A stretch of 43,855 nucleotides of DNA from Streptomyces griseus (GTDB taxonomy: Bacteria > Actinomycetota > Actinomycetes > Streptomycetales > Streptomycetaceae): positions 1-43,855 of the forward strand of contig MUNB01000135.1 of assembly GCA_002154345.1 (NCBI GenBank), in the 5' to 3' direction. Made by a program: the position numbers and the translations under genes. Below the pieces are notes generated by a model, which saw only the letters and a list, made by a program, of their open reading frames with translations, searched no databases and was not told where the DNA came from. Of the stretch, positions 1 through 43,855 are shown piece after piece; positions within the stretch are counted from its first letter, which is position 1; each line of letters starts with the position of its first letter.

Positions 1-773
1 AGAGCCCCGCCGAGGAGCCCGCCGCCCCCTTCCCCCTGGAGGTACGAGGGTTGAGCGCCCGCTACCCGGGTGCGGCGCGGGACGCCCTGTCCTCGCTCGA
101 CCTGACGCTGACGCCCGGACGGCGCATCGCGGTCGTGGGCCCTTCCGGTTCGGGCAAGACGACGCTCGCCCAGGTCCTCCTGCGCTTCCTGGACGCCTCG
201 TCGGGGGCGTACCGGCTCGGTGGCGTCGAGGCGGCCGCGCTGGAATCGGACACGGTCCGGCGCTCGGTGGGGCTGTGCGCCCAGGACGCGCACGTCTTCG
301 ACAGCACGATCCGCGAGAACCTGCGCCTGGCCCGGCCCGGGGCGACCGACCCCGAGCTGCGCGACGCACTCTCCCGGGCCCGGCTCCTGGAGTGGGCGGC
401 GGCCCTGCCGCAGGGGCTCGACACCCCGGTGGGCGAGCACGGCGCACGGCTCTCCGGCGGCCAGCGCCAGCGCCTCGCCCTGGCCCGCGCGCTGCTCGCC
501 GACTTCCCCGTCCTCGTCCTGGACGAGCCGGCCGAACACCTCGACCTGCCGACCGCCGACGCCCTCACCGCCGATCTGCTGGACGCGACCCGGGGCCGTG
601 CGACGGTCCTGATCACCCACCGGCTGACCGGCCTGGAGGCGGTCGACGAGGTGCTGGTGCTGGACGCGGGCCGGGTCGTGCAGCGCGGACCGTACGCCGA
701 ACTCGCCGCCGAGGACGGGCCGCTGCGCCGGATGCTGGAGCGCGAGAGGGAGACGGTGGGGGCGGGGGTGTGA
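1..773 (+). CDS. cydC: Thiol reductant ABC exporter, CydC-type ATP-binding domain (5' truncated)
   Basis: Only the C-terminal nucleotide-binding domain is in the window. The frame is already open at position 3 and reads PLEVRGLSARYPG across a TTG at 51, so the true start lies upstream. Walker A is GPSGSGKTT, the signature is LSGGQRQRLALARAL, Walker B is VLVLDEPAEHLD and the H-loop is LITHRL. The DEPAEHLD variant is typical of CydC. The family exports cysteine/glutathione to the periplasmic side and is needed for cytochrome bd assembly; in Streptomyces it usually follows cydAB and may be fused as CydDC, which cannot be judged here. A strong hairpin follows the stop. Other type I exporter ATPases are possible but fit less well. 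Confidence 0.85.
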   Translation, partial: SPAEEPAAPFPLEVRGLSARYPGAARDALSSLDLTLTPGRRIAVVGPSGSGKTTLAQVLLRFLDASSGAYRLGGVEAAALESDTVRRSVGLCAQDAHVFDSTIRENLRLARPGATDPELRDALSRARLLEWAAALPQGLDTPVGEHGARLSGGQRQRLALARALLADFPVLVLDEPAEHLDLPTADALTADLLDATRGRATVLITHRLTGLEAVDEVLVLDAGRVVQRGPYAELAAEDGPLRRMLERERETVGAGV

Positions 774-796
774 GGCCCGGGGGATGCCCTGGGCGA

Positions 797-850
797 CGCG
801 ACCGTGCACGGCCCGGTTCGCGTCGCCCAACCGGGCCGTGCACGGTCGCG
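797..850 (+). terminator. Long perfect hairpin after cydC
   Basis: A 22-bp perfect inverted repeat (797-818 and 829-850) with a 10-nt loop and no T-tract, the form common for Streptomyces terminators. It sits 24 bp after the cydC stop and ends 63 bp before the next start. Confidence 0.85.
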
Positions 851-901
851 TTCTCCGGTCATCGCACGCATTCTCGACTTTCGCCCCTTATCGCCACTAA
901 C

Positions 902-907
902 TAGGCT
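902..907 (+). promoter_or_regulatory. Putative -10 (TAGGCT) of a leaderless promoter
   Basis: TAGGCT matches the actinobacterial -10 pattern and ends 7 nt before the ATG at 914. No Shine-Dalgarno sequence precedes that ATG, so the transcript probably begins at the start codon. No convincing -35 is seen. Confidence 0.45.
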
Positions 908-913
908 CGGGCC

Positions 914-2620
914 ATGGCAGAGCCCGATCCGCAGGACTCCCTCGACGCCGCCACCCGGGCCACCCGCAGCCTCCAGGGGCTGTCCACCGAGCTGACCGCG
1001 CGGGTGCCGCAGCTCCTGGAGGCGATGCGTTCCGTCGGCGCGGGGCTGGAACTGCACTCCACCCTGGACCGGATCTGCGAGACGGCCGCCGAGCTCGCCC
1101 ACGCCCGGTACGCCGCGATCGGCGTCGTCGACGAGCTGGGCGAGGGCCTTTCGGACTTCGTCACGTACGGCGTTCCGCGGGAGGTGGCCGAGGCGATCGG
1201 GCGGCGGCCCGACGGCCACCGGGGCCTGCTCGGCGCGCTGATCCACGACCCCGACCCGGTCCGCCTGGCCGACCTGTCGACCGACCCCAGGTCAGCCGGA
1301 TTCCCGGCCGGACACCCTCGGATGCGCAGCTTCCTGGGGGTGCCCATCCGGGTCCAGGGCGAGATCTTCGGCAACCTCTATCTGACCGAGAAGCGGCACG
1401 GCGCGGAGTTCAGCGACTACGACCTCCACATGGTCCGGGTGCTCGCCACGGAGGCCGGGATCGCCATCGGCAACGCCCGGCTGTACGAGGCGGCGCGGCA
1501 ACGGGAGCACTGGATCGACGGATCGGTCGCGGTGACCACGGCGCTCCTGTCGGGCGGGGACGCGGACGAGGCCCTGTCCGTGGTCGCCGAACAGGCCCGC
1601 CGGCTCGCCGACTCCGCCGCCGGGATCGTGCTGCTGCCCACCGGGGAGGGCGGTCTGGAGATCGTCGCCGTGTCGTCCGACGACCCCTCGTCCTCGCTCG
1701 GTGTGATCATTCCGCCCCGGAGCGCGGTGGTGGCGAAACTGCTCGCGGGCGAGGCGGTGTTCATCGACGACTCGGCCACCGACAGCCGGATGATCACCAG
1801 ACTGGCCGACCGGTTCGGCCCCAGCATGATGCTGCCGCTGCACAGCGGCGGCCGGGTGCTCGGCGCGCTGGCCACCCCCCGGTCCCGGGGCGCGCGCCCG
1901 TTCACGGAGAGCGAGCGGACGCTCGCCACCCAGTTCGCCTCGCAGGCGGCGCTCGCGCTGATGATGGCCGAGGCGCAGCGTGACCGGGAGCGGCTCGCGG
2001 TGTACGAGGACCGCGACCGGATCGCCCGCGACCTCCACGACCTGGTCATCCAGCGGCTGTTCGCCACCGGGATGATGCTGGAGAGCGCCCAGCGCCGGTC
2101 GGTGGTGCCCGAGGTGCGGACCGGGGTCGGCCGGGCGGTCGACGAGCTGGACGTGACGATCCAGGAGATCCGTACGGCGATCTTCGCGCTCCAGCAGGAA
2201 CCGGCCGAGGCCCCGTCGGGGCTGCGCACCCGTGTCCTGCGGGAGATCAACATGGCGGCCGTCCCGCTCGGCTTCAAGCCCGCGCACCGCTTCCTGGGGC
2301 CGGTGGACTCGCTCGTCGGCGAGCTGACCGGCAAGAACCTGGTCGCCGCGTTGCGCGAGGCCCTCTCCAACGCGTTCCGGCACGCGGGGGCGTCGCTGAT
2401 CGATGTGGTCGTCGACGCGACGGTGACCCTGCCGGACGGGCGGGCGGCGGTGCGTCTCTCGGTCGCCGACGACGGGGTGGGCATCCCGGAGGGCGGCCGG
2501 CGCAGCGGACTGCGCAATCTGGCCCGCCGAGCCGAGTCGCTGGGCGGGTCGAGCCGGATCGAACCGGGGATCGGGGAGGGCGGCGGCGGTACGACGGTGG
2601 TGTGGGAGGCGCCGTTGTGA
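914..2620 (+). CDS. Orphan GAF-GAF sensor histidine kinase, DevS/DosT-like
   Basis: 568 aa soluble kinase. Order: GAF 1 (about 50-195, with FLGVPIRVQGEIFGNLYLTEK-like DevS signature), GAF 2 (about 200-355), HisKA_3 dimerisation domain with phospho-acceptor His375 in ARDLHDLVIQRLF, and a HATPase_c domain (N box REALSNAFRHAG, G box DDGVGIP). GAF 1 has His134 in GHPRMRSFLGVP, the region that carries the haem ligand in mycobacterial DevS/DosT. A haem-based redox, O2 or NO sensor is therefore inferred. No response regulator is adjacent, so its partner is elsewhere. Position next to the cyd genes suits a redox role, but the strong terminator between them argues for separate transcription. Confidence 0.88.
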   Translation: MAEPDPQDSLDAATRATRSLQGLSTELTARVPQLLEAMRSVGAGLELHSTLDRICETAAELAHARYAAIGVVDELGEGLSDFVTYGVPREVAEAIGRRPDGHRGLLGALIHDPDPVRLADLSTDPRSAGFPAGHPRMRSFLGVPIRVQGEIFGNLYLTEKRHGAEFSDYDLHMVRVLATEAGIAIGNARLYEAARQREHWIDGSVAVTTALLSGGDADEALSVVAEQARRLADSAAGIVLLPTGEGGLEIVAVSSDDPSSSLGVIIPPRSAVVAKLLAGEAVFIDDSATDSRMITRLADRFGPSMMLPLHSGGRVLGALATPRSRGARPFTESERTLATQFASQAALALMMAEAQRDRERLAVYEDRDRIARDLHDLVIQRLFATGMMLESAQRRSVVPEVRTGVGRAVDELDVTIQEIRTAIFALQQEPAEAPSGLRTRVLREINMAAVPLGFKPAHRFLGPVDSLVGELTGKNLVAALREALSNAFRHAGASLIDVVVDATVTLPDGRAAVRLSVADDGVGIPEGGRRSGLRNLARRAESLGGSSRIEPGIGEGGGGTTVVWEAPL

Positions 2621-2676
2621 GGACGGCGGATCGGGCTCCTCGGCCCGGTCTGCCGAAAGGTTTCAGCAGGGTGGAT

Positions 2677-3534
2677 TCAGGGGGTGTCTCTGCGGCCGGC
2701 GAGGATCCGCTCGATGACGAGGGCCACCCCGTCCTCCTCGTTGGTGGCGGTCCGGCCCGAGGCGGCGGCCACCGCGTCCGGATGGGCGTTGCCCATCGCG
2801 AAGGAGGCCCCGGCCCAACGGAGCATCTCGATGTCGTTGGGCATGTCGCCGAAGGCGACCACCTCGGCGGGCGCGATGCCGCGCTCGGCACAGCAGGCGG
2901 CGAGCGTGGTGGCCTTGGAGACACCGGGCCCGCTGACCTCCAGGAGCGCGGAGGGGCTGGACCGGGTGAAGGCGGCCCGATCGCCGGCGGCGGTGCGGGC
3001 CAGGCCGAGGAAGGCGTCGGGCGCCAGCTCGGTGTGGTGGGCCAGCAGCTTGATCACCGGCGCGCCGACGCCGGGGGCGTCCTCGTGCAGCAGCTTCTCG
3101 GCCACGGCCACCGTGGCGCCCGGATCCAGATGGAAGGGCGGGTAGGCCGGTTCGTAGTTGATGCCGGTGGTCAACTCGACGGCGAAGGAGGTGCCGGGGG
3201 CCGCCTCGCGCAGGGTGCGCACGACGTGCAGGGCGGCGCCGCGCTCCAGCGGCCGCACGGAGAGCAGGTCGCCGTCGGTCCGCAGATCGGTGACCACGGC
3301 GCCGTTGGCGCAGATCGCCGTTCCATGGCTCTGGACGTGGTCGCGTACGACGTCCATCCAGCGGGCCGGCCTGCCGGTGACGAAGAAGACCTCGATCCCG
3401 GCCTCCTCGGCCGCCGCGAGGGCCGCGACCGTACGCGCGGACAGCGTCTTGTCGTCGCGCAGCAGGGTGCCGTCGAGGTCGGTGGCGATCAGCCGGGTCA
3501 CGGCGGGAAGAGGCGCATCGGTCACTGAGGTCAC
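2677..3534 (-). CDS. HAD-superfamily Cof-type phosphatase
   Basis: 285 aa. Motif I is ATDLDGTLL near the N-terminus (nucleophile and acid/base Asp), motif II FVTGRP, motif III the Lys in VSKATT, and motif [14 protein letters not shown], the signature of Cof/YbjI-type (class IIB cap) HAD hydrolases acting on small phosphorylated metabolites. The substrate is unknown. I chose the GTG at 3534, with GGCGAG about 9 nt upstream, because the open frame above it reads as low-complexity sequence lacking family similarity; GTG at 3525 is an alternative. It ends tail-to-tail with the kinase gene and is transcribed divergently from the LLM gene. A second homologue lies at 13954-14769. Confidence 0.87.
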   Translation of the reverse strand: MTSVTDAPLPAVTRLIATDLDGTLLRDDKTLSARTVAALAAAEEAGIEVFFVTGRPARWMDVVRDHVQSHGTAICANGAVVTDLRTDGDLLSVRPLERGAALHVVRTLREAAPGTSFAVELTTGINYEPAYPPFHLDPGATVAVAEKLLHEDAPGVGAPVIKLLAHHTELAPDAFLGLARTAAGDRAAFTRSSPSALLEVSGPGVSKATTLAACCAERGIAPAEVVAFGDMPNDIEMLRWAGASFAMGNAHPDAVAAASGRTATNEEDGVALVIERILAGRRDTP

Positions 3535-3670
3535 CGGGCCATTCTCGCCCACGAAGGCGCACGGGCGTGCGGAGGGGCGCACATCTGAGTGCGTACGCCC
3601 CTGAGCTGGGGAACATTCCTCCGGCATATGTCACAGGTCATCGGGGCGCCGACGGGCCCGGGCACGGCCG

Positions 3671-3676
3671 TAGGCT
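3671..3676 (+). promoter_or_regulatory. Putative -10 (TAGGCT) of a leaderless promoter
   Basis: TAGGCT ends 8 nt before the ATG at 3684, which has no Shine-Dalgarno sequence. The arrangement repeats that before the kinase at 914. Confidence 0.42.
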
Positions 3677-3683
3677 CGTGGAC

Positions 3684-4586
3684 ATGAGCCTCCGCCTGAG
3701 CACCGTGATCCTGCCCGTCCACCGCTGGCACGAGGGCGGTCGTGACCGCTGGCAGCGCGCGGAGCAGCTGGGCTTCCATACCGCCTACACCTATGACCAC
3801 CTGTCCTGGCGGAGCTTCCGGGACGGCCCGTGGTTCGGGGCGCTGCCCACGCTCACGGCCGCGGCGACGGCCACCGAACGCCTGCGGCTCGGCACCCTCG
3901 TGACCTCGCCGAACTTCCGCCACCCGGTGACGCTGGCCAAGGAGCTGATCTCCCTGGACGACATCTCGGGCGGCCGGATCACCCTCGGCATCGGCGCCGG
4001 GGGCAACGGCTTCGACGCCACCGCGCTGGGCCAGGAGGCCTGGACCCCGCGCGAACGGGCCGACCGTTTCGCGGAGTTCGTTCCGCTTCTGGACCGGCTG
4101 CTCACCGAGGGCGCGGTGACCGAACGCGGGACGCACTACGCCGCGGAGGAGGCCCGCAACATCCCCGGCTGCGTCCAGCGCCCCCGGCTGCCCTTCGCGG
4201 TCGCCGCGACCGGGCCGCGCGGTCTGCGGCTGGCCGCCCGCCACGGGCAGGCCTGGGTCACCACCGGCGACCCCAAGCTGTACGAGAACGGCACCCCGGA
4301 GGAGTCGCGGGCCGCGCTGCGGGCGCAGAACGAGAAGTTCACGGCGGCCTGTGCGGAGATCGGCCGGGACGCCGCCGAGCCGGACCGGGTCCTGCTGACC
4401 GGCTTCACACCGGACCGCACCGCCCCGCTGGAGTCCGTGGACGCCTTCGTCGACTTCGCGGGGCGCCACGCGGAGCTGGGCTTCACCGAGATCGTCGTCC
4501 ACGCCCCGATCCCGGACTCCGACTTCGACGTCGACCCGAAGGTCTTCGAGCGCATCGCGACCGAGGCGCCCGCTCAACTGGCTTGA
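3684..4586 (+). CDS. LLM-class flavin-dependent (F420-type) oxidoreductase
   Basis: 300 aa, the usual size for luciferase-like monooxygenase-fold proteins. Seen: an N-terminal beta strand with AEQLGFHTAYTYDHLSW, a central GRITLGIGAGGNGFDA motif and FAVAATGPRGLRLAARHGQAW, all typical of the TIM-barrel LLM family that binds FMN or, very commonly in actinobacteria, F420. The substrate cannot be told. Start chosen at ATG 3684, where similarity begins; the frame is open further upstream to 3567 but that extension overlaps the divergent HAD gene. It faces kptA tail-to-tail with only about 19 bp between, and the open kptA frame actually runs through it in antisense. Confidence 0.85.
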   Translation: MSLRLSTVILPVHRWHEGGRDRWQRAEQLGFHTAYTYDHLSWRSFRDGPWFGALPTLTAAATATERLRLGTLVTSPNFRHPVTLAKELISLDDISGGRITLGIGAGGNGFDATALGQEAWTPRERADRFAEFVPLLDRLLTEGAVTERGTHYAAEEARNIPGCVQRPRLPFAVAATGPRGLRLAARHGQAWVTTGDPKLYENGTPEESRAALRAQNEKFTAACAEIGRDAAEPDRVLLTGFTPDRTAPLESVDAFVDFAGRHAELGFTEIVVHAPIPDSDFDVDPKVFERIATEAPAQLA

Positions 4587-4605
4587 TCCGTACGGCTCCT
4601 GTCGC

Positions 4606-5180
4606 TCAGGTCCCCAGCCGCGCAGGAGCAGGAACTGAGGTGGTACGGCGTCCGCGAGCCAGACCCCGTTGGCGCTGACCCGGAAGACATGGCCGGCGCG
4701 GTGCATCGCGCCCGCGTCCACGGTGAGGACGAGGGGGCGGCCGCGGCGGGCGCCGACCCGGGTGGCCGTCTCCCGGTCGGGCGACAGGTGGACGTGGTGG
4801 CGGGCCATGGGGCGCAGGCCCTCGGCCCGGATCGCTTCCATCACCCGGGCGACCGTGCCGTGGTAGAGGTGCGCGGGCGGCTCGGCCGGCGGCAGGTCCA
4901 GGTCGACGGTGACGGTGTGGCCCTGGTTGGCGCGGATACGGTCTGCCCCTGCGCCGCCCGCCGCGCCGCCCTCGATGGTGAAGCGGCGCTTGTCGTTGGC
5001 GGCGACGACGTGGTCCAGCTCTGCGCGGGAGAAGGCGAACCCGTGCCGGGTCGCGGCGCGCAGCAGCTCGTCGACCGGCACCCAGCCGTTCTCGTCGAGA
5101 GTGAGGCCGATGCGTTCCGGCTGGTGCCGCAGATGCTTCGAGAGGTACTTGGACACCTTGACGGTGCGACGTTCGTCCAT
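4606..5180 (-). CDS. kptA: RNA 2'-phosphotransferase KptA/Tpt1, probable C-terminal frameshift
   Basis: Transfers the 2'-phosphate of RNA to NAD+; in bacteria its physiological target is uncertain. Family motifs are all present: KYLSKHLRHQPE (catalytic Arg-His pair), RANQGHT, LYHGT, HHVHLS and NGVWLADAVPPQFL near the C-terminus. Start ATG 5180 gives MDERRTVKVSKYLS, the normal family N-terminus. The oddity is the end: after PPQFLLLR the frame has no stop and stays open, antisense to the LLM gene, down to 3531. Adding one base just after PPQFLLL would read LRRLGT and stop at 4606-4608, giving a normal length of about 191 aa. I give those coordinates; the frameshift (real or assembly error) is inference. 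Confidence 0.8.
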
Positions 5181-5305
5181 GGCGTCAGAGTGCCTGTGGC
5201 GAGCTGATCGGTGCATCCGTATTTCGCCTGGCCGGATCTTCGGCTCTTCGGCTTTTCATCTCCTCGTTCTTCTGTGATTCCTCGGCTTTTCTCCTTCACC
5301 AGGTT

Positions 5306-5359
5306 TGATCCACAGTCAACTTGAGTTATCCACAGGGTATTTGGTGGTTCTGTGGACAA
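5306..5359. promoter_or_regulatory. Three DnaA boxes upstream of kptA
   Basis: TGATCCACA (5306-5314, one mismatch), TTATCCACA (5326-5334, perfect) and TGTGGACAA (5351-5359, perfect in reverse) lie within 54 bp in the gap between the MerR gene end and kptA start. The gap (5181-5371) holds no gene. Confidence 0.6.
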
Positions 5360-5371
5360 CACCCATGAGAT

Positions 5372-6319
5372 TTAGAGGCTTTCGTCAATTTTGCCCTCTT
5401 TGGCATGAGTTGCCGCGAGGTGGTCCAACGTACGGGCCTGCACCTCCCGTTCGGTGGCCGCCGTGATGAACTCCGCCAACCGGTCCGCGCCAACCAGATC
5501 CTGTACGGCCTGGGTTGTCCGGACCGGCAGCAGCACCGGGCGGGTCGCATCCTCGGTGATCGTGCTCTGCTCCGCGCCGAGGTGGTGGTGCAGGTGGCGG
5601 GTGGCGAACGTCCGCATGGCGCGCGCCAGTTCGGCGTCCACGGTCTGCTGGGCGAGGGGCCTCAGCCGACGCACCAGGGCCGCCGCCTCGGCCGCGTCCG
5701 CGTCGGTGGGCGGCAGATGGCCGAGATAGCGGGCGAAGACGTGCTCGGTGGTGAACTCCAGGAAACGGGAGGCTATGTGCTCCACCTGGCCGCGAAGCTC
5801 CCGCAGATGACCCGAGATCGCCGTCAGCGGCACCCCGGCCGCGTACAACTCCACGGCGACCGCCAGCTCTTGCGGGCTGGGTACGAGGAATTCGTCGTCC
5901 CGGCCCGGCACGCGCTCCAGCACGCCGAGCTCCACCGCCTCGGCGATGGCCTCGTCGTCCTGCCGGCCGCCGAACCTCGCGTCCAGCTCCCGGCGGCTGA
6001 TCCGGTCGGCCTCCTCGTCCGTCCACGGGCCGTGCACCTCCGCGGCGAGCCCGAGCACCCCGCCGAGACCCCGCCCCGCGTCCCACGCCTCCAGCAACTC
6101 CTTGATGCTGGCCAGGGTGTAGCCCCGGTCGAGCAGGTCGGCGATCTGCCGCAGCCGGGCCAGATGGGTCTCCCGGTACACATTGGCCCGTCCGCGCCGC
6201 TCCGGCGTCGGGAGCAGCCCGCGGTCCTGGTAGGCGCGGATCGTGCGCACCGTGGCCCCGCTGGCGTGGGCCAGGTCCTCGATGCGGTACTCGGCGGCCG
6301 CGGCCGCGGCCCCGGTCAC
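5372..6319 (-). CDS. MerR-family transcriptional regulator
   Basis: 315 aa. The N-terminus (about 10-80) is a MerR winged helix: YRIEDLAHASGATVRTIRAYQDRGLLPTP followed by RRGRANVYRETHLARLRQIADLLDRGYTLASIKELL. The remaining 230 residues are helical and without the short Cys motifs of metal-sensing MerR proteins, so it probably binds an organic ligand or partner. GTG start at 6319 overlaps the stop of the SDR fusion (GTGA), so it is translated as the third gene of an operon with the M24-like and hydrolase-SDR genes, and is the likely regulator of that operon. C-terminal sequence gives no further clue. Confidence 0.85.
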   Translation of the reverse strand: MTGAAAAAAEYRIEDLAHASGATVRTIRAYQDRGLLPTPERRGRANVYRETHLARLRQIADLLDRGYTLASIKELLEAWDAGRGLGGVLGLAAEVHGPWTDEEADRISRRELDARFGGRQDDEAIAEAVELGVLERVPGRDDEFLVPSPQELAVAVELYAAGVPLTAISGHLRELRGQVEHIASRFLEFTTEHVFARYLGHLPPTDADAAEAAALVRRLRPLAQQTVDAELARAMRTFATRHLHHHLGAEQSTITEDATRPVLLPVRTTQAVQDLVGADRLAEFITAATEREVQARTLDHLAATHAKEGKIDESL

Positions 6320-8088
6320 AGCGGAGGCTTCAGCCGGGCGACGGAACGCAGGGCCCCCGGGCTCAGCCGGGACAGCAGCCTGGCCCCGCGCGCCTCCGGG
6401 GTCACCGGCACCACGGCCTGGTTGCGCACGACCGCCCGCAGGATCGCGTCGGCCACCTTCTCCGGCGGGTAGTTACGGCGTCCGTAGAGCCGGCTCGTCC
6501 GCTTCTGCAGCCGTTCCTCCTCCGCCGCGTCGGCCCCCGCGAAGCGCGTGGTGGCGGTGATGTTGGTGTTGACGATGCCGGGGCATATCGCGCTGACCCC
6601 GATCGACTTCTCCGCCAGCTCGGCCCGCAGACACTCGCTGAGCATCAGCACCGCCGCCTTCGACGTGCTGTACGCGGGCAGTGCGCGCGAGGGCTGGAAG
6701 GCCGCGGCCGATGCCGTGTTGACGATGTGGCCGCCCTGGCCGCGGTCCGCCATCTGCTTGCCGAAGATCCGGCAGCCGTGGATGACCCCCCACAGATTGA
6801 CGTCGAGGACCTTCTTCCACTCCTCGCTGGTGGTCTCCAGGAAGGAGCCGGAGAGCCCGATACCGGCGTTGTTGACCAGGACGTCGACGATGCCGTACTC
6901 GGCGGCGACCCGGGCGGCGAGCTTCTCCATCGCGGCCTCGTCGCTGACGTCGACCGCCTCGCCCCAGGCCGCGGGCGCCCCGATCAGCCGTGCCATCTCG
7001 GCGGTCCGGGCGGCCCCTTCCGCGTCGCGGTCCACGGCCACGACCCGGGCGCCCGCCTCGGCGAACGCGAACGCCGTGGCCCGACCGATCCCGGAGGCCG
7101 CGCCCGTCACCAGGACCAGCTGACCGCCGAACCGCTGCGCGTAGGGGCTCTTGGCCGCCGGCTGCTGCACGGGCGCGCCGTCCCGCCCGGCGGACTCGTT
7201 GGCGGTGACGAACTCGTCGATCCAGGAGGCCAGCTGGTCCGGGCGGGTGCGGGGCACCCAGTGCTTGGCCGGGATCGAACGGCGCACCAGCGCGGGGACC
7301 CAGTCCTCAAGACCGTCGTAGAGCCGCTCCGAGAGGAAGGAGTCCCCGGTCGGCGTGATCAGCTGGACCGGTGCGTGGGCGTAGGCGTCCGCACGGGGCC
7401 TGCCGAGGCGGGCGCGGACGTTGTCGCGGTAGAGCCAGGCCCCGTGCGCCGCGTCGTTCGGCAGGGAGGCGGTGGGGTAGTCGCCCGCGGGCACCTTCTC
7501 CAGCCGCTCCAGGATTCGGGGCCAGCGCTTGCCGAGCGGCCCGCGCCAGGCGAGCTCGGGCAGGACCGGCGTATGGAGCATGTACACGTACCAGGACTTG
7601 GCGCCCTGGCCGAGGAGCTGGCCGACCTTGCGCGGGGTGGGGCGGGACATCCGGCGTTTGATCCAGTGCCCGAAGTGGTCCAGGGACGGACCGGACATCG
7701 AGGTGAAGGAGGCGATCCTGCCCTCGGTCCGGCCGACCGTGACGAACTCCCAGGCCTGCACGGACCCCCAGTCGTGACCGACCACGTGCACCGGCCGGTC
7801 CGGGCTGACCGTGTCGATCACGGCCAGGAAGTCGTCCGTCAGCTTCTCCAGGGTGAAGCCGCCGCGCAGCGGCTTCGGGGCGGTGGACCTGCCATGTCCC
7901 CGCACGTCGTACAGCACCACGTGCCACTGCTCGGCCAGCCGGGCGGCGACGTCCGACCAGACCTCCTTGCTGTCCGGATATCCGTGGACCAGCACCACGG
8001 TCGGCCGGCCCGCGTCGCCCAGCTCGGCGACGCACAACTCGACGCCACCGGTGACCACGCGTCGCTCACGTGCTTGGGACAGATTCAC
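6316..8088 (-). CDS. Fused alpha/beta hydrolase - short-chain dehydrogenase
   Basis: 590 aa in two enzymes. Residues about 1-285 are an alpha/beta hydrolase of the epoxide-hydrolase/haloalkane-dehalogenase branch: LVHGYPDSKEVW oxyanion segment and VVGHDWGSVQAW with Asp as nucleophile. Residues about 310-575 are an SDR: VTGAASGIGRATA (NAD(P) binding), NNAGIG, Ser in NTASAAA and YSTSKAAV (YxxxK). A short linker with QQPAAKSPYAQRFGGQ joins them. Such fusions occur in actinobacteria and suggest successive steps on one lipophilic substrate, not identified. GTG 8088 overlaps the upstream stop (GTGA) and MerR follows with the same overlap, so the operon is tightly coupled. Confidence 0.88.
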   Translation of the reverse strand: MNLSQARERRVVTGGVELCVAELGDAGRPTVVLVHGYPDSKEVWSDVAARLAEQWHVVLYDVRGHGRSTAPKPLRGGFTLEKLTDDFLAVIDTVSPDRPVHVVGHDWGSVQAWEFVTVGRTEGRIASFTSMSGPSLDHFGHWIKRRMSRPTPRKVGQLLGQGAKSWYVYMLHTPVLPELAWRGPLGKRWPRILERLEKVPAGDYPTASLPNDAAHGAWLYRDNVRARLGRPRADAYAHAPVQLITPTGDSFLSERLYDGLEDWVPALVRRSIPAKHWVPRTRPDQLASWIDEFVTANESAGRDGAPVQQPAAKSPYAQRFGGQLVLVTGAASGIGRATAFAFAEAGARVVAVDRDAEGAARTAEMARLIGAPAAWGEAVDVSDEAAMEKLAARVAAEYGIVDVLVNNAGIGLSGSFLETTSEEWKKVLDVNLWGVIHGCRIFGKQMADRGQGGHIVNTASAAAFQPSRALPAYSTSKAAVLMLSECLRAELAEKSIGVSAICPGIVNTNITATTRFAGADAAEEERLQKRTSRLYGRRNYPPEKVADAILRAVVRNQAVVPVTPEARGARLLSRLSPGALRSVARLKPPL

Positions 8089-8972
8089 GCCGCCACCTTC
8101 TCCTCGGCCCAGCGCCGCACATGCGGCAGGTCGTCGTCCAGCCAGAAAGCGCTCTGCTCGGGGTCCTTGGAGTCGGTGACGACCAGGATCTCCTCGAACT
8201 TCGCGCCCGTACCCCGGAATCCGAGGTGGGGTTCGACCGCCCACAGGCCCGGCTGCGGCGGGTGGTCGGAGAAGCGGTAGGGGCTCCACAGCGGCGACCA
8301 GCCGTCCCGGTGACCGTGCAGGGCGTCGCTCAGCAGCCCCTTGAGGGACTGGGTGCCGAAGCCGAACACCTGTGGCGACCAACGGCGTTCGGCGACGCGG
8401 TCGACCTTGTGGGCGATCACGCCGAAGGGGTAGGCCCGGTGTCTGTTCGCGTAACCCTGTGCGGTCATGAGGCGTTCGACGTCCTCGTAGATCTCGCGCA
8501 AGGAGCGGCGCTCGCGCACCTCCCGCAGGATCAGCGCGCGGTGGGCCTCCAGGTCGGCCAGCAGCTTGTCGTGCAGCGGATTGAGTCCGAGGCACCCCGA
8601 ATACCCGACATCAGCGGTGAATCCCTTGTACACCGGAGCCATGTCGAGGATGAACGGCATCCCCGGCTCCAGCTTCCGGTCGGTCGGGAAGAACTGCAGC
8701 GGCACCTTGAACCCGGCGAACGCCGTACGGTCGCCGAACCAGGCGAACGGCAGGTGGAACCAGTCGCGCACACCGCGCTCGCGCAGCCACACGCGCTGCA
8801 TCCGGGCCGCCTCGCGCTCGGTCACCCCCGACCGCAGCTGACCGGCGACGGCCTCCGCGCAGGCGTAGGCCAGGCGTTGGACTTCTCTGAACCCCCGCAG
8901 ATCCTGGGCGACATCACCCTGCACCGCAGAGGTCGTCCCGGTCAGGCCCGCCATGCCCGTCGTTCCCGTCAT
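8085..8972 (-). CDS. M24-family (pita-bread fold) metallopeptidase-like protein
   Basis: 295 aa. The fold is recognised from FILDMAPVYKGFTADVGYSG (metal-binding Asp pair), YPFGVIAHKVDR (His), GLWAVEPHLGF (Glu) and KFEEILVVTDS (Glu), the five-ligand pattern of methionine aminopeptidase/creatinase proteins. Members of this branch are often named M24 peptidases but may act on non-peptide C-N bonds, so substrate is open. ATG 8972 was chosen; an in-frame ATG at 8954 is possible. It is the first gene of the operon with the hydrolase-SDR fusion and MerR gene and is read divergently from the ABC operon at 9214. Confidence 0.8.
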   Translation of the reverse strand: MTGTTGMAGLTGTTSAVQGDVAQDLRGFREVQRLAYACAEAVAGQLRSGVTEREAARMQRVWLRERGVRDWFHLPFAWFGDRTAFAGFKVPLQFFPTDRKLEPGMPFILDMAPVYKGFTADVGYSGCLGLNPLHDKLLADLEAHRALILREVRERRSLREIYEDVERLMTAQGYANRHRAYPFGVIAHKVDRVAERRWSPQVFGFGTQSLKGLLSDALHGHRDGWSPLWSPYRFSDHPPQPGLWAVEPHLGFRGTGAKFEEILVVTDSKDPEQSAFWLDDDLPHVRRWAEEKVAA

Positions 8973-9014
8973 GCCACCGTCCGTTCCCTGCCGTGTGCGG
9001 TACGTGCCCGTAAC

Positions 9015-9035
9015 GTGACACTGATGAATGTGACA
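9015..9035. promoter_or_regulatory. Direct repeat GTGACA upstream of the M24-SDR-MerR operon
   Basis: GTGACA occurs at 9015-9020 and 9030-9035, 15 bp apart, 43-63 bp upstream of the 8972 start. On the minus strand TTGTCA could serve as a -35. It may be an operator for the operon's MerR protein; this is a guess from position. Confidence 0.25.
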
Positions 9036-9070
9036 ATGTCCGGCGGCTGCGTCAAGGGGTGTGCACGGCC

Positions 9071-9093
9071 TGTGGACAACGGCCTGTGGACGA
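9071..9093. promoter_or_regulatory. Two adjacent DnaA boxes in divergent intergenic region
   Basis: TGTGGACAA (9071-9079, perfect reverse box) and TGTGGACGA (9085-9093, one mismatch) lie 14 bp apart in the gap between the M24 and ABC operons. Confidence 0.5.
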
Positions 9094-9200
9094 CGTCGGC
9101 TCCGCGGTGAGTCCACGGCGCCTCCCCCTACGGGCGTGTACGCCTGGAGTCTGACGCGGATCCAGCCGTCAGGGCTGACGACCTCTGTGGTCCGCGCCAC

Positions 9201-9206
9201 TAACGT
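9201..9206 (+). promoter_or_regulatory. Putative -10 (TAACGT) before the ABC operon
   Basis: TAACGT ends 8 nt before GTG 9214, which lacks a Shine-Dalgarno sequence, suggesting a leaderless transcript as seen for other genes in this window. Confidence 0.35.
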
Positions 9207-9213
9207 CTTTTCC

Positions 9214-10287
9214 GTGACAGCCGTAATCGCTACCGAAGCCCTGAGCATGCGGTTCCCCCGGGTGACCGCGCTTGACCGGCTCACGTTGGACATCGGACCG
9301 GGTGTGACCGGTCTGGTGGGTTCCAACGGAGCCGGCAAGTCCACACTGATCAAGATCCTGCTGGGTCTCTCCCCCGCCACCGAAGGCCGGGCCGCAGTGC
9401 TCGGGCTCGACGTCGCGACCAGCGGCGCCGCCATCCGGGAACGGGTGGGGTACATGCCCGAGCACGACTGCCTGCCGCCCGACGTCTCGGCCACCGAGTT
9501 CGTCGTACACATGGCCCGCATGTCGGGGCTGCCTCCCACGGCGGCCCGCGAGCGCACGGCCGACACCCTGCGCCACGTCGGCCTCTACGAGGAGCGCTAC
9601 CGCCCGATCGGCGGCTACTCGACCGGCATGAAGCAGCGGGTGAAGCTGGCCCAGGCCCTCGTCCACGACCCCCAGCTGGTCCTGCTCGACGAGCCGACCA
9701 ACGGTCTGGACCCGGTCGGCCGCGACGAGATGCTCGGCCTGATCCGCCGGATCCACACCGACTTCGGCATCTCCGTGCTGGTGACCTCGCACCTGCTGGG
9801 CGAGCTGGAACGCACCTGCGACCACGTCGTCGTCATCGACGGCGGAACGCTCCTGCGTTCCAGCTCCACCAGCGACTTCACCCAGACCACCGCGACCCTC
9901 GCGGTCGAGGTGACCGACAGCGACACCCACCCCGACGGCACCGGCGCACTGCGCAAGGTCCTCACTGACGCCGGGGTCACGCTCATCGGCCTCGACGGGA
10001 TCGACACCCAGGGGCTGCCGGGCGCGGGCCACATCCTGCTGATCGAGGCGGTGGGCGAGGAGACGTACGACCTGGTGCGCGACAGCGTCGCCGGGCTCGG
10101 GCTCGGCCTGGTCCGCATGGAACAGCGCCGCCACCACATCGCCGAGGTCTTCCGTACCGAACAGGGTGCGGCGCACGCCGCCGTCCCGGCCGCCGCCACC
10201 GGCTCCGTACCGGCCGCGCACCAGGCCGTGCCGCAGCCCGCGCAGCAGGTCGTCCAGCAGAAGGGAAGCGGTCGCGATGAGCGCTGA
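9214..10287 (+). CDS. ABC-2 type transporter ATP-binding protein (first)
   Basis: 357 aa. Walker A GSNGAGKST (36-44), signature YSTGMKQRVKLAQAL, Walker B LVLLDEPTNGLDP, H-loop VTSHLLGE. This is the DrrA/CcmA-like class that energises small-molecule or lipid export by an ABC-2 permease. The C-terminal 110 residues are an accessory domain ending in an Ala/Gln/Pro-rich tail (QPAQQVVQQ). GTG 9214 marks the family N-terminus; the frame is open upstream to 9061 across DnaA boxes but without similarity. First of four genes (ATPase, permease, ATPase, permease) with overlapping or close ends. Cargo unknown. Confidence 0.88.
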   Translation: MTAVIATEALSMRFPRVTALDRLTLDIGPGVTGLVGSNGAGKSTLIKILLGLSPATEGRAAVLGLDVATSGAAIRERVGYMPEHDCLPPDVSATEFVVHMARMSGLPPTAARERTADTLRHVGLYEERYRPIGGYSTGMKQRVKLAQALVHDPQLVLLDEPTNGLDPVGRDEMLGLIRRIHTDFGISVLVTSHLLGELERTCDHVVVIDGGTLLRSSSTSDFTQTTATLAVEVTDSDTHPDGTGALRKVLTDAGVTLIGLDGIDTQGLPGAGHILLIEAVGEETYDLVRDSVAGLGLGLVRMEQRRHHIAEVFRTEQGAAHAAVPAAATGSVPAAHQAVPQPAQQVVQQKGSGRDER

Positions 10288-11185
10288 GACCAAGGCCGCG
10301 GCCGGGCGTGACGCCTCCCGGATCCACAACATCGGCTACCGCTCCTACGACGGACCGCGGCTCGGCCGGGCCTACGCCCGCCGCTCCCTGTTCTCGCAGA
10401 CCCTGCGGGGCTCCTTCGGACTGGGCCGTTCCGCCAAGTCCAAGGTGCTGCCCATGCTGCTGTTCGGCGTGATGGCGCTGGTCGCGGCGATCCTGGTGGC
10501 GGTCTCCATGGCCGCGCCGGACGCCACCAAGCTGGTGGTCAAGTACACCTCGTACGCGATCTACCTCCAGGCCGTCATCGGCCTGTTCATCGCCGCCCAG
10601 GCACCGCAGGCGGTCTCCAGGGACCTCCGCTTCAAGACCGTGCCGCTGTACTTCTCGCGGCCCATCGAACGCGCCGACTACGTGCTCGCGAAGTTGGCCG
10701 CCACCGCGACGGCGCTCTTCATCCTCACCGGCGCACCGCTGCTCATCCTCTATGTGGGCTCGCTGCTCGCGAAGTTCGACTTCGCCGACCAGACCATGTG
10801 GTTCGGCCAGGGGCTGGTGTCGGTGGCGCTGCTGTCCGTGCTGTTCGCCGGGCTCGGCCTCGTGATGGCCGCCCTGACCCCGCGGCGCGGCTTCGGCGTC
10901 GCCGCGGTGATCGCCCTCCTGACCATCACCTACGGCGCCGTCTCCACGATTCAGGCCATCGCCTGGGAGACCGGGTCGGAAGGGGCCGTGCAGTGGCTCG
11001 GCCTGTTCTCGCCGATCACGCTGATCGACGGCATCCAGACCGCGTTCCTCGGCGCGACCTCCGCCTTCCCCGGAGGGGAAGGCCCGGGGGCCGGCACCGG
11101 TGTGGTCTACCTGTTCGTTGTTCTCGCGCTCGTCGCCGGCTCGTACGCCGTCCTGATGCGCCGTTACCGGAGGGCCGGGCTGTGA
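10277..11185 (+). CDS. ABC-2 transporter permease (first)
   Basis: 302 aa integral membrane protein with about six hydrophobic helices, the first around residues 58-80 (LPMLLFGVMALVAAILVAVSM) and the last just before the basic C-terminus LMRRYRRAGL. The N-terminal 50 residues are cytoplasmic and contain HNIGYRSYDGPRLGRAYARR, a segment common in this permease group. ATG 10277 overlaps the upstream ATPase by 11 bp and its own stop overlaps the next ATPase start (GTGA at 11182), so the two half-transporters are translationally linked. Likely pairs with the 9214 ATPase. Confidence 0.85.
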   Translation: MSAETKAAAGRDASRIHNIGYRSYDGPRLGRAYARRSLFSQTLRGSFGLGRSAKSKVLPMLLFGVMALVAAILVAVSMAAPDATKLVVKYTSYAIYLQAVIGLFIAAQAPQAVSRDLRFKTVPLYFSRPIERADYVLAKLAATATALFILTGAPLLILYVGSLLAKFDFADQTMWFGQGLVSVALLSVLFAGLGLVMAALTPRRGFGVAAVIALLTITYGAVSTIQAIAWETGSEGAVQWLGLFSPITLIDGIQTAFLGATSAFPGGEGPGAGTGVVYLFVVLALVAGSYAVLMRRYRRAGL

Positions 11186-12093
11186 CCACCATCGAGATCG
11201 ACCACACCTCCCGCTGGTTCGGCAACGTGGTCGCCGTCAACGACGTCTCCATGACCGTGGGGCCCGGCGTCACCGGACTCCTCGGCCCGAACGGCGCCGG
11301 GAAGTCCACTCTCATCAACATGATGGGCGGATTCCTCGCCCCGTCGACGGGGAAGGTCACGCTCGACGGACGGCCGATCTGGCGCAACGAGGCCGTCTAC
11401 AAGGAGATCGGCATCGTCCCGGAGCGGGAGGGGATGTACGACTTCCTCACCGGCAAGGAATTCGTCGTCGCCAACGCCGAACTCCAGGGTCTGGGCGGGG
11501 CCGAGGCGCAGAAGGCGCTCGCCACGGTACAGATGGAGTACGCGCAGGACCGCAAGATCTCCACGTACAGCAAGGGCATGCGCCAGCGCGTGAAGATGGC
11601 GTCCGCGCTGGTCCACGAGCCCTCGGTGCTGCTGCTGGACGAGCCGTTCAACGGCATGGACCCGCGCCAGCGGATGCAGCTGATGGAGCTGCTGCGGCGG
11701 ATGGGGGCCGAGGGGCGCACCGTCCTGTTCTCCTCCCACATCCTCGAAGAGGTCGAGCAGCTGGCCTCGCACATCGAGGTGATCGTGGCGGGCCGGCACG
11801 CCGCGTCCGGCGACTTCCGGAAGATCCGCCGGCTGATGAAGGACCGGCCGCACCGCTATCTGGTGCGCTCCAGCGACGACCGGGCCCTGGCGGCCGCGCT
11901 CATCGCCGACCCGTCCACGGCCGGCATCGAGGTCGACCTGACCGAGAAGGCGCTGCGCATCCAGGCCGTCGACTTCGGGCGGTTCACCGAACTGCTCCCG
12001 AAGGTGGCCCGTGAGCAGGGCATCCGGCTGCTCACCGTCTCACCGTCCGACGAGTCCCTCGAATCGGTCTTTTCCTACCTCGTAGCGGCCTGA
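11182..12093 (+). CDS. ABC-2 type transporter ATP-binding protein (second)
   Basis: 303 aa. Walker A GPNGAGKST (35-43), signature YSKGMRQRVKMASAL, Walker B VLLLDEPFNGMDP, H-loop FSSHILEE. It differs clearly from the first ATPase, so the operon was not built by recent tandem duplication. The C-terminal third (from about 220) is a small domain ending LESVFSYLVAA. GTG 11182 overlaps the permease stop. Probably works with the permease at 12124. The two ATPases and two permeases could form one heteromeric exporter or two related ones; substrate unknown. Confidence 0.88.
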   Translation: MTTIEIDHTSRWFGNVVAVNDVSMTVGPGVTGLLGPNGAGKSTLINMMGGFLAPSTGKVTLDGRPIWRNEAVYKEIGIVPEREGMYDFLTGKEFVVANAELQGLGGAEAQKALATVQMEYAQDRKISTYSKGMRQRVKMASALVHEPSVLLLDEPFNGMDPRQRMQLMELLRRMGAEGRTVLFSSHILEEVEQLASHIEVIVAGRHAASGDFRKIRRLMKDRPHRYLVRSSDDRALAAALIADPSTAGIEVDLTEKALRIQAVDFGRFTELLPKVAREQGIRLLTVSPSDESLESVFSYLVAA

Positions 12094-12123
12094 GTAGTGG
12101 CCTGAAAGGAGCTGTGCACCGTC

Positions 12124-12843
12124 ATGTACGACCCCACAGTCGCCCGGCTCACCTACCGGGCCCTGCTCGGCCGGCGCCGGGCCGCCATCCTGTTCGTCCT
12201 GCCCGCGCTGCTGCTGGTCATCGCCGCGGCCGTGCGCATGTTCGCCGGGGCCGATGACCAGGTCGCGGCCAATGTCCTCGGAGGGTTCGCCATCGCCACG
12301 ATGGTCCCGCTGATCGGCGTGATCGCCGGGACCGGCGCGATCGGCCCCGAGATCGACGACGGCTCGATCGTCTACCTGCTGGCCAAGCCGGTGAAGCGGC
12401 CCACGATCATCTTCACCAAGCTGATCGTGGCCATCGCGGTGACCATGGTGTTCTCCGCCCTGCCGACGCTGCTCGCGGGTCTGATCCTCAACGGCAACGG
12501 CCAGCAGATCGCCGTCGCCTACACGATCGCGGCGCTGGTCGCCTCGATCGCGTACAGCGCCCTGTTCCTGCTGCTCGGCACGGTCAGCCGGCACGCGGTC
12601 GTCCTCGGTCTGGTCTACGCCCTGGTCTGGGAGGCCCTCTTCGGCAGCCTGGTGGCCGGTGCGCGGACGCTCAGCGTCCAGCAGTGGTCGCTCGCGGTCG
12701 CCCAGAAGGTCGCGGGCGAGGGCGCGGTGACCTCGGAGGTCGGCCTGCCGCTCGCCACGGTCCTGCTGGTCGCGGTCACGGTCGCCGCCACCTGGTACGC
12801 GGGCCAGAAGCTGCGGGTGCTGAAGCTGGCGGGCGAGGAGTGA
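12124..12843 (+). CDS. ABC-2 transporter permease (second)
   Basis: 239 aa, about six membrane helices, beginning RRAAILFVLPALLLVIAAAV and ending with a helix before GQKLRVLKLAGEE. Contains GPEIDDGSIVYLLAKPVKRPTI, the cytoplasmic loop typical of ABC-2 permeases of the CcmB/NosY type. AAAGGAG lies about 10-13 nt upstream of ATG 12124. The gene is 30 bp downstream of its partner ATPase and is the last of the operon; a hairpin terminator follows at 12902. Confidence 0.85.
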   Translation: MYDPTVARLTYRALLGRRRAAILFVLPALLLVIAAAVRMFAGADDQVAANVLGGFAIATMVPLIGVIAGTGAIGPEIDDGSIVYLLAKPVKRPTIIFTKLIVAIAVTMVFSALPTLLAGLILNGNGQQIAVAYTIAALVASIAYSALFLLLGTVSRHAVVLGLVYALVWEALFGSLVAGARTLSVQQWSLAVAQKVAGEGAVTSEVGLPLATVLLVAVTVAATWYAGQKLRVLKLAGEE

Positions 12844-12859
12844 GGCTTCCGGGCTGAGT

Positions 12860-12887
12860 GCCTGAGGCCTGAGGCCTGAGGCCTGAG
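12860..12887 (+). repeat. Four perfect tandem copies of GCCTGAG
   Basis: Heptamer GCCTGAG repeated at 12860, 12867, 12874 and 12881, preceded by a degenerate copy. It lies between the permease stop and its terminator. Seven-bp tandem repeats are prone to copy-number change. Confidence 0.85.
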
Positions 12888-12901
12888 TTGCCCGTACGCC
12901 C

Positions 12902-12941
12902 CGACGACCCCCGCCCTTCCTGAAGAGGGCGGGGGTCGTCG
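12902..12941 (+). terminator. Terminator of the ABC operon
   Basis: Perfect 16-bp G/C-rich stem (12902-12917 with 12926-12941), 8-nt loop, 58 bp after the last permease stop. The rest of the 12844-13176 gap holds the heptamer repeats and presumably the promoter of the next gene; no other structure is evident. Confidence 0.88.
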
Positions 12942-13176
12942 TATGAGCGGACAGGTGTGCGCGTAACCGTACGTTTATCGGGTCGTTGGGCAGGGTGCGT
13001 GGAGGCAACTGGAATCCGTGGCGTCGTAGCGATCGTGAAATCGGGGAGTGACGGCACCGGGTGAGGCTCAGCCCACCGGACCGGTCATCGAGTGAGTGGC
13101 AACCGTGAGCGTCCTCCACCCCTGAAGCCCGGGGTGTGGGCCGTCCTCGTCATTCCCTCGTACGAAAGGCACACCC

Positions 13177-13881
13177 ATGCCCACGGAGGTCGCCCTGCTC
13201 GACTGGCGCACGCTGCGCGGCGGGCGGATGGGGCGCGTCGACGTCCTCGACAAGGTGAAGAGCCTTGTCATGCTCCCGGACGGAATTCACGTTCGCACAG
13301 AGGACGTGGCTCGCTACTTCGAAGTATCCACAGAGGTCGTGAAGAAGGTGACGCAGCGGCACCGGGCGGAGGTCGAGGAGAACGGACTCACCTTGCTGCG
13401 CGGCGCTGAGCTGCGAGTCTTCCATAGGGACATGTTGTCCCTATGGGAGGGAGAGGGAGGGGAAAGTTATCCACAGGCGGCCACGCGGCTGACCCTCTAC
13501 ACCCGCCGAACCGTCCTCAACATCGCGATGCTTCTTCGCGACAGCGACATCGCCCGCTGCGTGCGCACCTACCTCCTCGACGCCGAGGAGGAGCTGCGCA
13601 CGCAGTACGCCTCCCTCGACCAGCGCGTCACGCGCATCGAGAGCTGCCTCACCGGCGTCGGCAGTGCGCTTCAGGAGCTCGGACCGGTGCTGATGCGGAT
13701 GTCGGAGCGGCTCGACAGCCTCGACCGGAAGGTGGAGATGACGCACCAGGTGGTCGGGGCGATGAGCCTGCGGCTGACGGACGTGCAGCAGGACGCCGTG
13801 CGGATGGACGGGCGGATGGACGCCTTCGCCGGGCAGCTGAAGGATCTGCGCCGCCGTAACGGGCCGCGCGGGCAGCGCTGA
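13177..13881 (+). CDS. Unrecognised protein with antirepressor-like middle and coiled-coil tail
   Basis: 234 aa. I do not recognise a named family. N-terminal about 60 residues could be a small DNA-binding module (EDVARYFEVSTEVVKKVTQRHRAE resembles a helix-turn-helix). The middle, LTLYTRRTVLNIAMLLRDSDIARCVRTYLLD, resembles phage Rha/BRO antirepressor-type segments. Residues about 145-225 have heptad-like spacing (LDQRVTRIESCL...LDSLDRKVEMTHQVV) and should form a coiled coil. AAAGG lies 12 nt upstream of ATG 13177. Unusually the coding region itself contains a perfect DnaA box (13467-13475) and a near-perfect one (13324-13332). A terminator follows directly. Real gene by codon bias; function unknown. 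Confidence 0.72.
   Translation: MPTEVALLDWRTLRGGRMGRVDVLDKVKSLVMLPDGIHVRTEDVARYFEVSTEVVKKVTQRHRAEVEENGLTLLRGAELRVFHRDMLSLWEGEGGESYPQAATRLTLYTRRTVLNIAMLLRDSDIARCVRTYLLDAEEELRTQYASLDQRVTRIESCLTGVGSALQELGPVLMRMSERLDSLDRKVEMTHQVVGAMSLRLTDVQQDAVRMDGRMDAFAGQLKDLRRRNGPRGQR
13467..13475 (+). promoter_or_regulatory. DnaA box inside a coding region
   Basis: Perfect TTATCCACA at 13467-13475 within the 13177-13881 gene; a one-mismatch copy, GTATCCACA, is at 13324-13332. Confidence 0.45.
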
Positions 13882-13886
13882 GCGAA

Positions 13887-13920
13887 GCGGCCCGGCACCG
13901 TGGGTACGGTGCCGGGCCGC
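13887..13920. terminator. Bidirectional hairpin terminator
   Basis: Perfect 15-bp stem (13887-13901 with 13906-13920) and a 4-nt loop GGGT, 5 bp after the stop at 13881 and 34 bp from the stop of the convergent HAD gene, so it can serve both. Confidence 0.88.
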
Positions 13921-13953
13921 TGTCGCGCTGTCGGGGCGCAGGTGCTGGATGTC

Positions 13954-14769
13954 CTACCGTACGGCCGCCGTGCGGAGCAGTTCCTCCAGCACCACCGCGA
14001 TGCCGTCGTCCTCGTTGGACGCGGTGATCTCGTGGGCGACGGCCTTCAGGTCCTCGTGGGCGTTGGCCATGGCGACGCCGTGGTGGGCCCAGCCGAACAT
14101 GGGGATGTCGTTCGGCATGTCGCCGAAGGCGATCGTGTCGGCGGCCTTCACACCGAGCCGACGGGCGGCCAGCGAAAGGCCGGTCGCCTTGCTCAGGCCC
14201 AGCGGCAGGATCTCGACCACGCCGGCCCCGGCCATGACCACGTCGACCAGGCTGCCGACGGCCGACCGCGCCGCGAACGCCAGCGCGTCGTCGTCCAGTT
14301 CCGGATGCTGTATGTAGACCTTGTTGAGCGGGGCGGTCCACATCTCGGAGGCGTCGTCCACGAAGAGGTACGGAAGCGGCCCCTCCTGCACCCGGTAGCC
14401 GGGGCCCACCAGCACCTCGCCCTCCAGCCCGTCGCGGCTGGCCGCCAGGTGCAGCGGGCCCACCTCCGCCTCGATCTTGGAGAGCGCGAGACCGGCGAGC
14501 TGCCGGTCCAGGGTCAGCGAGGTCAGCAGCTTGCGCTCGCCCGCGTGGTAGACCTGCGCGCCCTGACCGCAGACCGCGAGCCCCTCGTAACCGAGGTCGT
14601 CCAGGATGTGCCGGGTCCAGGGGACCGCGCGTCCGGTGACGATGATGTGCGCGGCGCCGGCCGCCGTGGCGGCGGCCAGTGCCGCGCGGGTGCGCTCGGA
14701 GACCGTGTCGTCCTCGCGCAGCAGCGTGCCGTCGAGGTCGGTCGCGACGAGCTTGTAGGGGAAGGTCAC
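13954..14769 (-). CDS. HAD-superfamily Cof-type phosphatase (second)
   Basis: 271 aa. Motif [11 protein letters not shown], motif II IVTGRA, Lys in LSKATG, motif [14 protein letters not shown]. It is clearly a homologue of the 2677-3534 protein (same motifs and spacing) but the cap regions differ, so substrates probably differ. GTG 14769 overlaps the serS stop (GTGA), so it is the second gene of a serS operon; this serS-HAD linkage is common in Streptomyces. A role in clearing a phosphorylated metabolite linked to translation is possible but not shown by the sequence. Confidence 0.87.
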
Positions 14770-16043
14770 TTGGCGACCGGTTCCAGGACCTCGCGTCCGC
14801 CCAGGTACGGACGGAGCATCTCGGGCACCCGGACCGACCCGTCGGGGAGCTGGTGGTTCTCCAGGATCGCCACGATCGTGCGCGGTACGGCGCAGAGCGT
14901 GCCGTTCAGCGTGGCCAGCGGCTGGACCTTCTTGCCCTCGCGCATCCGGACGGACAGGCGGCGGGCCTGGAAGCCGTCGCAGTTGGACGCGGAGGTCAGC
15001 TCGCGGTACTTGCCCTGCGTCGGGATCCACGCCTCGCAGTCGAACTTCCGCGAGGCGGACGCGCCGAGGTCACCGGTGGCGACGTCGATCACCTGGAAGG
15101 GCAGTTCGAGGGCGGTGAGCCACTGCTTCTCCCACTCCAGGAGCCTGCGGTGCTCGGCCTCGGCGTCCGCCGGGTCGACGTACGAGAACATCTCGACCTT
15201 GTCGAACTGGTGGACGCGGAAGATGCCGCGGGTGTCCTTGCCGTACGTGCCGGCCTCGCGGCGGAAGCACGGGGAGAACCCGGCGTACCGCAGGGGCAGC
15301 TTGTCGGCGTCGATGATCTCGTCCATGTGGTACGCGGCGAGGGGTACCTCGGAGGTGCCGACCAGGTAGTAGTCGTCCTTCTCCAGGTGGTACACGTTCT
15401 CCGACGCCTGGCCGAGGAAGCCGGTGCCCTCCATGGCGCGCGGGCGGACCAGCGCGGGGGTCAGCATCGGGACGAAGCCGGCCTCGGTGGCCTGGGCGAT
15501 CGCCGCGTTGACGAGGGCGAGCTCCAGGAGCGCGCCGACGCCCGTGAGGTAGTAGAACCGCGACCCGGAGACCTTGGCCCCGCGCTCCATGTCGATGGCG
15601 CCGAGCGCCTCGCCGAGCTCCAGGTGGTCCTTGGGCTCGAAGCCCTCGGCGCCGAAGTCGCGGATGGTGCCGTGCGTCTCCAGGACGACGAAGTCCTCCT
15701 CGCCCCCGACCGGCACGTCCTCGTGGACGATGTTGCCGAGCTGGAGCAGCAGCCGCTTGGCGTCCGCGTCGGCCTCGTCCTGGGCGGCGTCGGCCTCCTT
15801 GACGTCGGCCTTGAGCTGCTCGGCCTTCTTGAGGAGCTCGGTGCGCTCCTCGGGAGTGGCCTTGGGGATCAGCTTGCCGAGCGACCTCTGTTTGGCGCGG
15901 AGTTCGTCGAAGCGGACGCCGGACGACCTGCGCAGCTCGTCGGCGGAGAGCAGGGCGTCGACGAGGTCGACGTCCTCTCCACGGGCGCGCTGGGAGGCGC
16001 GAACACGGTCGGGGTCCTCACGAAGCAGGCGAAGGTCAATCAC
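14766..16043 (-). CDS. serS: Seryl-tRNA synthetase
   Basis: 425 aa, normal length. Residues about 1-110 form the charged antiparallel coiled-coil arm that contacts the long variable arm of tRNA-Ser. Class II catalytic motifs follow: motif 2 [26 protein letters not shown] split around the class-II Arg, and motif 3 [16 protein letters not shown]. It charges tRNA-Ser (one gene at 35024) and tRNA-Sec if present. GTG start at 16043 gives [12 protein letters not shown], the universal N-terminus. A -10-like TAGCCT ends 7 nt upstream with no Shine-Dalgarno sequence, suggesting leaderless mRNA. Downstream HAD gene is coupled. Confidence 0.97.
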
Positions 16044-16049
16044 CCCCCC

Positions 16050-16055
16050 AGGCTA
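16050..16055 (-). promoter_or_regulatory. Putative -10 (TAGCCT) of leaderless serS promoter
   Basis: On the minus strand TAGCCT ends 7 nt before the serS GTG (16043); only a run of G lies between. Confidence 0.4.
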
Positions 16056-16143
16056 CCGGTGCGCGGTTCTCGCACTCGAACCGATATTGCCGAGCGTGTC
16101 ACTATGACCGAATTGCCGGAATTGATATTTCTGAGGGGGAATC

Positions 16144-16233
16144 ATGGACGGCGGCGGTGCCGGAGTGGGGGAAGGGGCGTCAATAACGGCGGTTAACTCC
16201 CCTGAACAGGGCAGAAGGTGTGGTCCGCCTTGA
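16144..16233 (+). CDS. Possible small ORF, 29 codons
   Basis: ATG 16144 follows a strong GAGGGGGA Shine-Dalgarno sequence (16133-16140) and reads MDGGGAGVGEGASITAVNSP... to a TGA at 16231. It is short, Gly-rich and has no recognisable motif. It could be a leader peptide or chance. It sits in the otherwise gene-free 16044-16678 stretch, just upstream of the DnaA-box cluster. Confidence 0.2.
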   Translation: MDGGGAGVGEGASITAVNSPEQGRRCGPP

Positions 16234-16280
16234 CGTACCGGCCTTGAGCGGGGCGGGAGTTGGGGGTGCGTCGGGCCCTG

Positions 16281-16589
16281 TTGTCCACAGGGAGGTCGAT
16301 GTCGGAATAGTTATCCACAGGCTGTGTGGAAGTTCTGTGGATGCCGGAGGGCATTGTTCCGGAAGTCGGGCGAAGGTCCATGGAATCTCCGCCCAAACCC
16401 GTTCCGCGCACTCATTCGGGTGGGAATTCGCCACTTCAAAGAGTTGATCAAGGTAATTGAGGGGACACGCGGCGACTCGCGCCGTCTCGCGGTTCTGTGG
16501 ACGGCTCTGGGGTGACTGGATTGATTTGTCGACGATGTCGCATTGCGGTGTCGACTTGTCCCCAGGGCGAGCCCCCTCCCTGTGGATAA
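16281..16589. other. DnaA-box cluster in a 635-bp gene-free region
   Basis: Between serS and pheA. Perfect boxes: TTGTCCACA (16281-16289), TTATCCACA (16311-16319) and TGTGGATAA (16581-16589, reverse). Near matches: TGTGGATGC (16336), TGTGGACGG (16496), TTGTCCCCA (16556) and a weak TGTGGAAGT (16325). Boxes lie in both orientations. Open frames here have poor codon bias, so I annotate no gene apart from a doubtful small ORF. In Streptomyces, DnaA boxes outside oriC can titrate DnaA and affect initiation; that role is inferred here. An alternative is DnaA-dependent regulation of serS or a secondary unwinding site. Confidence 0.75.
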
Positions 16590-16678
16590 CTCTCCGGAGT
16601 GCGTGACTATCTGTAGATCGCACCGCTGCGGAGCGCGCAAGAAGGCCGCCCCGAAGCCCTGCTCCCGGAGGAACTGCG

Positions 16679-17614
16679 TCAGATCCGGCCGTCCTGGCTG
16701 CGCGCCAGCCAGTCGGAGGCTTCGGTGAACGCCGCGTCCGATGTGCCCGCCCGCAGCGGCCGCACCTCGTCCGGGGAGACGCCCGCCCGCGGGTAGGAAC
16801 CGAGGAACCGCACCTTCGGGCTGATCCGCTTCAGCCCCATCAGGGCCTCCCCGACCCGCCGGTCCGCGATGTGCCCCTCCGCGTCCACGGCGAAGCAGTA
16901 GTTGCCGATGCCCGCGCCGGTCGGGCGGGACTGGATCAGCATCAGGTTGACGCCGCGCACCGCGAACTCCTGGAGCAGCTCCAGCAGCGCGCCGGGGTGG
17001 TCGTCACCGAGCCAGATCACCACGGAGGTCTTGTCCGCGCCGGTCGGTGCGGAGGGCCGGGCCGGGCGGCCCACCAGGACGAAGCGGGTCTGGGCGTTCT
17101 CCGCGTCATGGATCTCCGTCACCAGCGGCTCCAGGCCGTAGGTGGCGGCGGCGAACTCACCGGCGAACGCGGCGTCGTAGCGCCCCTCCTGGACCAGCCG
17201 GGCCCCGTCCGCGTTGGACGCCGCCGACTCCCACAGGGCGCCCGGCAGGTTCTCCGCCATCCAGTTGCGCACCTGCGGCTGGGCGGCCGGGTGCGCGGTG
17301 ACCGTCTTGACGTCCGACAGCTTGGTACCGGGCCGGACCAGCAGTGCGAAGGTGATGGAGAGCAGCACCTCGCGGTAGATCATCAGCGGTTCCCCGCCGG
17401 CCAGCTCGTCCAGCGTCGCGGTGATGCCACCCTCGACGGAGTTCTCGATCGGCACGAGCGCCGCCGCCGCCTCGCCGTTGCGTACGGCGTCCAGGGCGGC
17501 CGGCACGGACACCATCGGGACGAGTTCCCGGGTGGCGGCTTCCGGGAGCGTACGGAGGGCGACCTCGGTGAAGGTGCCTTCGGGGCCGAGATAGGCGTAG
17601 CGCGTGGCTGACAT
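16679..17614 (-). CDS. pheA: Prephenate dehydratase
   Basis: 311 aa monofunctional enzyme converting prephenate to phenylpyruvate in phenylalanine synthesis. The periplasmic-binding-protein-like catalytic lobes occupy about 1-195: YLGPEGTFTEVAL at the N-terminus, IENSVEGGITATLD, and the TRF catalytic motif in QTRFVLVGR. An ACT regulatory domain follows (about 205-285) with GALLELLQEFAVRGVNLMLIQSRP and GNYCFAVD; the classical ESRP is QSRP here. Feedback by phenylalanine through ACT is expected. No chorismate mutase is fused. ATG 17614 preceded at 7 nt by -10-like TAGGGT, with no Shine-Dalgarno sequence, suggests leaderless mRNA. Confidence 0.95.
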   Translation of the reverse strand: MSATRYAYLGPEGTFTEVALRTLPEAATRELVPMVSVPAALDAVRNGEAAAALVPIENSVEGGITATLDELAGGEPLMIYREVLLSITFALLVRPGTKLSDVKTVTAHPAAQPQVRNWMAENLPGALWESAASNADGARLVQEGRYDAAFAGEFAAATYGLEPLVTEIHDAENAQTRFVLVGRPARPSAPTGADKTSVVIWLGDDHPGALLELLQEFAVRGVNLMLIQSRPTGAGIGNYCFAVDAEGHIADRRVGEALMGLKRISPKVRFLGSYPRAGVSPDEVRPLRAGTSDAAFTEASDWLARSQDGRI

Positions 17615-17620
17615 ACGGTC

Positions 17621-17626
17621 ACCCTA
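17621..17626 (-). promoter_or_regulatory. Putative -10 (TAGGGT) of leaderless pheA promoter
   Basis: On the minus strand TAGGGT ends 7 nt before the pheA ATG at 17614. Its presence in the 73-bp gap argues that pheA has its own promoter separate from the copper operon upstream. Confidence 0.42.
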
Positions 17627-17687
17627 GTGCGCCTCGCGAGGCCCGCCGCGCTGTCTCAGAATGCGGGCCCGCACCTCCTGGAGTGCC

Positions 17688-19013
17688 CTACGACTCCAGC
17701 AGCCGCTGTCCGACGTACTCGCCCTCCGCCGCCCCGCCCGGGACCGCGAACACCCCGCTCGCCTCGTGCCGGAGGAACGGTGACAGCGCGTCGCCCCGGT
17801 CGAGCTTGCGCTGCACCGGTACGAAGCCCCGGAACGGGTCCGCCTGCCAGCAGATGAACAGCAGCCCGGCGTCCGGAGTGCCGTCCTCCGCGATGCCGTC
17901 GTGGTACGAGAACGGGCGGCGCAGCATGGCGGCGCCGCCGTTCTTCTCGGGCGAGGAGATCCGGGCGTGGGCGTTGTCGGGGATCACGAGCCGGCCGTCC
18001 GGACCCGCCTTGTCGAGGTCCATCTCCGTGGTCTCGGTGCCCCCGCTCAGCGGCGCCCCGTCCGCCTTGCGCCGCCCGATGACCCGCTCCTGGCGCTCCA
18101 CCGGAAGCTTCTCCCAGTCGTCCAGGAGCATCCGGATCCGGCGGACGACGGCGTACGAACCGCCCTCCATCCACTCCTGCGGCTTTCCGGGGGAGGCGGG
18201 GACGAACACGCGGCGGTCGAAGTCCTCGTCGGCGGGCTTCGGGTTGCCGGTCCCGTCGATCTGGCCCATCAGATTGCGGGCGGTCATCGGCCGGGCGGTG
18301 GTGCCGGGGGTGCGGTTGAAGCCGTTCATCTGCCACCGCACCCGCGCCGTGCCCGCGGCCTCCTTCTGGAGGGCCCGCAGCGCGTGGAAGGCGACCAGCG
18401 CGTCGTCCGCGCCGATCTGCGCCCACAGATCGCCGTTCGACCGCTTGGCGTCGAGGGCGTCGGCGGAGAACGCGGGCAGCGGGTCGAGCGCCGCGGGCAG
18501 CCGGTCGGCCAGACCCGTGCGCGCGAAGAACGTACGGCCGAAGCCGAAGGTGACGGTCAGGGAGGACGGCCCCGCGTCCAGGGCGATCCCGGTGTCGTGC
18601 CCGGGCCCGTCCGGGCCGCCCGCCGCCGGGCGGCCCGCCATCAGCTCCTTCGCCACCGCGGACCAGCGCCGTAGCAGCGCCGCCGCTTCCTTGCGCCCTG
18701 CGCCCGCCGCCAGGTCGAAGGCGACGAGATGGCCCCGGGCCTGAAGCGGAGTGGTGATCCCCGGTTGATGTTTCCCGTGAAACATCGCCTCGGTCGCCCC
18801 GACGGTCGTCAGCGCGGCCGGCTCATCGGGGCGGGTGGCGGCGTACCCGGCGGCCCCGCCCCCGGCTCCCAGCACCAGCCCGGTGGCGCCCGCCGCACCC
18901 GCGGTGCCCAGCAGCCGCCGCCGCGATACGCCGGTGGGTGCGGCGCCGTCGCCGCCCGGGGCGGCGACGGTCGTGACGGTCCCGTCCGGGGCCTGCTTCC
19001 TGGTCTCGCTCAC
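17688..19013 (-). CDS. dtpA: Tat-exported DyP-type haem peroxidase DtpA
   Basis: 441 aa. N-terminal Tat signal with SRRRLLGTAGAAGATGLVLG then an Ala/Gly-rich helix. The catalytic core has the DyP GxxDG motif in MGQIDGTGNPKP (distal Asp), the proximal haem His region in RRPFSYHDG, and FICWQADPFRGFVPVQRKL near the C-terminus. Peroxide-dependent, exported by Tat already loaded with haem. In S. lividans DtpA is needed for maturation of the radical copper oxidase GlxA, and its gene neighbours sco, ecuC and a CopCD gene exactly as here. GTG 19013 starts 6 bp beyond the CopCD stop, so it is probably the last gene of the copper operon. glxA itself is not in the window. Confidence 0.92.
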   Translation of the reverse strand: MSETRKQAPDGTVTTVAAPGGDGAAPTGVSRRRLLGTAGAAGATGLVLGAGGGAAGYAATRPDEPAALTTVGATEAMFHGKHQPGITTPLQARGHLVAFDLAAGAGRKEAAALLRRWSAVAKELMAGRPAAGGPDGPGHDTGIALDAGPSSLTVTFGFGRTFFARTGLADRLPAALDPLPAFSADALDAKRSNGDLWAQIGADDALVAFHALRALQKEAAGTARVRWQMNGFNRTPGTTARPMTARNLMGQIDGTGNPKPADEDFDRRVFVPASPGKPQEWMEGGSYAVVRRIRMLLDDWEKLPVERQERVIGRRKADGAPLSGGTETTEMDLDKAGPDGRLVIPDNAHARISSPEKNGGAAMLRRPFSYHDGIAEDGTPDAGLLFICWQADPFRGFVPVQRKLDRGDALSPFLRHEASGVFAVPGGAAEGEYVGQRLLES

Positions 19014-19018
19014 CGTGC

Positions 19019-20941
19019 TCAGCCGATCTTCGCGTTCTTGTCGATGGTGACCTGGTCGATGTCCGACGTCCGTACCGTCACGTCGATCTTCCAGTCCCCG
19101 GCCATCGGAATCTGTACCCCGCTCGCCGACCAGTGCCCCTCCGCCAGCCGGTCCGGGACGACCGGCAGCGGGCCGATGTCCTTCGACTCCAGGGTCAAAG
19201 CCAGCTTCAGCTCGGGGACGTCCATCGGCTTGCCGTCGCTGCCGTCGATCCACACATGCAGATCGTTGGAGCCGGTGCCGCCGGGTTCGATGTCGATCCG
19301 GACGGTGCCCTTGCCGTTCCGGCCGCCGGTGTCGAACGGCATGCTCAGGTTGACCGGTCCCCCGGCGGCGGGAGCACTCGCGGACGGGGTGCCGGCCGCG
19401 GCCTCCTCCTCCGTACGGCCCGGTTCGGTGGACGTCAGCATGGTGGTGACGGCCAGCAGGACGACGGCGACGGCGGCCTCGGCCAGCACCGAGCGGCGCA
19501 GTCCGGAGCGCTCCGGGTCGGCGTCCCGTATCCGCTTCTTCTTCGTCGCGGTCACGACGGCCCGCTGCCGGGCCAGTTGGGCGGCGCGCTCGGGGTCGAG
19601 GTCGGCCGAGGCGTCCTCAGGCTCGGACTCGGATGCGGGCTCCTCCTCGGAGGCCTCTTCCGAAGCCGCCGCCGGGTCCGTCAGCCGTCCCGTCCAGCGC
19701 CGCGAGAACCAGGCGACCGCGAGCAGGACGCCGATCAGGGCCACCTTGAGGATCAGCAGCTGCCCGTAGCGCGTACCGGTCAGCGCCGACCAGGAGCCGA
19801 CCTGCCGCCAGGACTGGTAGATGCCCGTCGCCGCCAGGACCACGACGCTGGTGAACGCGACCGCGGAGAAGCGTCGTACGGCGGCGCTCCCGATGTCCGG
19901 GGTCGGGTACAGCGCCACCAGCAGCGAGGCGAGCCCGCCGAGCCAGGCGGCGACGGCCAGCAGATGCGCCACGTCCACCGGCATGGCGATCGACGTCTGG
20001 ATGCCGGTCGAGGCGTGCTCGGACATCGCCCAGGTGGCGGCGATGCCCGCCGCGACCACGCCGCCGCCGACGGCGAGGCCGAAGGTGAGGTCCTTCTTCT
20101 CGCGCTCGTCCTCGCGCCGGGCGTACGTGCCGAACAGCACGGCGATGAAGAGCGCGGCGGCGCCCAGCAGCAGGAGGCGGGAGACGAGGGCGGCGCCGGG
20201 CTTGGTGTCCAGGACGGACTGGAGTCCGGCGAGGTCGAAGGCGTCGGCGAACTTCCCGCTGCTGGTGTACGGATGGCGCAGCAGCAGCATGGCGAGGGTC
20301 GCCGCGGTCAGCGTGAGCCAGCCACGGACCACGAGCCGCTGCATCGGCAGGGCGGCCGCGCCGCGCTGCCAGCAGATCAGGACGAACGCGCTGCCGCCGA
20401 CGAGCAGGACGAATCCGGTGTACGCGGCGTAGCGCGCGATGTCGTAGACGACGCCGACCGGGCCGCCGCCCGCCTCCTGGGTGGGCACGGCGACCGTGGT
20501 CTCGGACGGGGCGCCGATGGAGAACGTGAAGGCGCCGGAGATCGGATGGCTGTCGGCCGAGACGGCCTGCCAGGCGACCGTGTAGGTGCCGTCCGGCAGA
20601 CCGGAGTGGAGCGCGACGCCGTAGCGGACGATGCCGCCCTCGGAGAGGTCCTTCGGCTCGGCCTCGGTGTCGGCGCGCTTGCCGCTGGGATCGAGGACCC
20701 GGATGGAGTCGTCGCCCACGGCGATGGCCTCGGAGAAGCTGAGGGTGACCTCCTTGGGCGCGGTGTCCACCACCGCCCCGTCCTGCGGGTCGCTCCCGGT
20801 GAGGGCGGCGTGCGCGGACGCCGGGCCCGCGCCGGCCAGCAGCAGCCCGAACACCAGGCTGATCAGCGCGGCGAGGAGCGCGGCGGCGGCGACGGGCCGT
20901 CGTATCGGGGACGGTCCGGCGTACGGGGCGGTGGCAGACAT
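19019..20941 (-). CDS. CopC-CopD fusion copper import/transport protein
   Basis: 640 aa. Signal sequence about 12-42 cleaves before HAALTGSDP, leaving an N-terminal His, the Cu(II) ligand of CopC. The CopC domain (about 43-145) has ALTGSDPQDGAVV and the second Cu site in SADSHPISG. About eight membrane helices follow (CopD/YcnJ, about 165-430) with conserved HVVLA-like His residues in SEHASTGIQTSIAMPVDVAHLLAVAAWLGG. A charged Glu/Ser-rich cytoplasmic stretch, one more helix, and a C-terminal beta-rich YtkA-like domain (VNLSMPFDTGG...) complete it. It likely moves copper across the membrane for delivery with Sco and ECuC. 12 bp downstream of ecuC. Confidence 0.9.
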   Translation of the reverse strand: MSATAPYAGPSPIRRPVAAAALLAALISLVFGLLLAGAGPASAHAALTGSDPQDGAVVDTAPKEVTLSFSEAIAVGDDSIRVLDPSGKRADTEAEPKDLSEGGIVRYGVALHSGLPDGTYTVAWQAVSADSHPISGAFTFSIGAPSETTVAVPTQEAGGGPVGVVYDIARYAAYTGFVLLVGGSAFVLICWQRGAAALPMQRLVVRGWLTLTAATLAMLLLRHPYTSSGKFADAFDLAGLQSVLDTKPGAALVSRLLLLGAAALFIAVLFGTYARREDEREKKDLTFGLAVGGGVVAAGIAATWAMSEHASTGIQTSIAMPVDVAHLLAVAAWLGGLASLLVALYPTPDIGSAAVRRFSAVAFTSVVVLAATGIYQSWRQVGSWSALTGTRYGQLLILKVALIGVLLAVAWFSRRWTGRLTDPAAASEEASEEEPASESEPEDASADLDPERAAQLARQRAVVTATKKKRIRDADPERSGLRRSVLAEAAVAVVLLAVTTMLTSTEPGRTEEEAAAGTPSASAPAAGGPVNLSMPFDTGGRNGKGTVRIDIEPGGTGSNDLHVWIDGSDGKPMDVPELKLALTLESKDIGPLPVVPDRLAEGHWSASGVQIPMAGDWKIDVTVRTSDIDQVTIDKNAKIG

Positions 20942-20953
20942 CGCTTCAGTCCC

Positions 20954-21415
20954 TCACTGCTTCTTCGGGTTGTGGGTGGTTTCCTTCACCGGCAGGTCGA
21001 CCGTGATCGGGTCGGCCTTCTCGAAGTGCAGCTCGACGGAGACCTTCTCGCCCTGCTTGGGCTTCTGCTTGAGCTTCATGAACATGATGTGGTTGCCACC
21101 GCGTTCGAGATCGAGCTCGCCGTTCGCGGGCACCTCGAAGGAGGAGACCTGGCGCATCTTCTGGTTCTTCGTCTCGTGGATCGTGACGTCGTCGGAGAGC
21201 GGGCTGGTCACCGAGGTGAGCCGGTCCCCGGTCCCGCCGTTGTTCTGTACGACGAGGAATCCGGCGGCCATGTCGCTGACCGGCTGCGGCATGAAAGCGT
21301 CGGTGACCTTCAGCTCCGGCCCGCCGTCCGATCCGCCGTCCGACGAGCACCCGGCCAGCGTCAGCCCCGTGGTGAGGGCGAGGACGCCGGCGAGAGCGGT
21401 ACGGCGGCGGTTCAC
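20954..21415 (-). CDS. ecuC: ECuC, lipoprotein PCuAC-type Cu(I) chaperone
   Basis: 153 aa. Signal peptide with lipobox LTLAGC, then a cupredoxin-like PCuAC domain (PF04314): VTDAFMPQPVSDMAAGFLVVQNNG at the start and NHIMFMKLKQKPKQGEKV at the end. The copper motif is usually H-x10-M-x21-H-x-M; here Met, 21 residues, His-Ile-Met is kept, but the first His is only 7 residues before the Met (HETKNQKM), a shortened loop. It delivers Cu(I) outside the cell to Sco in the Streptomyces copper pathway. GTG 21415 overlaps the sco stop (GTGA), tying its translation to sco. Confidence 0.9.
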   Translation of the reverse strand: MNRRRTALAGVLALTTGLTLAGCSSDGGSDGGPELKVTDAFMPQPVSDMAAGFLVVQNNGGTGDRLTSVTSPLSDDVTIHETKNQKMRQVSSFEVPANGELDLERGGNHIMFMKLKQKPKQGEKVSVELHFEKADPITVDLPVKETTHNPKKQ

Positions 21416-22071
21416 GGGGCCTCTCCCTTGATGAGCTTGGGGAGGTCCTTGGTGTACTCCTCGGCGGTGGTGTCCTCGCCGTAGAGCACGTACCCCTCGT
21501 CCGTCTTCGGGGAGAAGGCGATGACCTGGGCGCCGTGCATCGAGACGACGGTGCCGTCCTTTTCCTTCTTCGGCGCGTCGATGCCGATGCCGATCTGCCG
21601 CGCCCCGGCCTGGATGGTCGGGAAGTCGCCGGTGAGGCCGGTGAAGGTGGGGTCCTGGGCGGAGAGCCACTTGCCGAGCGAGGCGGGGGTGTCGCGCTCG
21701 GGGTCGGTGGTGACGAAGACGACCTGGAGCTTGTCCTGGTCGGCCTTGGGCAGCTCCCGCTTGGCGAGGGAGATGTTGCTCATGGTCAGCGGGCAGACGT
21801 CGGGGCAGTTGGTGTAGCCGAAGTAGATGAGCGTCGGCTTGCCCTTGGTCGCCTCGCGGAGGTCGTACTCCTTGCCGTGGGTGTCGGTGAGGACGAGGTT
21901 CGGCTTGGTGAACGGCTGGTCGAGGACGGTCGCGGCCTTGTCCTTCGGCGCGGCGCTGACGTCGGCGACGGGCGAGGAGCCCGCCTTGTCGTCACCGGAG
22001 CCGCAGGCGGAGAGGGTCAGTGCGGCCGCGGCGGCGAACGCCACGGCCGTCACTGCTTTTCTGTTGCGCAT
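21412..22071 (-). CDS. sco: Sco copper chaperone (SCO1/SenC family) lipoprotein
   Basis: 219 aa. Lipobox LTLSACGSG anchors it outside the membrane. Thioredoxin fold with YFGYTNCPDVCPLTM giving the CxxxC copper ligands; the third ligand His is in VSMHGAQVIAFSP. Sco metallates the CuA site of cytochrome aa3 oxidase and, in S. lividans, also receives copper from ECuC and is linked to GlxA and development. AGGA lies about 10 nt upstream of ATG 22071. It is followed by overlapping ecuC and preceded by ycnI by 44 bp. Confidence 0.93.
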   Translation of the reverse strand: MRNRKAVTAVAFAAAAALTLSACGSGDDKAGSSPVADVSAAPKDKAATVLDQPFTKPNLVLTDTHGKEYDLREATKGKPTLIYFGYTNCPDVCPLTMSNISLAKRELPKADQDKLQVVFVTTDPERDTPASLGKWLSAQDPTFTGLTGDFPTIQAGARQIGIGIDAPKKEKDGTVVSMHGAQVIAFSPKTDEGYVLYGEDTTAEEYTKDLPKLIKGEAP

Positions 22072-22115
22072 GAAAGGGATGTCCTGAACGTGGTGCGGGT
22101 GAGGGATCCGGCCGG

Positions 22116-22862
22116 TCAGGCCGAGCGGCGGCGTCCGGCGAGCACGCCGAACGCGACACCGGCGACACCGATGACGATGCCGATGATGCCCAGGGTGCGG
22201 GCGGTGGTGTCGCTGGAGGAGGAGGACGCGGCGGTGCTGCTCTCCTTGGCCGAGGCCTCGGTGTCGGCGGCCTTGTGGTCGTCGGCCTCCTTGGCGTCGT
22301 CGGCCGCGCCGCCGTGGTGGTCGTCGGCGGCAGCGGACAGCTTCAGGACCGGGGCCGGGCTGTCGGGCTCTTCGCCGCCCGCCGTGGGCTCCTCGATCCA
22401 GCGGACGACTTCCTTGTTGTCGTACGTCTGGATCGCCTTGAAGACGAGCTGGTCGGCGTCCTCGGGAAGCGCGCCGACGGAGACCGGGAACTGCTGGAAG
22501 TAGCCGGGGGCGATCTCGCTGTCGTCAGCGGTCCAGGTCACCTTGGAGACGGCCTCGGTGATCTTCTTGCCGTGCACTTCGAGAGGCTTGTCGAGCTTGC
22601 TCTTGTCGATCGTGATCTTCCAGCCCGGAACGGCCTGCGGGGTGACGGAGGAGAGCGGGTGGTCGGTCGGGAAGTTCACTTCGAGCTTCACCGTCGAGGC
22701 CTGGTCGCGCTCGTTGGGGACCTTGAAGTTGAGCGTGGCGTATCCGCCCTTGGCGGCCTCGCCCACCGGCTGGACGCTGACGTGGGCGGCGGCCGGGCCG
22801 GCGATCAGCAGGACGGTGGACGCGGCGACGCCGCCGGCGAGGGCGATACGGGAAAGCTTCAT
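22116..22862 (-). CDS. ycnI: YcnI/DUF1775 copper-binding membrane-anchored protein
   Basis: 248 aa. Signal peptide MKLSRIALAGG... ends PAAAHVSVQP, leaving a mature N-terminal His, the copper ligand in this family. The DUF1775 beta-sandwich spans about 28-165 with the conserved Trp in VPGWKITIDKS. Then comes a His/Asp/Ala-rich linker (DDHHGGAADDAKEADDHKA), a Ser-rich stretch and a C-terminal helix (LGIIGIVIGVAGVAFGVLAG) before RRRSA, so it is anchored with its domain outside. The linker may be a second copper or zinc-binding segment. ATG 22862 has GGAG 9 nt upstream; an in-frame ATG at 22892 lacks that. Context: copper operon. Confidence 0.9.
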   Translation of the reverse strand: MKLSRIALAGGVAASTVLLIAGPAAAHVSVQPVGEAAKGGYATLNFKVPNERDQASTVKLEVNFPTDHPLSSVTPQAVPGWKITIDKSKLDKPLEVHGKKITEAVSKVTWTADDSEIAPGYFQQFPVSVGALPEDADQLVFKAIQTYDNKEVVRWIEEPTAGGEEPDSPAPVLKLSAAADDHHGGAADDAKEADDHKAADTEASAKESSTAASSSSSDTTARTLGIIGIVIGVAGVAFGVLAGRRRSA

Positions 22863-23013
22863 GGCAGGAATCTCCACAGGGAAACGGAACACGGTGGTCC
22901 GGCGCGCGGATGCGCGGCGGCATCACGACACCTCGCGGTGCGGTTCCGCGCGGGGAGTCCGCGTGCACGGCGACGTGCGCGAACGGCCCGCGAGGCCCGG
23001 TGGAGGCGTCGCG

Positions 23014-23880
23014 TCAGGCTGCGAGGGCGTACGGGGCCGGCGGCCCGCGCCTGATCACCAGGTGCTGCAGAGGATCTCCGGCGGCCGGCACGGGCACGTC
23101 GTCGGAGTGCCGGGAAACGCGCGGCCCGGCCATGAGCTGCTCGCGTGCCCCGGCCCGCAGCGCGCGGACGAGGGCGAGCGCGGCCCGCAGGGACCGCAGC
23201 CGGGCCCCGGCCGCCAGCGCCTGGGCGCTGTGGGCGGAGAGCCGGGCCAGCCCGAAGAGGGCGATCTCGCCGCGTCGCAGCAGCCAGCCGGTGGCGAGCG
23301 CGACGAGGACGTGGGCCAGGAACATCGGCAGGCTCGGCAGCATCGCGGAGACCGCGGCGCAGACCTGCTCGATGCCGGATGCGCCGTCCGGGGCCGCCGA
23401 CGCGGCGGTCGCCGCTCCGGCTCCGCCGCCCGCCGCGAGATGGTCGTGGGACCCCGTGAGCGTCGACGGGTCGATGCCCGCGGAGGAGACGATGCGATGG
23501 GCGTCGGCCGCGTTCAGCCCCGTCGGCGCCTCACCGCACACGAGTCCTGCGGCGAACCGGATGAGCGGGTTGTCGCCGCCCGTGGACATGGAGCCGGCGG
23601 CCGAGGTTCTGCCGTGGCTGCCGTACGCGAAGAGCACATGCAGGAGGATCTGTCCGCCGGCCAGCGCGCCCACGATGCCCGGAAGGGAACGTTCCCGTCC
23701 GGCGAGGACGGCGGCGACGGCAAGGACGCCGAGGAATCCGGCGAGCAGGGTCCACGCGGGGACGGCCGTCCCGGCGGCGAGCGCGTGCCCGGCCGCGGAC
23801 AGCACGACGCAGACCGCGGTGAACACCGCGGCCCTCATGAGCCGCAGACCGGCTCCGGCGCGTGCGAGAGGCGTGGACAT
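23014..23880 (-). CDS. Integral membrane protein upstream of the copper genes
   Basis: 288 aa. About four helices: two between residues 13-60, one near 70-92 (GIVGALAGGQILLHVLFAYG) and one near 190-215 (LPMFLAHVLVALATGWLL). A 90-residue loop between helices 3 and 4 is Gly/Ala/Ser-rich with several His (GSHDHLAAGG), and the C-terminal 70 residues are basic and cytoplasmic. I do not recognise a family, but proteins like this lie beside ycnI/sco in Streptomyces. The His-containing loop and gene position hint at a copper role. Separated from ycnI by 151 bp, so its own link to the operon is less tight. Confidence 0.75.
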   Translation of the reverse strand: MSTPLARAGAGLRLMRAAVFTAVCVVLSAAGHALAAGTAVPAWTLLAGFLGVLAVAAVLAGRERSLPGIVGALAGGQILLHVLFAYGSHGRTSAAGSMSTGGDNPLIRFAAGLVCGEAPTGLNAADAHRIVSSAGIDPSTLTGSHDHLAAGGGAGAATAASAAPDGASGIEQVCAAVSAMLPSLPMFLAHVLVALATGWLLRRGEIALFGLARLSAHSAQALAAGARLRSLRAALALVRALRAGAREQLMAGPRVSRHSDDVPVPAAGDPLQHLVIRRGPPAPYALAA

Positions 23881-24158
23881 GGCCGGGACATCATCGCACT
23901 GCGCCCCCCTCGGCCGTACGGCAGGTCCGGAAGATCAGGCTCCGTCCGCAACCGTGCTTGTTGCGCCTGTTCGCGGGGGATGTACGGACCGGGGGCGCAC
24001 GGACCGGACCTACCGGACGCGCCCTCCGGGCCACCGGGACGCGCCCCCCGGCGACCTGCGGCCGGACGGGTCCATACACCGGGCGGCCGAATATCCACAT
24101 CCGCCGAATGAGGGCTCTCCCACCCGATCCGTGCTTACGAAGTGCCGAGGGCGGCAAT

Positions 24159-24172
24159 ACGTATCGATACGT
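24159..24172. promoter_or_regulatory. 14-bp perfect palindrome ACGTATCGATACGT
   Basis: Lies 26 bp upstream of ATG 24198 in a divergent 317-bp gap (23881-24197), between promoter and ribosome site of the RsbW-like gene. Could be an operator or the core of a promoter; nothing else in the gap is clear apart from a near DnaA box (ATATCCACA near 24090). Confidence 0.4.
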
Positions 24173-24197
24173 CGAGCCGCAGCCAGGAGGCTGAAAG

Positions 24198-24686
24198 ATG
24201 AGCATCTGGTGGTCTCTCCATTTGCGGCGCGAAGCTGCGAGCGTGCCGCTCGCCCGTCGTTTTCTGCTCGGCACCATGGAAACCGCGGGGGTGGATCCGG
24301 ACATCTCCTTCGACCTGTCGGTCGCGCTCAGTGAGGCCTGTGCGAACGCCGTCGAACACGGCGGCGACCGGACGGCTCTCGGGGAGCCCGGGGATTCCGG
24401 GTACGGACGCCCTGCCGCGGACTCCGGGCAGTACCGGGTCACGGCCTATCTGGACGGCGAGAAATGCCGTATCGAGGTCAGCGACTCGGGGCCGGGCTTT
24501 CCCGCCCGGCGCGCGCTTCGCCCAGCCGCGCATTCCCCGCAGAACGAAGCCGAGAGCGGCCGGGGTCTCGACCTCATCCAGCAGCTCTCCGACCACGTCC
24601 AGTTCGGCAACCGGCCGGGCCGCGGCGCGGTGGTGAGCTTCGACAAGGTCCTGAAATGGCGCGAGGGCGCGCTGCTCACGGTGTAG
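24198..24686 (+). CDS. RsbW/SpoIIAB-like ATP-binding protein (anti-sigma kinase family)
   Basis: 162 aa, a lone GHKL ATPase domain. N box ALSEACANAVEHGGD, G1 box VSDSGPGFP, G2 box ESGRGLDLIQQLSD. The very strong AGGAGG lies 8 nt before ATG 24198. Such proteins in Streptomyces are serine kinases that bind or phosphorylate anti-anti-sigma factors, or bind sigma factors. A variable insertion (about 57-75, PGDSGYGRPAADSG) lengthens the loop after the N box. No sigma factor or STAS protein is adjacent, but a SpoIIE-like phosphatase lies at 26363-27733. A hairpin overlaps the stop. Confidence 0.87.
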   Translation: MSIWWSLHLRREAASVPLARRFLLGTMETAGVDPDISFDLSVALSEACANAVEHGGDRTALGEPGDSGYGRPAADSGQYRVTAYLDGEKCRIEVSDSGPGFPARRALRPAAHSPQNEAESGRGLDLIQQLSDHVQFGNRPGRGAVVSFDKVLKWREGALLTV

Positions 24687-24703
24687 TGAGCGGCGCGCCC
24701 TCG
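24662..24703 (+). terminator. Terminator overlapping the RsbW-like stop codon
   Basis: 18-bp stem (24662-24679 with 24686-24703) with one G-T wobble and a 6-nt loop that includes part of the TAG stop. The gene's last codons form the left arm. Confidence 0.75.
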
Positions 24704-24735
24704 GCGCTGTGGCACGTGCGGATACGCGGCCGGGG

Positions 24736-26217
24736 TCAGCCCTTGAGCCGGGCCATCCAGGCCTCGACCTCGTCCGCCTGACGGGGCAGCTTGTCGGAGA
24801 GGTTCCGGTTGCCGTCCTCGGTGACGAGGATGTCGTCCTCGATCCGGACGCCGATGCCCCGGTACTCCTCGGGCACGGTCAGGTCGTCGGCCTGGAAGTA
24901 GAGACCGGGCTCGACCGTCAGGCAGACGCCCGGCTCCAGCGTGCCGTTGACGTACGTCTCGGTGCGCGCGGCGGCGCAGTCGTGGACGTCCATGCCGAGC
25001 ATGTGCCCGGTGCCGTGCAGGGTCCAACGGCGCTGGAGGCCCAGCTCCAGGACCTTCTCCACGGACAGGTCGCCGAGCAGGCCCCACTCGACGAGCTTCT
25101 CGGCGAGCACGCGCTGCGCGGCGTCGTGGAAGTCGCGGTAGTCGGCGCCGGGCTTCACGGCGGCGATGCCCGCCTCCTGGGCCTCGTACACCGCGTCGTA
25201 GATCTTGCGCTGGAGCGGCGAGAAGGTGCCGTTGATCGGCAGGGTGCGCGTCACGTCGGCGGTGTAGAGGTCGTTGGTCTCCACGCCGGCGTCCAGGAGC
25301 AGCAGCTCGCCCGCGCGGACGGCGCCGTCGTTGCGGACCCAGTGCAGGGTGGTGGCGTGCGGGCCGGCGGCGCAGATGGAGCCGTAGCCGATGTCGTTGC
25401 CCTCGATGCGGGCGCGCAGGAAGAACGTGCCCTCGATGAAGCGCTCGCTGGTCGCCTCGGCCTTGTCGAGGCTCTTCACGACGTCCTCGAAGCCGCGCGC
25501 GGTGGCGTCGCACGCCTTCTGCAGCTCGGCGATCTCGAAGGCGTCCTTCACGAGGCGGGCCTCGGAGAGGTGGACGCGCAGCTCCTCGTCGCGCTCCGCG
25601 GTGACCTTGTCGGTGAGCGCGGCCTCGACGGACGCGTCGTGGCCGCGCACATTGCGGACCGGGCCGGTGGCCTCGGTCAGCGCGGCGGCCAGCTCGCGGA
25701 CGTCCTTCGCGGGGATGCCGAGCAGCTGCTCGGCCTCGGTGAGGGAGTTGCGGCGGCCGACCCACAGCTCGCCCTGGCCGTCGAGCCAGAACTCGCCGTT
25801 CTCCCGGTTGGAGCGCGGCAGCAGGTAGAGGGTGGCCTCGTGGCCGGTGTCGCCGGTCGGCTCCAGGACGAGCACGCCGTCCTGGGTCTGGTCACCGGTG
25901 AGGTACGCGTACTCGGTGGAGGCGCGGAAGGCGTACTCGGTGTCGTTGGAGCGGGTCTTCAGGTTGCCCGCGGGAATGACCAGGCGCTCGCCGGGGAAGC
26001 GGGCGGAGAGCGCGGCGCGCCGGGCGGCGGTGTGCTCGGCCTGGGCGATCGGCTGGAGGTCGTGCAGTTCCGTGTCGGCCCAGCCCGACTTCATGTTGTC
26101 GGCGAGCTCGTCGGAGACGGCCGGGTAGAGGCCGTTCTTCCGCTGCTTGACCGGTTCCGCCGTTTCGTTCTCTTCGGTCTCCTGCTCCGGGTTCTCCGGA
26201 ATGAGCTCCTCAGACAC
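24736..26217 (-). CDS. pepP: Xaa-Pro aminopeptidase (aminopeptidase P)
   Basis: 493 aa. N-terminal creatinase-type domain (about 60-220), then the M24B pita-bread catalytic domain. Metal ligands are visible: two Asp in LLLDAGVETNDLYTADVTRT, His in HGTGHMLGMDVHD, Glu in TVEPGLYF and Glu in GVRIEDDILVTEDG, all five present. Releases the N-terminal residue from peptides with proline second. AAGGAGA is 9 nt upstream of GTG 26217. The N-terminal 40 residues are acidic and poorly conserved, as usual for Streptomyces PepP. It faces the RsbW-like gene tail-to-tail across a terminator. Confidence 0.95.
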   Translation of the reverse strand: MSEELIPENPEQETEENETAEPVKQRKNGLYPAVSDELADNMKSGWADTELHDLQPIAQAEHTAARRAALSARFPGERLVIPAGNLKTRSNDTEYAFRASTEYAYLTGDQTQDGVLVLEPTGDTGHEATLYLLPRSNRENGEFWLDGQGELWVGRRNSLTEAEQLLGIPAKDVRELAAALTEATGPVRNVRGHDASVEAALTDKVTAERDEELRVHLSEARLVKDAFEIAELQKACDATARGFEDVVKSLDKAEATSERFIEGTFFLRARIEGNDIGYGSICAAGPHATTLHWVRNDGAVRAGELLLLDAGVETNDLYTADVTRTLPINGTFSPLQRKIYDAVYEAQEAGIAAVKPGADYRDFHDAAQRVLAEKLVEWGLLGDLSVEKVLELGLQRRWTLHGTGHMLGMDVHDCAAARTETYVNGTLEPGVCLTVEPGLYFQADDLTVPEEYRGIGVRIEDDILVTEDGNRNLSDKLPRQADEVEAWMARLKG

Positions 26218-26362
26218 GATTTGTCTCTCCTTGATACGACACTGGACCATCACCCATCGTACGGGCGTACGGAAGGGGGCCCAGGGCCGAAGGACCTGTT
26301 ACCGGAGAGAGCTGTCGACACCGGTGAAGGCGGGCGATCGAGGGGGCGGCCGAGCCGGTCGG

Positions 26363-27733
26363 TCAGTCGAAGTGGGCGGCGAGGATCACGACGTCCTCGG
26401 CGGAATCGGTCCGGTCGAGGCCGTCGGGGAGCATCGTGCGCAGGACGTGGTCGGCGACGGCCGCCGGATCGTGCCGCCCCGCCTTCGGCACGGAAGCGGC
26501 GGCGGAGTGCAGCCGGGCGAAGGCGCGGTCCATCGGGTCCCCGGTGCGGCGCAGCAGCCCGTCCGTGTAGAGCAGCACCGTTTCTCCGGGCGCGGGGCTG
26601 AACTCCACGCTCGGCGCCTCCCAGCAGGCGAGCATCCCCAGCGGGGCGGAGAGCGTGGTCTCGACGAACTCGCAGCGCCGCTCGCCCAGCACCAGCGGCG
26701 GGGTGTGCCCGGCCCCGGCCAGCACGACCTTGCGGGCGGCGGGCTCGCAGTAGGCGAACAGGGCGGTCGCGGTCCGCGCGGGTTCGGTGAGCCGCAGCAG
26801 CAGTTCCAGGTCGGAGAGGACGGCGACGGGGTCCTCGCCCTCCATCACGGCGTACGCCCGCAGGCTGGCGCGCAGCCGGCCCATGGCGGCCATGGCGCTC
26901 GGTCCGGATCCGCCGACGGAGCCGACGGCGAGACCGAGCGTGCGGTCGGGCAGCGGCAGCGCGTCGTACCAGTCGCCGCCGCCCCGGGGGCCGGTGCGGT
27001 GCCGGGCGGCGAGCTGGACGCCGGAGATCCGGGGCAGCCGGCTGGGCAGCAACTCCTCGGCGACGGCGGCGACGTCCGCGCGGGCCCGCTCCAGCTCGAT
27101 CAGCCGGGCCAGGTGCTCGGTGGCGTAACGGGCGTAGAGGCCGGCGAGGTGGCGCTGTTTCTGTGCGGGCTCGGCCGGTTCGTCGTAGAGCCAGACGGCC
27201 GCGCCGAGACGGCCGGCCGCCTCGGAGGTGAGCGGGAGGGCGTAGCTCGCGGCGTAACCGAGCCGGACGGCGACATCGCGGTGCCGGGGGTCCAGGTCCT
27301 GCTCGCCGAGCAGGTCGGGGCTGGCGACCCCGTCGGCGGTGCCCGGCGCGCCGTCGAGGACGCGGCCGAGGGCGGTGGCCGGGCGGGGCACGGTCTCGAT
27401 GTGCCCGAGCTCGGCGTGGGAGAGGCCAAGGCCGAGGGTGGCGGAGGGGCCTTCGCCGTGCGCCGGTTCCAGAACGAGGAGTCCGCGCCGGGCGCCGACG
27501 AGGGCGGCTCCGGCGCGCAGCAGCTCGTTCAGGGCGTCGTCGAGGGTGCTCGTACCGGCCAGCCGCTCGGTGAGTTCGTGGAGGGTGGTGAGGTCCGAGA
27601 CCCAGCCCGCCAGCCGGTCCTGGATGAAGGCTCCGGGCGGTCCCGGGACCTCCGTCAGAGGAGCGGGAGTGTGCGTTGAAACCGGATCCTCTGGATCGAT
27701 TCCAGCCACTTTCGGCAGGTGTGGGGCGCTCAT
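26363..27733 (-). CDS. SpoIIE/PP2C-like protein with GAF-like domain and degenerate active site
   Basis: 456 aa. A GAF-like domain (about 45-215) is followed by a SpoIIE domain (about 235-455). The first metal motif GDWYD (253-257) and the C-terminal acidic pair region AEDVVILAAH are kept, as is LLYTDGLLRRTG. The motif that normally reads GDVxGHG is GSVGGSG (271-277): the metal Asp is Ser272 and the His is Ser276. Loss of phosphatase activity is therefore likely though not certain. ATG 27733 was chosen for its GGAAAG 9 nt upstream; in-frame ATGs at 27787 and 27850 lack such a site. It would act in partner switching with RsbW-like kinases. Confidence 0.85.
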   Translation of the reverse strand: MSAPHLPKVAGIDPEDPVSTHTPAPLTEVPGPPGAFIQDRLAGWVSDLTTLHELTERLAGTSTLDDALNELLRAGAALVGARRGLLVLEPAHGEGPSATLGLGLSHAELGHIETVPRPATALGRVLDGAPGTADGVASPDLLGEQDLDPRHRDVAVRLGYAASYALPLTSEAAGRLGAAVWLYDEPAEPAQKQRHLAGLYARYATEHLARLIELERARADVAAVAEELLPSRLPRISGVQLAARHRTGPRGGGDWYDALPLPDRTLGLAVGSVGGSGPSAMAAMGRLRASLRAYAVMEGEDPVAVLSDLELLLRLTEPARTATALFAYCEPAARKVVLAGAGHTPPLVLGERRCEFVETTLSAPLGMLACWEAPSVEFSPAPGETVLLYTDGLLRRTGDPMDRAFARLHSAAASVPKAGRHDPAAVADHVLRTMLPDGLDRTDSAEDVVILAAHFD

Positions 27734-28171
27734 GGCAGCCAGCTTTCCGACCGGTGCGATTCGTCGAATAGCATCGCAAACCCCCATGTGATTCTGCGCC
27801 ACTATCAATGCATCCACATGTACACGCACAAGTAACCCGATGTCCAGCATTGTCCCTTCGGGGACCGGGCGATTCGTGCTCTCCCAGTGTCGGTTAACTT
27901 GGCCAAAAAATGCACCCTATGGACGCTATTTGCGATCGACTGGGGCTGCTCAACAGGGGTACCTCCGGGGTCAAGTCGCCGGAGGAGCGTCATTCCGGGC
28001 ATGCTGGGTACGTAAACGGTGATGCGCGGGTGCGGTTGTGATCGCCAAGGAACCCGGCAGCGGGTTCCGGCGTCCTTACCCGTGAAGGTGACGCCCCGCC
28101 CCGGACGGCGGGGTTCCCACCGGGGACGGCGGGCGAGGCACATGCCACCCTCGCCCAGCGACCGCCGGCCC

Positions 28172-28375
28172 GGCTCGACCCGCTCGGTTCGACCCGCACG
28201 ACTCCGCCAGGGCAGCACGACCCGCTCGGTCAGTTCGATCCGCTCGGTCCGTTCGACCCCGTTCGGTTCGACTCCGCTCGACTCTGCTCGATTCGGCTCT
28301 GTTCCACCCCAGATCTGTTCTTGATCGGTTCTATTCGGATCGGTTCCACTCGGCTCGGCTCGGCTCACGCTCGGT
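28172..28375. repeat. Degenerate short-repeat tract in a 766-bp gene-free gap
   Basis: The 27734-28499 gap has no credible gene. From 28172 to 28375 it is built of diverged copies of a unit near GAYCCGCTCGGTYC and shorter GACTCNGCTC forms, ending in a run of CGGCT. The unit count is approximate because copies vary in length (about 10-18 bp). Around 27900 there is an A/T-rich patch (GGCCAAAAAATGC), a likely promoter area for the divergent genes. No function is assigned. Confidence 0.55.
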
Positions 28376-28499
28376 ATCGACGGCACGCCCGTACCGCAGA
28401 ACTGATGAGCACGTACGCACAGCGAAGAGATACGCACGTGGTGTCACGCACGCGTGCTGTCATGTGGACTCGGCGTTCAACGGAAAGGAACGAGCGCTC

Positions 28500-29243
28500 A
28501 TGCGCGAGATCCTCGGAAGGCGACGCAGGCTCCGGCTCCGGCGCAAGGAGGGGACCGCCCGGCTCGACGCGGTCCTGACCTGCGCCACCGTATGGCAATG
28601 GCCCGTGGTCCCCGGAGTGGGGACGGCGCGGGCCACCCCGGACGGCGAGAGCGGCGGCCTCGGCTGCGCCTGCCCCGAACCCGACTGCGCCGTACCGGGC
28701 GCACACCCCTTCGAGCCCGGCCTGCTGGCGGCCACCACGGACGAGCGCATGGTGCGCTGGTGGTGGTCCAACCGCCCCGCCGCGCCGGTGATGCTGGCGA
28801 CCGGCGGCCGGGCGCCCTGCGCGGTGAGCCTGCCCGCCGTGGCCGCCGCCGGAGCGCTGAGCGCCCTCGACGCCCTCGGCATGCGGCTCGGCCCCGTGGT
28901 GGCGACGCCCACCCGATGGTCGCTGCTGGTGGCCCCGTACTCCCTGGAACGGCTCGGCGAACTGCTGTACGCGAAGGACTGGGTGCCCAGCTCGCTCCGG
29001 TTCCACGGCGAGGGCGGCTACCTCGTCCTGCCGCCGTCCCGTACCGGCGCGGGCCAGGTCCGCTGGGAACGGCCGCCCGCACCGCTCGGCGCCTCCGCCG
29101 CCGCCCCGGTGTTCCGAAGGCGGACGAAGGGCGAGGCCCCGGCGGCCGCGGCGCCCTGGCTCCCGGACGTCGAAGCGGTCCTGGACGCCCTGGTCGAGGC
29201 GAGCACCGGCGCCCCGGGCGGCGGCAGCCGGCTCGCCCACTGA
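28500..29243 (+). CDS. Primase-polymerase-like protein lacking catalytic Asp pair
   Basis: 247 aa. Alignable with the N-terminal bifunctional primase-polymerase domain (PF09250): WQWPVVPG, the zinc-like GCACPEPDCAVPGAHPF (Cys-x-Cys-x5-Cys then GAHP), WWWSNRPAAPVMLATGG, and YLVLPPS near the end of the fold. Where active enzymes have a DxD after ATG, this protein reads CAVSLP, so nucleotide transfer is unlikely. Many Streptomyces carry such an annotated primase-polymerase in this neighbourhood; its function is unknown. ATG 28500 has AAGGA 10 nt upstream; GTG 28464 is in frame but weaker. It is not part of the mobile element that carries a true Prim-Pol at 38840-39667. Confidence 0.78.
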   Translation: MREILGRRRRLRLRRKEGTARLDAVLTCATVWQWPVVPGVGTARATPDGESGGLGCACPEPDCAVPGAHPFEPGLLAATTDERMVRWWWSNRPAAPVMLATGGRAPCAVSLPAVAAAGALSALDALGMRLGPVVATPTRWSLLVAPYSLERLGELLYAKDWVPSSLRFHGEGGYLVLPPSRTGAGQVRWERPPAPLGASAAAPVFRRRTKGEAPAAAAPWLPDVEAVLDALVEASTGAPGGGSRLAH

Positions 29244-29285
29244 CGCCACGGGACCGGAAGGGCGCATGTTCGCGAAAGGGCGGGT

Positions 29286-29317
29286 GTCCGGCTCACTCGA
29301 ACGGGTGTGAGCCGGAC
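29286..29317 (+). terminator. Terminator after the primase-polymerase-like gene
   Basis: Perfect 11-bp stem (29286-29296 with 29307-29317), 10-nt loop, 43 bp after the stop. Confidence 0.7.
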
Positions 29318-29420
29318 CGGATCCGCGGTAAACGGGTGCCGGGCGGCCCGGCGGCGCGCATTCCGCCGATATCGTCGCTCCGTCCTCGGGAATTCCGCGC
29401 AGTCGCCAGGTGGGGCCACC

Positions 29421-30086
29421 ATGAATCTCCGCATGATCGGTCTCACGGCAGCCGTGGTGTTCGGGTGTCTCGTCCCGCTGGTTGCTTCCGCGGATCCCGC
29501 CGTCGACCCGACCCCTGCCCCGGCCTTTGACTCGATCTTTGACGCGGCCTCCGATCCGTCCGGTGAACCGGCCGACGCGAAATCTTCTGGCGGATCGCCA
29601 GAAATGCTCAGGCCAAAGGTTTCTGATGAACTATCCGGCGAAGGCGCTGCCGACGCACATTCTTCGTCCTTGCTGAAATCGCCGTCGAGAATGAGCACGG
29701 AAGCCGGTTCCCTGCCCGAGTTTGACCGTACGGGTGCGGTGGCGCGGTGCGGCCCCGAGCTGGTCGCACCGGAGGGCGTCGAGGCGCAGACCTGTGTGAT
29801 GACCCAGGACGGCGAGACCTGGGCGCGTACGTACTACCGGAACGCGACCGGTGAGGAACTCCGGTCCGTGCTCACGCTGATGGGCCCGGCCGGACGGGCC
29901 GTCGAGCTGCACTGCGCGCCGGCCGCGCACGACGAACCCGGCCTCTGCGAGACGCCGCGCATCCCCTCCCCGGGCGCGTCCCGGTCCACCACGGCGGTCG
30001 CGGAGTTCCTGGGCGCGGGGCCGGTGGGCGAGGCGCCGCTGCTGCTCCGCGCCGGATCCGAGAGGGCGCCGGGCGCCGAGGACTGA
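29421..30086 (+). CDS. Secreted protein of unknown function
   Basis: 221 aa. Signal peptide about 1-24 (MNLRMIGLTAAVVFGCLVPLVASA, cleavage after ASA). Residues 25-100 are Pro/Ser/Asp-rich, acidic and probably disordered. A compact C-terminal part (about 105-190) has four Cys (ARCGPE, QTCVMT, LHCAPA, GLCETP) that could pair as disulfides outside the cell. AGGTGG lies 8 nt upstream of ATG 29421. I do not recognise the family. The run SFDSIFDAASDPSG region uses A/T third positions more than its neighbours (29560-29690), which may indicate a diverging linker. Confidence 0.72.
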   Translation: MNLRMIGLTAAVVFGCLVPLVASADPAVDPTPAPAFDSIFDAASDPSGEPADAKSSGGSPEMLRPKVSDELSGEGAADAHSSSLLKSPSRMSTEAGSLPEFDRTGAVARCGPELVAPEGVEAQTCVMTQDGETWARTYYRNATGEELRSVLTLMGPAGRAVELHCAPAAHDEPGLCETPRIPSPGASRSTTAVAEFLGAGPVGEAPLLLRAGSERAPGAED

Positions 30087-30191
30087 CCGGGGCCGGTCAA
30101 CTGACCGGCGTGGGCCAAGAGGGGGCGAGAGGGGCGTACGGTCGCCGCGCCCGGGAGTGTCACAGGGCGGGCCGCAGCCGGAAACGAGGAC

Positions 30192-30231
30192 GCCCGGTCG
30201 CTGGCGACGGGGGATGCACCAGCGACCGGGC
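30192..30231 (+). terminator. Terminator after the secreted protein
   Basis: Perfect 13-bp stem (30192-30204 with 30219-30231), 14-nt loop, then TTCT; 105 bp after the stop. It also lies between two convergent genes and could act on both. Confidence 0.72.
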
Positions 30232-30355
30232 TTCTAGAACCGTAACAAGAGATCTGCCGTTCGCAAATTCGATCTCGCCTGTAGGGACGCCGATTTACTT
30301 ACGAGTACGGCGAGTTGTGACGCGGGTCACCGTCTGTGGCGCCCGGTCGTCACGG

Positions 30356-31321
30356 TCAGCTGAGGGTCACCTGGCGGTTGGTGAGACCGCCCCGGGCACG
30401 GCGTTCCTCGGCGGTGAGCGGGGCGTCGGACGCGAGCGCCGCCGCCAGTCGCTCGGCGAACGCGACGGCGGGCTTCTCGCACGCCTCGGCGCCCATCGAG
30501 CTCGGCAGGTCCCAGACGGGGACGACGAGCCCGTGCGCCCGGAACGAGCCGACCAGGCGGGTGTCGTCGCCGAGCGAGGAGGTGCCCGCGGCGTGCAGCC
30601 GGGCGAGCGCGTCGAGGAGCTGCTCCTCGGGGTGCGGCATGACCCAGCGCAGGTGGTTCTTCTCCGGGGTCTCGCACCAGTACGCGGCGTCGACGCCGGA
30701 CAGCAGGGTCGTCGGGATCGCGGCGGCGTTCGCGCGCTCCAGCGACGCGGACACCTCCGGCGTGGCGTTCTCCGCGTCCGGCACCCAGAACTCGAACCCG
30801 GAGTGCACGTCCGGCTCGAAGGTGGCGTCCGGGGCGAGGAGGTCCTGGAGGCGCGGACCGTCGGCCGGTACGCGGCGGGCGGCGACCGGGGAGCCGGGCT
30901 CGGCCTCCAGGGCGCGCTGGAGGGTGTCCGCGAGGTCGCGGCTGAGGTCACCGGAGGAGGTGTCGTTCTGCAGGGCGAGCAGGACGGAACCGTCGTCGCG
31001 GCGCAGCGCGGGCCAGGCCATCGGCAGAACCGTGGCGAGCGTCACCGACGGAACTCCCTCGGGCAGCCCGTCCTTGAGGGTCAGCTCGACCGTGGCGGCG
31101 GGCACCAGCTCGCGCAGCGCGACCCAGTCGCACTCGCCCGCGAGTCCCTCGAAGGGGCGGTGCACGAGCTCGGTCACGGCCTGGGCGGCGGCGCGTCCGT
31201 GACACGCCTTGTAACGACGGCCCGATCCGCACGGGCAGGGCTCACGGGCCCCGACGACCGGGATCTCACCGTCCTTGAGCTGCTGCTTCCCGGCCTTGGA
31301 CTGAGGGCGCTTCTTGGCCAT
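30356..31321 (-). CDS. DUF5926 protein with N-terminal SEC-C zinc motif
   Basis: 321 aa. Starts MAKKRPQSKAGKQQLKDGE, then EPCPCGSGRRYKACHG, a SEC-C Cys-x-Cys...Cys-His zinc motif as found at the end of SecA and in many nucleic-acid or ribosome-linked proteins. The rest is the actinobacterial DUF5926 domain, role unknown. ATG 31321 was chosen over 31330 because GGGAGA ends 9 nt before it and only touches the other ATG. A -10-like TAGGCT on the minus strand (31363-31368) suits a leader of about 35 nt. It is widely conserved in Streptomyces, suggesting a housekeeping role. Confidence 0.88.
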   Translation of the reverse strand: MAKKRPQSKAGKQQLKDGEIPVVGAREPCPCGSGRRYKACHGRAAAQAVTELVHRPFEGLAGECDWVALRELVPAATVELTLKDGLPEGVPSVTLATVLPMAWPALRRDDGSVLLALQNDTSSGDLSRDLADTLQRALEAEPGSPVAARRVPADGPRLQDLLAPDATFEPDVHSGFEFWVPDAENATPEVSASLERANAAAIPTTLLSGVDAAYWCETPEKNHLRWVMPHPEEQLLDALARLHAAGTSSLGDDTRLVGSFRAHGLVVPVWDLPSSMGAEACEKPAVAFAERLAAALASDAPLTAEERRARGGLTNRQVTLS

Positions 31322-31362
31322 GGTGGGCATTCTCCCGATTGCGACAGTGCGGACTCGGCGCG

Positions 31363-31368
31363 AGCCTA
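31363..31368 (-). promoter_or_regulatory. Putative -10 (TAGGCT) of the DUF5926 gene
   Basis: Minus-strand TAGGCT about 42 nt upstream of ATG 31321. Unlike the leaderless cases, a Shine-Dalgarno sequence GGGAGA follows. Confidence 0.35.
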
Positions 31369-31437
31369 GCCGCCCGGGGAGCCCTGCCCCGCCCACGCAG
31401 GCGCACAGCCCCGTGCGCTCCGGCCGTGCTCCGGCTC

Positions 31438-32016
31438 TCAGCCCACGTCGTCGAAGGCCTCGGAGAAGTCCAGGCCCTCGAACCCGGTGAGCCCGCCGAC
31501 CCCGTTCGCCCGCACGCCGTTGGCTTCGGAGCCGCTTCCCTCGCTGCTGCCGTTGCCGCCGCCGATGCCGGGCGGCTTCTTCGCGGAGACCAGGGCCCAG
31601 ACGGTGACTTCGCCGGAGGAGTCGTCCCGTACGCCCCACTCCTGGGCCAGGGCGCTGATGATGTTGAGCCCCCGGCCGCCGCGTGCCGTCACCGAAGGGG
31701 TGGCCGGAACCGGTCGGGTCGGGCCGCCGCCGTCCGTGACCTCCACGGTGAGCGCGCCGCCGGTGTCCACCCGCCAGGCGGCGCGGATGTCCCCGTCGCC
31801 GACGTCGGTCTGCCGGCCGAGCGGCCTGCCGTGCCGGCAGGCGTTGCTGAGAAGTTCGGAAAGGATCAGAACAGCGTCGTCGACGACCGCGTCCGACACC
31901 CCGTTGCCGCGCAACTGCTCACGCATCCGGTGTCGTGCCTGCCCCACGCCGGCAGGGCCATGAGGAATGGCCATGCTCGACGACGCGGGCACCTCTTGTG
32001 CCACCACCAACGCCAC
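31438..32016 (-). CDS. RsbW-like ATP-binding protein (second)
   Basis: 192 aa GHKL ATPase. N box LILSELLSNACRHGRPLG, G1 region VTDGGGPTRP, G2 box ARGGRGLNIISALAQEWG. The C-terminal 50 residues are Gly/Ser/Asn-rich (GGGNGSSEGSGSEANG) and end in an acidic GLDFSEAFDDVG, an unusual tail for this family. GTG 32016 is chosen because AAAGGAGGT lies 7 nt upstream; the frame is open further to 32103 without a ribosome site. It probably binds anti-anti-sigma or sigma factors like the homologue at 24198. Downstream (108 bp) is DUF5926. Confidence 0.86.
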   Translation of the reverse strand: MALVVAQEVPASSSMAIPHGPAGVGQARHRMREQLRGNGVSDAVVDDAVLILSELLSNACRHGRPLGRQTDVGDGDIRAAWRVDTGGALTVEVTDGGGPTRPVPATPSVTARGGRGLNIISALAQEWGVRDDSSGEVTVWALVSAKKPPGIGGGNGSSEGSGSEANGVRANGVGGLTGFEGLDFSEAFDDVG

Positions 32017-32187
32017 CCCCGAGACCTCCTTTGCCCCACGCCACGGGTTGGATGCCCCACTGGGCTGGACCGGAAACCGGCCAATGCGCTGCCGGTGACG
32101 CACTCGTAACGATCGGACGCGCAGCGAATGCGCCGGTGCACACCCCGTAACGGCCGAGGTCGGAGGCCTGGCAGGTCCTTATCCGTA

Positions 32188-33030
32188 CTAAATGCGGCCG
32201 AGTTGGGACAGAACCTGCTTCGGGCGGTTGGTGATGATCGCCTCCACGCCGAGTTCGGCGCACAGCTCGACGTCGGCCGGTTCGTTCACGGTCCACACGT
32301 GCACCCGGTGCCCCGCCCGGTGCAGCCGCTCGATGTATCCGGGGTGGCTGCGCACGATCCGCATGCCGGGCCCCGCGATCCGGGCCCCGGCGGGCAGCCG
32401 CCCGTCGCGCATCCGGGGCGAGACGAACTGCATCAGATAGACCGTGGGCAGCGTGGGCGCGGCCGCCTGGACGCGGTGGAGCGAGCGGGCGGAGAAGCTC
32501 ATGACGCGGATGGGCGAGGGGGAGGGGTCCTCGGCGGACGGATCGGCCAGCCCGAAGCGGTTCAGCAGCTGCAGCAGCCGCTCCTCGACCTGTCCGGCCC
32601 AGCGGGTGGGGTGCTTCGTCTCGATGGCCAGCTGCAGCTGCCGCCCGGTGGCCCGTACCTCGGTGAAGAGCTCCAGCAGCCGTTCCAGGGTGAGTACGGA
32701 GGTGAGCTCGCCCGGCACCGGATCCCAGTCGGGCGACTCCTCGCGGTCCTTCCAGGAGCCGAAGTCGAGGGCGGCGAGGTCGGCGAGCTCCAGGGCCGAC
32801 ACGGCGCCGCGCCCGTTGGACGTACGGTTCACCCGCCGGTCGTGGACGCAGACGAGCTGGCCGTCGGCGGTGAGCCGGACATCGCACTCCAAGGCGTCGG
32901 CACCGTCCTCGATCGCCTTGCGATAGGCGGCCAGGGTGTGCTCGGGGGCGTCCTCGGAGGCCCCGCGGTGGGCGATGACCTGGATGGAGGTGTGCGCGCT
33001 GCGCTGCCGTGCGTGGGTCACCCGCGCCAT
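32188..33030 (-). CDS. Glycerophosphodiester phosphodiesterase
   Basis: 280 aa, cytosolic. TIM-barrel GDPD signature: VIAHRGASEDAPEHTLAAY (catalytic His), GADALECDVRLTADGQLVCVHD (metal Glu/Asp and second His), IETKHP, and VWTVNEP near the C-terminus. It hydrolyses deacylated phospholipids to glycerol-3-phosphate and an alcohol. ATG 33030 chosen; a GTG at 33060 is in frame. No signal peptide, unlike secreted GDPDs. It is the likely first gene on the minus strand upstream of the RsbW-like gene (171-bp gap) and is divergent from HtrA. Confidence 0.92.
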   Translation of the reverse strand: MARVTHARQRSAHTSIQVIAHRGASEDAPEHTLAAYRKAIEDGADALECDVRLTADGQLVCVHDRRVNRTSNGRGAVSALELADLAALDFGSWKDREESPDWDPVPGELTSVLTLERLLELFTEVRATGRQLQLAIETKHPTRWAGQVEERLLQLLNRFGLADPSAEDPSPSPIRVMSFSARSLHRVQAAAPTLPTVYLMQFVSPRMRDGRLPAGARIAGPGMRIVRSHPGYIERLHRAGHRVHVWTVNEPADVELCAELGVEAIITNRPKQVLSQLGRI

Positions 33031-33231
33031 GGTGTCACCGCCGCGGGGGTGGCTGAGCACATGTCACCCTGGAGGTCTGTTTTGTCGGATGTAAAGATTG
33101 GTGTGCGGATGCACAGGTCCTGCTTACAGTGGCCCGACGTGTTGTGGGAAAAGCTGACCGTAGACACGTGCACAGCGGATTTCTTGCCGAACGCCGACTG
33201 GATGCCGAGTGGAACCGAGGAGTAAAGAGCT

Positions 33232-34938
33232 GTGAGCACCGAGAACGAGGGCAACGAGGACCACGCGGTACCGGCCGTGCCGTCCGTTCCGTCAGCACCT
33301 CCCGTGCCGGCCGACACTCCTGAACCGGCGACCGGCGGAGCCACACCGCCGGCGGCCCCGGCCCCGGCCCCGGCCCAGGACGCCACGCACGGAACGGCAC
33401 CTGAGACGGCGCCCGGACCCGCTGACCCCGTGCAGGACACCGCGCGCCTTCCCGTGCACGAGACCGGCGCGCCGGAGACCACCCCGCACGCCCCCGGCGC
33501 CCCGGCGCACGCCGAAGCACCGCGCCACAACCCCACGCACCAGGGCGCTCCGGCCACACCCGCGTACGGCCAGGCCGCGCAGCCGTCCCCGCCGCCGCAG
33601 CCGCCCCAGCACTCCCCTTACGGCGCGCCGTCCGAACTCCCCGCAGGCGCGGCCTCCTGGCCCCCGCCCCCGCCCGCGGTCCCGTCGTACGCCGGCGGGA
33701 ACACCGGTCACGCGTCCGGTCACGCGTCCGGCGGTATCGGCAACGGCAGCGGTCACGGCCCGGTCTGGGGCGCTCCGGTCCCGCCCGGCACGGATCCCGC
33801 GGGCGGCAAGAACGGCAAGAGCCGGGCCGGCGGTCTGGTGGCGGCCGTGGCCGTGGCCGCGCTCGTCGCGGGCGGCATCGGCGGCGCCCTCGGCTACTGG
33901 GCGGCCGACCGCAACGACAACGGCTCCTCCGGCAACTCGACGACCATCTCGGCGTCGGACACCCCGAGGGACCTGAAGCGCCCGGCGGGCACGGTGGCCG
34001 GGGTCGCGGCGAAGGCGCTCCCCAGTGTGGTCACCATCGACGCGCAGGGCGGCGACGGCGAGGGCGGCACGGGCACCGGCTTCGTGTACGACAAGGAAGG
34101 CCACATCCTCACCAACAACCACGTGGTGGCCTCCGCCGCGGAGTCCGGCGAACTGTCGGCGACCTTCTCCGACGGCAAGAAGTACGCCGCCGAGGTGGTC
34201 GGCCGGGCGCAGGGCTACGACGTGGCGGTCCTGAAGCTGAAGAACCCGCCCGCGGGCCTGACGCCCCTCCCGCTCGGCAACTCGGAGAGCGTGGCGGTCG
34301 GCGACTCGACGATCGCGATCGGCGCGCCCTTCGGCCTGTCCAACACGGTCACCACGGGCATCATCAGCGCGAAGAACCGCCCGGTGGCCTCCGGGGACGG
34401 CCAGAGCAACAAGAACTCCTACATGAGCGCCCTGCAGACCGACGCCTCGATCAACCCGGGCAACTCCGGCGGCCCGTTGCTGGACGCGACGGGCGCGGTC
34501 ATCGGCATCAACTCCGCGATCCAGTCGACCGGCGGCGGCCTCGGCCAGTCCCAGGCCGGCTCCATCGGCCTCGGCTTCGCGATCCCGATCAACCAGGCCA
34601 AGAACGTCGCCGAGCAGCTGATCAAGACCGGCAAGCCGGTCTACCCGGTGATCGGCGCGACGGTGACGATGGAGGAGAAGACGGGCGGCGCGGCCATCTC
34701 CGCCGAGGGCGCGGGCGGCACCCCCGCCGTCACCCCGGACGGCCCGGCGGCCAAGGCGGGCCTCAAGGCGGGCGACGTGATCACGAAGTTCAACGACACC
34801 GTGATCGACAGCGGCCCGACCCTGATCGGCGAGATCTGGACCCGCAAGCCGGGCGAGAAGGTCACCCTGACGTACGAGCGCGACGGCAAGACGGCCACGG
34901 CCGAAGTCACCCTGGGCCAGCGCGAGGGCGACAGCTGA
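33232..34938 (+). CDS. HtrA/DegP-like membrane-anchored serine protease with PDZ domain
   Basis: 568 aa. A long Pro/Ala-rich cytoplasmic N-terminus (about 1-195) precedes a single transmembrane helix (about 202-223, LVAAVAVAALVAGGIGGALGYWAA). The trypsin-like domain has His297 (NNHVVAS), Asp330 (GYDVAVLKL) and Ser412 (NPGNSGGPLLD), a full triad, followed by one PDZ domain (about 465-560, GPAAKAGLKAGDVITKFNDTVI). It acts outside the membrane in envelope protein quality control. GGAG is 11 nt upstream of GTG 33232. Alone in its transcription unit; related proteins in Streptomyces respond to envelope stress. Confidence 0.94.
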   Translation: MSTENEGNEDHAVPAVPSVPSAPPVPADTPEPATGGATPPAAPAPAPAQDATHGTAPETAPGPADPVQDTARLPVHETGAPETTPHAPGAPAHAEAPRHNPTHQGAPATPAYGQAAQPSPPPQPPQHSPYGAPSELPAGAASWPPPPPAVPSYAGGNTGHASGHASGGIGNGSGHGPVWGAPVPPGTDPAGGKNGKSRAGGLVAAVAVAALVAGGIGGALGYWAADRNDNGSSGNSTTISASDTPRDLKRPAGTVAGVAAKALPSVVTIDAQGGDGEGGTGTGFVYDKEGHILTNNHVVASAAESGELSATFSDGKKYAAEVVGRAQGYDVAVLKLKNPPAGLTPLPLGNSESVAVGDSTIAIGAPFGLSNTVTTGIISAKNRPVASGDGQSNKNSYMSALQTDASINPGNSGGPLLDATGAVIGINSAIQSTGGGLGQSQAGSIGLGFAIPINQAKNVAEQLIKTGKPVYPVIGATVTMEEKTGGAAISAEGAGGTPAVTPDGPAAKAGLKAGDVITKFNDTVIDSGPTLIGEIWTRKPGEKVTLTYERDGKTATAEVTLGQREGDS

Positions 34939-35023
34939 CCGGCTAGGCTGTCCCACGCGTCGACCGGCCCCACCCGGGCCTGACGGCCCATCGGCTTGCA
35001 CAGCGACGGGGCCGCCGACGCGG

Positions 35024-35113
35024 GGTGGGTTGCCCGAGCGGCCTAAGGGAACGGTCTTGAAAACCGTCGTGGCAGCGATGTCACCGTGGGTTCAAATCCC
35101 ACACCCACCGCCA
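35024..35113 (+). tRNA. tRNA-Ser(UGA)
   Basis: Acceptor GGTGGGT (35024-35030) pairs with ACCCACC (35103-35109); discriminator G and encoded CCA follow. Anticodon stem ACGGT/ACCGT with loop CTTGAAA gives TGA. T arm GTGGG-TTCAAAT-CCCAC. A long variable arm, as expected for serine. Its 3' end is the integration site of the element that follows; the tRNA is intact. Confidence 0.97.
35064..35113 (+). other. Probable att site (3' half of tRNA-Ser)
   Basis: AICE integrases recombine within the 3' part of a tRNA gene and restore it. The integrase gene starts its product 137 bp away and points at this tRNA. The exact core cannot be fixed because the other att copy lies beyond 43855. Confidence 0.5.
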
Positions 35114-35133
35114 GATCAGAGAAGTAGCAGGTC

Positions 35134-35168
35134 AGAGGGCGGGTCTCCGAAACGGGGACCCGCCCTCT
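35134..35168. terminator. Hairpin terminator between tRNA-Ser and int
   Basis: Perfect 12-bp stem (35134-35145 with 35157-35168), 11-nt loop, 20 bp after the tRNA CCA and 82 bp from the int stop. It may stop both the tRNA and int transcripts. It lies on the element side of the likely att core. Confidence 0.75.
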
Positions 35169-35249
35169 GCGCTCACCTTGTCTCACCTCACACCCCTGAT
35201 TCCCGGTGCCGACCAGGGCGTGTGGGCCATACGCGGGCCAGGATCTGCC

Positions 35250-36653
35250 CTACTCCTCGGCGCGAAGCCCCAGCTCAACGAGCCGGTTGGCTGCTGCCGA
35301 CCCGCCCTTGAGCAGCTTGGCGTAGAACCGGTAGAGCACCGCGAGGCTGTGGCCGGCGCGGTAGGCGGCCTCTACCGGGTCCATGCCGGATTTGATCCAT
35401 AGCGAGATCGCGGCGTGCCGAAGGGAGTACGGGACCTCTGCCAGTGCGGTCCGAAGCTCCTGCTCGCTGAGCACGACCTTCCTCGCCTCGCTCCAGACCT
35501 CGGAGTATTCGTTCGACGTCAGACGACCGCCGCGCACCGCCCGAAACAGCCGGCCGTCCGGTGCGACACCGAAGCGCGCGATGTGGGCGCGGACCATGCG
35601 CACGTATACCGGCGGGACGGGAACGGCCCGTACGGCCTTCCGCGCCCGATGCTTCAGTCCGCGCTCGTCGTGGGACTTCCCGCTGTCGGTCCAGCCGCCT
35701 CCGACTTCCGGGTGGCTCTCCGACACCAGCACTTCGCCCCACGCCTCCGGCTCGCTCTCCGGCGGCAGGATGAAGTCCGACTCCTTGAGCGCCGCAGCTT
35801 CGCCGGGGCGCGTCGCCACGTAGTAGACAGAGCCGTAGAACGCCTCCAGTTGCTCACCGCGTTCTCCCTGCGCGGCCACGGCGGCGAGCAGAGCGCGAGC
35901 GAGTCGAGGGCCGGGCACCCACCGGAAATCGACCTCGTCCGAGGCCTGCGGAGCGGCCCAGTCCACCGACAGGAACGGGTGGCGGGTGAGGAGGGCCCGT
36001 TCCTCAACCGCGTATCGGAAGGCGTTGCTCAGCACCATGCGCTTCCGGTTGGCGGTGTTCTCCGCCGCAGGCTTCCCGTTCAGGAGCCGGGAAAGGGCCG
36101 TGAGCGCCGCTCGCACGTGCTCCGGCTTCGCGGCTTCGTCCACCCTCATCGAATGCTGTCCAACCCACTCCAGTGCCTTCCGAATTTCGTCGGGAGGTTC
36201 TTGGGCTTCGGCGCGCGAGACGAGCTGATCCTTCGGCCCGTCCACGGCTCGGAACGCCCACTGGTACAGAGCGGCACGGAGGACGCGGACATCAGGCCGG
36301 GGACCGGGGCCGGTCGTGAAGACGGGTGTCACGACGGCAAGGGATTCCGCAATGCTCGCCCGGTGTTTCGCCGCCGCACCGGGCCACTTCATCAGTGAGT
36401 ACGCCTTGGCGTGCTCGAACCACGTCGGCATCGCGAGGGCAGCAAGCTCTTTCTCAGGGAGCCCAGTTTCCTCGTCGAACTGCTGCCCCGCCCGCAGAGC
36501 GGCCATGAGCTGGGAGCGGCGACCATCGGCCTGCGGTTTGAGGGTGAAGCTCTTCGAGTGCCCCTCGGCTCCAACGCGCCAGCGGACTTCCCAGGGCTTC
36601 GGCCGGCCTTTGCGCTGCCGGATGGACCAGATGACGACGTCGAAGGTGAGCAT
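35250..36653 (-). CDS. int: Tyrosine-family site-specific integrase
   Basis: 467 aa. The catalytic domain has Arg282 (VATRPGEAAAL), Arg412 in YSLRHAAISLW, His435 in AGHS and nucleophile Tyr444 in LYRFYAKLL. The position usually His before LxR (HxxR) is Tyr409, as in many actinobacterial AICE integrases. The N-terminal part contains the core-binding helices. It integrates and, with Xis, excises the element at tRNA-Ser. ATG 36653 has GGAGA 4-5 nt upstream. A tight hairpin lies just ahead of its ribosome site, between xis and int. Confidence 0.93.
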   Translation of the reverse strand: MLTFDVVIWSIRQRKGRPKPWEVRWRVGAEGHSKSFTLKPQADGRRSQLMAALRAGQQFDEETGLPEKELAALAMPTWFEHAKAYSLMKWPGAAAKHRASIAESLAVVTPVFTTGPGPRPDVRVLRAALYQWAFRAVDGPKDQLVSRAEAQEPPDEIRKALEWVGQHSMRVDEAAKPEHVRAALTALSRLLNGKPAAENTANRKRMVLSNAFRYAVEERALLTRHPFLSVDWAAPQASDEVDFRWVPGPRLARALLAAVAAQGERGEQLEAFYGSVYYVATRPGEAAALKESDFILPPESEPEAWGEVLVSESHPEVGGGWTDSGKSHDERGLKHRARKAVRAVPVPPVYVRMVRAHIARFGVAPDGRLFRAVRGGRLTSNEYSEVWSEARKVVLSEQELRTALAEVPYSLRHAAISLWIKSGMDPVEAAYRAGHSLAVLYRFYAKLLKGGSAAANRLVELGLRAEE

Positions 36654-36668
36654 GTCTCTCCATGAAGG

Positions 36669-36692
36669 GAGGGCCCGCCGTGGCGGGCCCTC
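36669..36692 (-). promoter_or_regulatory. Perfect 11-bp stem hairpin between xis and int
   Basis: Arms 36669-36679 and 36682-36692 with a 2-nt loop, all G/C-rich, 16-39 bp upstream of the int start. It may be a terminator or attenuator limiting int expression from the xis transcript, or may change access to the int ribosome site. Confidence 0.55.
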
Positions 36693-36713
36693 ACAGGTCT
36701 GGTCGGTGTGGAC

Positions 36714-36899
36714 TCAGGCGGCTTCCTCGTAGCTGGCGAGCCAGGCGTCAAGGTCGGCGCGGCGCACACGCACTTGGTGGTTGGGGAGCTTGATGAGCTT
36801 GGGCGCGAGGCCCCGGGCGCGCATGCGGTAGAAGGCGGCGCGAGACATGTTGAGTTCGGCGAGGACTTCGGGGAGCTTGAGCATTTGCGGGCGGGCCAC
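36714..36899 (-). CDS. xis: Excisionase (Xis), MerR-like helix-turn-helix
   Basis: 61 aa. KLPEVLAELNMSRAAFYRMRARGLAPKLIKL then NHQVRVRRADLDAWL is the compact winged helix-turn-helix of AICE/plasmid excisionases (HTH_17 type). Binds near att sites to direct Int to excision. GTG start at 36899 with AGGAGA 6-7 nt upstream. Located 60 bp ahead of int; separated from it by a hairpin. The iteron array lies just upstream, so its promoter may be controlled by whatever binds there. Confidence 0.9.
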   Translation of the reverse strand: MARPQMLKLPEVLAELNMSRAAFYRMRARGLAPKLIKLPNHQVRVRRADLDAWLASYEEAA

Positions 36900-36953
36900 G
36901 AGATCTCTCCTGACGGTGAGGTGGGCGGCGTGGTTGTCCGAGGTGTGGATTTC

Positions 36954-37171
36954 TGCGTCACCGCGTCACCTGCGTCATCTGGGGCTGTGACCTGCGGTTT
37001 TGGGTGACGCAGCGGAGTGGGAGTGCGTCACCCGTGCGTCACCTTCTGCGTCACCGGGTGACGTGGGGGTGACGCGGGTGACGCAGGGGTGACGCACGAT
37101 TCGGTGTCTGCGTCACCCCTGCCTGTGCAGGTCAGGGGCCGTTTTCCGTCCCTGGTGACGCAGGTGACGCA
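36954..37171. repeat. Iteron array of GTGACGCA / TGCGTCAC
   Basis: Ten exact 8-mers, at 36954, 37004, 37024, 37035, 37047, 37078, 37089, 37109, 37155 and 37164, in both orientations, plus single-mismatch copies at 36962, 36971, 37058 and 37069. From 37024 to 37089 starts are 11, 12, 11, 11, 9 and 11 bp apart, close to one helical turn. This is iteron-like and fits a replication origin bound by Rep, or an operator controlling xis. The rest of the 36900-37353 gap has an A/T-richer patch (TTAGGAAAAGAG near 37184) and a terminator for rep. Confidence 0.85.
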
Positions 37172-37285
37172 GACCTTCCCTACTTAGGAAAAGAGAAGGG
37201 GGGTGTCTGTAGTAGTGGCGGTGATCCTTCAGGCGAAGTGAGGGGCCCTTCGGGCACGCCTCTTGGGCGGCGTTGCCGCCGAACA

Positions 37286-37329
37286 GCAAGAGGAGCACCC
37301 GGCGGCGTGGCGCGGGGTGCTCCTCTTGC
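37286..37329 (-). terminator. Terminator downstream of rep
   Basis: Perfect 15-bp stem (37286-37300 with 37315-37329), 14-nt loop, 25 bp after the rep stop on the minus strand. Confidence 0.8.
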
Positions 37330-37353
37330 TTGTCCCCCGGTGACCGGGTGCGG

Positions 37354-38838
37354 TCAGAACGCCGCCGCCTGCTCCGGCTGCTCAGGGAGCGGCGGCCCGG
37401 GGCGGCGGGTCATTTCGAGGTAGCGGCCCGCTTTGGTGCGTCCGCTGTCGATGAGGACGCCCCGGGCGGCGAGGGTGGGTTGCAGGCGCTTGAGACGGTC
37501 GGAGAGCACCTTGCCCGTGGTCGGCCACCCTTTCGGCAGGGGGCGTAGCTCATCGCCGCTGTAGAGGCGGCTCAGGGCGTTCAGCCACTCGGTGGACGTC
37601 ATGCGCTGCTCGCCGCCGGGGTCGAGGGTGTCTGCGTGCAGCAGGACGGTCTGCGCGAGCAGGTCGCCTTCGATGACGTCGTCGTTCAGGTCGTCCAGGC
37701 TCACTCGGTACGCGTGCAGCGCTCCGAGCCCGGTGGCGACGTCGAGTTGGGCGCAGAGGTGGGCGAAGTCCGCCATCCGTAGATCGGTGGGGGTTTTTCC
37801 TTCGGCGGCCCGGACCTGGACCGTGAGGTCGAGGAGAGACCCGAGCACGATGGGCAGCACCTCTTCGTACTCTGCCCACAGCTCGGCTTCGGTCCGCCGG
37901 ACCGTGGGCCGCTCCAACCGCAGCGGCAGCAGTCGTTCCGCGAGGTCCGGGCGGATTACCCCGACGTCGATCCCGGTCAGCAGGAGCGGTCGGCGGTAGC
38001 GGGCCCGGTGCACGTCCCCGTCCGTGAACAGGGCGCGCTTCACGCTCTCGGCTCCGGTGACGATGCAGCACATGGCGTCGGACAGGTCCGGCGTCATGTG
38101 GCTCAGGTTGTCGAGGGCGGTGACCCATCCGGCGGCGACGGCCGCGATCAGGTTCTCCTCGTCCTTCGGGGCCCGGCGCAGGTCGCCGCTCATGCCTTCC
38201 ACGATTCGCACCAGCATCCGCCCCCCGGTGGACTTCCCCGCGCCCTGGGGGCCGGTGAGGAACGGGGCGGGGACGGGAACGCCTGGCCCGAGGCAGCCGA
38301 TGAGCCAGGCGATGGCGAGGCATTCGGTTTCGGCGTTGGCGAAGTTGCACAGCCGCATCAGAAGGTCGATGCCCTTGCCGTCGGTGTCCTTGGCCGGCAG
38401 GGGCAGTTCCCCAGTGAGCTGGGTGCGCCGCCAGCACACCTCTCGCGGGTCCGGCACGGTGATCTCCCACCCGGTGGGGTGGATACGGACCGACTGCCCG
38501 TCGGCGCGGCCGAGGTCGAGCCAGGTGGCCCCGTCGAAGCCAGGGGCGACGCGGATGTGTACGGCCTGGGTGGTCTCGGTCATCGCCAGCGCCTCGATCA
38601 GGTCCAGCGCCTCCTTCAGCGCGGTGCCGTTGAAGACGCCGACCCCGTCGCGGAACATGCCGACCATGAGTTCCTGCCGGTGGCTGCCCGTCGTGCCCTG
38701 CGAGCGGATCGGACGGGCGACGGGATGCCCGTTCTTCTGGGCGTAGACGGTGCCGTCGGCGGTGCGGAAGTACCGGAAGTGGGACTGCGCGTAGTCGCTG
38801 ATGACCTCACGCGCCGGGTTCTTCTCGTCCTCGGACAT
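37354..38838 (-). CDS. AICE replication protein, ATPase/helicase-like
   Basis: 494 aa. Walker A GPQGAGKST (196-204), a Walker B-like WVTALDNLSHM, and DVHRARYRRPLLLTGID further on, the arrangement of ATP-binding proteins paired with Prim-Pol in AICEs and phages (D5/SF3-like). N-terminal 190 residues include two mixed beta segments. C-terminus (about 400-494) may be a winged helix for DNA binding (STEWLNALSRLYSGDELRPLPKGWP). It probably unwinds or loads at the iterons downstream while the coupled Prim-Pol primes. ATG 38838 is one base after the Prim-Pol stop. RBS weak (GGGGA). Confidence 0.85.
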   Translation of the reverse strand: MSEDEKNPAREVISDYAQSHFRYFRTADGTVYAQKNGHPVARPIRSQGTTGSHRQELMVGMFRDGVGVFNGTALKEALDLIEALAMTETTQAVHIRVAPGFDGATWLDLGRADGQSVRIHPTGWEITVPDPREVCWRRTQLTGELPLPAKDTDGKGIDLLMRLCNFANAETECLAIAWLIGCLGPGVPVPAPFLTGPQGAGKSTGGRMLVRIVEGMSGDLRRAPKDEENLIAAVAAGWVTALDNLSHMTPDLSDAMCCIVTGAESVKRALFTDGDVHRARYRRPLLLTGIDVGVIRPDLAERLLPLRLERPTVRRTEAELWAEYEEVLPIVLGSLLDLTVQVRAAEGKTPTDLRMADFAHLCAQLDVATGLGALHAYRVSLDDLNDDVIEGDLLAQTVLLHADTLDPGGEQRMTSTEWLNALSRLYSGDELRPLPKGWPTTGKVLSDRLKRLQPTLAARGVLIDSGRTKAGRYLEMTRRPGPPLPEQPEQAAAF

Positions 38839-38839
38839 G

Positions 38840-39667
38840 TCACATCCCCAGAGCGGTACGGGCGTTGGACCACGCGTCGGCGCAGTGCCGGGCGGTTTCG
38901 CCCTTGGTCTGTGCGGCGGCGAACAGTTGGGCGGCGTGGGTGTCGGTGAGGCAGCCGCACCGGCCGTGCGTGGAGAGCACGGCGAGGAACGTCCGGTACA
39001 CCGTGGCGTGCACACCACCCGTCGCAGCCGTGATCCGCTGCGCGGCCATCGCGATACCGCGCTCCAGATAGACGGGGGTCCGGTGGCGGCACTCCCCACC
39101 ACCAGCCGGAACAGGCACGGAGACCGGCCGGACCGGTACCGGCTTCTTCACGACCAGCGCCCGTACCGTGTCGGGCAGGGTGGTCATGGTGCCGGTGCCG
39201 GGGCCGAGCCACCGGGCGTAGACCATGGTCGACTTGATGTCGACACCATCCCGGACCGCGTTCGCGGACGACATCGCCCCCTGGTAGATCCAGTGCTCGC
39301 CCCGCGTCGTGGGTACGGTCCGCGTAGCGGGCAGCGTCCGGCGGGCCCACGCGACCGCGTCGGCGTGGTCCAGGTCGACGACGGTCAGTCCGATACCGCC
39401 GGGGTGGTAGGCGACGGCCGCCGCCTGCTTCCACGCCGTCGCCCATGCGGGCCCGGTGATGACGTCGGTGTCGGTGGTGGCGGCGGCCCATGCGTGGCAG
39501 GGGCGGGGGCACTGGCAGGGGCCGGGGGTCTTCATGTTCGGCCGGCCACCGCACGAGGTGTACAGGCAGGCGGGGCAGTTGGCGAACGGGACCTTGCCCT
39601 TGTGCAGCGGCATGACGGGCACGCCCCGGGCGGCCAGGGCGAGGGCGGTACCCAGGTGGGCGTTCAC
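38840..39667 (-). CDS. Bifunctional DNA primase/polymerase (Prim-Pol)
   Basis: 275 aa. Archaeo-eukaryotic primase fold. Catalytic Asp98 and Asp100 in LTVVDLDHAD are intact; later GEHWIYQGAM...VDIKS...YARWLGPG completes the active-site set. A Cys-rich insert at residues 31-57 (Cys31, 34, 39, 51, 53, 57) probably binds zinc. It synthesises primers for element replication with the adjacent Rep ATPase. GTG 39667 overlaps the methylase stop (GTGA). Contrast with the chromosomal homologue at 28500, which lacks the Asp pair. No extra polymerase domain is fused. Confidence 0.9.
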   Translation of the reverse strand: MNAHLGTALALAARGVPVMPLHKGKVPFANCPACLYTSCGGRPNMKTPGPCQCPRPCHAWAAATTDTDVITGPAWATAWKQAAAVAYHPGGIGLTVVDLDHADAVAWARRTLPATRTVPTTRGEHWIYQGAMSSANAVRDGVDIKSTMVYARWLGPGTGTMTTLPDTVRALVVKKPVPVRPVSVPVPAGGGECRHRTPVYLERGIAMAAQRITAATGGVHATVYRTFLAVLSTHGRCGCLTDTHAAQLFAAAQTKGETARHCADAWSNARTALGM

Positions 39668-40389
39668 GCGGCTACCCCCATAGGACGGATCGCGATGAGC
39701 AGGGCGCGGCCGATGTGCTCGGAGAACGCCGGCGGGATGGCCTCGGTCAGTTCCTCGCGCACGTCGGTCCACGTGATGCCCATGGCTTCCTGCATCTCGG
39801 GGACGGTGGCCTTGCCGCCGCCGGACCCGTACGCGGCGACGTAGGGCCCGTCCCGGTAGACGCCGTGCCGGTACCCGCGCACGTACCCCCGGTGCTTCGG
39901 ATGCGCGGGCCGGGTGATGGTCCAGCCGCCCAATTCGAAATTCCGATGACGGAGGACTCCGAGTCCGAACATCTCGCCGCACAAGGAGAGGTCTTTGCGG
40001 ATCTCGGCGCGGCCGTTGGGCTGCTCGATGACGTACGGCAGCCCGGTCCGCTCCAGCAGTTGGCGGGTGGGTGCCACGAGGTCGTCATGGTCACCGCCCC
40101 AGCCCTGTGAGGCGTTGGTGCCCACGGTGAGGGCGCATCCGGCCTGGCACGGCGGCGAGGAGTGCACGGCGGTGAACCGGCGGATCTCCCCGGACGCGAT
40201 CAGGGCGGCGAGGTATCCGAGTGCGTCGGCCCGCACGAACGTGAAGGGGTAGTTCGGGCGGTCGACGATGTCGACGCCGATGACGTCGAATCCGGCGCGG
40301 TGGTAGCCGGTGGCCGCGCCGCCGGCGCAGCAGAACAGGTCCAGCAGTAACGGCCGCCGGCCGGGACGGTGGAGAGGGGCGAGGGTCAT
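39664..40389 (-). CDS. DNA (cytosine-5) methyltransferase
   Basis: 241 aa, compact. Motif I LDLFCCAGGAATGYHRAGF (AdoMet), motif IV SSPPCQ with catalytic Cys81, motif VI-like VIEQPNG (Gln in place of the usual Asn), RHRNFELGG for motif VIII, and IPPAFSEHIGRAL at motif X. The region between VIII and X is short, leaving a small target-recognition segment (RGYVRGYRHGVYRDG). No restriction enzyme is in the window, so it is a solitary methylase, probably protecting the element from host restriction or marking it during transfer. ATG 40389 overlaps the stop of the 66-aa gene (ATGA). Confidence 0.88.
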   Translation of the reverse strand: MTLAPLHRPGRRPLLLDLFCCAGGAATGYHRAGFDVIGVDIVDRPNYPFTFVRADALGYLAALIASGEIRRFTAVHSSPPCQAGCALTVGTNASQGWGGDHDDLVAPTRQLLERTGLPYVIEQPNGRAEIRKDLSLCGEMFGLGVLRHRNFELGGWTITRPAHPKHRGYVRGYRHGVYRDGPYVAAYGSGGGKATVPEMQEAMGITWTDVREELTEAIPPAFSEHIGRALLIAIRPMGVAA

Positions 40390-40586
40390 CGGGTCGCCCC
40401 TTCGGTCTCGGTGGGCTCGGTGTGGGCGGCGACGATGTCCATGAGCAGGGTCTCGGCGGCCATGAGGTGGCCGACCAGGACGCCGGGGTTGGTGAGGTCG
40501 ATGGAGCGGATGCTCGCGACGTAGGCGCGGGCGGCCTCGATCGCGACGACGCGTGCGGCCTCCCGCACGGCGGTGGGGTGCGTCAT
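40386..40586 (-). CDS. Small AICE protein of unknown function (66 aa)
   Basis: 66 aa, helical, acidic C-terminus (AAHTEPTETEGATR). MTHPTAVREAARVVAIEAARAYV begins it. Overlaps the methylase start by 4 bp, so translationally coupled; it may be a small partner or regulator of that gene. I do not recognise a family. Confidence 0.6.
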   Translation of the reverse strand: MTHPTAVREAARVVAIEAARAYVASIRSIDLTNPGVLVGHLMAAETLLMDIVAAHTEPTETEGATR

Positions 40587-40621
40587 GATGGATGTCTCCA
40601 GTTCTGTGAGGTTCTGGCAGA

Positions 40622-40663
40622 CGAGAGCGGCCCCGGTTCTTTGCCGGATGGGGGCCGCTCTCG
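40622..40663 (-). terminator. Hairpin upstream of the 66-aa gene
   Basis: Perfect 13-bp stem (40622-40634 with 40651-40663), 16-nt loop, downstream of the 84-aa gene stop at 40669. Separates the transfer-side genes from the replication genes, implying a promoter in the remaining gap. Confidence 0.8.
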
Positions 40664-40668
40664 GCTTG

Positions 40669-40923
40669 TCAGGCGTAGGTGATGGTCATGGCGTCCGGGC
40701 CGGGCAGCTGCCCGGTGACGGCGCGGTGGGCGGGGTCGTCCTCGGTGCAGACGAGACGGCCGCCGGGGGTGAGGGTCCACCCGGTGGTGGGGTCGCCCCG
40801 GTGGGTGGCGTTGGTGATCGCCTGGTCGGGGGTGTCGAAGTGGGGGGTGTACTCGTCGGGGTCGGTGGTGGTGCCGCAGATGTCGCAGACGGCGACCCAG
40901 CACACGCATCGGCGTACGGCCAC
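40669..40923 (-). CDS. Small zinc-ribbon-like AICE protein (84 aa)
   Basis: 84 aa. Begins VAVRRCVCWVAVCDICGTTTD: three Cys in CVCWVAVCDIC could bind zinc with a later Cys/His. GWTLTPGGRLVCTEDDPAHRAVTG follows. Related small proteins are common in Streptomyces plasmids and AICEs; role unknown. GTG 40923 with AGGAG 8 nt upstream. Terminator follows. Confidence 0.7.
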   Translation of the reverse strand: MAVRRCVCWVAVCDICGTTTDPDEYTPHFDTPDQAITNATHRGDPTTGWTLTPGGRLVCTEDDPAHRAVTGQLPGPDAMTITYA

Positions 40924-40934
40924 GGGGCTGCTCC

Positions 40935-41123
40935 TCAGATGTTGGGTATGGCGTCGAGGACGGCGGCGGCCATGTTGTTGATGGGGTCGGCGGCTCCGGT
41001 GGAGGCGAGGAAGAACCCGAACCCGGCGGCGGTGAACGCGCCGCCGGGCGTGAGGCTGCCGGACCTCAGGAGGAAGAACAGGACGAGTCCGAAGAGGGCG
41101 ACGAGGGAGAGGGTCACTGCCAT
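40935..41123 (-). CDS. Small membrane protein (SpdD-like position) of the AICE
   Basis: 62 aa with two hydrophobic helices (LSLVALFGLVLFFLLRSG and AFTAAGFGFFLASTGAA). In Streptomyces conjugative elements, small membrane Spd proteins aid plasmid spreading between hyphal compartments; this one's size and location between tra and the replication genes fit that, but similarity is only general. ATG 41123 has GGAAGG 9 nt upstream and lies inside the end of the 86-aa gene (stop at 41114), overlapping it by 10 bp. Confidence 0.72.
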   Translation of the reverse strand: MAVTLSLVALFGLVLFFLLRSGSLTPGGAFTAAGFGFFLASTGAADPINNMAAAVLDAIPNI

Positions 41124-41374
41124 GGGGCGGCCTTCCGATCGGTGGTCTGGGGTGGGGTGCCGGCCGCGTGGATGGTGCGGCTGTTGTTGAGGAGCCGTCG
41201 CCCGATGCGGAGCCGGGAGCGGTGACCGTGGCAGCGGCGGCAGACGATGACGGCCCGGCGGCGGGTGCGGACGCCGATGCCGGAGCATTTCCGGCACGGG
41301 GCGAACGGCTTCACCGCGCACAACACTGCGTAACCGGCGGCGGTGAGGAGGATGAGGAGGCTAGCGAGCGCCAC
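41114..41374 (-). CDS. Membrane zinc-ribbon protein (86 aa) of the AICE
   Basis: 86 aa. N-terminal helix LASLLILLTAAGYAVLCAV followed by a Cys4-like ribbon APCRKCSGIGVRTRRRAVIVCRRCHG, then a basic tail RSRLRIGRRLL. A DnaJ-type CxxCxGxG-like repeat pair is visible. Small membrane zinc-ribbon proteins like this sit next to tra in AICEs and are thought to help spread. Start GTG 41374 with weak RBS. Overlaps the next gene. Confidence 0.72.
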   Translation of the reverse strand: MALASLLILLTAAGYAVLCAVKPFAPCRKCSGIGVRTRRRAVIVCRRCHGHRSRLRIGRRLLNNSRTIHAAGTPPQTTDRKAAPWQ

Positions 41375-41429
41375 GGAGGGCTCACATCCCTTCGTCAGGC
41401 GGGTTTCCAGGTGTTTCCGCAGGTGGGCC

Positions 41430-41514
41430 GCTAGACGCTAGGTCGCAGCTCAGGGCGGGTTCGGGGTGCTAGCGGGGGTGCTAGACCTAGCAGTCGGGGG
41501 TGCTAGGTCTAGCA
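41430..41514. repeat. CTAG-rich direct and inverted repeats downstream of tra
   Basis: CTAG occurs seven times in 82 bp (41431, 41438, 41469, 41481, 41487, 41503, 41509), although it is a rare tetramer in high-GC actinobacteria. GGGGTGCTAG repeats three times (41463, 41475, 41497). A 13-bp perfect inverted repeat (41479-41491 with 41502-41514, 10-nt loop) follows the tra stop and may be its terminator. The set could also be the operator of a transfer regulator. Confidence 0.7.
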
Positions 41515-41526
41515 GCGCTGCTGGGG

Positions 41527-43605
41527 TCAGGCGGCAGCCTTGTTCTGGTTACGGCGGGTGATGGCGGTGGTGATGTCGGCGCGGTCGATGCCGCGCCGGT
41601 TCTTGCCCTCGCCGGTGTCGGTCTGGCCCCAGACCTGCCCGGCCTTGATGCCGTGGGGCTTGAGGGCGGCGGTGACGTTCTCGCCCTTCCACCCGCCGTA
41701 GACATCCGGCAGCGCGGTGGCCAGGCGGGCGGCGATCCGCTCGCACCACACGGCCTTCTCGTCCGGGGCGATGACCGAGAGGACATCGGCCAGCACATCG
41801 GACTGCCCGGACTTCTCGGGCCCGTTGCCGATGGCGTGGCCGGTGACGTTGCCGTACTCCTCGCGGACCTGGCGGGCGCGTGCGGCGATCTGCTCGGCGG
41901 CCACCGCGTCCACGAACGCCGACGCCACGATGCGCGGATCGTCACCTTCGCCGGCCATCCAGCAGATGCCCCGGTCCGAGCGGGAGAACATCGTGGCCCG
42001 GTACCCGGCCTTGTACATCGAGGTGCCGAGCACCATGTCGTTGGCGGGCTGTCCCATGACCTTGAGGCAGAACCGCAGCACCGCGTTGGCGCTGATTCCG
42101 GTGGGCAGCGACTTCGCGTCGGGCCGCTGAGTGCCGAACAGGGTCACGATGCCGAGGGCCGGGCCTCGCTTGACGAGGTCGGTGCAGATGGCTTCGATCT
42201 CCTTGCCGTGTTCCTCGTGCTCGAAGGGCACCTGGCACTCGTCGAACCCGGCGACGATCGGGTGCAGCCTCAGGCTCTTGTCGCTGGCGAGTTCGGGGGT
42301 GACCTTGGATTCCGGGCAGCGGGAGCGCGGCAGGGACTTGATGACCTTCGCCCGCCGGCGCAGCTCTTCCTTCAGCTCCCGCAGGGCGTCCAGGACGTAT
42401 TCGATGTCGTCGTTCTCCTCGCCTGCCCTGTAGCGGTGGCAGACGGGTTCGAGGGCTCCGAAGTCGCCGGTGCCCTTGAAGTCGAACGCGTGCAGCTCGG
42501 CGCGCGGGTCGAGTGCGGCGATGAGGAGGAACAGCCGCATCAGGAACGTCTTGCCCATGCGGGGGATCGAGCCGACGACGACGGCGGCGAACATCAGCGT
42601 CACGGACACGTCGCGCATGCGCTGGTCGTTGCCGAACACCACCGGCTTGAACAGGTCCACCTGCCCGGTCTTGAGGAGGGGCCAGGCGGGTTTGGTGGTC
42701 TCGTTCATCGGCTTGTCCCCGACCCACAGGACCAGGCGTCCTTCGTGTTCGGTGGGGTCGGGGGAGGGCCAGACGCAGCCGACCTTGCGGCGCAGCCCGG
42801 ACGCCAGCGGCTTGCGGGCCTCCATGATGTCCTCGGGTGTGACGCCGTAGGGGAGGTCGAGGTCGGCGCGGTAGCCGGGGCCGTCGCGGACGATTTCGCT
42901 GGTGAAGCGCAGCCCGTTCATGTCGCCGCCCTTCTTGATGGCGGCGCTGATCCGGCTGTTGCCGATGGAGTCGAGACCGCGCAGCACGATCGACCCCGTG
43001 AGTTTCTGTACCTCCGTCTTCAGGACGGCGGGGCCGATGACCGGGGCGTCGGGCTGCTGACCGGCCATACCGAGGAGCAGAACCCCGCCGGCGGCGAACG
43101 CGTACATGAGCGCGGGGGCCATGACGTAGAGCCAGAGGGCGAAGCCGACGCCGAACACGGCGGCGACCAGGGTGACCAGGCCGCGCAGCCGCACCCGCCC
43201 GGCCCGCAGCCGGGACAGGCGCATGTACTCCTCCACGTCCTCCGCACGGACGGCCGCCGCCCGCAGCGGGGCGGCTTCACGGTCCCAGACCCACCGGTTG
43301 GTGGTTGCGATGAACCGGCAGGCTCCCCGCGGCGACATCAGCGCGAGACGACCGGCGTACACCGGGAGCCGCACGCCGTGGAACAGGGCGCTGTATCCGG
43401 CGTTCGCGCCGGCGTGGCGGGCGGTGGCGGTGAAGTCGCGCCGGTCGGTCAGCCAACCAGCCAGGACCGGCTTGCGCTTCTCCACGCTCACCTTCGGCTC
43501 CGGCAGGGCGGGGTTGTCGACCGCGACCGGCGCGGTGGTCTCGTGGTCGTCGTCCAGGTCGGGGACCGGCCGCAGATGCGCGGCCGGGGCGGCGGTGTCC
43601 GTCAT
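41527..43605 (-). CDS. tra: FtsK/SpoIIIE-like Tra DNA translocase (conjugation)
   Basis: 692 aa. Two or three hydrophobic helices near residues 140-180 (LVTLVAAVFGVGFALWLYVM, MYAFAAGGVLLLGMAG) anchor it. The motor domain has Walker A VGSIPRMGKTF (Lys352) and a Walker B-like HPIVAGFDECQVPF; LFGTQRPDAKSLPTGI is the typical FtsK downstream motif. The C-terminal 80 residues form a winged-helix-like DNA recognition region (DVYGGWKGENVTAALKPHG). It pumps double-stranded element DNA between mycelia, the distinctive mode in Streptomyces. AGGAGGA lies 10 nt upstream of ATG 43605. The largest gene of the element. Confidence 0.92.
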   Translation of the reverse strand: MTDTAAPAAHLRPVPDLDDDHETTAPVAVDNPALPEPKVSVEKRKPVLAGWLTDRRDFTATARHAGANAGYSALFHGVRLPVYAGRLALMSPRGACRFIATTNRWVWDREAAPLRAAAVRAEDVEEYMRLSRLRAGRVRLRGLVTLVAAVFGVGFALWLYVMAPALMYAFAAGGVLLLGMAGQQPDAPVIGPAVLKTEVQKLTGSIVLRGLDSIGNSRISAAIKKGGDMNGLRFTSEIVRDGPGYRADLDLPYGVTPEDIMEARKPLASGLRRKVGCVWPSPDPTEHEGRLVLWVGDKPMNETTKPAWPLLKTGQVDLFKPVVFGNDQRMRDVSVTLMFAAVVVGSIPRMGKTFLMRLFLLIAALDPRAELHAFDFKGTGDFGALEPVCHRYRAGEENDDIEYVLDALRELKEELRRRAKVIKSLPRSRCPESKVTPELASDKSLRLHPIVAGFDECQVPFEHEEHGKEIEAICTDLVKRGPALGIVTLFGTQRPDAKSLPTGISANAVLRFCLKVMGQPANDMVLGTSMYKAGYRATMFSRSDRGICWMAGEGDDPRIVASAFVDAVAAEQIAARARQVREEYGNVTGHAIGNGPEKSGQSDVLADVLSVIAPDEKAVWCERIAARLATALPDVYGGWKGENVTAALKPHGIKAGQVWGQTDTGEGKNRRGIDRADITTAITRRNQNKAAA

Positions 43606-43684
43606 GCTGGTACTTCCTCCTGCTCGATGGGTGGAGAGGAAAGAGGGGCGGCCGGTTTCCTTGGCCGGGGCCGGCCGCCCCCGC

Positions 43685-43855
43685 TCAGCTCCGCTCGGCC
43701 TTGTGCACGGCCCGCTCAGCGAGCCTCACGCGCATCTCGGCGTCCTTGCGGGCCTGTCGGGCGGCCGCCTTGTCGGTGCGGGGGGCGGTGCGCTCGGCGG
43801 CCTTGGCGGCGGCCCGCATCCGGCGGTCCGGAGTGCGGGTGACCGGGCCGAGCGT
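43685..43855 (-). CDS. Small basic Ala/Arg-rich AICE protein (N-terminus cut by window edge)
   Basis: Only the last 56 codons are visible: TLGPVTRTPDRRMRAAAK...EMRVRLAERAVHKAERS then TGA at 43685. Charged, probably one long helix. It lies 79 bp upstream of tra on the same strand. No family recognised. Confidence 0.6.
   Translation of the reverse strand, partial: TLGPVTRTPDRRMRAAAKAAERTAPRTDKAAARQARKDAEMRVRLAERAVHKAERS

Follow-up and report, generated by a model that had tools for sequence, protein, structure and literature searches.

Downstream of a putative replication gene (rep) in Streptomyces griseus, and just upstream of a small xis-like gene, lies a 218-bp array of short repeats, which raises the question of which protein reads these repeats, and for what. 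The array is part of contig MUNB01000135.1, of which we analyzed the whole stretch of 43,855 nucleotides (the window). A first-pass annotation of the same DNA had proposed that the repeats are iterons forming the replication origin of an AICE.

Read leftward, the genes around the array follow the order TraB/FtsK-like, Prim-Pol, Rep, array, xis-like helix-turn-helix and integrase-like (Table 1), and thus int, xis, Rep/Prim-Pol and an FtsK-like Tra stand together as they do in AICEs, an assignment made partly from gene order. The window's right part is taken up by the int side of the element, which has inserted into tRNA-Ser(TGA); the tRNA attachment site is duplicated as well, as a 60-bp exact repeat. 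The second copy of this tRNA 3' end is on a different contig (C645) and is taken as the other end of the AICE, the far end of which therefore seems to lie on another contig. Because their Pfam matches fall below the curated cut-offs, the integrase, Rep and TraB are named partly from gene order and annotated homologues; the Rep protein itself gave only a sub-threshold VapE-like match (E 0.097). The likely start codon of xis is the GTG at 36897-36899, with AGGAGAG upstream, and the stretch used for its domain scan began at 36914. An ORF at 39664-40389 with DLFCCAGGAATGYHRAGFDVIGVD near its start looks by eye like a DNA methyltransferase, and Pfam and NCBIfam searches with it returned no match.

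Table 1. Features of the element and its repeat array (window coordinates; a point marks features given without a strand)
Feature	Position	Strand	Basis or remark
tRNA-Ser(TGA), attachment gene	35024..35113	+	35052-35111 exactly duplicated at C645:8621-8680
Tyrosine-integrase-like gene	35250..36653	-	Weak PF00589 match, E 0.048, below cut-off
xis-like helix-turn-helix gene, 61 aa	36714..36899	-	HTH_17 2.7e-8, AlpA 3.5e-5
Iteron array, 14 copies of (G/A)TGACGCA or close variants, mixed orientations	36954..37171	.	Extended imperfect dyad, centre near 37060-37067
Outer cluster, xis side, three iterons	36954..36978	-	36954 exact; 36962, 36971 variants
T-box TGACCTGC, first of inverted pair bracketing inner iterons	36988..36995	+	Conserved; Rep-independent
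Inner iteron	37004..37011	+	Repeat search
Inner cluster, three iterons	37024..37054	-	37024, 37035, 37047
Inner cluster, four iterons	37058..37096	+	37058, 37069 variants; 37078, 37089 exact
Inner iteron	37109..37116	-	Repeat search
T-box, second of inverted pair (GCAGGTCA on + strand)	37127..37134	-	Conserved
Outer cluster, rep side, two iterons	37155..37171	+	37155, 37164
A+T-richer conserved stretch, rep-side edge of array	37178..37193	.	Smoothed aligned AT 0.47-0.63 vs mean 0.345
Hairpin, 20-nt arms, 3' of rep, probable terminator	37285..37330	.	Conserved among loci
Rep, putative AAA+ initiator helicase, 494 aa	37354..38838	-	Walker A GPQGAGKST aa 196-204, by eye
rep segment	37405..37611	-	Predicted structure, block means of pLDDT 82-92 over core
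Codon of Rep K469, predicted wing tip, covaries with first iteron base	37432..37434	-	Covariation and prediction
Prim-Pol primase-polymerase	38840..39667	-	PF09250 E 4.2e-10, above cut-off
FtsK/TraB-like transfer gene	41527..43605	-	FtsK_SpoIIIE E 0.0015, below cut-off

A repeat search recovered exactly what had been counted in 36954-37171, ten perfect GTGACGCA octamers and four variants with one or two mismatches (at 36962, 36971, 37058 and 37069); two further two-mismatch matches, at 37001 (overlapping another site) and 37145, were left uncounted. The octamer occurs 12 times in the whole window, ten of these inside the array, against a shuffle mean of 2.55, and 12 copies were reached in none of 100 shuffles. 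The densest 8-mers of the window are all words of this repeat (12, 10, 8 and 7 per 218 bp), and unrelated 8-mers do not exceed 4. With variants counted, seven copies lie on each strand, and dyad arms at 37023-37043/37077-37097 and 36963-36983/37150-37170 share one centre near 37060-37067. Between the array and the likely xis start downstream of it lie 54 bp, and 182 bp separate it from the end of rep at 37354.

The earlier description of many repeat starts 11 bp apart proved loose, as only four of the 13 neighbor steps (8, 9, 33, 20, 11, 12, 11, 11, 9, 11, 20, 46 and 9 bp; 8-12 bp within clusters) are exactly 11 bp, whereas the helical phasing behind it is real. Vector strength in the window array is 0.67 at 10.5 bp (p = 0.0002, 5000 random placements), and over 81 homologous arrays its mean peaks at 0.66, also at 10.5 bp, with p < 0.01 in 83%; these p values are rough, because the null model places sites at random without a minimum spacing and the 81 arrays are kin by descent.

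The first-pass annotation had suggested looking for matching repeats in related elements, and these are plentiful. Rep matches (E <= 0.001, weaker and partial relatives counted) occur in 124 of 295 Streptomyces genomes, and the nearest relatives are nearly all from this genus; a phage collection yielded a partial match in one phage, Microbacterium phage Zeta1847 (two records), and viral contigs yielded one locus. For comparison we used the best-scoring 80 of 341 Rep relatives from genome contigs, which are not a random draw. A similar array, with 10-15 TGACG core sites, lies 3' of rep in all 80 of these best-scoring loci, so that multiple short repeats immediately follow the initiator gene throughout. 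When orientation strings were compared crudely, 73 of the 80 fit the window's array better than its reverse and six tie; the sole exception, L068, carries an insertion in its array.

These loci bear directly on whether the array might be an operator or switch for xis and int, bound by the xis-like helix-turn-helix protein or the integrase, a second role that the first-pass annotation had also proposed and that the 54-bp distance to xis would favor. Downstream homologues of the window's xis turned up in just 17 of the 80 loci and of its integrase in 14, with at least 2.2 kb of downstream sequence available in 78; the array is nevertheless present in the 63 and 66 loci, respectively, where they were not found. 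The array thus travels with rep and not with the window's xis and int. Three circular plasmids (L089, L090 and L091), with Rep proteins at 68-69% identity, carry the same module followed by parA, with a recombinase gene about 2 kb further on. Here the module is inverted relative to rep: the alignment to the minus strand covers some 290-300 bp at 72-74%, and the step sizes follow those of the window's plus strand nearly one by one. An origin would account for a module that flips yet keeps its place next to rep more readily than a leader or promoter would. A search of the array for sigma-70-like promoters gave none; Streptomyces promoters often differ from this type. Given this, and because the repeats covary with Rep (below), we consider an xis/int switch very unlikely and do not retain that part of the earlier proposal.

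With increasing distance from the window's Rep the repeat sequence changes while the position holds. At about 60% Rep identity (pFP12 and two other plasmids) the repeats are GGGGGACGCA, and at about 35% (pSTS2 and pFP11) they are AGGGACGCAC, in both cases still at rep; pFP11 carries eight GGGACGCA at 27632-27877. The distant relatives L114 and L115 have a different repeat, ACCGTCCA/G. In eleven others (L116-L126, 27-36% identity) the 700 bp following the reading frame contain no obvious array, and none was seen at L113 (an incomplete match containing a stop), in the linear-plasmid relative L097, or in the archaeal and Methylobacterium relatives L099 and L100. L098 has a loose set only, with 11 TGACG/CGTCA cores in about 550 bp and no 8-mer present in more than four copies.

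Within the close set, the first base of the iteron varies. Counting the window, 35 of 81 loci are of G type (GTGACGCA), 31 of A type (ATGACGCA) and 15 are mixed. When every Rep column was compared with this base, column 469 stood out with a mutual information of 0.745 bits, the next Rep column reaching 0.36; none of 300 shuffles attained 0.745, and the null maximum was 0.28. The first such run omitted the 15 mixed loci, which the later mutual information and tree tests included by means of a 0.5 threshold. Arginine, lysine or histidine at 469 goes with G-type repeats and S, F, Y, M, A or Q with A-type repeats (45 loci basic/G, 31 other/A, four other/G and one basic/A, such that the rule fails in five of 81); lysine often accompanies mixed arrays. 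On a DNA tree built from rep codons 1-430, and so without residue 469, repeat type changed 16 times. A tree-aware sign test gave 11 supported independent pairs, in which 469 changed in step with the repeat type in a mean of 9.5 and against it in none (median p 0.002, range 0.002-0.02), while six control columns had median p values of 0.06-0.63. An equivalent pair test on the protein tree had only four supported pairs, so that p 0.05 was unreachable.

The rule also held for most loci outside the discovery set, at 17 of 20 in one sample (39 loci less 17 duplicates and two unparsed) and 28 of 34 in another (40 less six duplicates), or 45 of 54 together, with a tie at L246 (R, 6:6) scored as G. 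Eight of the nine failures combine W465 and a non-basic 469 with G-type repeats, and the ninth, L249, has lysine with A-type repeats. The proposed wing-tip code seems to have a second solution among loci with W465 and a non-basic 469; W465 alone is insufficient for G type, because some W465-S469 loci are A-type. The combination of W465, a non-basic 469 and G-type iterons was observed at L069, L074, L079, L086, L105, L109, L281, L294, L303, L305, L306 and L309.

The covariation of the first iteron base with one Rep residue points to the Rep helicase as the reader of the repeats. The first-pass annotation had named both Rep and Prim-Pol as possible binders; the case for Rep has grown stronger, and that for Prim-Pol has not. 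The Prim-Pol gene adjoins rep, and the SCCmec enzyme CCPol-MP is reported to prime efficiently at its putative origin (cited parts of PMC7581432), either of which could suggest that the array is a place where Prim-Pol binds or primes. Against this, none of 178 variable Prim-Pol columns tracks repeat type beyond chance (best mutual information 0.161, reached by 282 of 300 shuffles). As a control we took two of three plasmids in which a similar Prim-Pol occurs without a Rep match, NZ_CP107792 and NZ_CP109084. Their Prim-Pol proteins are 70.5% and 68.6% identical to the window's over about half its length, the proteins in the Rep position gave no significant BLAST match to the window's Rep, and their arrays are TTCTGTCAG-like and ACTACCCGCA-like, unrelated to that of the window. 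Hence a similar Prim-Pol beside an unrelated Rep comes with other repeats; by this comparison the repeats follow the initiator rather than its neighbors, and a Prim-Pol site seems highly improbable. Further iteron families were seen after other Rep types at L101 (7719-8019, TTCTGTCAG-like), L102 (7656-8280, ACTACCCGCA-like) and L114 (ACCGTCCA).

The same reasoning was applied to TraB, since the TraB of pSVH1 is reported to read repeated 8-bp motifs through a winged helix (cited parts of PMC3583192) and the array could accordingly be a transfer locus (clt) of 8-bp recognition repeats. The repeats do not follow TraB: of the 66 loci with sufficient sequence upstream, 44 showed similarity to it (tblastn, 1e-3), at below 50% identity in 32 of these 44, yet the array is similar. 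Nor was TraB similarity found in the sequenced stretches examined of the three plasmids, which nonetheless carry a similar array, and the repeat orientation is mixed. We regard a clt at this position as exceedingly improbable. Elsewhere in the window, a 22-bp unit, twice repeated (CGGGGGTGCTAGACCTAGCAGT), lies just past the traB-like stop at 41473-41515 and is a possible clt or operator.

A structural model of Rep is compatible with its role as the reader. The full-length model was poor (mean pLDDT 40.6) and was set aside, and the C-terminal part was folded separately. The predicted C-terminal domain (mean pLDDT 79) consists of helices followed by two strands, with residue 469 in the turn between the strands, that is, at the tip of the wing; the initiator is thereby predicted to possess the C-terminal winged helix DNA-binding domain expected of an initiator of the SaPI/PICI and pFP11 kind. 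A Foldseek search with this part returned no PDB match at E <= 0.001 and weak winged-helix matches only. P-loop and SeqA matches in a PDB sequence search (E 0.003 or worse) were taken as chance or generic.

This arrangement has reported counterparts. By its C-terminal domain the SaPI Rep is reported to recognize iterons that directly follow its gene, and in SCCmec the C-terminal domain of Cch2 is reported to bind downstream repeats at the putative origin (cited parts of PMC7581432). As here, these systems and the PICIs pair an initiator helicase carrying a C-terminal DNA-binding domain (predicted in our case) with repeats directly 3' and a primase alongside. They differ in that the window's Rep is only marginally VapE-like and its Prim-Pol is of archaeo-eukaryotic type, and in that our array is a mixed-orientation dyad of about 14 sites with T-boxes and an A+T-rich part that lacks clear flanking by two sets. 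In PICI origins, two iteron sets are described as flanking an A+T-rich region (cited parts of PMC6092414), whereas here the A+T peak is weak and sits at the rep-side edge, where we infer a candidate melting site at 37178-37193.

Counterparts are also known among Streptomyces plasmids. The earlier remark that origins of Prim-Pol AICEs are poorly described agrees with the cited parts of PMC3218068, but iteron origins adjoining rep are known from Streptomyces theta plasmids (PMC3583192 in part, citing Zhang et al. 2008). The RepA of pFP11 (NC_006911) is reported there to bind its iterons. Like the window, pFP11 has a homologous Rep (35%), an upstream gene annotated as primase/polymerase and a downstream GGGACGCA array with a T-box inside; it differs in repeat sequence and in being a free plasmid, and the published repA and iterons may not equal the gene and array compared here. 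Similarly, pWTY27 has a RepA and a Prim-Pol-like RepB, and its opposite-strand 8-bp and 7-bp repeats form a long inverted repeat bound by RepA, although the repeat is GTGGGAAC and its RepA is likened to ours by description alone (cited parts of PMC3583192). SLP1/RepPP-type AICEs (SCO4617/SCO4618) were likewise compared by description, the cited parts of PMC3218068 giving no origin sequence.

Iteron arrays often also control copy number. Rep might therefore bind the repeats mainly for incompatibility, copy control or autoregulation, with replication starting elsewhere. The arrangement of pRN1, whose replication is reported to begin at a stem-loop downstream of the replication gene, would allow this; it resembles ours in having a Prim-Pol, a helicase, a winged helix and an origin in that position, and differs in its fused protein and in a stem-loop origin described without iterons (cited parts of PMC4234260). 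In the window iterons are the main feature and a large iteron-free stem-loop is not what is seen, though the inverted arms reach 21 nt. Moreover, replication of pWTY27 is reported to require, along with repA and repB, a 300-bp non-coding segment that contains its iterons (cited parts of PMC3583192). By this parallel, a mainly regulatory array appears quite improbable. Taken together, the comparative evidence supports the first-pass view of iterons bound on one face of the DNA at an AICE origin, and we suggest that the array is very probably a Rep-bound, iteron-type replication origin of a Prim-Pol/Rep AICE, of the SaPI/pFP11 kind.

A second element recurs inside these arrays, the T-box CTGACCTGC. 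At least one TGACCTG is present in 82 of 91 origin regions, a few outside the two usual places, and GCAGGTCA is found in 66 of 81 AICE loci; among the three plasmids with inverted modules, only L090 has an exact copy. A set of 40 Prim-Pol loci taken from other genomes yielded 25 arrays. Of these, 19 passed a filter that required both orientations and a distance of 1.2-3.5 kb from the locus centre; none of the six that failed has a T-box. TGACCTG occurs in 18 of the 19, against 2.05 expected under random placement, and the commonest 7-mers found de novo in them are CAGGTCA and AGGTCAG; these arrays represent seven iteron classes by our own grouping, some of which are perhaps related. Prim-Pol was considered as the T-box reader and dropped, since 20 RepAM (PF12307) loci without detectable Prim-Pol peak alike downstream of rep: a home-made Prim-Pol profile that recovered 37 of 40 positives matched none of the 20, and TGACCTG is present in 13 of 20 in each of the first two 250-bp bins right after rep, compared with 0-4 of 20 in other bins. 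The box is therefore tied neither to a single Rep family nor to Prim-Pol, and on this pattern of occurrence the simplest reading is that it is probably a host-factor site.

The T-box alone is not diagnostic of an origin, as a search for the inverted-pair pattern in 26 Streptomyces genomes also matched places that look coding- or tRNA-like by eye. The dnaA region, with three copies in 4.2 kb, was uninformative. A short A/T run often stands within a few bases after CTGACCTGC (many of L164-L223, with unrelated Rep families), and inverted pairs bracketing a DnaA-box-like TTGTCCACA- or TATCCACA-like sequence were seen at G409:C190:4809-4947 and G395:C1:8227734-8227872. As a tentative generalization, which we hold to be possible rather than probable, integrative and plasmid origins in Streptomyces might be two-layered, with replicon-specific iterons read by a variable Rep wing, and a CTGACCTGC box that is common to unrelated Rep families whether Prim-Pol is present or absent, frequently occurs as an inverted pair, and would let one host protein couple the elements to the cell's replication machinery.

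A plausible mechanism can be put together from these observations. Rep would recognize (G/A)TGACGCA through its C-terminal winged helix, with residue 469 at the wing tip reading the first base, as the covariation suggests. The roughly 14 sites on one helical face of a large dyad could, by analogy with SaPI Rep and Cch2, load Rep as two opposed oligomers, which may then open nearby DNA, possibly the A+T-richer stretch near 37178-37193. After excision of the element, the opened DNA would offer Prim-Pol a single-stranded template for priming, again on the SaPI Rep and SCCmec Cch2 model, and the Rep-independent CTGACCTGC box, which is conserved, would be bound by a host factor.

Among the papers listed by searches of the open-access literature, none was recognized as describing this origin, the 469 covariation or the T-box, and the bare repeat strings brought up mainly work on aptamers, primers and virology among the matches listed. 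As far as these listings show, iterons beside an initiator helicase gene are of a known kind, and what is new is the origin of this AICE type, the link between residue and base, and the shared CTGACCTGC box; the pFP11 study (Zhang et al. 2008) may contain part of these points. In PLE satellites, initiator and origin are known to covary by module swapping (cited parts of PMC8263062); the link seen here, between one residue of the wing and one base of the iteron, is finer-grained.

For a widespread type of Streptomyces AICE, these results single out a specific origin that can be tested. By naming the protein and the residue expected to set origin specificity, they predict which elements could share or compete for origins. 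If CTGACCTGC is indeed a host-factor site, it would also provide a handle on how these integrated elements enlist the host in their copying ahead of transfer.
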